A DNA stretch of 57,287 bases from Gammaproteobacteria bacterium (GTDB lineage Bacteria > Pseudomonadota > Gammaproteobacteria > Steroidobacterales > UBA11654). Location of the stretch: contig PBDY01000029.1 of assembly GCA_002717445.1 (NCBI GenBank), positions 1-57,287 on the forward strand, in the 5' to 3' direction. A program made the position numbers and the translations under genes. Every line of letters begins with the position of its first letter. Position 1 is the stretch's first letter. The notes under the pieces were generated by a model. It saw only the letters and a list, made by a program, of their open reading frames with translations, searched no databases and was not told the origin of the DNA. Below are positions 1 to 57,287 of the stretch, in pieces.

Positions 1-110
1 CAAGTGCTATTACGCCTGTTCCTGGAGGAGTAGGCCCTATGACTATTGCAATGCTAATGGAAAATACTCTTATTGCATCAACTATTAATAGTAATGATGA
101 AAAAAGATAG
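1..110 (+). CDS. folD: FolD C-terminal end (partial)
   Basis: Only the last 35 codons are present, read from base 3 to the TAG at 108-110; the gene enters from the left edge. The peptide opens with [11 protein letters not shown] followed by a short helix, which is the conserved C-terminal signature of methylenetetrahydrofolate dehydrogenase/cyclohydrolase (FolD). That cytosolic enzyme interconverts 5,10-methylene-, methenyl- and 10-formyl-tetrahydrofolate, the one-carbon donors for purines, serine/glycine exchange and initiator Met-tRNA. The PGGVGP loop belongs to the NADP-binding half of the protein. It connects thematically with purF, purL, glyA and folC elsewhere in the window. Identification rests on this one motif, but the motif is highly specific. 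Confidence 0.85.
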
Positions 111-154
111 AGGAAGAATTCATCTGATAATTGGATCAAAGTTTAATTAAATAA

Positions 155-733
155 ATGACTATGAATATAAAATTAAAGGAATCAATATTAGTATCATTAG
201 TATTCTTATTATTTAGCAATTTAAGTAATGCATCTCAGAATTATCCCCAAGTAGAAATTGTCACTACCTCTGGAACCATTGTGATTGAGCTCGATCGAAA
301 TCGAGCCCCAAAAAGTGTCGAGAATTTTCTTAGCTATGTTGAATCAGGCGCGTATGTCGGCACAATTTTCCATCGAGTCATTCCAGGATTTGTCATCCAA
401 ACGGGTGGTTATGATGTCAATCTTAATGAGATTGATACCTCACCTGAGATAATCAATGAATCTGGAAACGGACTAAAGAATCAAAGAATGTCTATTGGCA
501 TGGCAAGAGCCAATGATCCGCATTCTGCGTCCTCTCAGTTCTACATCAATCTGAGTGATAATTTTTCTCTCGATCCGATGCCGACACGATGGGGTTATGC
601 GGTATTTGGAGATGTCATCGAAGGATTTTCTATTGTTGATAATATTGCCAGTAATGCCACACAAAGCACAAAAGGATTTCAAGATGTTCCTGTTGCGCCA
701 ATCATTATTCTTGAAGCCAGCCGAATTGACTGA
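155..733 (+). CDS. Periplasmic cyclophilin-type peptidyl-prolyl isomerase
   Basis: 192 residues. An N-terminal hydrophobic stretch (about residues 10-26, ending SNA) looks like a cleavable signal peptide, so the enzyme probably acts in the periplasm on folding outer-membrane or secreted proteins. The rest is a compact cyclophilin domain: FHRVIPGF at 72-79 with the catalytic Arg at 74, then QTGG, the MARANDPHSASSQF segment at 116-129, and the closing VFGDVIEG near 150-157. Length matches bacterial PpiA/PpiB-type enzymes. The start at 155 has no clear Shine-Dalgarno, and an in-frame ATG at 161 would serve equally well. It lies 44 bases after folD and 8 bases before lpxH on the same strand, so the three may be co-transcribed. 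Confidence 0.9.
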   Translation: MTMNIKLKESILVSLVFLLFSNLSNASQNYPQVEIVTTSGTIVIELDRNRAPKSVENFLSYVESGAYVGTIFHRVIPGFVIQTGGYDVNLNEIDTSPEIINESGNGLKNQRMSIGMARANDPHSASSQFYINLSDNFSLDPMPTRWGYAVFGDVIEGFSIVDNIASNATQSTKGFQDVPVAPIIILEASRID

Positions 734-741
734 CCATTCAT

Positions 742-1470
742 ATGGCGACTTATTTCATTTCTGATCTCCATCTGGAAAGGATCGAATCCTCAAAAACAAA
801 CATTTTTTCTCAATTTCTAAATGGTCTCGATCAGGATGACTCTCTTTATATTCTGGGAGACCTCTTTGAATCGTGGATTGGCGATGACAATGTTTCGGAA
901 CTGGGTCAGTTTGTTATAGATCAGCTTAATTCTCTATCAAAGAGAGCCATCAAAGTTGCGATCATGCATGGCAATAGAGATTTCTTAATTGGGAATGATT
1001 TTTCTAGAGCTTCGTCAGTCGAGTTAATGGATGATCCGTGCATCATTGAGATTGAGACTAAAAAAGCTCTGCTCACTCACGGTGATCAGCTATGCACAGA
1101 TGATAATGAATACCAAGCATTTCGTAGCGTGGTTAGAAACCCGGTATGGCAAAAAGATTTTCTTAATTTCCCAATATCAAAACGTGAAAAAATTGCAGGT
1201 GAAGCAAAAGATGCCAGTAAAGATTCTAAGGTAAATAAAGCAATGGAGATCATGGATGTGAATGAAGATGCCGTCTTAGATGCATTCAATGATCATGCTG
1301 TAGCAATCATGATTCATGGTCATACACATAGACCAAATATGCATAGAATTTCGAATGATAAAAGCAATTTCACACGCTATGTTTTGGGAGATTGGAGCAA
1401 AGAGAGTGCAATCATACTTAAATGGGATGAGACTGGAATTGAATTATTGGATTTAGCTCAACGTCATTGA
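742..1470 (+). CDS. lpxH: UDP-2,3-diacylglucosamine diphosphatase LpxH
   Basis: 242 residues, the usual LpxH length. It hydrolyses the pyrophosphate bond of UDP-2,3-diacylglucosamine to lipid X and UMP in lipid A synthesis, at the inner face of the cytoplasmic membrane. All calcineurin-type metallophosphatase motifs are visible: DLH at 8-10, GDLFE at 39-43, GNRD at 77-80, the HGD of LTHGDQ at 113-115 and GHTHRP at 193-198, which together ligate two Mn ions. Its presence implies an outer membrane with lipopolysaccharide. It follows the cyclophilin gene by 8 bases. Its 3' end runs 18 bases into the convergent purF gene, so the two transcripts end antisense to each other with no room for a separate terminator. 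Confidence 0.94.
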
Positions 1471-2976
1471 AGACTGATCTTGTATCTCTATCTGCTTGCG
1501 TTCAATCTCTTTCTTTGCCTTTGCGGCATCATTTCTTTTGCCCTCAATGAAATCCAGATAGTTTGAGGTCACATCACCGGTCACGTATTCACCGGAAAAA
1601 CAGGATGCATCAAAGGCATCGGCATCCGATCCATCGAATTGGACGGCTGAAATGAGGTCATCCAGTTGTTGATAAACCAACCAATCTGCACCGATGTATC
1701 TGGCAAGCTCTTCTTCTGTTCTGTTGCTTGCCAATAGCTCTGAAGTTGAAGGCATATCAATGCCATAAACATTGGGATACTTAACAGGTGGAGCTGCTGA
1801 TGCGAAAAATACTTTATTTGCACCTGCGTTTCGAGCCATTTGTATTATTTTCTTAGATGTTGTTCCTCTGACAATTGAATCATCGACCAATAAAACATTC
1901 TTATCCCGTATTTCAATCTCAATTGGATTGAGTTTTTGTTTTACAGATTTTTTTCTGATCTCCTGTCCAGGCATAATAAACGTTCGCCCTATGTATCGAT
2001 TCTTAATGAAGCCTTCTCTGTATTTCACTCCAAGGTGGTGCGCCACCTGAAGTGCGGTCGATCTGCTGGTGTCAGGGATTGGAATCACTACATCGACATC
2101 ATGATGAAGGCCATCCTTGATGATCCGCTGAGCCAAATATTCACCCATTCTGAGTCTCGACTTATAGACAGAAATTCCATCAATGATTGAATCCGGTCTT
2201 GCGAAATACACAAACTCAAATATGCAAGGCGTGTAAGATTTTGGTTTGATGCATTGCTTGGAGAAAAACTCTCCTTCCTTGGTAATGTAAATTGCTTCAC
2301 CGGGTTTAACATCTCTCATTATTTCAAAGTCAGCGATATCCAATGCCACGCTTTCAGATGCAATCATATATTCTGTGCCTTGACCAACCTCTCTTTTTCC
2401 AAGTACAAGTGGTCGGATGCCGTTTGGGTCTCTCATTGCAACAAGCCCCTCGTTCAAGATCATTGCAACAACTGCATACCCTCCTGAACATTTTTTAAAC
2501 AGCTGAGTAGCCGCCTCAAAGATTATTTCTGGCGTAAGGTTGCCTTCGAAATTTTCCTGGAGCTCATGAGCAAATAGGTTTAACAAAGCTTCCGTATCGG
2601 ATTCGGTATTCAAATGCCTTCGATCCACTTCTTTTAGATGTTTTCTAAGCTCATCATTATTGACCAGATTGCCATTGTGAGCCAAACAGATACCAAATGG
2701 AGAGTTGACATAAAAAGGTTGTGCCTCTGATGAGCTCAGCGTTCCTGCAGTTGGATATCGAACATGGCCAATACCCATATTGCCTATCAGTCTTGCCATG
2801 TGCTCGTTGGAAAATACATCATTCACCAAGCCATTGCTTTTTCTAAGACAAAGCACGCCTTGGTTATCCGTCATAATGCCTGCAGAGTCTTGTCCTCGGT
2901 GTTGCAACACCGTCAAAGCATCGTAAATTTCTTGATTAACGGGCCTGCTGCTGATGATCCCTAAGACTCCGCACAT
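1453..2976 (-). CDS. purF: Amidophosphoribosyltransferase PurF
   Basis: 507 residues. Catalyses the first committed step of purine synthesis, PRPP plus glutamine to 5-phosphoribosylamine. Cys2 is exposed after Met removal (MCGVLGI) and is the N-terminal nucleophile of the glutaminase domain (about 1-235). The phosphoribosyltransferase half carries the PRPP-binding loop [13 protein letters not shown] at 361-373. HRGQDSAG near 26-33 and NGNLVN near 101-106 are typical of the family. It is the last gene of a minus-strand series asd-truA-accD-folC-SPOR-cvpA-purF, the conserved gammaproteobacterial arrangement, and begins 35 bases after cvpA. The 3' end overlaps lpxH by 18 bases. Confidence 0.97.
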
Positions 2977-3011
2977 ATGATATTTCCCCTGATTAATCCT
3001 TCACTGGACTG

Positions 3012-3548
3012 CTAGTTATAATACTGCAAAAATAAATTATAGAAAAACTCTTTCACTTGCTCGGCTTCTTCTATAAAGACTGCCTCTTGTATGATGGGTT
3101 CATTATATAATTCTGTATCTTCCAAGATCAGCATCAATAAACAAATTAAAACGAGGCCTCTTAAAAAACCGAAACCCAGGCCAATTAACATATCGCCAGA
3201 AATGCTTGAACCCACTGCTTTAGAAACTCTTCTGCTTGCTAAACCACCGATAAATAACATAAAAGTCAATATCAATAATCTTGTCACCCAAAGTCTCAAC
3301 ACTTCCGATGTCAAAATTGACTGAAAAATAATTTCAATTTGACCGCCTAACGCATAGGCAACTGAAATGGCAATAATCCATGTGAGAAGCGAAAGGATCT
3401 CAGTGAGAAAGCCTTTAAAGAATCCATAAATGCTTGATATCCCCAATGTCAAAATGAGAATGAAATCCAATATAGAAATAACTTCTTCACTGCCGAAAAT
3501 ATTAATGGGAAATATAACTGGGAATGGAAAAGGTATATGAAAAATCAT
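3012..3548 (-). CDS. cvpA: CvpA family inner-membrane protein
   Basis: 178 residues with four hydrophobic segments (roughly 24-45, 50-70, 90-107 and 125-145), the CvpA topology. The motif GFFKGFLTE after the first segment is characteristic. CvpA is required for colicin V production in E. coli and contributes to envelope stress tolerance; its biochemical role is unsettled. It sits directly upstream of purF, as in other gammaproteobacteria. Its start codon overlaps the stop of the SPOR gene by 4 bases (ATGA), implying coupled translation. The roughly 20 residues before the first membrane segment are longer than usual, so a downstream start is possible, but no better start codon stands out. Confidence 0.88.
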   Translation of the reverse strand: MIFHIPFPFPVIFPINIFGSEEVISILDFILILTLGISSIYGFFKGFLTEILSLLTWIIAISVAYALGGQIEIIFQSILTSEVLRLWVTRLLILTFMLFIGGLASRRVSKAVGSSISGDMLIGLGFGFLRGLVLICLLMLILEDTELYNEPIIQEAVFIEEAEQVKEFFYNLFLQYYN

Positions 3549-3940
3549 TGTTGTCCTTTACCTAAAACTTGAAACTCATGATTGCCTCTTTCAAGTTTTC
3601 TGATAATGGGATCAACTGCCTCATCTTCATCAGAGGGTCTTATTCTTACTCTGAATATTTTATTGCCAGAAAAGTCTTTTGAACTGATGTAGGTATTGTA
3701 GCCTTTTCTTTCAAATTTTTTGGTCAAACGCTTTGCATCCTCCATGCTTTGAAAGGCTCCCAACTGAATTACCCAAGGATAAATAATATCCGACTGAATT
3801 GATGACTCCTCAACCGTCACTGACTGTCTGGCTTCTATTCTTTGCTCAATTTCTGCAAGACCATCACCCTTTAAATACATGAAAGAAACAACTGCAATCA
3901 GAGCAGCGATGGTTAGTAGTCCTATTATTCTTTCTTTCAT
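3545..3940 (-). CDS. SPOR-domain protein (DedD-like)
   Basis: 131 residues: a short cytoplasmic N-terminus, one membrane anchor (about 7-24), a linker and a C-terminal SPOR domain from about residue 55 (YPWVIQLGAFQSMEDAKRL) to the end. SPOR domains bind glycan strands stripped of stem peptides and so localise proteins to the division septum. In gammaproteobacteria the protein at this position between folC and cvpA is DedD, a septal protein supporting constriction. This copy is shorter than E. coli DedD because the linker is reduced. It overlaps both neighbours by 4 bases, so folC, this gene and cvpA are almost certainly translated from one message. Confidence 0.88.
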   Translation of the reverse strand: MKERIIGLLTIAALIAVVSFMYLKGDGLAEIEQRIEARQSVTVEESSIQSDIIYPWVIQLGAFQSMEDAKRLTKKFERKGYNTYISSKDFSGNKIFRVRIRPSDEDEAVDPIIRKLERGNHEFQVLGKGQQ

Positions 3941-5211
3941 ATTTTCCTCTGAGATTTTAATAAGAACTCTCTAATGGGTCCGACCAATTCAAATGATCCA
4001 GAGACAATCACATTGTTACTTATGCTTACATTTTTTTCTAGCGTCTTTATTGCATCCAAAGGCGATGTTGCACAAAGAACATTATCAAAGCCCATATTGT
4101 TCATCTTTTTTTCTATTTGCTCTACTGTGAATGAGCGATCTGTTTCCATTTCGCAAACAATCCATGTTTTAACCAAGTCTTTGAAGGCATGGAGGTATGG
4201 CTCAAGTTGCTTGTCTTTCATCATGCTAAAAATCATTGAATAATCGGAGCTCAAATCCGAGCGATTGATTCTTTGCCTTAAATTCTGGGCTGCTGATGGG
4301 TTATGTGCAACATCCAAGATCCAACTCCGGTTCATCTCATGCAACTCGAACCTCCCAGGCATTTCAAAATCATCAATGACTTGTTGAAGAAAATCCTTAG
4401 ATGGAAAAAATTCTGCATTGGCTTCCATTGCTGCCAACGAGGTAGCTAAATTATCTGACTCTCCGTCACCCCAACTCTTTGGAATAAAAATATCTTTTAT
4501 GTTTTCATTTGCTCCTTTGAAAGAAAACTGATTCTGATCGACAAATGCATTGAATTCATGTCCTTTTCTTCTCAACTCAGCTTTTCTAGTATTGCACCCT
4601 TCCTCAATTGAACTCATTGCCACAACATCACCAAAGATGAGTGGCTTATTTTTTTTGGCAATACCAACTTTTTCCTGCGCAATCTCCTCAATGCTATCAC
4701 CAAGCCATTCTTCGTGATCCATAGCGATGTTTGTCAATATTGAAACGGAAGGATCTATAATATTTGTGGCATCCAGTCGACCACCCAAACCGACCTCTAT
4801 GAACCATGCGTCACAACCAAAATCAGATAAGATCTGGAAAGCAGCAAGTGTACTGAATTCAAAGTAAGTCAGTGGTATATCATCTCTGACGCCTTCAATG
4901 ATCTTAAAAGCCGATATCCAATCTTGATCAGATGAATGACTTAAACTGATTCTGACTCGTTCGTTGTAGCGATTGAGATGAGGGGATGTGAAAGCACCCG
5001 TTTTATAACCATTTTTATGAAACAATTGCTCTAGGATTGAAGTAGTGGTTCCTTTGCCATTGGTGCCACCGATCAAAAAAACATTCTTTTCCGGAATGTT
5101 TATTTGCAGTTTACTGTATATAGATTGAACCCTCTCTAGACTCAGATCAATCTCTTTAGGATTAATGCCCTGCTGAAATGTAAGCCATTCTTGTAATGTG
5201 GAAAAGCCCAT
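3937..5211 (-). CDS. folC: Dihydrofolate/folylpolyglutamate synthase FolC
   Basis: 424 residues. A cytosolic ATP-dependent Mur-ligase-fold enzyme that adds glutamate to dihydropteroate, and further glutamates to reduced folates. The P-loop GTNGKGTT is at 49-56. EVGLGGRLDATN at 139-150 carries the Mg-binding Glu, and the EKVGIAK segment holds the usual active-site lysine region. DVAHNPSAA marks the start of the C-terminal domain. It follows accD by 16 bases and overlaps the SPOR gene by 4 bases, the normal gammaproteobacterial order. Nothing is missing in the catalytic set. Confidence 0.96.
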   Translation of the reverse strand: MGFSTLQEWLTFQQGINPKEIDLSLERVQSIYSKLQINIPEKNVFLIGGTNGKGTTTSILEQLFHKNGYKTGAFTSPHLNRYNERVRISLSHSSDQDWISAFKIIEGVRDDIPLTYFEFSTLAAFQILSDFGCDAWFIEVGLGGRLDATNIIDPSVSILTNIAMDHEEWLGDSIEEIAQEKVGIAKKNKPLIFGDVVAMSSIEEGCNTRKAELRRKGHEFNAFVDQNQFSFKGANENIKDIFIPKSWGDGESDNLATSLAAMEANAEFFPSKDFLQQVIDDFEMPGRFELHEMNRSWILDVAHNPSAAQNLRQRINRSDLSSDYSMIFSMMKDKQLEPYLHAFKDLVKTWIVCEMETDRSFTVEQIEKKMNNMGFDNVLCATSPLDAIKTLEKNVSISNNVIVSGSFELVGPIREFLLKSQRKI

Positions 5212-5227
5212 GGTTATTTATTTTAGA

Positions 5228-6082
5228 TTAGTGATTCATTAAGTGGGATATCAAGGTAGAAATGGTGTCTTTCATTTCTCGGCGATCAACAATCATATCA
5301 ATTGCACCTTTATCCAGTAAAAAATCACTTCTTTGAAATCCCTCAGGCAGAGTCTCTCCTACGGTTTGCTCGATCACTCTTGGTCCTGCAAAACCTATCA
5401 ATGCACCTGGCTCTGCGAGATTGATATCGCCAAGCATTGCTATGCTTGCCGAGACACCGCCTGTTGTGGGATCAGTAAGCACTGAAATATATGGAATAGA
5501 TTTTGCATCCAACTCAACTAAAGCAGAGGTTGTTTTTGCCAACTGCATCAAAGACAAGAAAGCTTCCTGCATCCGTGCCCCTCCGCTTGATGAGAAGCTG
5601 ACCAGCGGAGCATTCTTTTCAATACTTAAATTCACTGCTCGAACAAATTTTTCTCCAACCACTGAACCCATGGATCCGCCAAGAAATTTAAACTCAAAAG
5701 CACATGCGATCATTTCGATTTCGTTGACCTTTCCTGACATAACAATCAATGCATCTTTTTCTCCTGATCTCTTTGTTGATTCAGAGATGCGATCTTTATA
5801 TCTCTTGGTATCTTTAAATTTCAAAGGGTCATTGGCTGTCAGATTTGCATAGTATTCGGTTGTTGAAGCAGGATCAAAGAAGCTCAACAGTCTTTCTCTG
5901 GCAGACATTCTCATATGATGATCACATTTTGTGCACACATAAAGGTTTCTCTCAAGCTCCGCTCGATACAATTGGGCACCACATGAATCACAAGTGACCC
6001 AAACGCCTTCGGGAACGGATTTCACCCTTTGTTGTTTTCTTGTGGTGATCCTGGAGGGAACTAATTTCTTAAACCAATTCAT
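5228..6082 (-). CDS. accD: Acetyl-CoA carboxylase carboxyltransferase beta subunit
   Basis: 284 residues. AccD pairs with AccA to transfer the carboxyl group from biotin to acetyl-CoA, giving malonyl-CoA for fatty-acid synthesis. The N-terminal four-cysteine zinc ribbon is intact: C31 and C34 (CDSCG), C50 and C53 (CTKC). The crotonase-fold carboxyltransferase domain follows, with the GGARMQEAF oxyanion-hole segment and SVVGEK. Length and zinc finger distinguish it clearly from the second, larger carboxyltransferase at 37807-39330. It lies 25 bases downstream of truA and 16 upstream of folC, in the conserved operon. Confidence 0.97.
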
Positions 6083-6107
6083 TTGCAGTCATAATAATAG
6101 GCTCTAA

Positions 6108-6893
6108 TCATATCATCTCAAATGAGCGATAAGGGAAATCATATTCTTTGGGATAATTGACCTTAATCAAATAAAGTCCTTCTGCTGAAGCGGTTTTTGA
6201 CGCTGCATTTCGGTCCTTCTGATGAAGTATCTTATCGAGATCTTTGGGTGCAATTTTTTCACTGCCTACATCTATCAGTGTACCAATGATATTCCTTATC
6301 ATATGGTGTAAAAAAGCATTGGCAGTAAATGTTATGGATATCAATTGGTTGGCCTTCAAGTCAATATTCTTCATTTCTCTAATGGGGTTATTGGATTGAC
6401 AACTTGATGCCCTGAATGAAGAAAAGTCATGCTTTCCAATTAAATATTGACACGCGTCCATCATGGCATCTGTATTCAGCGATTGCCTGACAAAAAGAAC
6501 TCTTTGATGATGAAATACATCAAAACCGTTGTTATTGATCAGATAAACATAGGTTCTTGAAAGCGCTGTTCGTCTTGCATCAAAGGCTTCGTCAACAATT
6601 TGAATCCATTGAATACGTATATCGGATGGCAGATGCGAATTGATGCCATCTAACCATTGAGTTTCACTTCGTTTGGCATTCGAAGAGAAATGAAAGACCT
6701 GACCATAAGCATGCACTCCCGAATCCGTTCTGCCGGCTGAGTATATTCGTAGTTTTTCATTCGCCACATTAGATATGGCACTTTCAATATGGTCTTGAAT
6801 GGTCTCTTGATTATCTTGAGATTGCCAACCTTTATAATGAGTCCCTAAATATTCAACACCACATGCGTACTTAGTTGAAACAGAAGTCATCAT
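6108..6893 (-). CDS. truA: tRNA pseudouridine(38-40) synthase TruA
   Basis: 261 residues. Isomerises uridines 38, 39 and 40 of the tRNA anticodon arm to pseudouridine. The catalytic Asp is D57 in the motif AGRTDSGVHA, and the YLGTHYKGWQ segment near the N-terminus matches the family opening. FHHQR and FRASSCQ in the middle are further family landmarks. The start codon shares one base with the asd stop (TGATG), so translation is coupled to asd. MetMet at the start leaves a one-codon ambiguity. Confidence 0.95.
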   Translation of the reverse strand: MMTSVSTKYACGVEYLGTHYKGWQSQDNQETIQDHIESAISNVANEKLRIYSAGRTDSGVHAYGQVFHFSSNAKRSETQWLDGINSHLPSDIRIQWIQIVDEAFDARRTALSRTYVYLINNNGFDVFHHQRVLFVRQSLNTDAMMDACQYLIGKHDFSSFRASSCQSNNPIREMKNIDLKANQLISITFTANAFLHHMIRNIIGTLIDVGSEKIAPKDLDKILHQKDRNAASKTASAEGLYLIKVNYPKEYDFPYRSFEMI

Positions 6894-7888
6894 CAGTAAC
6901 TTGATTCAACGATGGCCTCAGCAATTTGAATTGAATTCAGTGCTGCACCTTTTCGGATATTATCTGCAACAACCCATAAATTGATTCCATTTGAGTGATT
7001 CAAGTCCGCTCGAATCCTCCCAACATAAACGTCATCAGTGCCATCACCCTCCTTGATTGGCATAGGGTATGACTGATCATCGTTCATTAACTGAATGCCC
7101 GGGGAATCAGAAAGCAATGCCCTGACTTCTCCGATACTGAGATGACTTTCTGTAACAATACCGATTGCTTCAGAGTGGCCATATCTTACTGGAACCCTCA
7201 CCGCTGTTGGGTTTACTTCAATATTTTTATCTTCAAAAATCTTATGTGTCTCCCAAACCATTTTCATTTCCTCAAGTGAGTAACCATTGCTTTCGAAAGA
7301 ACCAATCTGAGGTGTAACATTGTGTGCAAAGTGGTTCTCTTCCTGCTGAGGGTATTTTTGATCTAAGACTTGTCGGTCGTATTCATTGAGCATCGATCGT
7401 CCAGCTCCAGATATCGATTGATAAGTAGATACATGGATCGACTTAATTTTTGCTGATTCATGAATGGGATTGAGCGCCACTAACATCTGGATGGTCGAAC
7501 AGTTTGGGTTGGCAATAATATTGTTTTTTCTAAAATCCTTTAATGCATGGGCATTCACTTCAGGTATGACTAGTGGGATCTGATCGTCGTATCTAAATTC
7601 AGAGGTATTATCAATGACCACAGAGCCAGCATTTGCGGCCTTTGGTGCATAATTCCTCGAAACAGAAGCGCCCGCAGAAAAGAATGAATAATCAATGTTT
7701 TCAAAATTAAAATCATCCAAAGTCTGTATTTCATGATCTTGACCATTGAACCGAATATTCTGCCCAGCAGATCTCTCACTTGCCAGTGGAATGAGTTTTT
7801 CGATTGGAAAGGATCTCTCTTCAAGAATTCTTAAGAGTGCTTGACCAACCAGTCCTGTTGCACCAACAATTGCTACTCGATTTGACAC
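6893..7888 (-). CDS. asd: Aspartate-semialdehyde dehydrogenase
   Basis: 331 residues. Reduces 4-aspartyl phosphate to aspartate semialdehyde with NADPH, the branch point to lysine/diaminopimelate, threonine and methionine. The Rossmann motif VGATGLVGQ is at 8-16, the acyl-thioester Cys is C130 in NPNCST, and RVPVRYGHSE carries the catalytic His. The shorter length and these motifs fit the Asd type found in Pseudomonas and Legionella rather than the longer E. coli form. It starts 3 bases after the aroC stop and overlaps truA by one base. A non-catalytic USG-1 homolog often occupies this position, but the intact Cys argues for the active enzyme. Confidence 0.94.
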   Translation of the reverse strand: MSNRVAIVGATGLVGQALLRILEERSFPIEKLIPLASERSAGQNIRFNGQDHEIQTLDDFNFENIDYSFFSAGASVSRNYAPKAANAGSVVIDNTSEFRYDDQIPLVIPEVNAHALKDFRKNNIIANPNCSTIQMLVALNPIHESAKIKSIHVSTYQSISGAGRSMLNEYDRQVLDQKYPQQEENHFAHNVTPQIGSFESNGYSLEEMKMVWETHKIFEDKNIEVNPTAVRVPVRYGHSEAIGIVTESHLSIGEVRALLSDSPGIQLMNDDQSYPMPIKEGDGTDDVYVGRIRADLNHSNGINLWVVADNIRKGAALNSIQIAEAIVESSY

Positions 7889-7891
7889 AAT

Positions 7892-8977
7892 TTAATTGCC
7901 TTTGTTTTGGATTGAGACATCTGAGTTTTGAGCACGATTTCTCAAGAAGTGATCCATAAGGACAATAGCTAACATTGCTTCTCCAATTGGAGTTGCTCTC
8001 AAACCCACGCATGGGTCATGTCGCCCTTTTGTTACAATTTCTGTTTTTTCGCCCGTTTTATCAATCGTCTCAGCTGGTTTAATAATGCTGGATGTTGGCT
8101 TTAAAGCAATGCTTGCAAAAATATCTTGTCCGCTTGAAATACCTCCTAGGGTTCCGCCTGAATTATTCTGCTTAAAGCCATCGGTATCGATCTCATCTCG
8201 ATGCACGCTTCCTTTCTGATTCACAACAGAAAACCCTGCACCAATTTCAACGCCTTTCACAGCATTGATGCTCATCAAGCCATGTGCAATATCTGCTTCA
8301 AGTTTATCAAAGACAGGTTCTCCCAATCCAACCGGGACATTTTTTGCCACGAGATTGATTCTGGCGCCGATGGAATCGCCCTCTTTTCTCAATTGATCCA
8401 TATATGATTCAAGTTCAGAGATTTTCTCTGGATCCCCACAAAAAAATGGGTTTGTTTCAATAAATTCTCTGTCTTTCATTTCAAGATGAATGGGTCCTAA
8501 TTGTCCCAAAAAACCAAAAATCTCTATCCCTGTTTTTTCCAATAAATATTTTCTGGCAATTGCACCCGCAGCAACTCTCATGACGGTCTCCCGTGCAGAA
8601 GATCTCCCTCCTCCTCTGTAATCTCTGATGCCGTATTTGTGAAAATAGGTATAGTCAGCATGTCCCGGCCTGAATTTATCTTTGATGGCACTATAGTCTT
8701 TTGACTTATGATCCACATTCTGAACGACGAGATTTATTGGTGTGCCTGTGGTCACTCCCTCAAATACACCCGACATGATAGCCACTTCATCCGTTTCTTT
8801 TCTTTGAGATGTAAATCTGGATTGCCCAGGTCTCCTCTTATTCAACTCTTTCTGTATGTCTGCTTCGTTGATTTCAAGTCCTGGTGGGCACCCATCAACA
8901 ATAGCAGATAGTCCAAGGCCATGACTCTCCCCGGATGTTGTGACAGTAAATAATTTTCCTATTGTATTGCCAGCCAT
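7892..8977 (-). CDS. aroC: Chorismate synthase AroC
   Basis: 361 residues. Final step of the shikimate pathway: 5-enolpyruvylshikimate-3-phosphate to chorismate, using reduced FMN. Signatures include GESHG at 16-20, [11 protein letters not shown] near 49-59, [11 protein letters not shown] near 120-131 and GISSGQDI near 290. The full-length protein matches the bacterial family length (350-370). It lies 27 bases downstream of prmB and 3 bases upstream of asd on the minus strand, giving the aroC-asd-truA run seen in several gammaproteobacteria. Confidence 0.97.
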
Positions 8978-9004
8978 TATCGATCTCTTTATCTGGTTCT
9001 CATT

Positions 9005-9904
9005 TTAATCAGTTTTTTTGAGGTGTGAGGCTTCTATTAGAGCAACACCCTCGCCCCCTTTTTCAAAATCAATCCAAACAAAAGGCATGTTGAATTCTTT
9101 TTCCATATTTTCAGAGGCAACCCCTGCCTCAATTATCACTATACCGTTATCGGACAAAAAAGGAGGTGCATCATGCAATATCCTGTAAATAAAATCCAGT
9201 CCATTATCCCCCGCAGCCAATGCTAAAGAAGGTTCATGAAGATATTCATTGGGCAAGTCAGACATGATTTTGCTAGGGACATAGGGCGGGTTTGTGATGA
9301 TCAAATCAAACACACCATTAACATTTTCAAATAAATCAGACTCTATGATTTCAACCCGATTGCCTAAGCCAAGAGCTTTGGTATTCCTTAAAGCGACATC
9401 AATAGCATCTGATGAAACATCGGTCGCAACAACTTCGATATGAGACAAAGCTTCTGCAATACTCAAAGCGATACAGCCGGATCCGGTGCCAATCTCAAGA
9501 ATACGTTTTAATGAGTTCGAATTCAGCCATGGCTCAAAACGATTATTTATCAGTTCAGCGATCGGCGATCGAGGAATGAGCACACGTTCGTCAACATAAA
9601 ATTTCTTTCCACAAAAATAAGCCTCATGAGTGATATACGGCAAAGGTTTTGATTCGACAATCCGTTGGTAAAGAATCTCTTTTGCTTTTTCAAGAAGGTC
9701 CTCATGGGTAGCAGTTTTAAGTTCCCCCTCTTGTAAAGTATCTGCCGATTCTGAGAGAAACATGATAATTGCCATAGATTCATCCATGGCATTTCCAGTC
9801 CCGTGACCAAAAAAGAGATCCTCGTTGCTGAGTATGCTTTCTAGATCATGTAAAAGTTCCTCGTAAGTCGAGCATCTATTAATCAATTCAAATCTGGTGT
9901 CCAT
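9005..9904 (-). CDS. prmB: Ribosomal protein L3 glutamine methyltransferase PrmB
   Basis: 299 residues. A SAM-dependent N5-glutamine methyltransferase of the HemK family. The SAM-binding loop ILEIGTGSGCIA is near 139-150 and the catalytic NPPYVP motif near 210, which recognises the Gln side chain. PrmB (YfcB) modifies ribosomal protein L3 on a glutamine. The alternative is PrmC, which methylates release factors. The placement immediately upstream of aroC matches PrmB in E. coli, and the N-terminal region with its short helical lead also fits PrmB. The gene is divergent from psd, with 53 bases between starts. Confidence 0.9.
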   Translation of the reverse strand: MDTRFELINRCSTYEELLHDLESILSNEDLFFGHGTGNAMDESMAIIMFLSESADTLQEGELKTATHEDLLEKAKEILYQRIVESKPLPYITHEAYFCGKKFYVDERVLIPRSPIAELINNRFEPWLNSNSLKRILEIGTGSGCIALSIAEALSHIEVVATDVSSDAIDVALRNTKALGLGNRVEIIESDLFENVNGVFDLIITNPPYVPSKIMSDLPNEYLHEPSLALAAGDNGLDFIYRILHDAPPFLSDNGIVIIEAGVASENMEKEFNMPFVWIDFEKGGEGVALIEASHLKKTD

Positions 9905-9957
9905 TATGACAACGATGTTACATTAGATTTTTAATATTGCCTCTATCTAAATGATGT

Positions 9958-10749
9958 ATGTCTAATTTGATTCAAAGTTTTCTGGGTAATGCCCTTCAGA
10001 AGATGGTCTTAAAGGTCTCTCTCCTGGAGGCAGGCATTATTAAAAACCTCCTCATACAATTGTTTATAAAGAATTATCAGATTGATATGAGTGACTATCC
10101 AAGAATGTCATGTCATGAATATAAGCATTTTAATGATTTCTTTACTCGAGAAATCCATTCCAATAAGCGGGTCATTGATGCCAGTGAGAATGGCTTAATC
10201 TCACCAGTGGATGGAAAGGTCATCGAGTTTGGCAGGATTGATGAAGGGAAGTTGATTCAAATCAAAGGGATGGAATACGAATTATTTGGACTGCTTGATA
10301 ACAATGAAATGCTAGCCCGGAATTATGAGAAAGGAGCATTCATCAGCATTTATCTCGCTCCATTTAACTATCATCGTGTTCATGCACCTCTTAAAGGAAG
10401 GCTGAAACAAGCAACAATGGTTCCGGGTGAGATGAACAGAGTGGATCTTAAAGCCTTATCCGATATTGAGAATCTTTACACAAAGAATCAGAGACTTATT
10501 GCTGAGTTTAACGACTCTAGATCTGATTGCATTCTAATTATGATTGCTGCAAGAAATGTGGCCTCAATGACATACAAAAATCAAATCAAAGACTTTAGTA
10601 AAGGGGATGAAGTTGGGCGATTTAATCTTGGATCAACTGTAGTGGTTCTTCTTCCAAATGACATTGAAACAAAATGGAATCAAAGGGTTTCATCTGGAAA
10701 TGATGTAAAAGTTGGTGAAAAAATAGCCCTGCTCAGTAAGATCAAATAA
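9958..10749 (+). CDS. psd: Phosphatidylserine decarboxylase proenzyme
   Basis: 263 residues. Membrane-associated, pyruvoyl-dependent enzyme that decarboxylates phosphatidylserine to phosphatidylethanolamine. The self-cleavage motif LGST is at 224-227; the chain breaks between G225 and S226, and the Ser becomes the pyruvoyl group. D85 (SPVDGKV) and H142 (YHRVHAP) complete the expected charge-relay set for autocleavage. It starts divergently from prmB. A 38-codon membrane peptide gene with a strong ribosome-binding site follows 11 bases after the stop, probably on the same message. Confidence 0.96.
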   Translation: MSNLIQSFLGNALQKMVLKVSLLEAGIIKNLLIQLFIKNYQIDMSDYPRMSCHEYKHFNDFFTREIHSNKRVIDASENGLISPVDGKVIEFGRIDEGKLIQIKGMEYELFGLLDNNEMLARNYEKGAFISIYLAPFNYHRVHAPLKGRLKQATMVPGEMNRVDLKALSDIENLYTKNQRLIAEFNDSRSDCILIMIAARNVASMTYKNQIKDFSKGDEVGRFNLGSTVVVLLPNDIETKWNQRVSSGNDVKVGEKIALLSKIK

Positions 10750-10760
10750 GGAGGAGAAAC

Positions 10761-10877
10761 ATGGACGGCTTAATATTTATACTCATCATCATCTTAATCT
10801 TTTTAGTGAAATCATTTAAATATTTCAGTAAGCGGGTCTCTCCTTCTGAAAAAAAGGGTGAAAAAGAAGAAAGCTAG
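10761..10877 (+). CDS. 38-residue single-pass membrane peptide downstream of psd
   Basis: A small reading frame from ATG at 10761 to TAG at 10875-10877, preceded by a near-perfect Shine-Dalgarno (AAGGAGGAG, 4 bases before the ATG). The peptide begins MDGLIFILIIILIF, a clear membrane segment at about 3-16, followed by a basic and acidic tail rich in Lys, Glu and Ser. The strong ribosome-binding site and sensible hydrophobic/charged layout argue that it is real. It lies 11 bases after psd, so it could tune or anchor that membrane enzyme, but no function is known to me. Its last codons overlap the convergent 30-residue peptide gene by 3 bases. Confidence 0.6.
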   Translation: MDGLIFILIIILIFLVKSFKYFSKRVSPSEKKGEKEES

Positions 10878-10966
10878 AAAGGCTGAAAGATATTCTTAAT
10901 GCCAAAAAAAATCGATATCACCATTAAGGCAACAATGAGATAGTAAATAATCTTTTGTCCTGCCAT
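10874..10966 (-). CDS. 30-residue hydrophobic peptide coupled to efp
   Basis: Starts at the ATG that shares its first base with the efp stop codon (TAATG) and ends at the TAG at 10876-10874. The peptide is MAGQKIIYYLIVALMV followed by a short hydrophobic and then mildly polar end, so it is essentially one membrane helix. The one-base overlap is a textbook arrangement for translation re-initiation, and no separate ribosome-binding site is needed. Similar very small membrane proteins are easily missed in annotation. I do not recognise the family. The competing explanation is chance: a 30-codon frame is short enough to arise randomly, and only the overlap and hydrophobicity support it. Confidence 0.45.
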   Translation of the reverse strand: MAGQKIIYYLIVALMVISIFFGIKNIFQPF

Positions 10967-11532
10967 TATTTTACCCTCGATAGATACTCTCCGGTTCGAG
11001 TATCCACTTTGATGAGTTCACCTTCCTCTATAAACAAAGGAACACGAATTTTGGCGCCCGTTTCAACAACGGCGGGCTTTACGCCCCCTTGTGCTGTATC
11101 GCCCTTGAGTCCAGGATCCGTTTCCGTGATCATTACATCAATATTTTTGGGAGGCTCAACTGCGATTGCTTGATTGTTCCATATTGTGACCCCGCAGATG
11201 CTTTCTTCTTTTAGCCAAATCAATATTTCATCGACAACTGATTTAGAAATGCCGATTTGTTCATAGCTTTCCGTATCCATAAAATGCCACAGATCTCCAT
11301 CGTTATAAAGATATTGCATTTCCCTGATCATGACATCTGCTGCTTCAAGTGAAACACCGATTTTAACTGTCTTCTCAAGAACCTTTCCATTTTTTAGATT
11401 CTTCAATTTAACCTTATTGAAGGCTTGGCCTTTGCCTGGCTTATGGAAATCACTCTCTACGATATTATACGGCTCACCATCAATGAGAACCTTGAGTCCT
11501 GACTTGAGATCACCGCTGTTATACATCACCAT
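10966..11532 (-). CDS. efp: Translation elongation factor P
   Basis: 188 residues from the ATG at 11532, exactly the E. coli EF-P length. EF-P binds ribosomes stalled on polyproline and promotes peptide-bond formation. The modification-site loop KPGKGQAF near residue 30 holds the lysine that EpmA/EpmB beta-lysylate in many gammaproteobacteria. TDPGLKGDTA and the ending GEYLSRVK are family signatures. A TTG eight codons upstream would overlap parC; the ATG at 11532 is preferred because AAGAGG sits 6 bases before it. It begins 10 bases after parC, and its stop codon is fused to the start of a 30-codon frame (TAATG). Confidence 0.95.
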   Translation of the reverse strand: MVMYNSGDLKSGLKVLIDGEPYNIVESDFHKPGKGQAFNKVKLKNLKNGKVLEKTVKIGVSLEAADVMIREMQYLYNDGDLWHFMDTESYEQIGISKSVVDEILIWLKEESICGVTIWNNQAIAVEPPKNIDVMITETDPGLKGDTAQGGVKPAVVETGAKIRVPLFIEEGELIKVDTRTGEYLSRVK

Positions 11533-11542
11533 TGCATGCCTC

Positions 11543-13831
11543 TTATTTTGGTTCAACTTCTAGAGAATCTATTTTCTTAAATGGAGGAACCGACCTTCCT
11601 CTTTTCCCTCTGTCGCTCATGTAATTTTCAAACTCATCGGGCCTAATGATCTTTGGTTTTTTGCCACTGTAGACCCGGATTGAATCTTTCGGGCCAATCA
11701 CAATTGCTGAAACCATCTTTTCTTTTCCTTCTTTGAATTTCTTGGAATTAATCCCAATGATCTTCAATCCCTTTCCTTTGCCCATCTCCATTAATTCATT
11801 GCTTTTAAAAATGAGCAATTTACCAGCTGAGTTTGCGGCTGCAACATATGTTTCCTCAGGGTATCCAAATGAAGTCGCATTAGAGGGGATTAATACCTCA
11901 GCGCCTTTTACGCTGATACAGGTCTTGCCTTTTCTGTTTTTGGTATAGAGATCTTCCAGTTTAACAAAAAAACCATAACCTGCACTCGAGGACAGCAACC
12001 AGTGCTGATTGGGGTCCCCAGATATGACTCCTGCAAAATAAGCTCCATCTGGAGGGTTGAGTCTACTGGACAAGGGTTCGCCATTGCTTCTGGCTGATGG
12101 GAGTGTATCGGCAACAATACTATAAACCCTTCCCGTGCTGTCTATGAATACTGCAAACTGATTGCTTCTTCCTGGAACCGAAGAAAGATAATCGTCTCCA
12201 GACTTATAATTGAGGGACTGAGGATCCTCGAGAGCTCCTTTCGCAGCTCTAACCCACCCTGCTTTCGAAAGCACAATCGTCACCGGATCACTGCTGGCAA
12301 GTTGAGTTTGATCGAGTGCTTGTGAGGTGATTGCTGATTCATTCATCGAAGTTCTTCGATCATCTCCAAAATCTTTTGTATCCTGTTTGATCTCATTTTG
12401 TATGAGTTCATTGATTTTCTTTTTACTCTTAAGTATTTTTGTCAACTCGCTTTGTTCCTTCTCAAGATCATTCTTTTCCAGAAGAATCTTTTCTTCTTCG
12501 AGTTTTGCTAAGTTTCGGAGTCTTAAATTCAAGATTGCTTCGGCTTGTATCTCTGAGAGTTTAAATTTCTTAATGAGCTTTATTTTTGGATCATCCTCTT
12601 CCCTGATGATTCTTATGACCTCATCCAAATTCAAATAAGCAACCATCAATCCTTCGAGGATATGAAGTCGAGCCTCTACTTCATCCAACCTGAATTGAAG
12701 CCTTCTAGTGACTGTTTGTGTTCGGAACTCTATCCATTCTGACAGCAATGCCTTGAGATCAAAAACTCTGGGTTTCCCATCGAGTCCAATCAGATTCATA
12801 TTGACCCTGACATTCTTCTCTAAATCCGTTGTGGCAAAAAGATGTCCCATTAATTCATCGGTATTGACTCTATTAGACTTGGGCGTAAGAACGATACGAA
12901 TCGGTGTTTCATGGTCGGATTCATCATTGATATCGGTGATTAATGGCAACTTCTTATCTTTCATTTGTGAGGCAATCTGTTCAATAATCTTATTGCCAGA
13001 AATTTGGTATGGAAGTTGTGTGATTACAATCTGGGTTTTTTCTTTTTTATACTTCGCTCTAATTTTTATGGTTCCATTACCCGTGGTATAAATCTGTTTC
13101 AACTCTTCAGGACTTGAAATCATTTCCCCACCCGATGGAAAATCAGGTCCCTGAAAATTCTTTGTTATTCGAGTCAACTGACCCAATGATATGTCGGGAT
13201 TTTTAATTAATTTATCCAATAGATAAGCTATTTCTTTGATGTTATGCGGAGGGATGTCTGTGGACATACCCACCGCAATACCGGTGACGCCATTGAGTAT
13301 AAGATTAGGCAACCTTGAAGGTAAAAATTCGGGCTCCTTCAGTGTTCCATCAAAATTGGGTTTCCAATCGGTCGTGCCTTGACCAAGTTCACTCAACATC
13401 AGTTTTGTGTATGCACTGAGTTTTGCCTCGGTATACCGCATTGCAGCAAATGATTTTGGATCATCGTAAGACCCCCAATTTCCTTGACCAATGATCAATG
13501 GGTATCGATACGAAAAGTCTTGTGCCATATTCACCATAGCCTCATAGCATGCGCTGTCTCCATGTGGATGATATTTTCCCAAAACATCGCCCACGGTTCT
13601 TGCTGATTTTTTTGGTTTTGATTGAGCAGATAAACCCAACTCGGACATGGCAAAAATAATGCGTCTTTGCACAGGCTTTAAGCCATCTCCAATGAATGGC
13701 AAAGCTCGATCGAGAATGACGTACATCGAGTAATCAAGGTATGCTTTTTCTACAAACTCACTGAGAGGTTGAGAATCCGATTCTGATCCTCCTTCAGTTT
13801 TTTTGAAATCCATTTCTTCTTGTTTACCCAT
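11543..13831 (-). CDS. parC: DNA topoisomerase IV subunit A
   Basis: 762 residues, close to E. coli ParC and clearly shorter than GyrA. ParC cleaves and rejoins DNA to decatenate daughter chromosomes. The catalytic Tyr is Y133 in [11 protein letters not shown]. The quinolone-determining segment [12 protein letters not shown] has Ser at 93 and Glu at 97, the unmutated residues. The central coiled region is followed by a C-terminal beta-pinwheel from about 500, degenerate as in ParC, without the GyrA box of DNA gyrase. The ATG follows the parE stop directly (TAAATG), so the subunits are made from one message in a fixed order. An internal ATG at codon 7 is an alternative start. Confidence 0.95.
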
Positions 13832-15724
<1,893 letters not shown>

Positions 15725-15747
15725 TCATTATTCTCGAACTATGAGAA

Positions 15748-16332
15748 TCAATCAAGGTCATTCATTATTGATTTCCTAAATCCTCCGTTGATCACACCAG
15801 AGTCAACTGTGTATTCGGGATGATCTATCCCAAAAACAATTGATGTTTCATCGTTGACCCCTCCAGTAATATCAGAACTCAATTGAAATCTAAGGAAATG
15901 CACCGATGAGGTTTTGTCATCTCTTGTACGATCTAAATCTTCATCTGAAATGGCATATATCTTCTCATTCTCCCCGATTTGAACCCATATTTGATTTTCA
16001 ATATTGAGTAAGTGCTGCAATGCATCCTTCCGTTCAACTGGATCTGTATACTCAATCATCATTGTGGCCTTCCAATTGTCTCCATTGGGAATCAGTGGGT
16101 TGTAGACTGACAATTCCTCTTCAATGCCTTCCGACTCAAAAATCCTTTCAATTCTGAGCATTTCTTGTATCTGATATTGAATTGTTTTCCTATCTTCAAA
16201 AAGTAAACTTACCGCTTCCCCCAATTGCAGTGACCTATGTTTCTTGTGCACAAGGACCTCTTGGCGATACACAACTCTTTGTTGTGCATACTCCTCAAGA
16301 GTCATGAGATCTTCTCTGGTTAAATTTTTCAT
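15748..16332 (-). CDS. DUF3501 family protein of the rubrerythrin module
   Basis: 194 residues with no signal peptide or membrane segment. It opens with LTREDLMTLEEYAQQR, the recognisable start of DUF3501 proteins, and has a central stretch YTDPVERKDALQHLL. No cysteine or histidine cluster is present, so it is unlikely to bind iron-sulfur itself. Members of this family usually sit beside a rubrerythrin and a GlpC/HdrD-like Fe-S oxidoreductase, as here. The start lies 4 bases after the Fe-S gene. Biochemical function is unknown; context suggests a partner or scaffold in peroxide reduction. Confidence 0.8.
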   Translation of the reverse strand: MKNLTREDLMTLEEYAQQRVVYRQEVLVHKKHRSLQLGEAVSLLFEDRKTIQYQIQEMLRIERIFESEGIEEELSVYNPLIPNGDNWKATMMIEYTDPVERKDALQHLLNIENQIWVQIGENEKIYAISDEDLDRTRDDKTSSVHFLRFQLSSDITGGVNDETSIVFGIDHPEYTVDSGVINGGFRKSIMNDLD

Positions 16333-16336
16333 TCAA

Positions 16337-17665
16337 TCATTCTCCATAAGCTTGTCTCAGTAGAGACAAGGGATGATAATACTCCACTCCCTTTGTTTGA
16401 ATCGAGTCGATTTGCGCTCCAGCCATAGGACAATCTGAAGTGAAACGGTCATAATCACCAGATTCTAGCTTTCGAACAATTGGTCTAGCAATCTTGACCG
16501 AGGATTTTCGATATTCTGTTTTGACACCATAAGTTCCATCATGGCCTGAACACTTTTCAAGTGGCGTGACCTTGGTATCAGGAATTAGTTCCAAAACATC
16601 TCGGGTTTTGAGACCGATGCTTTGCACTCTCAAGTGGCACGGAACCTGATAGAAAACTGATCCAAGCGATAACTTAAAAGACTTATTCATCAATCCTTGT
16701 TTATCCAACTTAAATAAATAATCAAATGGGTCCATGAATGCTTCAGCGACAACTTGCACCTTCTCATCATTAGGAAATAATAAAGGCAACTCTTGCTTGA
16801 ACATCAATACACACGATGGAATTGGAGATATAATCTTCCAACCTTTTTCCGCCCATTGATGCAATTCAGGCACATTCACATCTTTTGCCTTTGCAACCGA
16901 TTCTATGTCGCCCAATTCAAGTTTTGGCATGCCGCAGCATTTCTCTGTATCGCTTAAAACAACCGGTATATTGTTCATCTCAAAACACTTGACTGTGTCT
17001 TCCACAATCTTTGGATCATTCCTATTTCCATAACACGTTGTGAATAAAACAACGCCAGGTTCTGCGTCTCCATCGATGAAATCTTTTGGATTCTTTATGT
17101 GAGACTTAAGCTGCTTTCTTGCCGTGTTTGGGTAAAATTTTGGTTTGGGCGCATCTCTCTCAATTCCAATGGTCTTCTCCACTAAAACACTTCCAAGTTT
17201 TGATTGATTAACGGCATTAACGGATTGAGCAATGATTGGAATACCCACAAAACTCCCAAGCTTTTCTGGATTACTCAACACATTGTCTCTCATACTTGTG
17301 CCTTTTGTTTTGTGTTTCAGTGCTTTCGCTCTGAGCATCATGTGAGGAAAATCAATATTGAATTCATGTGGAGGCACATAGGGACACTTGGTTTTGAAAC
17401 ACATGTCACATAGGTAGCAGTTATCAATCACATCCCAAAATTTTTCTTCGTCAACCTCATAAGTATCGCCCATGGGAGTTTCATCAATGAGATCAAACAG
17501 TTTTGGGAATGCGTCACACAGATTGAAACATCTCCGGCAGCCATTGCATATCTCGAAAACTCTCTTGAGTTCATCAAAGAGTGCTTTTGGATCATTGAAT
17601 GATTCACTCTCCCAATCAACTGGGTGTCTTATTGGTGCTTCTAAACTTCCCTCTCTGGATGTCAT
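16337..17665 (-). CDS. Fe-S oxidoreductase, GlpC/HdrD-like
   Basis: 442 residues. Two N-terminal [4Fe-4S] ferredoxin motifs are visible: CNGCRRCFNLC (about 40-50) and CYLCDMCFKTKCP (about 82-94). Two cysteine-rich domains follow. The first has TTCYGN and CCGMPKLE, a complete CCG motif; the second has VPCHLR and CSGHDG, in which one Cys of CCG is Ser. CCG domains bind noncubane or [4Fe-4S] clusters at electron-transfer or thiol/disulfide sites in heterodisulfide reductase, GlpC and LutA. Between rubrerythrin and DUF3501, it is the obvious candidate to deliver electrons to a rubrerythrin that lacks its own rubredoxin domain. The donor is unknown. Confidence 0.82.
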   Translation of the reverse strand: MTSREGSLEAPIRHPVDWESESFNDPKALFDELKRVFEICNGCRRCFNLCDAFPKLFDLIDETPMGDTYEVDEEKFWDVIDNCYLCDMCFKTKCPYVPPHEFNIDFPHMMLRAKALKHKTKGTSMRDNVLSNPEKLGSFVGIPIIAQSVNAVNQSKLGSVLVEKTIGIERDAPKPKFYPNTARKQLKSHIKNPKDFIDGDAEPGVVLFTTCYGNRNDPKIVEDTVKCFEMNNIPVVLSDTEKCCGMPKLELGDIESVAKAKDVNVPELHQWAEKGWKIISPIPSCVLMFKQELPLLFPNDEKVQVVAEAFMDPFDYLFKLDKQGLMNKSFKLSLGSVFYQVPCHLRVQSIGLKTRDVLELIPDTKVTPLEKCSGHDGTYGVKTEYRKSSVKIARPIVRKLESGDYDRFTSDCPMAGAQIDSIQTKGVEYYHPLSLLRQAYGE

Positions 17666-17691
17666 TGGAACTTCCTCGGTGGATCTAAATA

Positions 17692-17714
17692 CGGGGGCTC
17701 AATGCAGGCCCCCG
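17692..17714 (-). terminator. GC-rich hairpin between rubrerythrin and Fe-S genes
   Basis: A perfect 7-base stem (CGGGGGC with GCCCCCG) encloses a 9-base loop, 28 bases after the rubrerythrin stop and 27 before the Fe-S gene. In such AT-rich DNA it stands out. Downstream on the minus strand is only TATTTAG, not a solid U tract, so a leaky terminator or an mRNA-stabilising stem is likelier than a full stop. Either would give more rubrerythrin than downstream protein. Confidence 0.5.
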
Positions 17715-17742
17715 AATAAAGTTGTGTTGGATTTTTTTCGGA

Positions 17743-18162
17743 TTAGCTGTCTAAGTTATCCAGTGCTTGTTGAAATCTATTCGCATGAGAACGCTCTGCT
17801 TTCGCAAGTGTTTCAAACCAATCAGCAATTTCATCGAAGCCTTCATCTCTAGCCGCTTTAGCCATGCCAGGGTACATGTCAGTATACTCATGCGTTTCAC
17901 CTTCGATGGATGCCTTTAAATTATCAGCAGTGGCTCCCATTGGAAGTCCGGTGGCAGGATCGCCAGTTTCTTCTAGATACTCTAGGTGTCCATGTGCGTG
18001 TCCGGTTTCTCCTTCGCCAGTAGATCTGAAAACAGCTGCAACATCATTGTAGCCTTCAACATCAGCTTTGGCAGCAAAGTATAGATACCTTCTATTCGCT
18101 TGTGACTCACCGGCAAAAGCATCTTTGAGGTTTTGTTCCGTTTTTGTTCCTTTAAGACTCAT
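17743..18162 (-). CDS. Rubrerythrin-family diiron peroxidase (no rubredoxin domain)
   Basis: 139 residues: a four-helix ferritin-like domain only. Diiron ligands can be placed at E19 (AGESQANRRY), E52 with H55 (GETGH), the E89/E92 region and E123 with H126 (ERSHANRF). Rubrerythrins reduce hydrogen peroxide to water; classical ones carry a C-terminal rubredoxin domain that supplies electrons, absent here. The Shine-Dalgarno AAGGAG lies 6 bases before the ATG, and the promoter just upstream has a palindromic operator across its start region. First gene of a three-gene set with the Fe-S oxidoreductase and DUF3501. Cytosolic, since no signal peptide is present. Confidence 0.92.
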   Translation of the reverse strand: MSLKGTKTEQNLKDAFAGESQANRRYLYFAAKADVEGYNDVAAVFRSTGEGETGHAHGHLEYLEETGDPATGLPMGATADNLKASIEGETHEYTDMYPGMAKAARDEGFDEIADWFETLAKAERSHANRFQQALDNLDS

Positions 18163-18192
18163 TATTTTCTCCTTAACCTTGAAAGTATTTTT

Positions 18193-18234
18193 TTAGAATG
18201 ATTCTAATTTTAATAAATAATTGGTTAATTGCAA
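18193..18234 (-). promoter_or_regulatory. Rubrerythrin promoter with Fur/PerR-type 7-1-7 operator
   Basis: Reading leftward, TTGCAA (18234-18229), a 16-base spacer and TAAAAT (18212-18207) resemble a sigma70 promoter. Directly after the -10, and sharing one base with it, is the perfect palindrome TTAGAATGATTCTAA (18193-18207). It has the 7-1-7 layout of Fur-superfamily sites; the Bacillus PerR consensus is TTATAATNATTATAA and Fur is TGATAATNATTATCA. A protein bound there would cover the start site and repress. Which Fur-family protein binds is inferred, not shown. Confidence 0.6.
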
Positions 18235-18269
18235 CTCTTTATTATTCTTTTTTTTATATAATTTAGATT

Positions 18270-18500
18270 GTGAATACCACAAAAAAAAGCAAAAGCATTG
18301 AGAGCAAACTGAAAGAGCTTGAAGGTCTTCTGGAAGAATTGGAGTCAGGAAAGCTGGATTTGGATGAGGCCTTAATAAAATTCGAGAAAGGCATAAAACT
18401 CTCTAGAGAATGTCAACAAACTTTAGAGGAAGCTGAACTCAAGATACAAGTCTTAATGGACGACGAGCTCAAGGATTCTGACGACTCCCTATCCCAATAA
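18270..18500 (+). CDS. xseB: Exodeoxyribonuclease VII small subunit
   Basis: 76 residues, all helical and highly charged. The central part, LEGLLEELESGKLDLDEAL then FEKGIKL and CQQTLEEAE, is the XseB signature. XseB subunits wrap the coiled coil of XseA to form exonuclease VII, which degrades single-stranded DNA from both ends. Start is GTG at 18270 with no Shine-Dalgarno. A TATAAT at 18257-18262 ends 7 bases before the GTG, so the message may be leaderless. xseB is often followed by ispA and dxs, but here it stands alone and converges on pgpA, overlapping it by 12 bases. Confidence 0.9.
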   Translation: MNTTKKSKSIESKLKELEGLLEELESGKLDLDEALIKFEKGIKLSRECQQTLEEAELKIQVLMDDELKDSDDSLSQ

Positions 18501-18962
18501 CGCTCTTGCAATGAGTATCAGCACAATGGAATAACCTGATGCGATCATATCATCGAAAATAATTCCAAATGCATTCTTATATGCTCTATCGACTTTATTG
18601 ATTGGATAAGGTTTTACAATGTCAAAAAAACGGAACAATAAAAATGCTGCGATCGCCCAATAAGGATCGGCTGGCAAAACACTCGCAACAAACATCATGC
18701 CAATGATCTCATCGATCACAATTTCTGGATGATCGCCTTCACCTAGAATCTTTAAGGTTTGATTCACTGCAATCCAAGCAATGAGTAATAAGACCAACAA
18801 CAGAAGATAAATTACAAGAGTTGGGAAATAAAAGTGTGCCAGGTAAATGTAAAGACACAGACCAAAACCTGAACCCATCGTTCCAGGAGCCACCGGTATC
18901 ATTCCAACCCCAAAACCACTTGAGAACAATATGTAAGGGTTTTTTAGATCGCTAAATTTCAT
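18489..18962 (-). CDS. pgpA: Phosphatidylglycerophosphatase A
   Basis: 157 residues with several membrane segments. PgpA removes the phosphate of phosphatidylglycerophosphate to give phosphatidylglycerol. PGTMGSGFG near 26-34, VIDEIIGMM near 81-89 and the late FRFFDIVKPYPI and FDDMIAS segments are family hallmarks; the acidic residues bind Mg. It is the last gene of the rib-nusB-thiL-pgpA run, 5 bases after thiL, as in E. coli and relatives. Its 3' end overlaps the convergent xseB by 12 bases. Confidence 0.93.
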   Translation of the reverse strand: MKFSDLKNPYILFSSGFGVGMIPVAPGTMGSGFGLCLYIYLAHFYFPTLVIYLLLLVLLLIAWIAVNQTLKILGEGDHPEIVIDEIIGMMFVASVLPADPYWAIAAFLLFRFFDIVKPYPINKVDRAYKNAFGIIFDDMIASGYSIVLILIARALLG

Positions 18963-18967
18963 TGGAG

Positions 18968-19912
18968 TTAGAAGTGTTCAAAATTATTGGTTTTAACCAT
19001 ATAGTCTTGGTCATTATATTTGTATTCATTTGATGACTTGATGATTCTTCCGACCTTGCTGAGTTTCGTTTCGAAACGTTCCTGCCATTCTTTCTCAAAT
19101 TTATCCATTGTTCTTTCTGAAATAGTGAAACACAATTCATAATCATCGCCACCCGATAGAGCCATCGAGATGGATTCATCTAAACCGATGCAATCAATCA
19201 TTTCTCTCCTGATTGGCAATTCATCAATGTTCACTCTAAAACCCAGATTGCTTGCTTTTGTCATTTTTAACAAATCTGATTTAAAACCGTCTGATACATC
19301 TATCATTGAAGATGCAAAATCCGATAAGAAGATCCCTTCGTTCACTCTCGGCTTTGGAAAGTTAAAATCTTGGATGAACTGCTCTGGTTTATTTTTACCA
19401 GACTTCAATAAATGCAGCCCAAAAGCAGCGCTACCCAGATGGCCCGTAACATATATGAAATCTCCATCATTTGCATTTGCACGAGTCACGTATCGGTCTT
19501 TTTTTACAAGGCCCTGAATTGATAGCGAAATCATCTCTGGGCCTTTAATGGTGTCTCCGCCAATAATTGTTAAACCATGTTTAGATGCAAGAGCGCTGGC
19601 ACCTGACACAAATCCCTCAAGCCATGATTTTTCTGCTTTCGGTAGACTCAAACTTAAGTGCGCCCATTTTGGTTGTGCTCCCATGGCTGCCATGTCACTC
19701 AGATTAACCGCAAATATCTTATGTCCGATTGAGTCTGATGCAGTACCAGGTGGGTAATGTGTTCCAACCGTGATCGCATCCAACACTGTAACCAGCTCCA
19801 TTTTTTGATCAACCTCTACAACAGACCCGTCATCTCCAATTGAAAGTTTTACATCATTTGAAACCGTAGGAGCCATATCCCTGATCAGAGTTATCACATC
19901 ATCTTCTTTCAT
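18968..19912 (-). CDS. thiL: Thiamine-monophosphate kinase
   Basis: 314 residues. Phosphorylates thiamine monophosphate to the active cofactor thiamine pyrophosphate with ATP. Motifs: SIGDDGSVVE near 24-33 (metal and ATP), NLSDMAAMGA near 70-79, GGDTIKGP near 118-125 and SGGDDYELCF near 258-267. Typical of the PurM/ThiL ATP-binding fold. It begins 6 bases after nusB and ends 5 bases before pgpA, the conserved order. The opening EDDVITLIRDMAP is close to that of E. coli ThiL, supporting the chosen start. Confidence 0.95.
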   Translation of the reverse strand: MKEDDVITLIRDMAPTVSNDVKLSIGDDGSVVEVDQKMELVTVLDAITVGTHYPPGTASDSIGHKIFAVNLSDMAAMGAQPKWAHLSLSLPKAEKSWLEGFVSGASALASKHGLTIIGGDTIKGPEMISLSIQGLVKKDRYVTRANANDGDFIYVTGHLGSAAFGLHLLKSGKNKPEQFIQDFNFPKPRVNEGIFLSDFASSMIDVSDGFKSDLLKMTKASNLGFRVNIDELPIRREMIDCIGLDESISMALSGGDDYELCFTISERTMDKFEKEWQERFETKLSKVGRIIKSSNEYKYNDQDYMVKTNNFEHF

Positions 19913-19918
19913 GCTTTG

Positions 19919-20353
19919 TCAGTTCTTGATCGATTGGCAATAGGAATCTAGAACAGCATTGATGTACTGAAAGCTTGTTTCAGCACCAAAAGACTTTGCC
20001 AACTCAATCGCCTCATTAATGACAACTGGATTAGGAATATCCATGTTACTGATCTCATAAACTGCAATCCAAAGAATTGCTCTTTCAATTGAATCAATTT
20101 GATCAATGGGTCTATCAAGTTGGGGCTTGATACTTTCTTCAATAACTTCTTTAGAAGAAATGATGCCTTGGAGTAGCGACATGAAGTAGTCTTGGTCAAT
20201 CCTTTTGTATTCTCTGAGATTCGATGATTGAGCCATCAAAGTTTCCACATCATCATCGTTCTTTTGATGTTGGTACAAAACCTGAAGTAAGAGTTGCCTG
20301 GATCCTACTCTTCCCTTTCCCTCAAAACGCTTTTCACTTTTCTTGTTGGTCAT
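19919..20353 (-). CDS. nusB: Transcription antitermination factor NusB
   Basis: 144 residues from the ATG at 20353. NusB forms a heterodimer with NusE (S10) that binds boxA RNA and supports rRNA antitermination. GRVGSRQLLLQVLYQHQ near the N-terminus, RAILWIAVYE and NEAIELAKSFG are clear family segments. An ATG at 20389 would lie within ribF and add 12 residues with no counterpart in NusB, so the ATG just past the ribF stop is preferred; a GTG at 20356 is adjacent. It sits between ribF and thiL, with gaps of 10 and 6 bases. Confidence 0.93.
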   Translation of the reverse strand: MTNKKSEKRFEGKGRVGSRQLLLQVLYQHQKNDDDVETLMAQSSNLREYKRIDQDYFMSLLQGIISSKEVIEESIKPQLDRPIDQIDSIERAILWIAVYEISNMDIPNPVVINEAIELAKSFGAETSFQYINAVLDSYCQSIKN

Positions 20354-20363
20354 CACTTCATTA

Positions 20364-21302
20364 TCACTGATTCGTAGCAAAAAATTCATCTGCTTTTTTT
20401 ACATCTTCATTAATTTGTACAGCAAGCTCATCGAGATTATTGAACTTCTTTTCGCCTCGGACTCGATGCATGAAATAAATCTCCAGGGTTGAGCCGTATA
20501 TGTCTTTATCAAAATTCAATAGGTGGACCTCTAAAGTCAATGCAGTGCCATTGACCGTTGGTTTGAAACCAATGTTTGCCAAACCATTGCATTCTTTCTC
20601 ACCGGATCCAATGATTGCTTTGACGCAAAATACCCCTCTCAAGAGAATGTCTCTTTTGCTGATATCAATATTTGCTGTCGGAAAACCAATCGTTCGACCA
20701 ATTTGATTTCCTTCCATGACTTGACCTAAAACAGAGTAATTTCTACCAAGCATCTGATTGGCAATTTCGATGTCTTGGTTAATGAGAGATTGCCTGATGG
20801 CCGTGCTTGATATTTTTTTATCTCGTTGGGTAATGAATTCAATCGGGTCTATGTCAAATCCATATTCATGACCATTTTCTATGAGGGTTTGAACTGAACC
20901 CGATCTGTTTTTCGCAAAATGAAAGTCCACTCCCACGACCACATGTTTAGCATTCAGTTTTGCAATGAGATGCCGGGTGATAAATTGAACCGGTGATAAA
21001 TTCTCCATTTCTTGATCAAAAGGTGGGCAATAAAGAAAGTCAATATGACTATTACTCAGATATCGATGTTTTTCCTCAGCTGTGGTCAATCTGGGTTGAG
21101 GCTCACCTTTGCTGAAATACTCATTTGGGGATGGTTCAAATGTAAACAAGACAGATGAGAGGCCGTTCTCTTTTGCATATTCAGTGGTTTTTTTAATCAA
21201 TTCCTGATGACCCAGATGGATGCCATCAAAAACACCAATACATACAGAAGACCCATTAGGGAATTCATTTGTATCAGAATTGATGCTTCTGGCAATTTTC
21301 AT
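20364..21302 (-). CDS. ribF: Bifunctional riboflavin kinase / FAD synthetase
   Basis: 312 residues. The N-terminal half is a nucleotidyltransferase (GVFDGIHLGHQELI near 23-36) that makes FAD from FMN. The C-terminal half is riboflavin kinase, with the GRTIGFPTANI motif near 209-219. Together they convert riboflavin to FMN and FAD in the cytosol. ribF is normally next to ileS-lspA or a murJ homolog in gammaproteobacteria. Here it lies inside the riboflavin cluster, between ribH and nusB, so synthesis and cofactor conversion are physically linked. The gap to ribH is 44 bases. Confidence 0.95.
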   Translation of the reverse strand: MKIARSINSDTNEFPNGSSVCIGVFDGIHLGHQELIKKTTEYAKENGLSSVLFTFEPSPNEYFSKGEPQPRLTTAEEKHRYLSNSHIDFLYCPPFDQEMENLSPVQFITRHLIAKLNAKHVVVGVDFHFAKNRSGSVQTLIENGHEYGFDIDPIEFITQRDKKISSTAIRQSLINQDIEIANQMLGRNYSVLGQVMEGNQIGRTIGFPTANIDISKRDILLRGVFCVKAIIGSGEKECNGLANIGFKPTVNGTALTLEVHLLNFDKDIYGSTLEIYFMHRVRGEKKFNNLDELAVQINEDVKKADEFFATNQ

Positions 21303-21346
21303 TTTGGCCTTTTCCTAGTAAGAATTAATCTTTCGGATAGTGATTG

Positions 21347-21784
21347 CTACAATTTTTCTAGGAATTCTATCATTCCCAGTACCGCTTCTGTTGATTCAAT
21401 CCCTTTATTGCCAGAACCCTCGCTAGATCTTTCAATGGCTTGCTCCATTGTATCGCATGTGAGAACACCAAAGCCCACTGGAATATTAAAGTCTAAACTC
21501 ACCCGAGTCAGTCCTGATGCTGTCTCCAAAGCAATATAATCAAAATGCGGAGTTGCGCCCCTGACTATAGCGCCAAGAGCAATGATCCCATTAGGTTGCT
21601 TCTTTTGTGCAACATTCTTGGCCGCCAGCGGAAGTTCGTAAGCTCCAGGTACTCTAAAAATTTCTGGATCAGATTGATATCCATTCTTTTCAAGAGTTTC
21701 GACTGAGCTCTTAATCAAACTTTCAACGATGAGTTCATTGAATTGTGCGGCAACGATCGAGATTTTAATTGATGATTTATCCAT
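21347..21784 (-). CDS. ribH: 6,7-dimethyl-8-ribityllumazine synthase
   Basis: 145 residues from the ATG at 21784. Condenses 5-amino-6-ribitylaminouracil with dihydroxybutanone phosphate to the lumazine precursor of riboflavin. AAQFNELIVESLI near the N-terminus, VPGAYELPLAAK and GAIVRGATPHFDYIA (with the conserved His) are diagnostic. A longer frame opens at 21862 but would overlap ribBX by about 70 bases and add residues with no lumazine-synthase counterpart. The chosen start lies 7 bases after the ribBX stop. Confidence 0.94.
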   Translation of the reverse strand: MDKSSIKISIVAAQFNELIVESLIKSSVETLEKNGYQSDPEIFRVPGAYELPLAAKNVAQKKQPNGIIALGAIVRGATPHFDYIALETASGLTRVSLDFNIPVGFGVLTCDTMEQAIERSSEGSGNKGIESTEAVLGMIEFLEKL

Positions 21785-21791
21785 CTCTTGG

Positions 21792-22940
21792 TTATTCCTT
21801 TTCAATATATTCTGTGATTTCAAGGTCAAAACCAGATATTGCTTGCATTTTTTTGGGCTCACTCAAGACCCTCATACGTTTAACGCCAATGTCTCTCAAA
21901 ATCTGAGACCCCGTTCCATAGGTCCTAAGAACCGAAGACTCGGCTTGCGCCTGACTCTGCTCGATATCTTCTCTGTCGATTGCCTTGATCATTTCCAAAA
22001 AATCTTTCGGCTGTGATGAATAGCAAAGAGCCACCAATACTGCCTCCTTTTCTTTTGATAACTGCTCCAAGGCAGACCTCATAGGCCATCCAAGTGATTG
22101 ATGATCGATTCCAATCGAGTCACGCAGAGAATTCTCAACATGCACTCTGATAAGCGGATTGGATTGATCGGTTATGTTTCCTTTAACCAATGCAAAATGA
22201 ACATCTCTGTTGATGTGATCTTCAAAAGTCATTAATTGAAATTTCCCAAATCCTGTTTCGACTTCTTGCTCACTGATTCTTTCAATGGATTGCTCGTTTG
22301 AAACTCGATATCGAATCAAGTCGGCTATGGTTCCAATCTTTATGTTATGACGTTTGGAAAACTCTATTAAGTCTGGTCTTCTCGCCATCGTTCCATCATC
22401 GTTGAGAACTTCAACAATCACCGCTGCTGGGCTCAATCCTGCAAGTCTGGTTAAATCGCAGCCTGCTTCAGTATGGCCGGCTCTAGTTAATACGCCACCT
22501 GGTTTAGCCATCAGTGGGAAAATATGCCCAGGTTGCTTAATGTCTGTTGGTTGTGCGCCTGGTGCAGTTGCCACCCTAATGGTTCGAGCTCTATCATGAG
22601 CAGATATTCCTGTGGTCACGCCTTCGCTCGCCTCGATTGAGACCGTGAAGTTGGTTTCCTCTAAGCCGGTATTTTGGGTTGCCATCAGAGGAAGCCTGAG
22701 TAGATTACATCTTGATTGGGTGAGGGTTAAACAAATCAATCCTCTTCCATACTTCGCCATAAAGTTAATATCCTCTGGAGTCACTTTATCGGCAGCCATC
22801 AAAAGATCGCCTTCATTCTCTCTTTCCTCATCGTCAACAATGATAACCATCTTGCCGACCCGAAGATCAGCAACGATTTCCTGGATGGAGGAAAACTCAT
22901 CCGCAGTGTCTGTTTTAGTATTTATTGGTGAATCTGTCAC
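21792..22940 (-). CDS. ribBX: RibB with degenerate GTP cyclohydrolase II domain (RibBX type)
   Basis: 382 residues from a GTG start. Residues about 18-215 form 3,4-dihydroxy-2-butanone-4-phosphate synthase, with DDEERENEGDL at 36-46, GHTEAGCDLTRLAG at 155-168 and other catalytic residues intact. Residues about 223-382 align with RibA, but the zinc cysteines are gone: the segment that should read SEC reads VEN (268-270), and RCDCG is replaced by HQSLG (280-284). The second domain therefore cannot be a normal GTP cyclohydrolase II. This matches the RibBX variant described in Proteobacteria such as Shewanella, where a separate RibA does that step. No ribA is in the window. Confidence 0.9.
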   Translation of the reverse strand: MTDSPINTKTDTADEFSSIQEIVADLRVGKMVIIVDDEERENEGDLLMAADKVTPEDINFMAKYGRGLICLTLTQSRCNLLRLPLMATQNTGLEETNFTVSIEASEGVTTGISAHDRARTIRVATAPGAQPTDIKQPGHIFPLMAKPGGVLTRAGHTEAGCDLTRLAGLSPAAVIVEVLNDDGTMARRPDLIEFSKRHNIKIGTIADLIRYRVSNEQSIERISEQEVETGFGKFQLMTFEDHINRDVHFALVKGNITDQSNPLIRVHVENSLRDSIGIDHQSLGWPMRSALEQLSKEKEAVLVALCYSSQPKDFLEMIKAIDREDIEQSQAQAESSVLRTYGTGSQILRDIGVKRMRVLSEPKKMQAISGFDLEITEYIEKE

Positions 22941-22945
22941 TTCAA

Positions 22946-23533
22946 TCAGTCCTTCTGATTTTGTACATAGCGTGCCAACATATCATATTCTATGTTCACT
23001 CGAGTACCCTTTTTGAATCCACTGAATGTGGTTTTCTCAAGAGTATGAGGAATGATCATCACCTCAAAACCATCATCAGTGACTCCATTAATGGTTAAAC
23101 TCACTCCGTTTATCGCTATTGATCCTTTTTTCACAACAAACCTCATGCCCTCTTCGCTCAATGAAAAGTGAAGAATCTTTGTTTGGACCAATTCTTCTAT
23201 GCTCTCAACTGTGGATACTTCATCGACATGACCGAAAACAAAATGGCCATCGATGCTGTCACCGATCTTCAGTGATTGCTCAATATTAACCACATCATTG
23301 ATTTCGAGGTCTCCAATGTTTGTGCATTTAAGAGTTTCTGTTGAAACATCGACAGAGAATGAATCTTGATTCAGCAAGGTTGCTGTCAAACAAACCCCAT
23401 TGATTGCAATGCTGGCCCCTAGATCCAGATCACTCGGCATGAATGCCGTTGTATTAAAATCCATTTTTACAATGGAGTCTATTTCCTTCTTTGAGGATAA
23501 AATCGCCTGGCCTTGAACAATTCCACTAAACAT
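22946..23533 (-). CDS. ribE: Riboflavin synthase alpha subunit
   Basis: 195 residues (called ribC in E. coli). Dismutates two molecules of 6,7-dimethyl-8-ribityllumazine to riboflavin and the pyrimidine precursor. It opens with the classic MFSGIVQG and consists of two lumazine-binding repeats: ASIAINGVCLT near 45-55 and GSIAINGVSLT near 136-146, each with the GHVD-type loop. The start overlaps the ribD stop by 8 bases and follows AAGGAAAAAAG, a good ribosome-binding site. It lies 5 bases before ribBX. Confidence 0.95.
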   Translation of the reverse strand: MFSGIVQGQAILSSKKEIDSIVKMDFNTTAFMPSDLDLGASIAINGVCLTATLLNQDSFSVDVSTETLKCTNIGDLEINDVVNIEQSLKIGDSIDGHFVFGHVDEVSTVESIEELVQTKILHFSLSEEGMRFVVKKGSIAINGVSLTINGVTDDGFEVMIIPHTLEKTTFSGFKKGTRVNIEYDMLARYVQNQKD

Positions 23534-24548
23534 CTTTTTTCCTTAGGGTTATTTTCATATCAGTCCCGATCTTATGCAGATCATGTATATCAAAAGAAAA
23601 TCGATCAGATAGCTTTTCAATCGCTGGGAATACAAACATATCGATTGCATCGGAACCCAGTATGCAAGGAGACATATAAATTATTAATTCGTCAATCAGC
23701 CCTGACTCCAAAAGAGCCCCATTCATTTTTGGACCAGACTCTATTAAAACATTATTGATCTCGATCGATCCAAGATGCTCAAACAATGACTCATTTGCTC
23801 GGTCTCGATGGATCATGGTCTCACCGGGCAATTGGAAAACCTTCTCATTGCCGCTGCATTTTCCAGACGAATCAACCACAATTCTTAATGGTTGATCATC
23901 AGTAGAAAAATTTTCGATTCTCACATTCATTGATGGGTCATCTACAAGAACTGTCTGATTTGAAGTCATTGTCGCACAGCTTCTTGCTCGTAAGTTCTGC
24001 ACATCTTTACGTGATGCATCTGAGGTGATCCATTTGCTTTCTCCATTGGACAGAGCAATTTTTCCATCCATGCTTGATCCAAGCTTGCTCCGTACGAATG
24101 GTCTATTGAATCTCATCCTATGAAAAAAACCGATGTTTAGTTCGCTAGATTCCTCTTCAAGTAATCCATGCGATACCTCAATGCCTGCTGCATTGAGCAT
24201 ATCAATACTTCTACCCGAAACTTCTGGATTCGGATCCATGGATGAAAAAACCACTGCTGAGACATTTGCATCGATCAAAGCCTCAATGCAAGGAGGCGTT
24301 CTGCCTTGGTGTGTGCATGGCTCAAGCGATACAAAAACAATGGAGCCTTCTGGATTCAATTCACAATTCTTTAAAGCCATTATCTCGGCATGATCGCCGC
24401 CTGCTCTTTTGTGCCATCCCTCACCAATGACCTTGCCTTCTTTCACAATCACACATCCAACGCGAGGATTCGGCTTACATGTATGCATTCCAAACTCAGC
24501 AAGCTTTATGGCTCTTTTCATGCATTCTTTTTCTTGCAACTGATTCAT
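23526..24548 (-). CDS. ribD: Bifunctional pyrimidine deaminase/reductase RibD
   Basis: 340 residues. The N-terminal deaminase domain has [10 protein letters not shown] and [12 protein letters not shown], the HAE plus PCxxxxxxPPC zinc site. It deaminates the pyrimidine from the GTP cyclohydrolase II product. The C-terminal reductase domain (from about 150; [21 protein letters not shown]) reduces the ribosyl chain with NADPH. It is about 25 residues shorter than E. coli RibD, mostly toward the C-terminus, but the motifs are complete. The start overlaps the nrdR stop by 4 bases. Confidence 0.95.
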
Positions 24549-25054
24549 GATTCTTCTTCGTCTTGAAAAATTGATATTTGAGATCGGCTATCTTCAGCAG
24601 ATGGTGTGTCTCTCAAAGATTCAATTTCTTTTTCGAATTCTTCAATGTCTTGGAATCTCCTATAAACTGAGGCATACCTTACAAAAGCAATTTCATCAAT
24701 TTCTCTCAGTTCTAGCATTACAATTTCTCCAAGGGTTCTTGACTGTATCTCCCTTTCTCCCAATTTTTGAACCTTTCGAATGATTCTTGAAATCAGTTCT
24801 TCTATGGACTCAATGCTGATCGGCCTTTTTTCTGTAGCAACAAGAATGCCTGCTCTCAATTTTGATTCATTAAATGGCTCTCTGGATTCATCTCGCTTGA
24901 TTAATTTTGGTAACACCAATTCTGCTGATTCAAATGTTGTGAATCGTTCACTGCATTCAATGCATTCTCTTCTTCTTCGAGTTTGGTATCCATCACCAGC
25001 CAACCTCGAATCAACCACTTTGGTTTCTTGGTTACCGCAGAATGGACAATACAT
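24545..25054 (-). CDS. nrdR: Transcriptional repressor NrdR
   Basis: 169 residues. The N-terminal zinc ribbon has C3, C6, C31 and C34 ([15 protein letters not shown]), followed by an ATP-cone domain (about 49-139; [15 protein letters not shown]). NrdR senses ATP/dATP and represses ribonucleotide reductase genes. The nrdR-ribD pairing is very common in bacteria, and here the two overlap by 4 bases. No ribonucleotide reductase gene is in the window, so its targets lie elsewhere. It follows glyA by 9 bases. A slightly extended acidic tail after the ATP cone carries no recognisable motif. Confidence 0.95.
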
Positions 25055-25063
25055 AGAAGTGAC

Positions 25064-26317
25064 TTACTGAAGGTAAACTGGAAAACCTTTACAGAGATCC
25101 TTGACTTTATTCTTCACAGACGAAATATTGCTCTCATTATGAATATCGCTCAAAACTTCATGAATTAGATCTATTACGTATTCAGCCTCATTAACGCCAA
25201 ATCCCCTCGTTGTAATGGCTGGTGAACCAATTCTCAAACCACTGGTAACCATGGGAGATCTTTGGTCATTTGGAACTGAGTTTTTATTCAATGTAATGTT
25301 TGCTTCTCCCAATGCTTTTTCGCCATCGGCACCAGTGACTTCAGTATCACTGAGATCCAACAAAAATAAGTGGCAATCGGTTCCGTCTGACACAACTTGA
25401 TATCCATGTTTTTGAAACCGTGCTGCCATGGCTTGGGCATTTTTAACGACTGCTTGCTGATAGGTTTTAAACTCGGGTTTAAGCGCTTCAGAGAATGCGT
25501 GGGCTTTAGCAGCAATAACATGCATCAATGGTCCGCCTTGTGTGCCAGGGAATACTTGCTTATTGATGGCTTTTTGTATTTCTTCATTTTCGCGAGCAAG
25601 AATTATACCGCCTCTTGGGCCTCTCAACGTTTTATGCGTTGTTGATGTTGTGACATCTGCAATGGGAACTGGATTTGGATAACAATCACCAGCTATGAGC
25701 CCTGCTACGTGTGCCATATCCACCATAAAGTAGGCATCTATTGAGTCTGCGATTTCCCTAAACTTACTCCAATCAACCAACCTTGAGTAAGCAGAGAAAC
25801 CGGCAACAATCATTTTTGGGCGATGCTTTTCTGCAAGTTCAGAAACCTGATCATAATCAATTCTTCCTGTATCGGGATTGAGACCATATGAAATGAATTC
25901 ATACAACTGACCAGAAAAATTAACTTTTGCACCGTGTGTTAGATGCCCTCCATCGGACAGGCTCATACCAAGAATTTTATCTCCGTGTTCCAAAAGAGAC
26001 ATATAGACAGCCATATTGGCTTGGGAGCCAGAATGTGGTTGTACATTGGCATAGTCAGCACTGAATAGCTTCTTAACTCTTTCAATCGCAAGCACTTCTG
26101 CTTCATCAACATGTTTACAGCCACCATAGTATCTTCTTCCTGGATAACCTTCTGCATACTTATTTGTCAGAACCGATCCTTGGATCTCCATGACCTCAGA
26201 AGAAGTGTAGTTCTCTGAGGCAATCAACTCGATATGCTCTTCTTGTCTTGTCTGCTCAGACTCAATCGCAGAAGCAAGTTCTGGATCAAGTTTTGATAAT
26301 TTTTCTGAAAAAGTCAT
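25064..26317 (-). CDS. glyA: Serine hydroxymethyltransferase GlyA
   Basis: 417 residues, exactly the E. coli length. PLP enzyme that converts serine and tetrahydrofolate to glycine and 5,10-methylene-THF. The PLP lysine is K229 in [22 protein letters not shown] near 32-39 and [16 protein letters not shown] near 57-72 are conserved. It lies upstream of nrdR, with 9 bases between them, so it heads the long riboflavin-nusB-thiL-pgpA run. The 73-base gap before it, up to the purL stop, is the most likely place for the promoter of that run. Confidence 0.97.
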
Positions 26318-26390
26318 AAATCCTCACCTATAGAATAGGAATTCTACTCACTTCATGAAAATAGTTCGATGATTTTTATTAAATAATTGG

Positions 26391-29300
26391 TTAACCGATC
26401 CAGTCTCTTGCATTCACAAAGAATCTAGTCCAGGGTCCATGATCCTTCCAATCATCGGGACACCATGAGTACTGCTCGGTTCTCATAACTCTCTCAGGAT
26501 GAGGCATCATTATTGTTGACCGCCCATCTTCAGAGCAAAAACCAGCAAAGCCTGATTCCGATCCATTGGGGTTATCAGGATAGTTAGCTGCCGGTTGACC
26601 ATAGTTGTCAACATATCTTATCGATACACTCCCTGACTCTATGAGTGTCCTTTTATCATTATCATCAACGTATTGTACTCGTCCCTCGCCATGAGAAGTT
26701 GCAATTGGAATCATGGAACCCTCCATCCCACTTAGGAAAATTGAATTTGATTCCAAAACTTCAACCATATTGAGCCTCGCTTCAAATTGCTGAGAAAGAT
26801 TTCTAACAAATTTAGGCCAATGATCAGCGCCTGGAATTAAATCTCTCAATTGAGACATCATCTGGCAGCCATTGCAAATACCAAGACTGAATGTTTCTTC
26901 TCTATGAAAAAAAGACTCAAATTGATTTCTTGCATTCTCATTGTATAAAACTGACTTGGCCCAACCGCCTCCTGCACCTAAAACATCGCCATAGGAAAAT
27001 CCGCCACAAACCACTAACCCACGATACTCTTCAAGATTAACTAGACCGTTGAGTAGATCCGTCATGTGAATATCATATGCATTAAATCCTGCTTTATTAA
27101 ATGCCACTGCCATCTCAATTTGACTGTTGACCCCCTGATCTCTCAATATTGCTACTTTTGGGCTCGATTTTGTAAGGCGCTTATAATCAATTTTAGTAGA
27201 ACCAAAATTGATGATTGGGCTTAAACCAGGATCTTCTTCATCCAACTGCTTCATGAATCCTTGCTTGGCAGTCTCTGGATTGTCTCTGAGCTTCTGCATT
27301 TCATAAGACATTTTTGACCAAGCCTTTCTGAGTGCTTTTAATTCGAATGATATAGAGAATTGACCCTTATTCTGGATTGTGATTCGTTTATCTTTAACCA
27401 CCCCGCCGATTGGATGCGAGTAAATTGATAACGAGGCATCATCCAGTACCCCTAATACGGTATCTATATCCCCTTTATCGATTTGAATAACACAACCGAG
27501 CTCTTCAGAAAAAAGACATTTAATTGTCTCTTCATGGCTGTCCGCCTCAAGAGACAACTCCACACCTAAATTCCCAGCAAAAGCCATTTCTGAAACACAG
27601 GCAAAAAGACCTCCGTCAGAGCGGTCATGATATGCCTGAATGAGTTCTCTGGACTTCAATGTTGTCACTGCATTAAAAAAATTCTTGAGCAGTTCTGGAT
27701 CTTCAATATCTGGCGTCTCACCAAAACTACGTTTATATATTTGGGACAAACAGGAACCCCCCATACGATTTTTCCCCTGACCTAAATCAATCAATAACAA
27801 CATGCTTTCATTGTTATCCCTCAGTTGCGGTGTGATGACATCATTGACATCAGCAACAGGAGAAAACGCAGAGATTACCAAGGACAGCGGCGCAGTGTTA
27901 ATCAATTGATTGTCTTCATTCTTCCAAGAAGTTTGCATGGACAGTGAATCTTTGCCCACGGGAATAGTAATCCCAATTTTACTGCAAAAATTAATAGAAA
28001 TAGCCTCAACGGTTTCATAGAGATCTTGCTTAAGTCTGTCTGTCATTATGGAAGACATCCAATTTGCAGACAGCTTAATATCTGAAATATCGCCAATGGG
28101 TGCAGATAGAATATTTGTGATGGCTTCACCCACAGCAATTCTTCCTGAGGCTGCAGCATTATGAACAGCAATGGGTGAGCGTTCTCCGATTGCCATGGCT
28201 TCGCCCTGGCTTCCAAAATGGTCCTTTAATGTGACTGCCACATCGCTTACCGGAACCTGCCAAGGGCCAACAAATTGATCTTGAGACACCAAACCACCGA
28301 CCGTTCTATCCCCAATATGGATCAGGAAGGTTTTATCTGCGACAGTGGGGAATCTTAAAGTTTTTAAGCATGATTCTTCGATATCAATCCCATCCATCCC
28401 ATCATCCATGATCGTTTTTTGGCTTGTCTCAATTTCCAGCTTTGTTTTAGGGGGCTTGCCGAATAAGACATCCATTGGCATGTCTATTGGATAATCATTG
28501 AAAACCTCATCTTTCAGTTTCAAATTTCCATGCGTTGCAACTTCGCCAACCAATGCATATGGGCATCGTTCCCTTTTGCAAATTCGATCAAACATTTTTA
28601 AGTCATTGGGATGAATGGATAAGACATATCTTTCTTGCGCCTCATTGCACCAGATCTCCAAGGGAGTCATTCCAGGTTCTGCATTATGAATCTCCCTCAA
28701 GCTGATGTCTGCAGACATTTTGCTATGATCTGCCACTTCCGGAATGGCATTTGAAAGGCCGCCTGCACCCACATCATGAATGAGTATGATTGGATTGACA
28801 TCCTCCTTTGTATTTTGAACACCCATGGCAAAACAACGTGTGATGACTTCTTGAGCTCTCCTTTCAAGCTCGGCATTATCTCTTTGCACGGATGCAAAAT
28901 CCAAGTCACTATTGCTTGCGCCCGCATTCAATGAAGATGCTGAACCACCGCCCAAGCCGATTAACATTGCAGGACCCCCAAGAACAATGATTAAAGAACC
29001 TGCTGGTATGTCATTCTTATTGACAGATGAGTCAGAAATATTGCCCATACCTCCAACAATCATGATCGGTTTGTGAAACCCCCAAGATGTATTTACTTGC
29101 TCTTTGTTATTTTCCTCAAAGGTTCTGAAATACCCAAGAATATTGGGTCTCCCAAACTCATTATTGTATGCAGCGCCCCCAATGGGTCCATCCAACATAA
29201 TTTCGAGTGCTGAGGCAATATGCTCTGGCTTGCCAATTGTTTCTTCCCAGGATTGAACATCATTCGGAATAAAGAGATGAGAAACACTGAAGCCAGTTAG

Positions 29301-30290
29301 CCCAGCTTTAGGCATTGCACCTCTTCCCGTTGCAGCCTCATCTCTAATCTCACCGCCTGATCCAGTTGCAGCTCCTGGATATGGAGAAATTGCAGTTGGG
29401 TGATTATGCGTTTCCACCTTGATCATCGTATGTATCTCGTCATGGAATTTTCCGTATTTCTGATCATCGTGATTCGGTAAAAACCAATCTGCTTTACCAC
29501 CCGAGAACACGGCAGCATTATCTTTATATGCTGAAAGAACATTTCTTGAATTTGACTCATAGGTATCTTTGATCATCTGGAATAGACTTCTTTCTTTCTC
29601 AACGCCATCAATGACCCAATCTGCATTAAAGACTTTATGTCTACAATGCTCAGAATTTGCTTGTGCAAACATCATCAGTTCTGCATCAGTTGGGTTTCTA
29701 TTTAGATTAATAAACTGCTCAAGAAGGTATTCAATCTCTTCATCATTCAATGCCAATCCCAATTCTCGATTTGCAACCATAAGGGCATCTTTGCCATCGG
29801 ATAAAATATCAATCACTGAGAATGGTTGCGGTTCTAAAGTTGAAAATATCTCTCTCGCTTGACTCAAGTCTGTTATGACTACTTCTGTCATCCGGTCAAA
29901 CAAAAGATCTATTGCTTCTTGATTTGGCTTTGAATTCAGATCCCTTAATTCAAGAGTGAAAGCGACTCCTCTCTCTATTCTGGAAATAGAACCAAGTCCG
30001 CATACTTTCGCAATGTCTGTTGCCTTACTAGACCAAGGAGAAGTCGTTCCAAAACGAGGCAAAATGAATATCTTAAATCCTTCATTTGCTCCCAAAGACC
30101 AGTCGGGTCCATACTCAAGGATGGATCCTAAAATTCGATCATGCTTTTCGCTCAACTCATTTTCAGCATCTATAAGATGAATAAATCTTGCGCCCAAACC
30201 AATGACATTGGGATCAATGCTTTGCAAGCGTATGAGTAAGGATTCAAGTTTGAATGGGGAGTGAGATGCAGGTCCATCTTTTACAATCAT
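26391..30290 (-). CDS. purL: Phosphoribosylformylglycinamidine synthase PurL
   Basis: 1299 residues, the large single-chain gammaproteobacterial type. Converts FGAR, ATP and glutamine to FGAM in purine synthesis. The N-terminal linker region is followed by two PurM-like halves; [12 protein letters not shown] and [13 protein letters not shown] mark the ATP site, and [11 protein letters not shown] the auxiliary nucleotide site. The C-terminal glutaminase has the nucleophilic Cys in GICNGCQMM and the [11 protein letters not shown] ending with its catalytic His. Complete at both ends. It is bordered by a DUF1820 gene upstream (26 bases) and glyA downstream. Confidence 0.97.
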
Positions 30291-30316
30291 TCTTCTATAT
30301 CCAAATCAACGGTTCA

Positions 30317-30655
30317 TTAACTTTTTGATTTGTCATCTGGGACAAAAACGGTGTTTGGCATTTGTGTCACATTATCGCCCTCAGCCTTACTCACTTTACT
30401 GACTCCTTGTTCGTCCACCTCATCGATTCTAAGAACAGAATGCATTGGGACATAAGTCCTTTTGACTCCCTCAAACTCAGTTTTTATTTTTTCTTCCGAT
30501 GGGTCCACAACAAGAGATGTTTTTTCGCCAAAAACAAGTGACTCAATTTCAATAAAGCCAAGAAGATTGCTGTTTAAGACCTCGTTTGCATAGAGCTCAT
30601 AAAGCTTCCCTTGATTGCTAAAGGTTATTTTGTATAACTTTTTTTTCGAGGGCAT
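30317..30655 (-). CDS. DUF1820 family protein
   Basis: 112 residues, cytosolic, no signal peptide. Strong family segments: YKITFSNQGKLYELYA near 8-23, LLGFIEIESLVFGE near 31-44, VVDPSEEKIKTEFEGVKRT near 49-67 and MHSVLRIDEVDEQG near 71-84. This small protein is widespread in gammaproteobacteria, of unknown function, with a conserved core followed by a variable polar tail. It is transcribed toward purL, 26 bases away, and divergent from the iron-regulated P19-like gene, with 161 bases between. Confidence 0.82.
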   Translation of the reverse strand: MPSKKKLYKITFSNQGKLYELYANEVLNSNLLGFIEIESLVFGEKTSLVVDPSEEKIKTEFEGVKRTYVPMHSVLRIDEVDEQGVSKVSKAEGDNVTQMPNTVFVPDDKSKS

Positions 30656-30762
30656 TTGTTCGAAATATATGTTGGATCAAGTCCCAAATTATACCTTGAT
30701 TGTAAACTCGTTGAAGAAATATCTTTTTTCTTCAATGTTATTTTTTATAAAATGATTTATAA

Positions 30763-30798
30763 TGATAATGATTATCACTATCACTGTAAAATTATAAT
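30763..30798 (+). promoter_or_regulatory. Perfect Fur box overlapping promoter of the P19-like gene
   Basis: TGATAATGATTATCA at 30763-30777 matches the 7-1-7 Fur consensus at every position. A TATAAT at 30793-30798 lies 19 bases before the ATG of the P19-like gene, and the Fur box covers where its -35 element would be (TTATCA at 30772-30777, 15-base spacing). Additional GATAAT-like half-sites on both sides suggest more than one Fur dimer may bind. Fur with iron would repress the downstream gene and derepress it in iron starvation. Confidence 0.85.
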
Positions 30799-30816
30799 GT
30801 TGAATGGGCTACAAAT

Positions 30817-31386
30817 ATGTCAATAATCATCGACTTAAAACTAAAAAATAAACTCATCGGTTTTTTTGCTCTACTGATCATGATCCAGTATCAAGAAACT
30901 CAGGCCGAAATGATTATCGGAACTGGATCTATCCAGCCGGGTGTGGATTTAATTTTCGAAGGTGGGGTCAAAGATGACGTCATGCCAAATCAGTACTTTT
31001 TGAGTGAAAGTGAAACGGATGTTCATCTTGAGGTATTAGCCAATTGGTCAAATGAAGCACCCAAGGGCTCCCCAAAAGGTGGTCATGTTGCTTACCTCAA
31101 TATCAATGCTATATTAATCAATGAGGTGACTGGATCATCAGCAACTCACAAACTCACCCCTCATGTCAACATGTCAGACAATCTGCACTATGCAAAAAAT
31201 ATTAAGCTTCCTGGAAGAGTTAACGAAAGATACACGGTCATTTTCGAAATTCATCCGCCAAAAAATGATGAAGTTGGTATGCATTTTGACTGGAGAAAGG
31301 CAGTCGATGACCGGTTGATTGATTCAGAGAAATTCGAATTCAAGAATCTTGATTTTAAAGAAATTGTTTTATCAAAAAGACGTTAA
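30817..31386 (+). CDS. P19/FetP-type periplasmic Fe(II) transport protein
   Basis: 189 residues with a signal peptide (hydrophobic 13-24, cleavage likely after A30). The mature part fits the Campylobacter P19 / FetP / Tp34 family, an immunoglobulin-like fold that binds metal in the periplasm. Candidate ligands: H70 in DVHLEV, H116 and M119 plus H124 in PHVNMSDNLHYA, and H156 in GMHFDW. They correspond to the His-Met-His-His set of P19, although the Met position appears shifted or swapped with H116. These proteins normally pass Fe(II) to an FTR1-type permease (FetM), which is absent here. The perfect Fur box upstream supports a role in iron uptake. Confidence 0.8.
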   Translation: MSIIIDLKLKNKLIGFFALLIMIQYQETQAEMIIGTGSIQPGVDLIFEGGVKDDVMPNQYFLSESETDVHLEVLANWSNEAPKGSPKGGHVAYLNINAILINEVTGSSATHKLTPHVNMSDNLHYAKNIKLPGRVNERYTVIFEIHPPKNDEVGMHFDWRKAVDDRLIDSEKFEFKNLDFKEIVLSKRR

Positions 31387-31455
31387 AACAAACATATTAA
31401 GTTTTCTTAGGATCAATTAACGTTTATGATCGTTTAGATATTTGCCTAAATACCT

Positions 31456-33156
31456 ATGAAAAGATCTTATCTACTTATCGCCCTCATCATTCTATCTGCC
31501 TGTTCTGATTCTGCGGATGACTCGAACCGTGAAATCGATACAGTCATTCTTAATGATCTGATTCAACACTCCACTGAATTTGAGAAGAAAGTCTACTCTT
31601 TTGAAAATGGACTGCACATCGCTGTTGGCTATGGCATTGCAAATTCGATCATGGTTGAAGGAGTGGATGGAAATATCATTATCGATGCTTCAGACAGTGT
31701 GGCTGAAGCTGAAGAAGTGTATTCATACTTTAGTACAATCAATTCAAATCCTATAAAGGCCATCATTTATACACACAATCATGGTGACCATACCTTTGGT
31801 GCTGCTTATTACTATAATCTAGAAGTAGAGAAGCCCATGGTCATCGCTCATGAATCAACGAGCCAATACGTTGAAAGAATTATGGGAATTCTAAATCCAA
31901 TCATCTCAAAGAGAAGCACAAGAATGTTTGGAACCGACCTCCCATCAGAGCAAGTCATTAATGTTGGTATTGGACCGTATTTGGGTGTCGCTCAGAGTCC
32001 AATTGGGTACATCAAACCCACTCTTACTTTTGCTGATGAACTGAAAATAAACATCTCAGGCGTGGAGATCGAACTCTATCACGCTCCAGGTGAAACCAAT
32101 GATCAGTTGTTCGTTTGGTTGCCTAATCAAAAAGCCTTGATGCCGGGTGATAATATTTATAGAACTTTTCCAAATCTTTATACAATCAGAGGCACGCCTC
32201 ATCGAGATGTGAAAAGCTGGGTCAAAAGTCTTGATCAGATGCGTGCACTCAAACCGGAGTATCTCCTACCAAGTCACACAAAACCACTGACCGGTGATGC
32301 AGTTATGGAGACGCTGACCATCTATAGAGATGCTATACAATATGTGCATGATCAAACCATTCGGCTAATGAATGAGGGCTATACTGCCGATGAAATCTCT
32401 CATCTTATTGAATTACCGACAGAGGTATCTAACTCTCCATTTGTGAGAGAGTTTTACGGAACGATTCGGTGGTCAGTGAAGAGTATTTTCAATGGTTATC
32501 TTGGTTGGTTTGATGGAAATGTTTCAAACCTAGACCCCTTGCCATCAGAAGAATATGCAAGAAGGCTTGTGACGCTATCAGGCAGCGAGGAGAAACTATT
32601 TTTGGCATTGGAGGAAGCGGTTCAAGAAAAAGACATGCAGTGGGCATTGCAACTCAGTGATAGTTTGCTTGCATTGAATTATAAAATTGATTCAACAAAC
32701 AAGCTTAGACAAGAGGCCATCCAATACATTGGGGGTAGATCGCTTAATCCAAACAAAAGAAACTATTTCCTTAGCTCAGCGAATGAACTGAATCGAAATT
32801 ACGAGGCGCAACCCTTGCTTCCTCAGACCAGTGAATTACTCAGAGAAATATCCATTGATATGTTTTTTGAAATTCTCTCAGTCAGGCTCAATCCAAAAAA
32901 AGCAAAAGGAATAACACAAAGAGTGTGCTTTCTTTTTGATTCCGGTGAGACCAGAACAATAACAATGAGAAATCAAATTGCAGAAATCTCATCGACAAAT
33001 AAAAATTGTGACATTCAAGTAAAAACAAGCGAACAAACCCTTAAAGAATCGCTTGCTGGTGTCAGAAATCCAGTTTTGAGCGTTGCCTCTGGTGAAATCG
33101 ATACTGGCGGCCAAAGAACAAAATTTCTAAGCTTTCTTTCCAACTTTACTGAATAA
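31456..33156 (+). CDS. Alkyl-sulfatase-like metallo-beta-lactamase lipoprotein
   Basis: 566 residues. The leader ends in a lipobox (LSAC, C16), so it is a lipoprotein of the envelope. The metallo-beta-lactamase domain has THNHGDH at 106-112, PGETNDQLF, MPGDNIYRTFPNLYTIRG and LPSHTKP. Alkyl-sulfatase relatives (SdsA1, YjcS) have Glu in the position of the MPGD Asp; here Asp is used, as in generic MBL enzymes. The middle matches the alkyl-sulfatase dimerisation domain, and the end resembles the SCP2-like lipid-binding domain. Likely hydrolyses a sulfate or phosphate ester of an alkyl compound outside the cytoplasm; the exact substrate is not predictable. It follows the P19-like gene by 69 bases. 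Confidence 0.75.
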   Translation: MKRSYLLIALIILSACSDSADDSNREIDTVILNDLIQHSTEFEKKVYSFENGLHIAVGYGIANSIMVEGVDGNIIIDASDSVAEAEEVYSYFSTINSNPIKAIIYTHNHGDHTFGAAYYYNLEVEKPMVIAHESTSQYVERIMGILNPIISKRSTRMFGTDLPSEQVINVGIGPYLGVAQSPIGYIKPTLTFADELKINISGVEIELYHAPGETNDQLFVWLPNQKALMPGDNIYRTFPNLYTIRGTPHRDVKSWVKSLDQMRALKPEYLLPSHTKPLTGDAVMETLTIYRDAIQYVHDQTIRLMNEGYTADEISHLIELPTEVSNSPFVREFYGTIRWSVKSIFNGYLGWFDGNVSNLDPLPSEEYARRLVTLSGSEEKLFLALEEAVQEKDMQWALQLSDSLLALNYKIDSTNKLRQEAIQYIGGRSLNPNKRNYFLSSANELNRNYEAQPLLPQTSELLREISIDMFFEILSVRLNPKKAKGITQRVCFLFDSGETRTITMRNQIAEISSTNKNCDIQVKTSEQTLKESLAGVRNPVLSVASGEIDTGGQRTKFLSFLSNFTE

Positions 33157-33164
33157 ACTTAATC

Positions 33165-33614
33165 CTACCGTCTCGATTTAAAGAAGTTCTGGATCAGTGC
33201 TTTGCATTGGTTTTCCATCACTCCCCCTATTACGGTAATTTTATGGTTTAACTTAGAAGAGTCAGAAAGATCAAAAGCAGAACCTGCTGCACCCGATCTT
33301 GGGTCAAACGCGCCAAAAATCAGTGTTTCAACTCGTGCTTGTATGAGTGCACCCATGCACATGATGCAAGGCTCAAGAGTGACCACCAATGTTCCCCCGA
33401 TTCGATGATTACTCTTTGCCTCTGCAGCAGCCCTTAATACAGCAATTTCGGCATGCCCAGCTGGGTCATTATTTGCAATCGTAACATTCCCAGATTTTGC
33501 AATAACCTGATTGTCATTGAAATAGAGTGCACCTACCGGTACTTCACCATTTGCTTCGCTGATTTGTGCCTGATCATAGGCGAGCTTCATCAATGTTTGC
33601 TGGTCAAATTTCAA
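33165..33614 (-). CDS. tadA: tRNA-specific adenosine deaminase TadA
   Basis: 149 residues. Deaminates adenosine 34 to inosine in tRNA-Arg(ACG), so that CGU, CGC and CGA codons are read. The zinc site is H54 and E56 (GHAEIAVL) with C83 and C86 (PCIMCMGAL), all present. EVPVGALYF near 24-32 is a family landmark. The reading frame starts with TTG at 33614, overlapping the stop of the DUF1330 gene by 4 bases (TTGA). An ATG eight codons later (33590) is an alternative that would still keep the whole catalytic domain. It converges on the alkyl-sulfatase-like gene with 8 bases between. Confidence 0.93.
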   Translation of the reverse strand: MKFDQQTLMKLAYDQAQISEANGEVPVGALYFNDNQVIAKSGNVTIANNDPAGHAEIAVLRAAAEAKSNHRIGGTLVVTLEPCIMCMGALIQARVETLIFGAFDPRSGAAGSAFDLSDSSKLNHKITVIGGVMENQCKALIQNFFKSRR

Positions 33615-34030
33615 ATCTTAGTTTGATCCATGGTCTCAATATTGAGTTGACCCTCAAGACCGGCTGAGCGATGTTTCTCAGACTCTCTGTAATCTTTGTC
33701 AGAGATCATTTTTAACATTGCTTTTTTATTGGGGTATTCTGCAATTGCGACCATGTCCCATAGGTCTTCAACTTCACCAATTAGAAGCCTGCTGACTTCT
33801 CCTGAAAAAATGATTTTGCCTCCAACCTTCGGCAAATGCACGGTGCTTACTTCTTTGGCATATATTTTGTAAGCGTCCTTGCCCGTTAGATCTGTTTCTC
33901 TTCCATCCTCATACGATGCTTTTTTTTTAAATTTTAATAAGTTCACCATTCGAATGGTCGACTTCGAATCACCGATGAGAAAGCCTGCCATGGAAGTAAC
34001 ATTAGGTCTTAGTTTGTTCGCAACCTTCAT
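33611..34030 (-). CDS. DUF1330 family protein
   Basis: 139 residues, cytosolic, with the ferredoxin-like dimeric alpha-beta barrel pattern of DUF1330. Recognisable pieces are MVNLLKFK near 28-35, YEDGRETDLTGKDAY near 40-54, GGKIIFSGEV, LWDMVAIAEYPNKKAML and HRSAGLEGQL. The family is abundant in marine and soil proteobacteria; no enzymatic function has been settled, and catalytic residues are not obvious. It lies 19 bases after the exported amidohydrolase and is coupled to tadA by a 4-base overlap, so the three are probably on one message. Confidence 0.8.
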   Translation of the reverse strand: MKVANKLRPNVTSMAGFLIGDSKSTIRMVNLLKFKKKASYEDGRETDLTGKDAYKIYAKEVSTVHLPKVGGKIIFSGEVSRLLIGEVEDLWDMVAIAEYPNKKAMLKMISDKDYRESEKHRSAGLEGQLNIETMDQTKI

Positions 34031-34049
34031 ATTTTTACCTCAGTAATCT

Positions 34050-35330
34050 TTAGTAGGCGATGCCATCTTTAATGACGAGCTCAACATTTTCTAAAATGCT
34101 GATGTCGTCAATAGGGTTGCCTTTGACCGCAATCAAATCGGCTATTTTTCCATTTTCAATTGAACCGAGCTTGTCGTCAATCCTTAACAACTTTGCAGTT
34201 TCCATGGTGGCTGATTGAATGGCCTTCATCTCAGGCATGCCATTTTCAACCATGTAGACAAATTCTTTCCAATTTGTGCCATGTTTTTGAACGCCCGCAT
34301 CTGTTCCAAATGCAATTTTGACGCCCCTTTTATATGCCTTCTCGAAAGTCTTACTGATTTGAGGACCAACCGTTGCTGCTTTGGGTCTTATAATTTCAGG
34401 AAAGAAATTGTCTATTTTTGATTTCTCAGCCACAAACACTCCGGCCGAAATAGTTGGCACATAATAAGTACCATTTTCAATCATAAGATCCATGGCTTCA
34501 TCATCCATGAATGTGCCATGCTCTATTGAATCTACGCCTGCTTCTATGGCTCTTTTCATCCCTTCAGCACCATGAGCATGAACGGCAACCCACATTCCAT
34601 AATCTTTTGCTGCGCTCACAACGGCATTAACCTCCTCTTGAGTAAATTGTGGATTATCGCCTGATTTTGCTGGACTCAATACACCACCCGTCACTGTAAT
34701 TTTTATTCCGTCCGCACCATCTTTGTATCGTTGTCTGACAGCCGTATATACCTCATACGGCCCATTCACGACGCCTTGTTCTGGCAAAGGATATGAGTAA
34801 TCACCCAAGGCCTTTCCATTGGTAGGGTCAGCATGCCCCCCTGTTGTGGCAATTGTTTTTCCTGCAGCAAATATTCTTGGCCCAGGAACTTTGCCAGCAT
34901 TAATGGCATCTCTTAAGCTGATTGCGACTAAACCGCTGTCACCAACTTGCCTGACAGTTGTAAAACCTGATTTAAATGTCACCAAAGCGTGTTGCGCAGC
35001 AAGTATGGCTTCCATCTCTCGCTCCACCTTAATTGGTGCCTCAGCTTTTGATAAGTACTCACCGCCAAAATGAACATGCATGTCCATCAAACCAGGCATC
35101 ACTGTGTGATTTCTTAAGTCAATATATTCTTCATAATCACTTGGAGGTATATAGCCTTCTTTCACATCTTCGATGAGGTTACCATCAATCACAATGCTCA
35201 TTCTTGATTGGGCACGATCGGATTTTCCATCGATGAGTTTACCGGCATGGATAATTGTTTTTGCATCAATACTTAAGGAAACTATCAATATTAATAGAAG
35301 TAAGTATTTGTATCTAATCGAAGAAATCAT
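34050..35330 (-). CDS. Exported metal-dependent amidohydrolase
   Basis: 426 residues with a signal peptide (about 1-23, ending IDA). An amidohydrolase-superfamily barrel: MPGLMDMHVHFGG carries the HxH pair, KITVTGG the lysine that is usually carboxylated, AVHAHG and SIEHGT the two later His, and FGTDAG the catalytic Asp. The closing KLGSIENGKIADLI returns to the small beta-sandwich. It is close to the imidazolonepropionase/prolidase-like group (Sgx9260-type) that cleave Xaa-Pro or related amides, but the substrate cannot be read from the sequence. The signal peptide places it in the periplasm or outside. First gene of a set with DUF1330 and tadA. Confidence 0.82.
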   Translation of the reverse strand: MISSIRYKYLLLLILIVSLSIDAKTIIHAGKLIDGKSDRAQSRMSIVIDGNLIEDVKEGYIPPSDYEEYIDLRNHTVMPGLMDMHVHFGGEYLSKAEAPIKVEREMEAILAAQHALVTFKSGFTTVRQVGDSGLVAISLRDAINAGKVPGPRIFAAGKTIATTGGHADPTNGKALGDYSYPLPEQGVVNGPYEVYTAVRQRYKDGADGIKITVTGGVLSPAKSGDNPQFTQEEVNAVVSAAKDYGMWVAVHAHGAEGMKRAIEAGVDSIEHGTFMDDEAMDLMIENGTYYVPTISAGVFVAEKSKIDNFFPEIIRPKAATVGPQISKTFEKAYKRGVKIAFGTDAGVQKHGTNWKEFVYMVENGMPEMKAIQSATMETAKLLRIDDKLGSIENGKIADLIAVKGNPIDDISILENVELVIKDGIAY

Positions 35331-35371
35331 CTAACGCCCTCTCTTTTTTCATTTAAGAGTTTTAATAAAAC

Positions 35372-35389
35372 ATAAACCAGTCAGTTTAT
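35372..35389 (-). terminator. Weak AU-rich hairpin after the 141-residue unknown
   Basis: Arms ATAAAC and GTTTAT form a 6-base stem with a 6-base loop, 7 bases past the stop of the gene at 35397, followed on the minus strand by GTTTTATT. The stem is AT-rich and the U run is broken, so it is at best a weak terminator. On the plus strand a run of six T follows, but no plus-strand gene reads into it. Confidence 0.3.
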
Positions 35390-35396
35390 CTATTTT

Positions 35397-35822
35397 TTAG
35401 ATGAAAGGATCATAGGCCCATTGAAGTAAAGCCTGTCTTTGCCTTGGTCGACACCAAATATCATCTTTTTCACAATTCTTACGAATGGCGCCAATATGTC
35501 TAGGGCCAAATGCCTTCCAACGTTTGATCTGAAACTCATCAACATCCTCTATCCTTCTGCCCAGTGAATATCTGCAATACCACTGAAACCAGCCAAGTGG
35601 GTCTTCAGGAGTAATCCATCTTTTAGCTAACCAAACTGAGATGGGCTGACCTGAGGCTACCTTGAAGTAGTTCAATTCAGCATCAAAGCCCGTTTCACTC
35701 ATCTTTGCCTTTTTAAACCACTCCATTGGATATTCTGATACATCACCCTTGAAGTAATAGCCTCCAAAAATCCCCAACTCAAGCATTTCTTCTGGCGAAA
35801 GTTGAGGGTCAAACCCCTTCAT
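35397..35822 (-). CDS. Conserved protein of unknown function with WYCRY/RPRQRQALLQWAY motifs
   Basis: 141 residues, no signal peptide or membrane helix. It is rich in Trp, Tyr, Arg and Cys. Conspicuous segments: FDPQLSPEEMLELGIFGGYY at the N-terminus, SVWLAKRWI and DPLGWFQWYCRYSLGRR in the middle, and DIWCRPRQRQALLQWAYD at the end. I recall similar small proteins in marine bacteria and some algae and viruses, but no assigned function. The density of aromatic and basic residues suggests nucleic-acid or nucleotide binding; this is a guess. It starts 13 bases after the exported 190-residue unknown, on the same strand. Confidence 0.65.
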   Translation of the reverse strand: MKGFDPQLSPEEMLELGIFGGYYFKGDVSEYPMEWFKKAKMSETGFDAELNYFKVASGQPISVWLAKRWITPEDPLGWFQWYCRYSLGRRIEDVDEFQIKRWKAFGPRHIGAIRKNCEKDDIWCRPRQRQALLQWAYDPFI

Positions 35823-35835
35823 AAGAATCCTGTTC

Positions 35836-36408
35836 CTACTGAATGGGCTCTGTAACCTCTAGAGGAACCATTACGTGGACAAACTCAGTGTCTTCCCACA
35901 TTACGTATGGTCCGCCAGCATATGGATCCGTTGGCAAATCCTTGAGAAGATCTTGTGGCAATAAAAGCATCAAATGAGGTCCTTCTGCAACCCAGACTCC
36001 TTCACTGGTGTCTGTATTGAATGGCACGTTATTATCAACGGGAATATCTCCTACAAGCATATATGACATGCCGAAAGTGGCTTGATTAGGATCGTATTCA
36101 TAAGACTGGCCCATGGCTCCTTTCATATACTCTTGAAGCCATTTCTGCCATGCAGGATCCACACACATTGGATTTACATTTTCATTCGGAGGAGTGCCTG
36201 GCATGCATACCCAACCATTTGATCCTTCTCTTAAGAGTGCGCCATCGTGAGAAATGATTGTGGCATCGCCGCTAACATTCTCTGGCCCTGCAGACATAGC
36301 TATTTTTATGATTTGTTCCTTGTTGTATCGTTCATTCTCTCCTTCATGAGAATAGACACTCATTGATACCACAAAGACAAGCAATGAAACTAATGTTTTA
36401 ATTTTCAT
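35836..36408 (-). CDS. Exported conserved protein of unknown function
   Basis: 190 residues with a signal peptide (about 1-20, ending VYS, followed by HEGEN). The mature part contains REGSNGWVCMPG and PMCVDPAWQKWLQEYM with two cysteines that could form a disulfide. Later pieces are MSYMLVGDIPV, GPHLMLLLP, GGPYVMW and FVHVMVPL. I recall homologs annotated only as hypothetical. The Shine-Dalgarno GGAGA is 10 bases before the ATG. The 120-base gap upstream, beyond which PhzF ends, probably holds the promoter for this gene and the 141-residue unknown. Confidence 0.65.
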   Translation of the reverse strand: MKIKTLVSLLVFVVSMSVYSHEGENERYNKEQIIKIAMSAGPENVSGDATIISHDGALLREGSNGWVCMPGTPPNENVNPMCVDPAWQKWLQEYMKGAMGQSYEYDPNQATFGMSYMLVGDIPVDNNVPFNTDTSEGVWVAEGPHLMLLLPQDLLKDLPTDPYAGGPYVMWEDTEFVHVMVPLEVTEPIQ

Positions 36409-36528
36409 GTATTTTTCTCCATATTTAATCTAAATTCATTCAGCTTTATCGATTTGCTGGGATTACTGAACAGACTAATGAAACTAATCTCTGGAATAAG
36501 AAAAATCAAATAAATTTTTTTAAACGAT

Positions 36529-37311
36529 CTATATCTCAATTTGACCAGTGAAAAATACGGAGGTGTAACCTCCTATGCTGACTCGATCACCAATAACTTC
36601 ACAGAATAGCTGCCCGCCTCTATCCGAGAGTTGCCTTGCATTGATTTTGGTTGATCCAAACAAGGATGACCAATAAGGAACAATAAGAGTATGGGCAGAT
36701 CCTGTAACAGGATCTTCATCAATACCATATTTTGGATAAAAACATCTCGAAACAATGCCTCCACTTGAATCTCTTGCAGTGATTATCGCACCTCGTGAAT
36801 CAAGTTTTTTAATCTTTTCATAATTTGGATTGATTGCTCTGATTTCTTCCTCGCTGTTAAAAATAAATAGATAATCATCACGGCCCCTATATGATTCTTT
36901 AGACTCAAAACCAAAAAGGTCTTTGGATGGGTTTTGGTCGACTGAGAGGGGGTTGTCCAATGGAAAATCTAGAAAAATTAGGTCGTCTTCTTTCTTTGCC
37001 ATAAGCAGCCCTCTTTTTGATTTGAAGACTATCTTTTCTGTATTTTTAAATTGAGTTAGGTCAAATAAAATCCTCGCAGAAGCAAGTGTCGCATGACCGC
37101 ATAGGTCAACTTCTCTTTTGGGTGAGAACCAACGAATTCCTATCGGGTCTTCTGATAGGTTTAAAAATGCTGTCTCTGATAAGTTATTCTCAAAAGCAAT
37201 GGACAACATCAGTTCATCAGAAAGCCAATCACTCAATAAGCAAACGGCTGCTGGATTCCCTGAAAACAAATCCTTTGTGAATGCGTCAACTTGAAAAACA
37301 TCAATCTTCAT
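36529..37311 (-). CDS. PhzF-family isomerase/epimerase
   Basis: 260 residues from the ATG at 37311; a TTG five codons earlier would overlap the carbonic anhydrase stop. Two diaminopimelate-epimerase-like lobes. The opening DVFQVDAFTKDLFSGNPAAVCLL is the PhzF hallmark, with the catalytic Glu in NLSETAFL; LCGHATLAS and DPVTGSAHTLI close the two halves. PhzF catalyses a [1,5]-hydrogen shift in phenazine synthesis, but most family members act in unknown pathways, and no other phenazine gene is nearby. It is the last gene of a close-packed set with a carbonic anhydrase and a carboxyltransferase, 11 bases after the former. Confidence 0.85.
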   Translation of the reverse strand: MKIDVFQVDAFTKDLFSGNPAAVCLLSDWLSDELMLSIAFENNLSETAFLNLSEDPIGIRWFSPKREVDLCGHATLASARILFDLTQFKNTEKIVFKSKRGLLMAKKEDDLIFLDFPLDNPLSVDQNPSKDLFGFESKESYRGRDDYLFIFNSEEEIRAINPNYEKIKKLDSRGAIITARDSSGGIVSRCFYPKYGIDEDPVTGSAHTLIVPYWSSLFGSTKINARQLSDRGGQLFCEVIGDRVSIGGYTSVFFTGQIEI

Positions 37312-37322
37312 CTGAATGGCAA

Positions 37323-37802
37323 TCAATCAACTGGGTCAATTGTGTTGCCGGTAAGATCGTATATGAACCCTTTAACTTCAACTGTATCAGGTATGAGGGA
37401 ATTCTCTCTTATTGCATTTAAATCATCGATAACACTCTGTTTTAGATCAGAGAAAGTCTGCCATTCAATTTTATTTATTGACTCAGAATTGTCTTCTGTC
37501 TCGAATCGATCATCATTCACCCAATCATGACCATTGAACTCTGCGGTTTGCAGATTCGATTTCAAAGCCTTCAAAATGATTTCATCATTGAGCTTCCCGA
37601 CCATGCAATCAGTATGATGGATAATGAACCATTCTTTTATTCCCATGAATTTATGTGCGATGGTCATTGAGCGAATCGTATCTGCATTCACCCTTCCGCC
37701 TGCATTTCTGATTACATAAGTATGCTCAGGAGGTAAATCAGTGATTGAGATCGGATCGAACCTTGAATCCATGCAAGTTATGATTCCGTATTTTTTTTCC
37801 AT
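37323..37802 (-). CDS. Beta-carbonic anhydrase
   Basis: 159 residues, cytosolic and shorter than plant-type beta enzymes. Zinc ligands are C10 with D12 and R14 (CMDSRF), and H63 with C66 (HHTDC). The residue after C66 is Met rather than the usual Gly. RNAGGR near 32-37 is the conserved active-site loop. It interconverts carbon dioxide and bicarbonate. It is preceded by the acyl-CoA carboxyltransferase with a 4-base gap and followed by PhzF, which suggests it supplies bicarbonate to, or removes it from, a carboxylation reaction. It is close in size to compact mycobacterial-type enzymes. Confidence 0.82.
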   Translation of the reverse strand: MEKKYGIITCMDSRFDPISITDLPPEHTYVIRNAGGRVNADTIRSMTIAHKFMGIKEWFIIHHTDCMVGKLNDEIILKALKSNLQTAEFNGHDWVNDDRFETEDNSESINKIEWQTFSDLKQSVIDDLNAIRENSLIPDTVEVKGFIYDLTGNTIDPVD

Positions 37803-37806
37803 TTCT

Positions 37807-39330
37807 CTAGTCTCTTTTATGATTATTATATGCTCTCAAAATTATTTTTCTTGTATCTGCTGGATCTATCACAGCGTCAATTTCTAGGTGTGCTGCTGCT
37901 TCAATTGCTTTCCCTTTTTCATAGGCCGATGCAACCAGCTGGTCAAAAAGAGCCTCACGTTCTTTTTGATCTTTAACGGCTTCGAGTTCTCTTTTGAATC
38001 CAAGTTGAACAGCACCTTCCAAACCCATTCCACCAAACTCTCCGGTTGGCCATGAAGCGGAATAAATTGGCTCATGAAAACTACCGCCTACCATTGCCAT
38101 GGCTCCCAAGCCATATGCTTTTCTGAGAAATATAGCCATAAGAGGCACTGATAATTGGGATCCAACCTTGAATAATTTACTCATTCTGGTTACTGCGGAC
38201 TCTTCTTCGCTTTCAGGACCAACCATGAATCCTGGCGTATCGACCAGAGCAACAATCGGAATGCCGTGCTCATTGCACAATGTAAGAAATTCAGATGACT
38301 TCTCTGCTGAAACCGCATCAATTGCCCCGCCCAACTGTTGGCAATCACTTGCCAAAAGTGCAAATGGCTTTCCTTCCAGCCTAAAAAATCCAGTGACTAC
38401 GCTTCTTCCATAATTCTTTTTTAGCTCAAGAAAAGATTCTTTGTCGGCAATCACATCTATGATATCTCTAATGGGATAGCCCCATTTCCTATCCTCAGGA
38501 ATCAATTTCCTCAACTGATTTTGATCGGATGCTTCAAATGACTGCTGATTGCCTTGGAAATAGGTCAATAGCTTTTTAGCAATAGTGGTTGCTTCCTTCT
38601 CATCTTTGGCCAGAAGATCGATGGTTCCATTCATTTCGTGCATTTCTGAAGGTCCAATCTCGGTCGGATCAAACTTGCCAAGGCCTCCGCCTTCAATCAT
38701 TGCTGGGCCGGCCATACCAATCCACGATTGTTTGGTTGCTATCCTGAAGTCAGCTGCTCCAAACAATGCCGCATTTCCAGCAAAACAGTATCCATTATTG
38801 ATAGCGATTCTCAACGATGATCCCGTTAAACTTGCCCACTTTGAAAAAGTGGGTACATTCAATCCTGCAATTTGTGTGCTCACATCAACATCGCCCGGTC
38901 TGCCTCCGCCTCCTTCAGTGAAAATCACCACAGGCAAGCGATATTTTTTTGCCTTGTCTATGATTCGATCAAGTTTCTGATGGTGAAAATAGCCCTGCGT
39001 TCCTGCAAGCACTGAGTAATCATAAACAATCGCTACTGCATTAGAATTTTTTTTACCTATCTCATCGGAATTGATCTCACAAAACCCAGTGATCACCCCA
39101 TCAGCCGATGTTTCTTTTTGTAGTGAATCATAGTCTTTTCGAGACCTTTGTGCTGCCACAGCAAAAGCACCGAATTCAATGAAACTATCTTCATCGACCA
39201 AATGATCAAGATTTTCTCTGGCAGTCCTATTTCCCGATTGATGCCTCTTGGATAAAGCCTCTTTTCGATATTGATCTGACAGCGCCTCAATTCTTGATAA
39301 ATAATTTTTGAATTCTTTGTTTTTTGCCAT
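37807..39330 (-). CDS. Stand-alone acyl-CoA carboxyltransferase subunit
   Basis: 507 residues with two crotonase-fold halves. Key pieces: RTARENLDHLVDE near the N-terminus, TEGGGGRPGD (oxyanion hole, N half), MAGPAMIEGGGLG, and VDTPGFMVGPESEE with KAYGLGAMAM (C half). This is the carboxyltransferase of biotin-dependent acyl-CoA carboxylases (propionyl-, methylcrotonyl- or geranyl-CoA type). The IEGGGLG segment and the following text recall enzymes in which biotin carboxylase, carrier and transferase are fused, yet here only the transferase is present and no biotin carboxylase gene is in the window. It is flanked at 7 and 4 bases by the dioxygenase and carbonic anhydrase genes. The acyl substrate is unknown. 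Confidence 0.85.
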   Translation of the reverse strand: MAKNKEFKNYLSRIEALSDQYRKEALSKRHQSGNRTARENLDHLVDEDSFIEFGAFAVAAQRSRKDYDSLQKETSADGVITGFCEINSDEIGKKNSNAVAIVYDYSVLAGTQGYFHHQKLDRIIDKAKKYRLPVVIFTEGGGGRPGDVDVSTQIAGLNVPTFSKWASLTGSSLRIAINNGYCFAGNAALFGAADFRIATKQSWIGMAGPAMIEGGGLGKFDPTEIGPSEMHEMNGTIDLLAKDEKEATTIAKKLLTYFQGNQQSFEASDQNQLRKLIPEDRKWGYPIRDIIDVIADKESFLELKKNYGRSVVTGFFRLEGKPFALLASDCQQLGGAIDAVSAEKSSEFLTLCNEHGIPIVALVDTPGFMVGPESEEESAVTRMSKLFKVGSQLSVPLMAIFLRKAYGLGAMAMVGGSFHEPIYSASWPTGEFGGMGLEGAVQLGFKRELEAVKDQKEREALFDQLVASAYEKGKAIEAAAHLEIDAVIDPADTRKIILRAYNNHKRD

Positions 39331-39337
39331 ATTGTTC

Positions 39338-40153
39338 TTATATTACTTTTTCTCCAGCAACTGCCGCCCTTTGAAGTCTCCTCGTCTGTGGGTAATAGTC
39401 CGCTACAGCATAATGAGAAGTGCATCGATTGTCCCATACAGCAATCGTTCCTGGCTCCCAATTGAGTCTTACACAAAACTCAGGTTTTTCAATCACACCA
39501 TAAAGAAAGCTTAATAATGACCGACTTTCATCCTCCTCCAAACCGTCAACCGATTCAGTAAAAAACTTATTCACAAAAAGACATTTCTTGCCTGTTCGAG
39601 GATGCGTTCTTACGAGTGGGTGAGAGACTGGTGGGAAATCTTTCTGAAATTCTAATTTCTTTTCCTGCCCATGCTCCCATTTAGAAAAGATCGGTTCATA
39701 ATAATAGAGCAAGCTGTGACGACAACTCAAAGAATCAAGGAATTCTTTCATCGATGATGACAATGACTCATAAGCGGTTTCATTGCAAGACCAAATGGTG
39801 TCTCCTCCTCTGTCTGGAATGATTACACCCTCTAAAAAGAACAGCGCGGGTGGCTCCTCTAGGCCTGTCATATCTTGATGAAATGTATTCAGATAAGGGG
39901 GTTTTTCGCTGTTTGTTTCAATGACTAAAAGATCTTGGTATTTGTCCGATAATGCTGGTTGAACAAAGGGAGGTCCAAACAATTGTGCAAGGTTTGTTAA
40001 TTCATTGCCGTCAAGATTCTGTTCATGAAAAAAAAGAACCTTATATTCATCAATGGCATCTTGAATGATTTTGACAGACTTCTTATTGGACATTGACTTA
40101 AGGTCAATATCGCTTATTTCAGCGCCCAAGACATTTAATGGCTTGATATTCAT
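39338..40153 (-). CDS. TauD/TfdA-family Fe(II)/2-oxoglutarate dioxygenase
   Basis: 271 residues. The Fe(II) facial triad is visible as H92 and D94 (FHQDMT) and H247 (TSHYAVAD); R258/R259/R262 (TRRLQRAAV) supply the 2-oxoglutarate carboxylate contact. FFHEQNL near 41-47 and DNRCTSHYA near 241-249 are family marks. Relatives hydroxylate taurine, alkylsulfates, 2,4-D and other small acids; substrate cannot be inferred. It lies 7 bases upstream of the carboxyltransferase, and 48 bases downstream of the YwaF-like gene. An alkyl-sulfatase-like gene is in the wider neighbourhood, so sulfonated or sulfated lipids are one hypothesis. Confidence 0.88.
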   Translation of the reverse strand: MNIKPLNVLGAEISDIDLKSMSNKKSVKIIQDAIDEYKVLFFHEQNLDGNELTNLAQLFGPPFVQPALSDKYQDLLVIETNSEKPPYLNTFHQDMTGLEEPPALFFLEGVIIPDRGGDTIWSCNETAYESLSSSMKEFLDSLSCRHSLLYYYEPIFSKWEHGQEKKLEFQKDFPPVSHPLVRTHPRTGKKCLFVNKFFTESVDGLEEDESRSLLSFLYGVIEKPEFCVRLNWEPGTIAVWDNRCTSHYAVADYYPQTRRLQRAAVAGEKVI

Positions 40154-40201
40154 GGCTCCTCTTCAGGTTTTGGAATATTATCCCGATCAAGATCTTAAGA
40201 A

Positions 40202-40900
40202 TCAATCTTTTGAAACCATATCCTTTATCCAAAACGGAAAATAAAGCAGATAAAAAAATGCTATAGCTATTGGAATCACCGCAGTCATATGGAATGGAGG
40301 ATCAGGAAAATAGTTCATCACAGAATCGGCATCTGGCTTGTCCATTAAGTACCAAAAATTTGCTCCCTCACCAAGCAAAAGATTAATAACATAGATCATT
40401 GACATGGCTATAATGCTAATTCCAATGACCTTGTGCACATCCCTGAATAAAGGCCGCTCACCAAGTGCAATGATTGCATAAAATACAGCGAGCAAGATCA
40501 ATGTATGAGCCCAGAAAAAAGGGAAGAAGACTCCGTTGGGAAATGCAAAATCAACATCTGGCGTCAGAAGTGCCATGGTTGCACCTCCCAGCCCCCAAAA
40601 ATATGCACAATTAAAAAATATCTTCTCTCTTGAAATAAAATAATACGCAATTGAAAGCGCAGATAGATCACACATATGGAATGGAAAAGCCTCCTGCCAC
40701 GCATGATTAAATGTAAAGGTATTCAATACCTGCTCAAATGTATGCGCTAAAAGCAATGCTGACAAACAAACGCCCATTATTTTCTTCGTTTCTGATGATT
40801 TATTTCTAAAATAAAGGGGCAAGAAGACAATCAATGTAACGCATACAAGCAAAGTGAAAACATGTTGTGTTCCAAAGAGTTGAAATGGCTCTTGATGCAT
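40202..40900 (-). CDS. YwaF/TMEM164-like membrane protein (copy 1)
   Basis: 232 residues, about seven membrane segments. It belongs to the YwaF (TIGR02206) group. The conserved polar motif FHMCDLSAL at 74-82 (His75, Cys77, Asp78), LLGEGANFWYL and DPPFH near the C-terminus are shared with copy 2 at 43512-44204. Vertebrate TMEM164, a distant relative, is reported to be a Cys-dependent acyltransferase for ether phospholipids, so a membrane lipid acyl transfer is one hypothesis for the bacterial proteins. It is the first gene of a minus-strand set with dioxygenase, carboxyltransferase, carbonic anhydrase and PhzF. The ATG has GGGGAG 11 bases upstream. Confidence 0.8.
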   Translation of the reverse strand: MHQEPFQLFGTQHVFTLLVCVTLIVFLPLYFRNKSSETKKIMGVCLSALLLAHTFEQVLNTFTFNHAWQEAFPFHMCDLSALSIAYYFISREKIFFNCAYFWGLGGATMALLTPDVDFAFPNGVFFPFFWAHTLILLAVFYAIIALGERPLFRDVHKVIGISIIAMSMIYVINLLLGEGANFWYLMDKPDADSVMNYFPDPPFHMTAVIPIAIAFFYLLYFPFWIKDMVSKD

Positions 40901-41225
40901 GATTAATTGATCTCCCCTGCTTTCTTTTGATTGATAAAAGCATCAATCATTCATTGTAGAATACAAAATATTGATGCAGTTTACACATCGATTATGAAAA
41001 TTTAACTGGGCTTTTTTTTAAAGATCATAAACTTCATATTTCTTTCATAAATGAAGATGAAAAATACATATAATCGATCCCGTGAAACTTGAAGCAATTA
41101 GCTATAGAGTCTCTCAAAAAAATACTCCGAATGCCCATTCTTAGATCCAGATTGTTTTGGATAGACAATGATTATCGAAGTAACCAACCCCTAAAAAATA
41201 AACTAACCTAATTAAGGAGCAATAA
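40901..41225. other. 325-base intergenic region between divergent genes
   Basis: It separates the YwaF-like set (left, minus) from the small secreted protein gene (right, plus). It holds a TATAAT at 41069-41074, an imperfect CTTCAT/ATGAAG inverted repeat at about 41032-41056, a Fur-like half-palindrome at 41163-41177 and a Shine-Dalgarno AAGGAGC just before 41226. It presumably carries both promoters. I see no convincing gene; a 20-codon GTG frame at 41082-41144 lacks a ribosome-binding site. A long 5' leader or a small RNA from the TATAAT cannot be excluded. Confidence 0.5.
41163..41177. promoter_or_regulatory. Possible imperfect Fur box
   Basis: AGACAATGATTATCG fits the Fur 7-1-7 consensus at 11 of 14 non-central positions, with the core AATGATT intact. 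It lies 49 bases before the start of the small secreted protein gene at 41226. The match is clearly weaker than the perfect box at 30763, and in AT-rich DNA such near-matches occur by chance, so iron control of this gene is only a possibility. Confidence 0.3.
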
Positions 41226-41507
41226 ATGAGAATCTTAACAAAATTAAACCTTGTCATTTTTCTATTCCTGCCTGCAATTGCATCAGCAGATAACTGGTCA
41301 ACTCTTGAATCGGATACCGCGATTTATGGCAGAGTAGTAAAAATGAAGAACACTGCTTCAACTGATGTTTGCAAAAAGCTTGCTGATAAATATGACGCAG
41401 TGGCTTACAGCATTGATGCAAAAAAAGGCAAGTGTTCTGTCCTAAAATCTATAAGATCGACGACCAACAAAGAAGGGTTTACATCACAGCGTAAAGTGAG
41501 CAATTGA
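41226..41507 (+). CDS. Small exported two-cysteine protein, PAN/apple-like
   Basis: 93 residues. A signal peptide (about 1-21, ending ASA) is followed by a mature part of about 72 residues with two cysteines, C49 and C70 or close to it (DVCKKLADKYDAVAYS and GKCSVLKS). This C-x(about 20)-C spacing with an internal AYS and a following LKS is what a minimal PAN/apple-type domain looks like; those domains bind proteins or carbohydrates. The match is by eye and tentative. AAGGAG lies before the start and a strong intrinsic terminator follows, so it forms a single-gene unit, possibly Fur-responsive. Confidence 0.7.
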   Translation: MRILTKLNLVIFLFLPAIASADNWSTLESDTAIYGRVVKMKNTASTDVCKKLADKYDAVAYSIDAKKGKCSVLKSIRSTTNKEGFTSQRKVSN

Positions 41508-41523
41508 CTTGTGTTATGTCTTT

Positions 41524-41554
41524 AAAAAACCCTCCCACTCGGAGGGTTTTTTTT
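41524..41554 (+). terminator. Intrinsic terminator of the small exported protein gene
   Basis: CCCTCC (41530-41535) pairs with GGAGGG (41541-41546) around a CACTC loop, and flanking A and T runs can extend the stem by six pairs. Eight T follow. It is the only textbook rho-independent terminator I see in the window, 17 bases after the stop codon at 41507. Confidence 0.92.
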
Positions 41555-41624
41555 ATCCAAATATTTTGTGATTGCTTTTTTGTAATTTCTATACCAATGT
41601 TTATGGATTCTCTTGGTGACATGA

Positions 41625-42377
41625 GTGGCTATAAAATCAAAAATAAAACTTAAAAAATATCTCTCGAATGCAGGTTACTGCTCTCGCAGAAAAGCCGCTG
41701 ATTTCATAGAGAGTAACTCAATCACAATCAATTCTGAAAAAGCAGAGCACGATGCAATCCTTGAACATGGGGATGTCATTGTTATCAATAAAAACAAGGA
41801 AATCGTAAATCTAAAAGTAAAAACAGACATCCTGATCTACCATAAGCCAACAGGAGAAATCTGCTCATCAATCGAAAGCGGGGCCAATAAAAGTGTCTTT
41901 CAATCAATTCCAATTAGGCAGGAGGGGAAATGGATCATGGTCGGAAGACTGGATGTCAATACATCTGGATTGCTGATTTTCTCAAACAATGGGGATCTCG
42001 TACAAAAGCTCTCACATCCTAGCTCAATGATAGAAAGGAAATACCTTTGTAGAATTCTTGGAAATCCCACAAAGTCTCAAATTAATAAATTATTGAATGG
42101 CGCTCATGTTGAGGGGAAAAAATCTCACTTTGATAAGTTGATCCCAATCAAAAAAAAATCAAGTGCTGTCAATAATTGGTTCAGAGTAACGTTGCATTCA
42201 GGAAGAAATAGAGAAGTCAGGAAACTTTGGGATACGCAATCGCTCCAAGTCAATAGATTGATCAGAATCGGCTTTGGCCCAATCATGCTCCCTAAAGACC
42301 TCAAAGCGGGTCAATACAAATTACTGATGCAAAATGAGATTAATAATGTATTAAAGCTTGTTGATTCAGAGACTTAA
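41625..42377 (+). CDS. 23S rRNA pseudouridine synthase, RluB/RsuA type
   Basis: 250 residues from a GTG start. An N-terminal S4 RNA-binding domain (KLKKYLSNAGYCSRRKAADFI) is followed by the RsuA/RluB/E/F catalytic domain; the nucleophilic Asp is in GRLDVNTSGLLI. SGRNREVRKLW near residue 200 is another group signature. It isomerises a uridine of ribosomal RNA. RluB is preferred over RluF, RluE or RsuA because it has an S4 domain and the YHKPTG form near 70, but the exact target base cannot be fixed without alignment. The 3' end overlaps the TM2-like gene by 4 bases. Confidence 0.85.
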   Translation: MAIKSKIKLKKYLSNAGYCSRRKAADFIESNSITINSEKAEHDAILEHGDVIVINKNKEIVNLKVKTDILIYHKPTGEICSSIESGANKSVFQSIPIRQEGKWIMVGRLDVNTSGLLIFSNNGDLVQKLSHPSSMIERKYLCRILGNPTKSQINKLLNGAHVEGKKSHFDKLIPIKKKSSAVNNWFRVTLHSGRNREVRKLWDTQSLQVNRLIRIGFGPIMLPKDLKAGQYKLLMQNEINNVLKLVDSET

Positions 42378-42775
42378 TCCTTGGAAATTGAATCAAGTAT
42401 GTCCTCTGAGAGTTGATTATTATGATTCATAACAATCACCTGAGATCTAAAAAGTGCAAGCAACTCAGTGATAAGAATAAAAACGATCAAAAGCGTTCCC
42501 ACAAATACATATTTTGTGAATAGTATCAGTGAGATCCCAGTCATTAAAATGGCTAAATTGATCGCTCCTCTTAGGATCTTTCCCAGATAAAAATGGTGGA
42601 GCCCAGCCACTAAAACATAATTCAGTACCGCATATGTATCGTGATCCTTTAAGGCAGGAGTCAAGAGATTATAATAATCCTTCTTCTGTTCAGCGCTTAG
42701 ATCACTAACCCTTTGCTTTAAACGTTGATTTTGGTATTCAACCAAATCTTTATTTAGCTTTAACCCTTCAAACAT
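42374..42775 (-). CDS. TM2-domain-like membrane protein
   Basis: 133 residues. A polar N-terminal part (about 1-48, with LSAEQKKDYYNLL) precedes two closely spaced membrane segments (about 52-80 and 85-108). The turn AGLHHFYLGKILRGAINLAIL is the TM2-domain arrangement, with HHFYLG in place of the usual HRFYLG. The polar tail carries no recognisable motif. TM2 proteins are small and widespread, and their function is not known. It converges on the rRNA pseudouridine synthase gene, and lies 7 bases after the DUF4177 gene on the same strand. Confidence 0.72.
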   Translation of the reverse strand: MFEGLKLNKDLVEYQNQRLKQRVSDLSAEQKKDYYNLLTPALKDHDTYAVLNYVLVAGLHHFYLGKILRGAINLAILMTGISLILFTKYVFVGTLLIVFILITELLALFRSQVIVMNHNNQLSEDILDSISKD

Positions 42776-42782
42776 AACTAAG

Positions 42783-42995
42783 CTATCTCCCCAATGTCAC
42801 AATAACGGTCTCACGATTCCAAAAGAGTAAGAACCTTCGGTTCTCGATGACCTGAAAGACAACCTGCCATCCATCTGATGCCTCCCTGTTGAGCGTGACT
42901 TCAAGTTTTTCCAATGGGAGTCCTGAGCTGCCAAGAAGCACCGTGCCTAGTCCGCCCTCCATAACATGAATAATTTTGTACTCCTTAAATGCCAT
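42783..42995 (-). CDS. DUF4177-like small protein
   Basis: 70 residues from the ATG at 42995. A longer frame opens at 43037, but the ATG at 42995 has GGAG 8 bases upstream and the extra residues are AT-rich leader with no family match. The body EYKIIHV, then LEVTLNREASDGWQVVFQVIENRR, has the pattern of DUF4177: two or three beta strands around a helix containing a GW pair. Cytosolic; no metal or catalytic motif. It is divergent from rraA across a 42-base gap that contains a perfect 18-base palindrome, so both may share a regulator. Confidence 0.68.
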   Translation of the reverse strand: MAFKEYKIIHVMEGGLGTVLLGSSGLPLEKLEVTLNREASDGWQVVFQVIENRRFLLFWNRETVIVTLGR

Positions 42996-43020
42996 CACTC
43001 TTTCTCCGAAATAAATAAAT

Positions 43021-43038
43021 TTTGTTAATATTAACAAA
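43021..43038. promoter_or_regulatory. Perfect 18-base palindrome at the rraA start
   Basis: TTTGTTAATATTAACAAA is perfectly self-complementary and ends on the first base of the rraA ATG. It fills nearly half of the 42-base space between the divergent DUF4177 and rraA starts. It looks like an operator, or an overlapping pair of -10 elements (TAATAT at 43026-43031 places a start site at the rraA ATG). Which protein binds is unknown. Confidence 0.5.
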
Positions 43039-43511
43039 TGTTATCCACTCCTGACATCATTGATGGTTATCCAGAGCTTAAAGTTTTAGCCAAATTTAAG
43101 CACTTTGGCGGAAAGAAAATATTTCATGGCGAGGTCCAAACCGTAAAATGCTTTGAGGACAATAGTTACGTTAAAAAAGAACTCAGTAATCCATCAGAAT
43201 CAGGGGTTCTGATTGTAGATGGTGAGGGCTCAGAAAATTGTGCGCTCTTAGGGGATCTCTTGGCTCAAATGGGCAAAGACAATGGATGGTCGGGTATCGT
43301 CATCAATGGCTTCGTGAGAGACATAGAGATTCTCAGAGGAATTGAGATTGGAGTCATGGCACTTGGATCTTGTCCAAGAAAAAGTGATAAGAAAAATCTG
43401 GGTCAGAAAAACCTAGGGATCAATATCAATGACACAGCAATAAAACCAGGCAATTGGTGTTACGCAGACGAGAATGGGATTCTGATTTCTGAAACAAAAC
43501 TTGAGATTTAA
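43038..43511 (+). CDS. rraA: RraA family protein, regulator of ribonuclease E activity A
   Basis: 157 residues. The GDLLAQMGKDNGWSGIVING segment, VRDIEILRGIEIGVMALG and NDTAIKPGNWCYADENGIL are RraA signatures. In E. coli RraA forms a trimeric ring that binds and inhibits RNase E; similar folds occur in HMG aldolases, and the metal-binding Asp of those enzymes is not clearly present here. No Shine-Dalgarno precedes the ATG, and the perfect palindrome abuts it. The stop is immediately followed by the end of the convergent YwaF copy 2 with no space, so there is no terminator between. Confidence 0.9.
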   Translation: MLSTPDIIDGYPELKVLAKFKHFGGKKIFHGEVQTVKCFEDNSYVKKELSNPSESGVLIVDGEGSENCALLGDLLAQMGKDNGWSGIVINGFVRDIEILRGIEIGVMALGSCPRKSDKKNLGQKNLGININDTAIKPGNWCYADENGILISETKLEI

Positions 43512-44204
43512 TCAAGCACCCGAAATCTTATCTCTCAACTGATATGGCAGATACGTCAGATAAAAAGCAAAAATGGCTGCCGGAATCAATCCCAGCACAT
43601 GAAATGGTGCCGATGGGAAGAAATTAATTATTGTATCGCCATTTGGTTTGTCTTTTAGATACCAAAAATTAGCACCTTCTCCCAACAAGTGATTTATAAC
43701 AAAGATTATTGCAGTCATTGTCAATGTGATCTTAACCACAGAGATGAAGTCCTCAAATTGAGGCCTTTCTTTCAGAATAAAAACAGGCATTCCAACGCCC
43801 AACAGAATCAATCCGTGTCCGTAGTAGAAGTTAATGAATTCTGGATGCGGGTATCCGAAAGTCAACGCGGGAGTTAGCAGCGCCATGCTGGCAGGAATAA
43901 CCCCCCAAAAAAAAGCGCAGTGAAAGAATCTCTTATCATAGCCCAATAGATAAAGACCTATTGCAAGCTTTGAGAAATCACACATATGAAGTGGGATGAT
44001 CTCCTGCCACGATAAATCGAAACTAATGGCATGAAAGAACTGCATAAAATAGTGTGTGATCAATAAAACCCCAATGGAAACTTCTGTATTTTTTTTGATT
44101 TCCTTGGATTGGTGGCTGACCCAAAATAAGATCAAGGCAATAATGATATAAGTAAGGATGATGCTGGTTATGTGTGAGAAACCAAATAATGTGAATGTTT
44201 GCAT
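43512..44204 (-). CDS. YwaF/TMEM164-like membrane protein (copy 2)
   Basis: 230 residues from the ATG at 44204, which has GGGAG 4 bases upstream and whose N-terminus (MQTFTLFG) aligns with that of copy 1 (MHQEPFQLFG); an ATG five codons earlier also exists. Seven or so membrane segments. The motif LHMCDFSKL (His73, Cys75, Asp76), LLGEGANFWYL, DKPNGD and APFH repeat those of copy 1, so the two are clear paralogs about 2.6 kb apart. Possible lipid acyltransfer, by distant likeness to TMEM164; not established in bacteria. Upstream is the pepE-like gene, 23 bases away. Confidence 0.8.
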   Translation of the reverse strand: MQTFTLFGFSHITSIILTYIIIALILFWVSHQSKEIKKNTEVSIGVLLITHYFMQFFHAISFDLSWQEIIPLHMCDFSKLAIGLYLLGYDKRFFHCAFFWGVIPASMALLTPALTFGYPHPEFINFYYGHGLILLGVGMPVFILKERPQFEDFISVVKITLTMTAIIFVINHLLGEGANFWYLKDKPNGDTIINFFPSAPFHVLGLIPAAIFAFYLTYLPYQLRDKISGA

Positions 44205-44227
44205 TTTGCTCCCTGTCATACTGATGC

Positions 44228-44923
44228 TTAAAAAATATCCTTCGATGGAAATGGAGATTCGTTGATCAAATCATTTTCCAAGGAAACACGATACGCATTT
44301 TTCTTTTCTGAAAAAACAATCGAATGATGAGGAACTTCGTTGATTAAGTGCAAGGCACAACCGCCATCGATCGCAATACAGGCATCCATTACTTGGCTTT
44401 CAATCATTTGGTGGACAATGGGCCTTCGTTCAGGTTCTTCGTCAAAGTGAGGGCAACAAGCTCCCTCTATGAAGCCGAGGCAATCCATCAGTTTTAGATC
44501 CTCAGCCCAAGAATCAGTGACTCCAGAATCGAACCAACAAATGGCCCCTGCGCTCACTCCACACATAATCGTTCCTTTTTCATAAGCAACCTTAAGCAGC
44601 TTATCCAAACCCCATTCTTTCCAAACAGCCAACATGCTTTTTGTATTCCCACCTCCGACAAAAATGATGTTCTGATCCAAGATCAACCGCTCTAAATCGG
44701 GTGTTCTTTTAAAAAAGTCTAAATGCAAAGGATCACAGTCAAACATGGAGAATGTAGAGTAATAGCTCTCCTTATATCCTTCGTCATCACCCGTTGCCGT
44801 TGGAATGAAGCAGACTTTTGGCTTGTCTGTTTCCGATTGATCCAGGATGTAACCTTCAATAATACCTTCACCTGGGTTCCTCCCAAAACCTCCGCCACCA
44901 ATAGCAATGATTTGTCTTTTCAT
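44228..44923 (-). CDS. Peptidase E-like serine peptidase (S51)
   Basis: 231 residues, cytosolic. The nucleophile Ser is S124 in CGVSAGAICW, the S51 'GxSAGA' elbow; FVGGGNTKSML near 88-98 is the conserved oxyanion region and H159 (CCPHFD) is the expected triad His. Peptidase E removes N-terminal Asp from dipeptides; cyanophycinase is a near relative, but the length and sequence here fit the small peptidase. It stands 23 bases after the glutamate-type dehydrogenase on the same strand and 23 before YwaF copy 2. Confidence 0.85.
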   Translation of the reverse strand: MKRQIIAIGGGGFGRNPGEGIIEGYILDQSETDKPKVCFIPTATGDDEGYKESYYSTFSMFDCDPLHLDFFKRTPDLERLILDQNIIFVGGGNTKSMLAVWKEWGLDKLLKVAYEKGTIMCGVSAGAICWFDSGVTDSWAEDLKLMDCLGFIEGACCPHFDEEPERRPIVHQMIESQVMDACIAIDGGCALHLINEVPHHSIVFSEKKNAYRVSLENDLINESPFPSKDIF

Positions 44924-44946
44924 TGTTGTTCTTTAGAAATGGTTAA

Positions 44947-46347
44947 TTAAATACCGAGGTAGTTGTATGCTTCGGCAACTTTTTTCACTGCAATCACCAT
45001 TGCAGCTGTTCTGAAGTCTTTGATGTTCTTATCTGAATGATAAGTTTCATGAATGGCATGATACCCTTCTTTCATCTTCTCCTCTAAACCTGATCGAACC
45101 AAATCAATCTCGCTGGCACCCTTAATGAACTCATCTTTCAAATCATTAGGAAAAGAAGTGCTGGTCATTGACTCCAATGCATCAACAAGACTGCTTTGTC
45201 TCTTTTCTTGATCCCTTTCCTGCATCAATCCATAACGCATTTTGGATAAATTTTTGACCCATTCAAAGTATGAGACAATGACCCCACCAGAGTTGGCGTA
45301 AAAGTCTGGAATGACAGTGATTCCATTTTTTTGCAAAATCTTATCTGCATCCGCTGTTACAGGTCCGTTTCCTCCCTCGACAATCAGTTTTGCTTTGATT
45401 TTTGCAGCATTGTCTTTATGAATGGCTCCTTCCGTCGCGGCTGGAATCAAGATGTCGCATTCTTTGCTTAAAAAATGCCCTCTAGCGGTTGAATAACCAT
45501 CAAATCCTTCGAACGTCCTCTTTCTTGTAAAATGCTTCTTTAGTTTGTGTACATCGATTCCTTTTTTATTTACTACAGAACCATTTCTCTCTATCACGGC
45601 AATGATTTTTGCACCCGATTCATGCAAGAGTTCAGCAGCATGAAAGCCCACATTCCCAAATCCTTGTATGATGACTCTTTGCCCCTCTATCCCGGATCTG
45701 AGTTTGGATTTTTTACGATCTTTGTCATTGTTTAAAAACTCAACGATTGAATAAAAAACCCCTCTTCCGGTGGCCTCTGTTCTGCCATCAACACCTCCGA
45801 GTGCAATTGGTTTTCCGGTGACCGAAGCCAATGCATCAATTTCAGTGGGATTCAATCGTCGATACTCATCCGCCATCCATGCCATGACATTTTCATCGGT
45901 TCCCATGTCTGGTCCTGGAACATTCTGTGAGGGATGAATCAAGTCTCTTTTTGCAAGCTCATAGGTAAAACGTCTTGTGATTCTTTCCAACTCATCTTTT
46001 TTCCAATGCTGAGGATCTATAATCAATGCACCTTTTGAACCGCCATAGGGTAAATCCATCAAGGAACATTTATATGTCATCAAGGCTGCAAGGGCCTCAA
46101 CCTCTGATTGACTTGCGCTTAAAGAGTACCGAATGCCTCCTTTGACAGGTTCATGGTGTTCAGAATGCACACAGCGATATCCCGTAAATGTGTAAAGACT
46201 TTTTCTGAGGCGGACTCCAAAGTTAACTTTATAGATGGAATTGGCTAATTTGATTTTTAATGCGAGATCTTCGGGAAGCTCAAGAAGCGTCGCAGCTTCA
46301 TCAAAAATCTGGTTGACAGAGTTTAAGAACGTTTTGTTATTGGCCAT
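44947..46347 (-). CDS. Glu/Leu/Phe/Val-type amino-acid dehydrogenase
   Basis: 466 residues from the ATG at 46347; a longer frame at 46410 adds residues with no family match. Reversibly deaminates an amino acid with NAD(P). The substrate-binding motif KGGIRYS is present, with the catalytic Lys in LPYGGSKGALI and the Asp of NVPGPDMGT. The Rossmann motif GFGNVGFHAAELL is intact. This is the hexameric glutamate dehydrogenase clade (family A, about 450-470 residues), closest to glutamate. NAD or NADP preference is not decided here. It is divergent from the DUF305-LVIVD gene with about 115 bases between the starts. Confidence 0.9.
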   Translation of the reverse strand: MANNKTFLNSVNQIFDEAATLLELPEDLALKIKLANSIYKVNFGVRLRKSLYTFTGYRCVHSEHHEPVKGGIRYSLSASQSEVEALAALMTYKCSLMDLPYGGSKGALIIDPQHWKKDELERITRRFTYELAKRDLIHPSQNVPGPDMGTDENVMAWMADEYRRLNPTEIDALASVTGKPIALGGVDGRTEATGRGVFYSIVEFLNNDKDRKKSKLRSGIEGQRVIIQGFGNVGFHAAELLHESGAKIIAVIERNGSVVNKKGIDVHKLKKHFTRKRTFEGFDGYSTARGHFLSKECDILIPAATEGAIHKDNAAKIKAKLIVEGGNGPVTADADKILQKNGITVIPDFYANSGGVIVSYFEWVKNLSKMRYGLMQERDQEKRQSSLVDALESMTSTSFPNDLKDEFIKGASEIDLVRSGLEEKMKEGYHAIHETYHSDKNIKDFRTAAMVIAVKKVAEAYNYLGI

Positions 46348-46462
46348 TTTTATATTGGTTAATCTGCTATTTTTTTTTAGTATAACAAAGCTTAGTGGGA
46401 ATAAAATCAACTCTATTTTGATTCTCTCTCAGGTTAAAGAACTTAAAATAATTTAAATGTAA

Positions 46463-48961
46463 ATGAATCAGATTATGAATACGACTAAAATCAATATCCT
46501 TAACCATTTTCTCATTTCAATCATCTTAGCAATGATGACAATGAACGTGAATGCCAATGTACCAATACTGCAACCTGGGTCACCAGGAGAGCCTACTAAG
46601 GAGCTAGATCCCAATACTGCCATTGCAATTGCAAACTCATCTTATACAAGCGCAGATGTAGAATTCATGCAAGGGATGATTGTCCATCATTATCAAGCAT
46701 TCCTTATGTCAGAAATGGCAACAACAAGAACGAATAATCAAACTATATTGGATCTCGCTGGACGAATAGATGTATCTCAGACCGATGAAATTAATTACAT
46801 GAATAGTTGGCTGAGTGATAGAGCGCAATCCATTCCAGATCCAACCATGAATGATCATATGCATGATCATAAAATGATGGGAATGGCTACACCAGAGCAA
46901 ATGGGTCAACTCGAAGCTTCAAATTCCATCGATTTTGATCGTCTTTATCTGAATCTGATGATTAAACACCATGATGGAGCCATACAAATGGTCGAAAGAT
47001 TGAATGAGTTTCCAGGCTCAGCATATGACCCACAACTATATGAGTTTGTTACAGATCTGGAAAATGATCAAGCAGTTGAAATCGAAAGAATGAATGGAAT
47101 CTTAATTGGTCTTTCTGACGATCCCAGAGCGGGTCTTAAAGCGGGTGTTTATGATGCAGGAACAGCAATACTAAATTTGGAATTGATCGCTGAATTAAAA
47201 AAACCAACGGGCTTTTTTGACCCTGATAATCCGTTAGAAAAAGGAATTGAGGATCCTGATGAGAAACAAGAATTAGAATCCAGTGGGGAAGAAAAACAAA
47301 GATCCATCGAATCGATTGCCTCTAGCCAAAGATATCCAATGTTGAGCTTCTCAAATACTGATATGGCATTTGGTAACGACCTGCTTGTAGCTGGAAGCTA
47401 TCATGGCTTCAATATCTATCAAATTGAAGAAACTGGATATCCCAATCTAATGACATCCGTCGTCTGTCCGGGTGGTCAAGGGGATGTGTCGATTGTTGGA
47501 CATCTTATCGTGATGTCAGTACAAGACACTAGGGGACGACTCGATTGTGGGCTTGAGGGGGTAGACCCTGAGCCCAATGAAGAACGTTTTCGAGGAATAA
47601 GAATTTTTGATATCTCTGATCCTAAATTACCGATACAAGTGGGTGCAGTACAAACATGTAGAGGCTCTCACACCCATTCCATTGTTGAAGGACCCAATGA
47701 AGATGGAAAAATCATAGTCTTCAACTCTGGAACATCAAGTGTTCGTGATCAAGAGGAAATGGAGGAATGCTTTGAGGATATCCCTGGAGATGATCGAACC
47801 GCTTTATTTAGAATCGATGTTATTGAAATACCAATCGATGACCCATCAAAATCAAGAATTATTGATAGTCCAACTGTTTTTGCAGATCAAGAAACCGGGG
47901 TCTTAGCGGGTCTATGGCGCGGAGGGGATCACGGTGACGAAACCCAGGAAACATATATCACAGACCAATGTCATGACATAACAGTATTCCCTTCAGCATC
48001 ACTTGCTGCCGGAGCATGCTCAGGGAATGGAATACTTTTCGACATATCGGATCCAATCAAACCCAAAAGGATTCATGATGTCACGGATACAGGCTTTGCT
48101 TATTGGCACTCGGCAACTTTTAATAATGATGGGACCAAGATCTTATTCACTGATGAATGGGGTGGCGGAGGAAGGCCTCGTTGCCGTGCATGGGATCCAT
48201 TGAACTGGGGCGCAAATGCAATCTATGACATTGTCGATGATCAATTGGAGTTCAGGAGCCATTTCAAAATGCCCGCCCCTCAAAAAGAAACTGAGAATTG
48301 TGTTGCACACAATGGTGCTATCATCCCGGTTCCTGGTAGAGATATCTTTATCCAAGCATGGTATCAAGGTGGAATTTCAGTGATTGACTTTACCGACTCA
48401 TCCAACCCAACCGAAATTGCTTACTTTGATCGAGGACCAATCCTTGAGGATGAATTGATCACAGGTGGCTATTGGTCGGTCTATTATTATGAGGGATCCA
48501 TATACGGAACAGAGATCACTAGGGGTCTTGATGTATTTAAGTTAATACCCAGTAATTACTTATCTGAAAATGAGATAGCTGCTGCTGAGTTAGCATATCC
48601 TGCAATAGGTCCTGAGCGTTTATTTAATCCGCAACAACAAATTCCAATGGAATGGCCTGCAGATCCAGTTGTAGCTCTTTCGTATTTGGACCAATTGAAA
48701 AGATTGGGTGCAGTTGAAGAAGATGTCGCAAGGAATATCAATGATCTACTTAATGACGCAATTGTAGCAGAAGAAAATTACGATCAGATCTCAAAAAAAG
48801 CAAAAAGACAACTTTCTAGAAGAATCAAAAATATCTCTTTTGAAACTAATGCAGAACCTTTTGGTAGGCTCTCTGAAACAGCAGTAACCAATGAAAGGAC
48901 TTCAAGGATCCAGAACTTGCTGAGAGCTAATTTAGATGAAATTGCAGAGAAATTAAATTAG
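46463..48961 (+). CDS. Exported DUF305-LVIVD fusion protein
   Basis: 832 residues. A signal peptide (about 12-32, ending VNA) leads a ferritin-like DUF305 region (about 55-215): FMQGMIVHHYQAFLMSEM near 68-85 and the repeat MIKHHDGAIQMVERL near 166-180 are its two His-His helices. A His/Met-rich loop (MNDHMHDHKMMGM at 129-141) resembles copper-binding sites. From about 300 to 720 follow LVIVD-type beta-propeller repeats (IRIFDISDPKLPIQVG, GILFDISDPIKPKR, ISVIDFTDSSNPTEIAY), with GSHTHS and YWHSATF. DUF305 proteins associate with copper and peroxide stress; LVIVD repeats are surface propellers. The fusion is unusual, and a substrate is not known. Met5 is an alternative start. Confidence 0.8.
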   Translation: MNQIMNTTKINILNHFLISIILAMMTMNVNANVPILQPGSPGEPTKELDPNTAIAIANSSYTSADVEFMQGMIVHHYQAFLMSEMATTRTNNQTILDLAGRIDVSQTDEINYMNSWLSDRAQSIPDPTMNDHMHDHKMMGMATPEQMGQLEASNSIDFDRLYLNLMIKHHDGAIQMVERLNEFPGSAYDPQLYEFVTDLENDQAVEIERMNGILIGLSDDPRAGLKAGVYDAGTAILNLELIAELKKPTGFFDPDNPLEKGIEDPDEKQELESSGEEKQRSIESIASSQRYPMLSFSNTDMAFGNDLLVAGSYHGFNIYQIEETGYPNLMTSVVCPGGQGDVSIVGHLIVMSVQDTRGRLDCGLEGVDPEPNEERFRGIRIFDISDPKLPIQVGAVQTCRGSHTHSIVEGPNEDGKIIVFNSGTSSVRDQEEMEECFEDIPGDDRTALFRIDVIEIPIDDPSKSRIIDSPTVFADQETGVLAGLWRGGDHGDETQETYITDQCHDITVFPSASLAAGACSGNGILFDISDPIKPKRIHDVTDTGFAYWHSATFNNDGTKILFTDEWGGGGRPRCRAWDPLNWGANAIYDIVDDQLEFRSHFKMPAPQKETENCVAHNGAIIPVPGRDIFIQAWYQGGISVIDFTDSSNPTEIAYFDRGPILEDELITGGYWSVYYYEGSIYGTEITRGLDVFKLIPSNYLSENEIAAAELAYPAIGPERLFNPQQQIPMEWPADPVVALSYLDQLKRLGAVEEDVARNINDLLNDAIVAEENYDQISKKAKRQLSRRIKNISFETNAEPFGRLSETAVTNERTSRIQNLLRANLDEIAEKLN

Positions 48962-48974
48962 AAATAATGGTCAC

Positions 48975-49796
48975 TTACCAAGGCAATTCTTTTCCATCGA
49001 AGTTAAAAAAAGATCCGCTTTGTGACTGATCTATGCTTTCAATGACATTGATCATTCGCTCAACGCCCTCCACTGCAGATACCGTTGGATAACCTCTGTA
49101 GTCAAAATTGGTTGCCTTTTCTGCCTCCTCTAGTGACAAGCCAAAAGCTTGTCTGAGCGCTCTAGTGTCTACTGCACCGGGGTTAAGAAGAATAACAGTT
49201 ACGCCTTGATCTTTTAGTCTGAGAGCTACTGTCTTCATTGCCATATTCAATGCGGCTTTACTGATGGATAGAATTGGAAGAGATGATGGGCGGCCCATTG
49301 ATGATATGGATCCAGCCACACTCGAGATTGCAACAACTTTTTTGTCATCGCTCATTGAGATATTCTGAGCGAATGCTTCTGTGATTTTTAGAGCTCCAAA
49401 AGCATTGATTGACATTAGCTTCTCAAACTCATTTTGATCAATCTGGCCCCAGGCTTGCTTATCTCTATCGCCACTCATGCCAGCATTATTGATTAAAAGG
49501 TCTATTGGCTGATTCTCATATTTTTGTGCAAGAACCTGGATCTGGTTGATGCTTGTCACATCCATTTGTTCGATCTGAATTTTTGGGTGATCTTTTGCTG
49601 CATTGATCAGATCATAATCATCTAAAGGGGATCTGCTCGTTGCAATCACATCCCAACCTTTTTCTGCATATTGAGTGACAAACTCTAGGCCCATTCCCCT
49701 ATTTGAGCCTGTTATAAGAACTGTCTTTGCCGAGATAATATCTAAAAAAAGAAAAGTCGAAAGAAGAACAAATAAACTGAAATATCTATAACTCAT
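48975..49796 (-). CDS. Exported SDR-fold protein with Leu in place of catalytic Tyr
   Basis: 273 residues. An unusual N-terminal signal peptide (about 1-23, ending ISA) precedes a short-chain dehydrogenase domain: TGSNRGMG at 29-36 for the cofactor, NNAGMSG at 103-109 and S159 (AISSVAG). The YxxxK motif should be near 176-180, but reads LSISK: Leu176 instead of Tyr, with K180 kept. Loss of the proton-donating Tyr suggests a non-oxidoreductase role, unless another Tyr substitutes. Closest in shape to the CsgA/C-factor-like SDR group. It converges on the DUF305 gene, 13 bases apart. Confidence 0.8.
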   Translation of the reverse strand: MSYRYFSLFVLLSTFLFLDIISAKTVLITGSNRGMGLEFVTQYAEKGWDVIATSRSPLDDYDLINAAKDHPKIQIEQMDVTSINQIQVLAQKYENQPIDLLINNAGMSGDRDKQAWGQIDQNEFEKLMSINAFGALKITEAFAQNISMSDDKKVVAISSVAGSISSMGRPSSLPILSISKAALNMAMKTVALRLKDQGVTVILLNPGAVDTRALRQAFGLSLEEAEKATNFDYRGYPTVSAVEGVERMINVIESIDQSQSGSFFNFDGKELPW

Positions 49797-49839
49797 AAAC
49801 TTTGATTCCGTATAAATAAATTATTAAAAAATGAGAATA

Positions 49840-51177
49840 TCATACTTTATTTGCTGCCATTTTAATTCGCTCAAGAGCCTCTTTTAGCAAGAACCTTGAC
49901 GTTCCAATGTTCATTCTCAAATACTGCTCACCCCCAGTTCCAAACTTATAGCCTCTTCCCAACTGTATGCCAGCTCTTTCAACCAAGTGCCTCTCCATAT
50001 AGTCTCCTTCTTTTTCATTTCTCTTCTTGGCATTGGTTTTGGCATCAATCGCATCCATCCAGTTTCCAAAGTCTATCCATGCAAGATATGTTCCTTGTGG
50101 TTTTTTAAACTTTATCAAAGGGATATTTTCACTTATATACTCCTCAAGAATAATCATGTTTCGATTGATGTAATGGTTGACTTCATTCAGCCATGCTTCT
50201 GAGTCATTGTATGCCACCTCTGAGGCTACTAACCCTAATGTATTTGCAAATTCAACGTGCCCAGCATCTCGAATCTTTGAAATTACCTTTGTGTCATACG
50301 CATAGAGGTAACCTGTCTTAAATGCTGAGAGATTAAATGATTTGGTGGTTGATTTAAAAATAACAGCTCTTCTATAGACCGCGTCGCTTTGTATTGAAAA
50401 TAAAGGGGTATACGTCGACTCATCCGAAACAAAGTCGCAATGAATCTCATCTGAGAACAGCATTGCATCATTCCTATCACAAATCTCAGCAATTTCTTCA
50501 AGATCGCTCTTATCCCAACAATTTCCAGTTGGATTATGAGGATTAACCAAAAGAAAAGCATGTACGTCATTTCGACTCAGACGCTTCTCAAGATCATTAA
50601 AATCTATACGATAGCTTCCTTTCTCTTTAATCAATGGGCTTTCTTCAGGGATACAGTGTGCTTTTTTGATATTCACGTAAAGTTCGCTATAACCCGGTGA
50701 ATTTAGAACAACTTTCGAGCCTTTTGGGCAATATGCTCTTATTGCACTTTGTATCGATGGAAGAACTCCTGTGGCCCCCAAAAGCTGTTTTCTGCTAATT
50801 GCCTCACCATATCTTCTTTCATTCCAACTAATGATCGATTCATAATACGAGCGTGGGGTTAAAATGTAGCCCCAATTCTCATGCACTATCCGATTGGCAA
50901 TCGCTTGCGTTATTTCCGGCGCAGTTCTAAAGTCCATGTCAGCAATACCCATGGCTGCAATAATTTCATATCCAGGAAACCTTCTGGTCTGCAAATCCCA
51001 TTTCGCTGAATCTGTGTTCCATCTTGGGTAAATCTCATCAAGGTTTGAAGGCACTGGCTTGCCAACAGTAGTCTTGTGATGACCGCTTAATGCATTTGCA
51101 GCTGATACTGCTAAAGGAAGCGTCCCGGCAGACTGGATGAGTCTTCTTCTCGATTTATTTATCTTGTTCTTTGGCAT
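49840..51177 (-). CDS. MalY/PatB-type PLP aminotransferase with twin-arginine leader
   Basis: 445 residues from the ATG at 51177; a TTG nine codons earlier would overlap the PQQ gene. The leader has SRRRLIQ at 9-15 and a following weakly hydrophobic stretch, typical of Tat export. The catalytic domain is a fold-type I PLP enzyme: NPHNPTGN near the cofactor, SDEIHCDF carrying the PLP-ring Asp, and STTKSFNL with the Schiff-base lysine. The arrangement fits MalY/PatB beta-C-S lyases (cystathionine beta-lyase type). Export of a PLP enzyme is unusual and fits Tat, which carries folded cofactor proteins. It starts 10 bases after the PQQ protein gene and is likely in its operon. Confidence 0.82.
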   Translation of the reverse strand: MPKNKINKSRRRLIQSAGTLPLAVSAANALSGHHKTTVGKPVPSNLDEIYPRWNTDSAKWDLQTRRFPGYEIIAAMGIADMDFRTAPEITQAIANRIVHENWGYILTPRSYYESIISWNERRYGEAISRKQLLGATGVLPSIQSAIRAYCPKGSKVVLNSPGYSELYVNIKKAHCIPEESPLIKEKGSYRIDFNDLEKRLSRNDVHAFLLVNPHNPTGNCWDKSDLEEIAEICDRNDAMLFSDEIHCDFVSDESTYTPLFSIQSDAVYRRAVIFKSTTKSFNLSAFKTGYLYAYDTKVISKIRDAGHVEFANTLGLVASEVAYNDSEAWLNEVNHYINRNMIILEEYISENIPLIKFKKPQGTYLAWIDFGNWMDAIDAKTNAKKRNEKEGDYMERHLVERAGIQLGRGYKFGTGGEQYLRMNIGTSRFLLKEALERIKMAANKV

Positions 51178-51187
51178 CCAAGCAATA

Positions 51188-52987
51188 CTAGTGAATAATT
51201 TCAAATGCGATTAAAGCATTACCGGGTAATTTACCATAACCTCCATAACCGGAGTTGATATAAATCATTTCTCTGGAAATGACAGGACCCGCTGCATCGA
51301 TGGTACCTCCATTGGCAGGAATTGAATTCACAGTCTGAAAATCTTTACGGGTATCAAATTCCCAAACCGGTTCACCAGTCTTTGATGAAATTGCATAGAA
51401 GACCCCGTTTAAATTCCCAGCAAAGAGGATTTCATCTGTGGATGATATGGCAGCAGAGAAACCGCTGTAGCATTTAAATGATTCCTCGACACAATTGCTT
51501 ATTGCATCATAACTCCATATCAATTCACTGCTAAATGGATCATATGCATGCAACCCTGATCTGCTATCACCTATTGCTTTTGGGTGTTTTCCAATGTCTC
51601 CAACTGGCACAAAGATAGTTCTTCCATCCGATGACATGGACCAGTGAATTCCTCCGTGTTCCCCGCCTTTGCCGATTCTCTTTTTCCAGACCACTTTCCC
51701 ATTGTCTGGGTCAATTGCATAGAGCATGCCTGACTTTTGGCCAGCAATAATTAGATCGTCTTGATCGTCGCTTGAAATCAACAATGGAGATGCTCCGAAA
51801 TCAAAATTTGATCCGATATCAAAATCACAGTTAACTCTGTCCCTAACACAAGAGCCATTCCAAATATCATTTGTGTCAGACTGAACTGCCCAAACTTTAT
51901 TGCCAGTCTTTATATCAATGGCGACTATAGAATCACTTAAATTTGTAGAGGGTGGAGAATAATTTTGTCCCGTGCCAATGTATACCCTATTTCGTTTTAT
52001 ATCTATGGTTGGGGTTGACCAAACTGGCACGCCAGAGGGGCCCCATTTTTTTGCTTTGGCAATATTGAATCCGGTTTCTTTTGGCTCATCAACCGTGTGA
52101 TATTTCCACCTGATTTCACCCGTTTTCTTATTCATTGCCACCAAGCCTCCCCGAAAAGTACAGCACTCATAGTCGTTTTCGATCGCCGTGACAATCTCGA
52201 CAGATGAAAGAGGTATAAAAATATCATCTCCATATATCGAAATGGATCCTGTGATTGTGGTCAACGGATGATCATTGGCTTCTTTAATCCATTGTTCTTT
52301 GCCTGAGGCAGCTTCTAATCGATAAACCCGTCCCTCAAAATCACCAAAAAAGATGTCCTTAGGGCGATTAAATTCATCAAGATCAATAGCGATTGCATTT
52401 CTGACCTCAGCCTTGGCTTTGTAAGTCCACCAGATACAGCCTGTATCAGCATCAAGTGCATAAACGGTCCCGTTTTGACTGCCAAAAAATAAAAATCCAC
52501 CGGCAATGGACGGTTGCGACCTGACCCTGCCCGTTTCGGGTACTCCAAAAACCCATTTCATTTTCAATTTAGAAATGTTTTCAAGATTGATCATGCTGAT
52601 TGACTCTTCCTGAAAACGGTTTTGATCCAGAGAGTTACCCCATCCCATCCAACTTGTTCCGCTTGTGAGGGAAGGTCTGCCTGAACAATAACCGTCAACC
52701 TGCAAGGTTGGATCTGATGGTTTCAAATATTCTGCAATGGCATTGATCTCTATTTCAGATAAGCCACTAGATTGTGCTTTCATCACTCCACTCAATAACG
52801 ATTGAGTGATTGATTCTCTCGACATCATCCCTATTGCATCTAGGCCGGGTGCTTTGAGTTCTGGGTTGGTGTGGCAATCGATGCAGTTCTTTTTGAATAA
52901 ATCTTCACCGTTTGAATTATTGGCAGCACTCCCTGAGTTCGCAATCAATAGGAACGCTAAAACAAGACTTAGATTGTGCTTATTCAG
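51188..52987 (-). CDS. Cytochrome c / PQQ-propeller protein with CUG start
   Basis: 599 residues when started at the CTG at 52987. No ATG, GTG or TTG lies upstream in frame; the only TTG, at 52948, cuts the signal peptide in half. From CTG the N-terminus is a good signal peptide (NKHNLSLVLAFLLIANSGSAA). AGGAG (52999-52995) is 7 bases upstream of the CTG. The mature part has a cytochrome c site (C35, C38, H39; CIDCH) and then quinoprotein propeller repeats with SWMGWGNSLDQNRFQ, SQNGTVYALDADTGCIWW and GLHAYDPFSSELIW. Layout resembles polyvinyl-alcohol dehydrogenase-type PQQ enzymes. Likely oxidises an alcohol in the periplasm; the substrate is unknown. Confidence 0.82.
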   Translation of the reverse strand: MNKHNLSLVLAFLLIANSGSAANNSNGEDLFKKNCIDCHTNPELKAPGLDAIGMMSRESITQSLLSGVMKAQSSGLSEIEINAIAEYLKPSDPTLQVDGYCSGRPSLTSGTSWMGWGNSLDQNRFQEESISMINLENISKLKMKWVFGVPETGRVRSQPSIAGGFLFFGSQNGTVYALDADTGCIWWTYKAKAEVRNAIAIDLDEFNRPKDIFFGDFEGRVYRLEAASGKEQWIKEANDHPLTTITGSISIYGDDIFIPLSSVEIVTAIENDYECCTFRGGLVAMNKKTGEIRWKYHTVDEPKETGFNIAKAKKWGPSGVPVWSTPTIDIKRNRVYIGTGQNYSPPSTNLSDSIVAIDIKTGNKVWAVQSDTNDIWNGSCVRDRVNCDFDIGSNFDFGASPLLISSDDQDDLIIAGQKSGMLYAIDPDNGKVVWKKRIGKGGEHGGIHWSMSSDGRTIFVPVGDIGKHPKAIGDSRSGLHAYDPFSSELIWSYDAISNCVEESFKCYSGFSAAISSTDEILFAGNLNGVFYAISSKTGEPVWEFDTRKDFQTVNSIPANGGTIDAAGPVISREMIYINSGYGGYGKLPGNALIAFEIIH

Positions 52988-52994
52988 ATCCTGA

Positions 52995-52999
52995 CTCCT
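52995..52999 (-). promoter_or_regulatory. Shine-Dalgarno AGGAG that decides the CUG start
   Basis: AGGAG on the minus strand, 7 bases upstream of the CTG at 52987, in the 23-base gap after apt. Correct spacing and the absence of any in-frame ATG, GTG or TTG after it before the signal-peptide core are the basis for the non-standard start. A sequencing error turning ATG into CTG would give the same picture. Confidence 0.6.
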
Positions 53000-53010
53000 A
53001 AAAAATCTAT

Positions 53011-53559
53011 TTAAGAAGTATAACGAACCAAGGTTTCAATTCCATAACCTTGATCAGCAATGAGTCTACTGCCTCCTAAATCTGGCAAATCGATGACTGC
53101 GAGAATCAAAATGTTTTCTTTTTTTACATTGAAGTTCTCTGTGAGAAGTTCAGCACATGCGATGGCTGTTCCCCCAGTTGCAACCAGATCATCGACAATG
53201 ACCACTCTATCCGATTCACTCACCATGGTATTTTTTTGAATCTCAATCGAGGTACGCCCATACTCTAGCTCAAACTCTTTCACAAAAGTCTTGTTCGGTA
53301 ATTTTCCGGGCTTTCTAGCAAGAATAAATGGCAAAGATAAATCTTTGGCTATCGAGCCTGCAAAGATAAACCCCCTGCTTTCTATGCTTGCGACTGAAGT
53401 GGCATTAAATGATTTCGACATTTTTGTAAGCTCATCGCAGGTCTCAACAAAAGCCTCAGGAGTTTCGATTAGACTGGTAATGTCTCTAAACTTTATTCCA
53501 TCGATTGGAAAATCATCCACTGTTCTAATGTATTGCTTAAGTTTCAATGGATCATTCAT
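53011..53559 (-). CDS. apt: Adenine phosphoribosyltransferase
   Basis: 182 residues, the E. coli Apt length. Salvages adenine with PRPP to AMP. The PRPP loop is VVIVDDLVATGGTA near 120-133. IRTVDDFPIDGIKFRDIT near the N-terminus, SIESRGFIFAGSIA near 58-71 and RKPGKLP near 82-88 are specific to Apt. It precedes the PQQ-propeller gene with 23 bases between and is separated by 42 bases from the DoxX gene. Cytosolic, no signal peptide. Confidence 0.96.
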   Translation of the reverse strand: MNDPLKLKQYIRTVDDFPIDGIKFRDITSLIETPEAFVETCDELTKMSKSFNATSVASIESRGFIFAGSIAKDLSLPFILARKPGKLPNKTFVKEFELEYGRTSIEIQKNTMVSESDRVVIVDDLVATGGTAIACAELLTENFNVKKENILILAVIDLPDLGGSRLIADQGYGIETLVRYTS

Positions 53560-53601
53560 GCTTTTCTCCTTTTTGTAATCATGATTTTCAGACGCCTCAA
53601 G

Positions 53602-54024
53602 TCAGCGACTAAAGGATTGGGGTCTTGTTACTGAGTATGCCCAATAAATAAATAAAAATTGCAGAGGAAGCCTAAAATACAGTAATTCGATGGATATTTC
53701 CGGAAAAGCCTCAGGTGTAATTGCCATATAAATATTAGCAGGATAAACAGAAATCAATAAAGCCACCAAACCCCATCCTGCTATCTTTCTCAAAGGAGCT
53801 ATCAAGACAGAAATACCGCCTAATATTTCAAAAAAACCACTGATATAAACTGCCTCTGCATGCAATGGAAAAGCTGGAGGCATAATGGATAAATAAAACT
53901 CAGGATTGATAAAGTGATCGATGCCAAAATAAATAAAAAATAGCGCTAGACCAAATAGAGATAACTTTCTCCACCACTCAGAGGGTAATTTTAATACATT
54001 GAGAATATTGGCTATTGCTTTCAC
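53602..54024 (-). CDS. DoxX-family membrane protein
   Basis: 140 residues from a GTG whose first four bases (GTGA) overlap the stop of the upstream SDR gene. Four membrane segments (roughly 20-40, 57-80, 85-107 and 115-137). LFFIYFGIDHFINPEFY, ISGFFEILGGISVLIAP and AGWGLVALLISVYPANIYMA are DoxX-like family segments. DoxX proteins are small, of uncertain role, sometimes tied to quinone or thiosulfate oxidation. Coupling to a Tat-exported SDR suggests joint action in the envelope. An in-frame TTG two codons earlier is the alternative start. Confidence 0.82.
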   Translation of the reverse strand: MKAIANILNVLKLPSEWWRKLSLFGLALFFIYFGIDHFINPEFYLSIMPPAFPLHAEAVYISGFFEILGGISVLIAPLRKIAGWGLVALLISVYPANIYMAITPEAFPEISIELLYFRLPLQFLFIYWAYSVTRPQSFSR

Positions 54025-55043
54025 TCCCAATCGATCAGATAACCTTGGGCCATCTCTTCACTTGTAGACCATAGGCGCTCTGCCATTGGTTTATCGAATA
54101 AGAAGTGGTTGCCACTGACGATAACCGCATTGCAATCCTCAAAAAAGGCACCACTGACTCCTTTCAGTGATGGATTCGTCGAGACGTAAACCTGAGTAGC
54201 AGCCCCTTGTTCTGGGGTTTTTGCGATAAGATTGCCAAACCAATCAAAAGCTTTGCGAAGCATCATAGGGGCATTACGAGCAATATTGGTTTGAACTAAG
54301 CCAGGGTGAAGAGCATTTGAAGTAATATTAGAGCCTTCCAGTCGTGATGCAAGCTCGAGTGAAAATAAAGCATTTGCCAACTTGGATCGTCCATAGGCTG
54401 TCCAATAATCAAACTCGCCCTCACCTCTAAGGTTATCAAAGTCTATACCAACCGACGGAGCCTGCACATAAGCTGACTTACTGCTTACATGAACAATTCG
54501 ACTCTCCTTTGCCTTTTTCAGTAATGGCATTAACCGATTAACCAATACAAAGTGGCCGATATGATTGACTGCAAAAATCCTCTCGATACCATTCACCAAA
54601 TCCAATTCACCGAATGTATTTATACCTGCATTACATACTAGAATATCAATGGGATAGTCCATTTTAGTAATTGTATCTGCACACTCTACAATGGAATCTA
54701 GATTTGATAACTCAAGTGCTACTGGGGTAGTTTTGCCAGGCACACTGGAACAAGCTTTACGGGCTTTCTCAATGTTTCTCCCTGTACCAATCACATGTGC
54801 GCCCCTCATCGCTAAAACCCTCATGGTCTCAAGTCCTAAACCGGAGTTACATCCAGTGACTATTGCTGTCTTTCCAGTTAAATCTAGTCCGAGTGTCACC
54901 TCTTCAGCTGTCGATGTTGCGCCAAAGGTGCCTACTGGATAGCTTTCATCAATGCTTATAATGGGTTCATCATCCTTATCACAACCTGCTAGCACTGGAA
55001 TTGCGACCGCTGTTGTCCCATATAAAAATTGTCGTCTATTCAT
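54021..55043 (-). CDS. Tat-exported SDR lipoprotein
   Basis: 340 residues. The leader has NRRQFLY at 2-8 (twin arginine) and a lipobox LAGC ending at C21, so a folded enzyme anchored as a lipoprotein is expected. An SDR domain follows from about 55: GCNSGLGLET for the cofactor, NAGINTFGEL, HVSSKSAY with the catalytic Ser, and YGRSK with Tyr and Lys intact. It is in the retinol-dehydrogenase/WWOX-like SDR group. The nicotinamide cofactor would have to be carried out with the folded protein, since it is not free in the periplasm. Its stop overlaps the DoxX start by 4 bases. Confidence 0.85.
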   Translation of the reverse strand: MNRRQFLYGTTAVAIPVLAGCDKDDEPIISIDESYPVGTFGATSTAEEVTLGLDLTGKTAIVTGCNSGLGLETMRVLAMRGAHVIGTGRNIEKARKACSSVPGKTTPVALELSNLDSIVECADTITKMDYPIDILVCNAGINTFGELDLVNGIERIFAVNHIGHFVLVNRLMPLLKKAKESRIVHVSSKSAYVQAPSVGIDFDNLRGEGEFDYWTAYGRSKLANALFSLELASRLEGSNITSNALHPGLVQTNIARNAPMMLRKAFDWFGNLIAKTPEQGAATQVYVSTNPSLKGVSGAFFEDCNAVIVSGNHFLFDKPMAERLWSTSEEMAQGYLIDWE

Positions 55044-55070
55044 TTTTAATTCTTCCTTTCTTTAATTAAA

Positions 55071-55874
55071 TCAATCATCTTCCCAATCTGGCGATCTTTT
55101 TTCAATGAATGCATTGATGCCCTCTTTAGCATCATGCTTTAATAAATTATCTTTCATAATCTCAGATGTATATTTATATGCTTCAGGTAAATTCATCTCG
55201 GCTTGAGCATAGAAGGCTTTCTTCCCAATGGACACCGTCATCGATGACTTACTGGCAATTTTTTCTGCCAATGCGCTTACTTCAGAGGTTAGCTCCTCCT
55301 TTGACACAGTATTGTTTATTAAACCTATTTCTTTTGCCTTTTCAGCATTAATAAAATCGCCAGTAAGAAGCATTTCCATAGCATTTTTCTTGCTAACATT
55401 TCTTGAAAGAGCAACCATTGGAGTTGAGCAAAAGAGGCCGATATTTACACCAGGTGTAGCAAATTTAGATTCATGAGATGCAATTGCTAAATCACAACTT
55501 GCAACCAATTGACAACCTGCAGCTGTAGCAACTCCATCAACTTCAGCAATAACTGGTTGAGGCGTATTAACTATTAATTGCATCAACGAAGAACAAGAAT
55601 CAAAAAGCTCCTCAAAGAAGGCCTCACCGCTATCTTCGCTCTCTCTAGCAGCTGTTATTTCTTTTAGGTCATGTCCTGAACTAAAAACATTTCCATTTGC
55701 TGCAATAACTATAACTCTTATGGAGTGATCAGAAGATGCGCCTCTAATCTCATCCATTAGAATGCTCATCATGCTCTCAGATAAGGCATTTTTCTGATCT
55801 AAATTATTCATGATCAGGCGCAATACACCCTCATCAGATTTTTCTTTAATTAATTTTTTTAAATCTTCTCTCAT
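55071..55874 (-). CDS. Enoyl-CoA hydratase/isomerase family protein
   Basis: 267 residues from the ATG at 55874; an ATG at 55922 would overlap the preceding gene by 41 bases. Crotonase fold: the oxyanion-hole segments are FSSGHDLKEI and DGVATAAGCQLVASCDLA, and ATPGVNIGLFCSTPM is the ECHDC3-like signature. Catalytic Glu residues of classical enoyl-CoA hydratases are not both placed, so the reaction could be hydration, isomerisation or hydrolysis of an acyl-CoA. Cytosolic. It lies 7 bases after the gamma-glutamylcyclotransferase-like gene and 27 before the Tat SDR, so the run may be co-transcribed. Confidence 0.84.
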   Translation of the reverse strand: MREDLKKLIKEKSDEGVLRLIMNNLDQKNALSESMMSILMDEIRGASSDHSIRVIVIAANGNVFSSGHDLKEITAARESEDSGEAFFEELFDSCSSLMQLIVNTPQPVIAEVDGVATAAGCQLVASCDLAIASHESKFATPGVNIGLFCSTPMVALSRNVSKKNAMEMLLTGDFINAEKAKEIGLINNTVSKEELTSEVSALAEKIASKSSMTVSIGKKAFYAQAEMNLPEAYKYTSEIMKDNLLKHDAKEGINAFIEKRSPDWEDD

Positions 55875-55881
55875 ATCATAT

Positions 55882-56241
55882 TTATTGAAAGGTATTTTTT
55901 TCGTTAGATTGTTTGCCAACATAAACCCAACTCTTTACTCCTGATTTTAATATTACTTCTACCCTTTGATAGTCATCAACTTCATAATCGTCTGCTTTTA
56001 ACAATTCAGAAGAGGTAATTTTGTATACGGTACCATGTATTTCGTCCTTTTCATTATTGGTAAAGAAAAGAATGGGGTGAAATCTTTTATTGCTTATCTT
56101 TAAAACAGACTCATCAGTAATCTCTATCTCTCTCAAAATATATTTCTGAAGAATATCCTTGGACCCATCTAAAATGCGGTCAAATTTTTCTAACTGAACA
56201 TTTTTTTGTTGTAGTGTTCCATAAGAAAATAATCTTTTCAT
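55882..56241 (-). CDS. Gamma-glutamylcyclotransferase (AIG2-like) family protein
   Basis: 119 residues from the ATG at 56241; GGGAG lies a few bases before it, and a GTG four codons earlier is the alternative. The fold is the small GGCT barrel: SYGTLQQ near 6-12 is the substrate loop and DDYEVDDYQRVEV near 87-100 holds the expected acidic catalytic residue. Enzymes of this fold release 5-oxoproline from gamma-glutamyl amides. Cytosolic. It probably starts its own unit in the 121-base gap after the M28 peptidase gene. Confidence 0.75.
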   Translation of the reverse strand: MKRLFSYGTLQQKNVQLEKFDRILDGSKDILQKYILREIEITDESVLKISNKRFHPILFFTNNEKDEIHGTVYKITSSELLKADDYEVDDYQRVEVILKSGVKSWVYVGKQSNEKNTFQ

Positions 56242-56271
56242 ACCTACTCCCACTCAATGAGTAATACCCTC

Positions 56272-56298
56272 TGAAACCCTTTATTTAAGGGGGTTTCA
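56272..56298. repeat. 8-base-stem inverted repeat after the M28 peptidase
   Basis: TGAAACCC pairs with GGGTTTCA around an 11-base loop, 65 bases past the stop of the peptidase gene. On the minus strand the U-rich run precedes the stem and on the plus strand an A run follows, so it fits no standard intrinsic terminator in either direction. It may be a transcript-end structure, a protein site or chance. Confidence 0.45.
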
Positions 56299-56362
56299 AA
56301 AAAGTTTGTATTAACTTTGTATAAGAGATATCTCATTTTGCACCTATTATAAGTCTGATGGT

Positions 56363-57287
56363 TTACCAAACGCGCAGTAACTCCATAACATCAGGTGATG
56401 AGTAAGGCGGTGGTAGATCGCCAGCAACAGAACTTTCCCTGATTTCCCCTATAGGGATTTTATTTACTTCATCTATTAAGAAAGCGTGGGCACGAGTCAA
56501 TCTTTCGAGATCTTCTGGTTTATACCAATCTAAACTGTCTATTTCGCTATGATAGAGATACCCTGTCTGAATAAATCCTGCGCTTGGTATATCTATTAGA
56601 CCATCCACGTCTCCGGCGGGGGTTGTCCAAGAATCTCGATTAACAACAATTCCATAATTATCCACCATTCTTTGCATTGCATCACGCACAGAATAGTTTC
56701 CATTACTAATAAATGGTATTAGTGGTGCTAGGGCATTAGTAGTTACCAACATATTTAACTGATTTTTATTTCCCGGAGCACCTAGGTGTTCTAGCTGGAT
56801 TGCAAGTGCTGTTTTCTCAATTATTTCCGGGTTGCGATTGTGGTAGAAATCAGAACCGCCGCTTCCGGCAGTTTCGTGATCCCCGGTTACTAAGAAGATG
56901 AGGTTCCTCGTCCGTTGTTCTTGCGGAATATTCTTATAGTATCGTGCAAGTTCCATCAGCGCTGCGACACCGGTACCATTATCCAGCACTGCCTCCCAGA
57001 ATCCATCTATATGGGCAGTAATAATGAGATTTTCATCCGTAGTGCCGGGAAGCACGGCTACTACATTCTGAGATGTGCCGACAGTACGAAATTCTCCCTC
57101 AACCACTAAACTGACAACTGGCAGTGAATCATCGTCGGAGATGTCGATAAGTCTTCGAAGATAGGCACCGTCCTCAAAGCCAATACTCGTCCAAGGAATT
57201 GAATCAATCCACCCGGTAGGTGTGTACAATTGAGTCGCATGTTTTGCATTTCCAGGCAAGTCCATCCACAAGATTATTCCCTCTGCA
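56363..57287 (-). CDS. M28-family metallopeptidase, C-terminal part (partial)
   Basis: About 308 residues run from the window edge, with no stop, to the stop at 56363-56365; the N-terminus, including any signal peptide, is outside. The zinc ligands of an M28 aminopeptidase/glutamate-carboxypeptidase are visible: TAHIDGFWEAVLDNGTG (His and bridging Asp), TGDHETAGSGG (catalytic Glu pair) and GYLYHSEIDS (late His). The preceding portion looks like a PA-type insert. Such enzymes remove amino acids or release glutamate from peptides, usually outside the cytoplasm. A TTG at 57271 could be mistaken for a start, but the frame stays open to the edge. Confidence 0.88.
   Translation of the reverse strand, partial: AEGIILWMDLPGNAKHATQLYTPTGWIDSIPWTSIGFEDGAYLRRLIDISDDDSLPVVSLVVEGEFRTVGTSQNVVAVLPGTTDENLIITAHIDGFWEAVLDNGTGVAALMELARYYKNIPQEQRTRNLIFLVTGDHETAGSGGSDFYHNRNPEIIEKTALAIQLEHLGAPGNKNQLNMLVTTNALAPLIPFISNGNYSVRDAMQRMVDNYGIVVNRDSWTTPAGDVDGLIDIPSAGFIQTGYLYHSEIDSLDWYKPEDLERLTRAHAFLIDEVNKIPIGEIRESSVAGDLPPPYSSPDVMELLRVW

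Follow-up and report, generated by a model that had tools for sequence, protein, structure and literature searches.

Genes of the locus

The window, by which we mean the whole stretch of 57,287 nucleotides analyzed here, belongs to a MAG (G000) of 1.5 Mb that is 84% complete. We placed it as SAR86-type by similarity, its closest named records being mostly SAR86 cluster bacteria. On the minus strand, a run of five genes codes for a TMEM164/YwaF-type (TIGR02206) integral membrane acyltransferase-like protein (40202-40900), a TauD-type Fe(II)/2OG dioxygenase (39338-40153), a stand-alone LCC-type carboxyltransferase (CT) of 507 aa (37807-39330), a beta-class carbonic anhydrase (CA) of 159 aa (37323-37802) and a PhzF-family isomerase-like protein (36529-37311 when counted from its ATG; an alternative TTG start is possible at 37326). 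The ORF list and the Pfam/NCBIfam searches bore out the five ORFs, their family calls and the intergenic gaps of 48, 7, 4 and 11 bases that a preliminary description had given. The first two proteins were assigned by Pfam/NCBIfam matches. The CT was assigned by Pfam Carboxyl_trans, by its PDB matches 4rcn and 5fif and by its active-site motifs, the CA by Pfam Pro_CA and its type II beta-CA relatives in the PDB, and PhzF by Pfam/NCBIfam PhzC-PhzF, with 1s7j as the nearest PDB entry. A further minus-strand gene at 35836-36408 codes for a secreted-type protein of unassigned family, which gave no Pfam or NCBIfam match; its position after PhzF is conserved in the genus, with one extra 239-aa gene in between in G002 and G005. 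The same-strand gene series extends past a 120-base gap, downstream to 33165.

Tight spacing is the norm in the window. Same-strand gaps measure 60 bases or less in 35 of the 47 neighbour pairs (median, 20 bases), and same-strand runs of five, six and seven genes also occur. Therefore, spacing by itself says little for a shared pathway. Scanning for promoters and terminators gave no signal clearly above shuffled sequence. A defence function of the locus was ruled out, as PADLOC returned no defence-system match.

The dioxygenase retains the iron-ligand pattern HxD...H of Fe(II)/2OG enzymes, its HQD and a distal His aligning with the HTD and distal His of E. coli TauD. It scored 233 bits against the NCBIfam TauD equivalog cut-off of 313, and it carries Gln, Leu and Leu at the positions of His70, Tyr73 and Asn95 of E. 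coli TauD, which we take to be the taurine-contact residues. The cut-off and the contact residues together speak against an identity as taurine dioxygenase, and the enzyme is probably a TauD-type protein for a non-taurine substrate. Doubt had already been cast on tauD of SAR86 (PMC11582366), and the failed taurine tests here agree with it. As for the membrane protein, both TMEM164 and the related LhaT act as acyltransferases (PMC12345273). A second TMEM164-family gene lies about 3 kb off, at window positions 43512-44219; it is 43% identical to the copy at 40202-40900 and is kept in most of the genus.

The carboxyltransferase and its candidate biotin carboxylases

The best PDB matches of the CT were 4rcn, a single-chain long-chain acyl-CoA carboxylase (LCC; E-value of 4e-161), and 5fif (1e-159), while the next family, PCC-like, followed at 5e-63 or worse. 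These E-values, together with the tree, place the protein in the LCC group of CT domains. Its homology to the CT domain of the single-chain enzyme extends over the whole length, and the oxyanion-hole active-site motifs common to full-length LCC are intact in both half-domains (CFAGNAAL, GGGGRPGD, DTPGFMVGP and RKxYGLGA). This conservation rules out a pseudogene or a lost active site. We also ruled out the beta subunits of propionyl- and methylcrotonyl-CoA carboxylase, since the relatives' genomes encode these in genes of their own, at about 30% identity to the CT. Unlike the single-chain LCC, however, the CT stands alone in an ORF of only 507 aa, which lacks the fused BC-BCCP half. LCC accepts C2-C16 acyl-CoAs and has its lowest Km for palmitoyl-CoA (PMC6491548).

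Relatives of the CT fall into two main architectures. One is a full-length protein of some 1,090 residues, found in Pseudomonas, Cupriavidus, Nocardia and others; the other, of some 505 residues, is a CT on its own, found in SAR86, Halieaceae, Porticoccaceae, Arenicella and Pelagibacteraceae-labelled records. Both forms conserve 127 alignment columns alike. In the tree, read without a root, the gammaproteobacterial and SAR11 stand-alone CTs lie apart from the group with all full-length forms, the exception being G023; the latter group also includes a distinct set of stand-alone CTs from deltaproteobacteria. Such an unrooted tree would be compatible with fission of the long chain as well as with ancestral separateness of the CT. 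Three alphaproteobacterial LCC-type CTs (L114, L134 and L144) are preceded by a stretch resembling the carrier end of LiuD, with no biotin carboxylase (BC) in the same ORF, an architecture that is perhaps intermediate. The full-length LCC L152, titled as a Klebsiella pneumoniae MAG, groups with gammaproteobacterial MAGs and probably comes from a mislabelled bin.

The preliminary description had noted that neither a BC nor a carrier lies beside the CT. This proved correct for the window and holds more widely, since no dedicated one was found in the relatives' genomes either. We searched 32 genomes with PF02785 and then assigned the BC types by similarity. The types found were AccC, PccA and LiuD, and no LCC-like or CT-dedicated BC appeared in any of the SAR86, Halieaceae or SAR11 genomes with an orphan CT that were tested. 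The window's own MAG contains the LiuD type only; the AccC and PccA types are present in sister genomes and are probably absent here because of MAG incompleteness. PccA-type BCs were absent from G023 and G036, and LiuD-type BCs from the two SAR11 genomes searched, leaving AccC as the only BC class common to all these groups. As AccC is universal, its presence across the groups is suggestive only of a role as the CT partner. We know of no orphan LCC-type CT that works with AccC/AccB, and none of the papers searched dealt with orphan carboxyltransferases or with the pairing of CT and CA. A similar arrangement occurs in the stambomycin cluster, where MccB (SamR0483), a solitary CT beta subunit that has no BC gene to go with it, borrows a housekeeping alpha subunit (PMC5187497). 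MccB, however, is an actinomycete PccB-type CT, whereas the CT of the window belongs to the LCC type and has only putative partners. Two possibly incomplete deltaproteobacterial MAGs (L121 and L145, from G071 and G072) carry stand-alone LCC-type CTs and gave zero BC matches.

The carbonic anhydrase slot between CT and PhzF

The CT-PhzF interval is assembled in seven genomes of the genus, five of which hold a CA of either class in it. The slot contains a beta-CA in the window and in G009, a 147-aa iota-class CA homologue in G002, G003 and G005, purT in G007 and no gene in G004. G008 does not represent a true absence of the CT, as its contigs end inside TauD and inside an amidohydrolase and leave the CT region unassembled. 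The window's CA ORF begins 4 nt past the CT stop, and in all of the window, G002, G003 and G005 the start of the CA either overlaps the stop of the CT or lies no more than 4 bases past it, which covers both classes. Among the 13 SAR86-type genomes, the beta-CA was found only in G000 and G009 and the iota-CA only in G001, G002, G003, G005, G059 and G062. The two classes are mutually exclusive, with at most one CA of either kind per SAR86 genome. In G001, G059 and G062 the iota-CA gene has unrelated surroundings, and no CA adjoins the CT outside the genus. In G009 (L045:7260-9996), the CT and PhzF frames are each broken once with the CA intact, which reflects sequencing error or decay.

The window CA is classed as a beta-CA from its sequence, and CO2 hydration is predicted for it. 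Both parts of the zinc site (Cys-Asp-Arg and His-x-x-Cys) are present, as CMDSR and HHTDC in the window and as CMDAR and HHTDC in G009, although similarity between the two proteins is only about 34% and their grouping is weak. The nearest PDB entries of the window protein are type II beta-CAs and also COS and CS2 hydrolases. It resembles the type II enzymes in its zinc-ligand motifs and in an identity of about 40% to gammaproteobacterial members, but it lacks about 25 N-terminal residues, is fast-evolving and is placed after a CT.

For the 147-aa protein, no Pfam match was obtained. Its score against NCBIfam NF047901 (metal-independent CA) was 51 bits for a cut-off of 350, over model positions 85-200 of 205, which by that model makes it a homologue and not an equivalog. 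A profile built from the three 147-aa sequences matched the solved iota-CAs 7c5x (E-value of 7e-57) and 7c5v (7e-13). The Thr of FKPT, the Tyr of SYF and the His and Ser of HHSS, positions whose roles in the COG4337 CA are described in PMC8132391, are kept in all six SAR86 iota sequences. The dN/dS between the G002 and G003 iota-CAs was about 0.17, and structure prediction from a single sequence reached a mean pLDDT of 36. The likeness to the metal-independent COG4337 enzymes concerns the sister genomes; no iota-CA was found in the window genome, where the beta-CA takes the same place.

A proposed carboxylation module and its alternatives

That unrelated beta- and iota-CAs occupy the same position after the CT in different members of the genus supports the connection between CT and CA drawn in the preliminary description. 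Judged from these sequences, the swap suggests that bicarbonate supply may be coupled to the CT reaction, because a position at which one CA class has given way to another, unrelated one points to a need for a CA there. We propose, with confidence approaching but not reaching an even chance, that the core of the locus is a two-gene module in which the CT borrows carboxybiotin in trans and the CA supplies bicarbonate. The CT would be the beta subunit of an LCC-type acyl-CoA carboxylase and would receive its carboxyl group from a carboxybiotin formed in trans; the donor would most likely be AccB charged by AccC, possibly PccA or LiuD. The CT would transfer this group to the alpha carbon of a probably medium- or long-chain acyl-CoA, to give a 2-carboxyacyl-CoA. 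The co-translated CA would hydrate metabolic CO2, providing the biotin carboxylase with bicarbonate and serving the CT reaction rather than the whole cell. COG4337 CAs hydrate CO2 and show no obvious dehydration of bicarbonate (PMC8132391), which fits this direction of supply. TMEM164-TauD and PhzF would be neighbours to which no pathway shared with CT and CA is assigned.

More broadly, the orphan LCC-type CT of marine SAR86, SAR11 and their relatives may borrow housekeeping carboxybiotin and, in one SAR86 genus, may be translationally coupled to the genome's only beta/iota CA, whose class is exchanged in place, the whole forming a bicarbonate-coupled step of acyl-CoA carboxylation. We advance this wider statement tentatively, as somewhat less likely than not to hold. 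Behind an ordinary-looking gene run nevertheless lies a good comparative case, a CT of the LCC type that stands alone and beside which unrelated CAs have been exchanged in place. Two unrelated CAs at one position beside a CT amount to a natural experiment, in which the function was kept and the protein replaced, and the role of bicarbonate supply in carboxylation thereby becomes open to testing in a lineage that is among the commonest of the surface ocean. The locus is also a pointer to an acyl-CoA carboxylation, so far unassigned, in both SAR86 and SAR11, groups whose carbon metabolism has mostly been read from genomes alone. As a speculation, the replacement of a zinc CA by a metal-free one may matter in metal-poor surface water.

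Several observations count against a dedicated module of CT and CA. The slot CA is missing in G004 and G007, no CA accompanies the CT beyond the genus, and the purT of G007 indicates that housekeeping genes can land in the slot. Moreover, the slot CA is the only beta/iota CA found in its genome and so may be a general housekeeping enzyme. The slot CA could then be the cell's only CA, serving all bicarbonate-using enzymes, and the CT-PhzF interval a permissive site of cassette exchange between co-occurring SAR86 populations, an explanation that we find credible though rather doubtful. The ceiling of a single CA of the beta or iota class in each SAR86 genome and the unrelated contexts of the other iota-CAs speak for it, as do the G008 contigs, whose breaks around the region are what a variable locus would produce. 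However, if the position were free, two unrelated CA classes in one slot, each at a distance from the CT that suits translational coupling, would be unlikely.

The preliminary description had joined all five genes in one dedicated catabolic or tailoring pathway for an unusual carboxylated or ring compound. In favor of a single pathway, the full order TMEM164-TauD-CT-CA-PhzF recurs in G002 with the CA class swapped to iota, and 2OG dioxygenases of another family (PhyH) stand directly upstream of orphan LCC-type CTs, or one acyl-CoA ligase away, in two other lineages (L086/L089:5279-9515 and L100/L101 at about 7049-9455). On the other hand, two opposite-strand photolyase-type genes separate TauD from the CT in G003 and G005, and TMEM164-TauD is not beside the CT in G004 (where the CT directly precedes PhzF), in G007 or in G009 (where the order is CT, CA, PhzF). 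G006 and G009 have TMEM164 without a TauD orthologue, the latter being confined to G000, G002, G003, G005 and G008 (87-91% identical in the last four). With the order not kept among relatives, we rejected the single five-gene pathway, which is unlikely; the part of the earlier interpretation that stands is the link of CT, CA and bicarbonate. TMEM164-TauD is a separate clade-specific pair, and PhzF is a genus-level neighbour of the CT, next to it or one gene away in seven genus genomes and adjacent to it only within the genus. The photolyase and photolyase-related gene (DPRP) between TauD and CT lie at L035:5874-8791 and at the matching position of L036 and L076 (G005, G003), and they are missing from the window and from G002.

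Outside the genus, the CT has, in several lineages, enoyl-CoA hydratase, CoA-transferase III, SDR, acyl-CoA ligase and PhyH as neighbours. These gene families point to acyl-CoA metabolism as the likely theme of the CT neighbourhood, and we saw no evidence for a ring or unusual carboxylated compound. Folds related to the CT serve in malonate and glutaconyl-CoA decarboxylases. It is nevertheless very unlikely that the CT runs in reverse or biotin-free, as an acyl-CoA decarboxylase or transcarboxylase with the CA removing the released CO2: weak matches to decarboxylase-related families in the NCBIfam and PDB searches, the two deltaproteobacterial MAGs with orphan CTs and no BC match at all, and a decarboxylase-like gene overlapping the CT in SAR11 would fit this, but the CT keeps the motifs of biotin-dependent LCC, the genomes carry AccC, and no membrane decarboxylase subunit is seen beside the CT. 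The SAR11 gene, which pairs the CT with the fold of a cofactor-free decarboxylase or isomerase, is EutA/arylmalonate-decarboxylase-like, and it overlaps or abuts the 3' side of the orphan CT in eight SAR11-labelled genomes (L078, L079, L081-L085 and L095).
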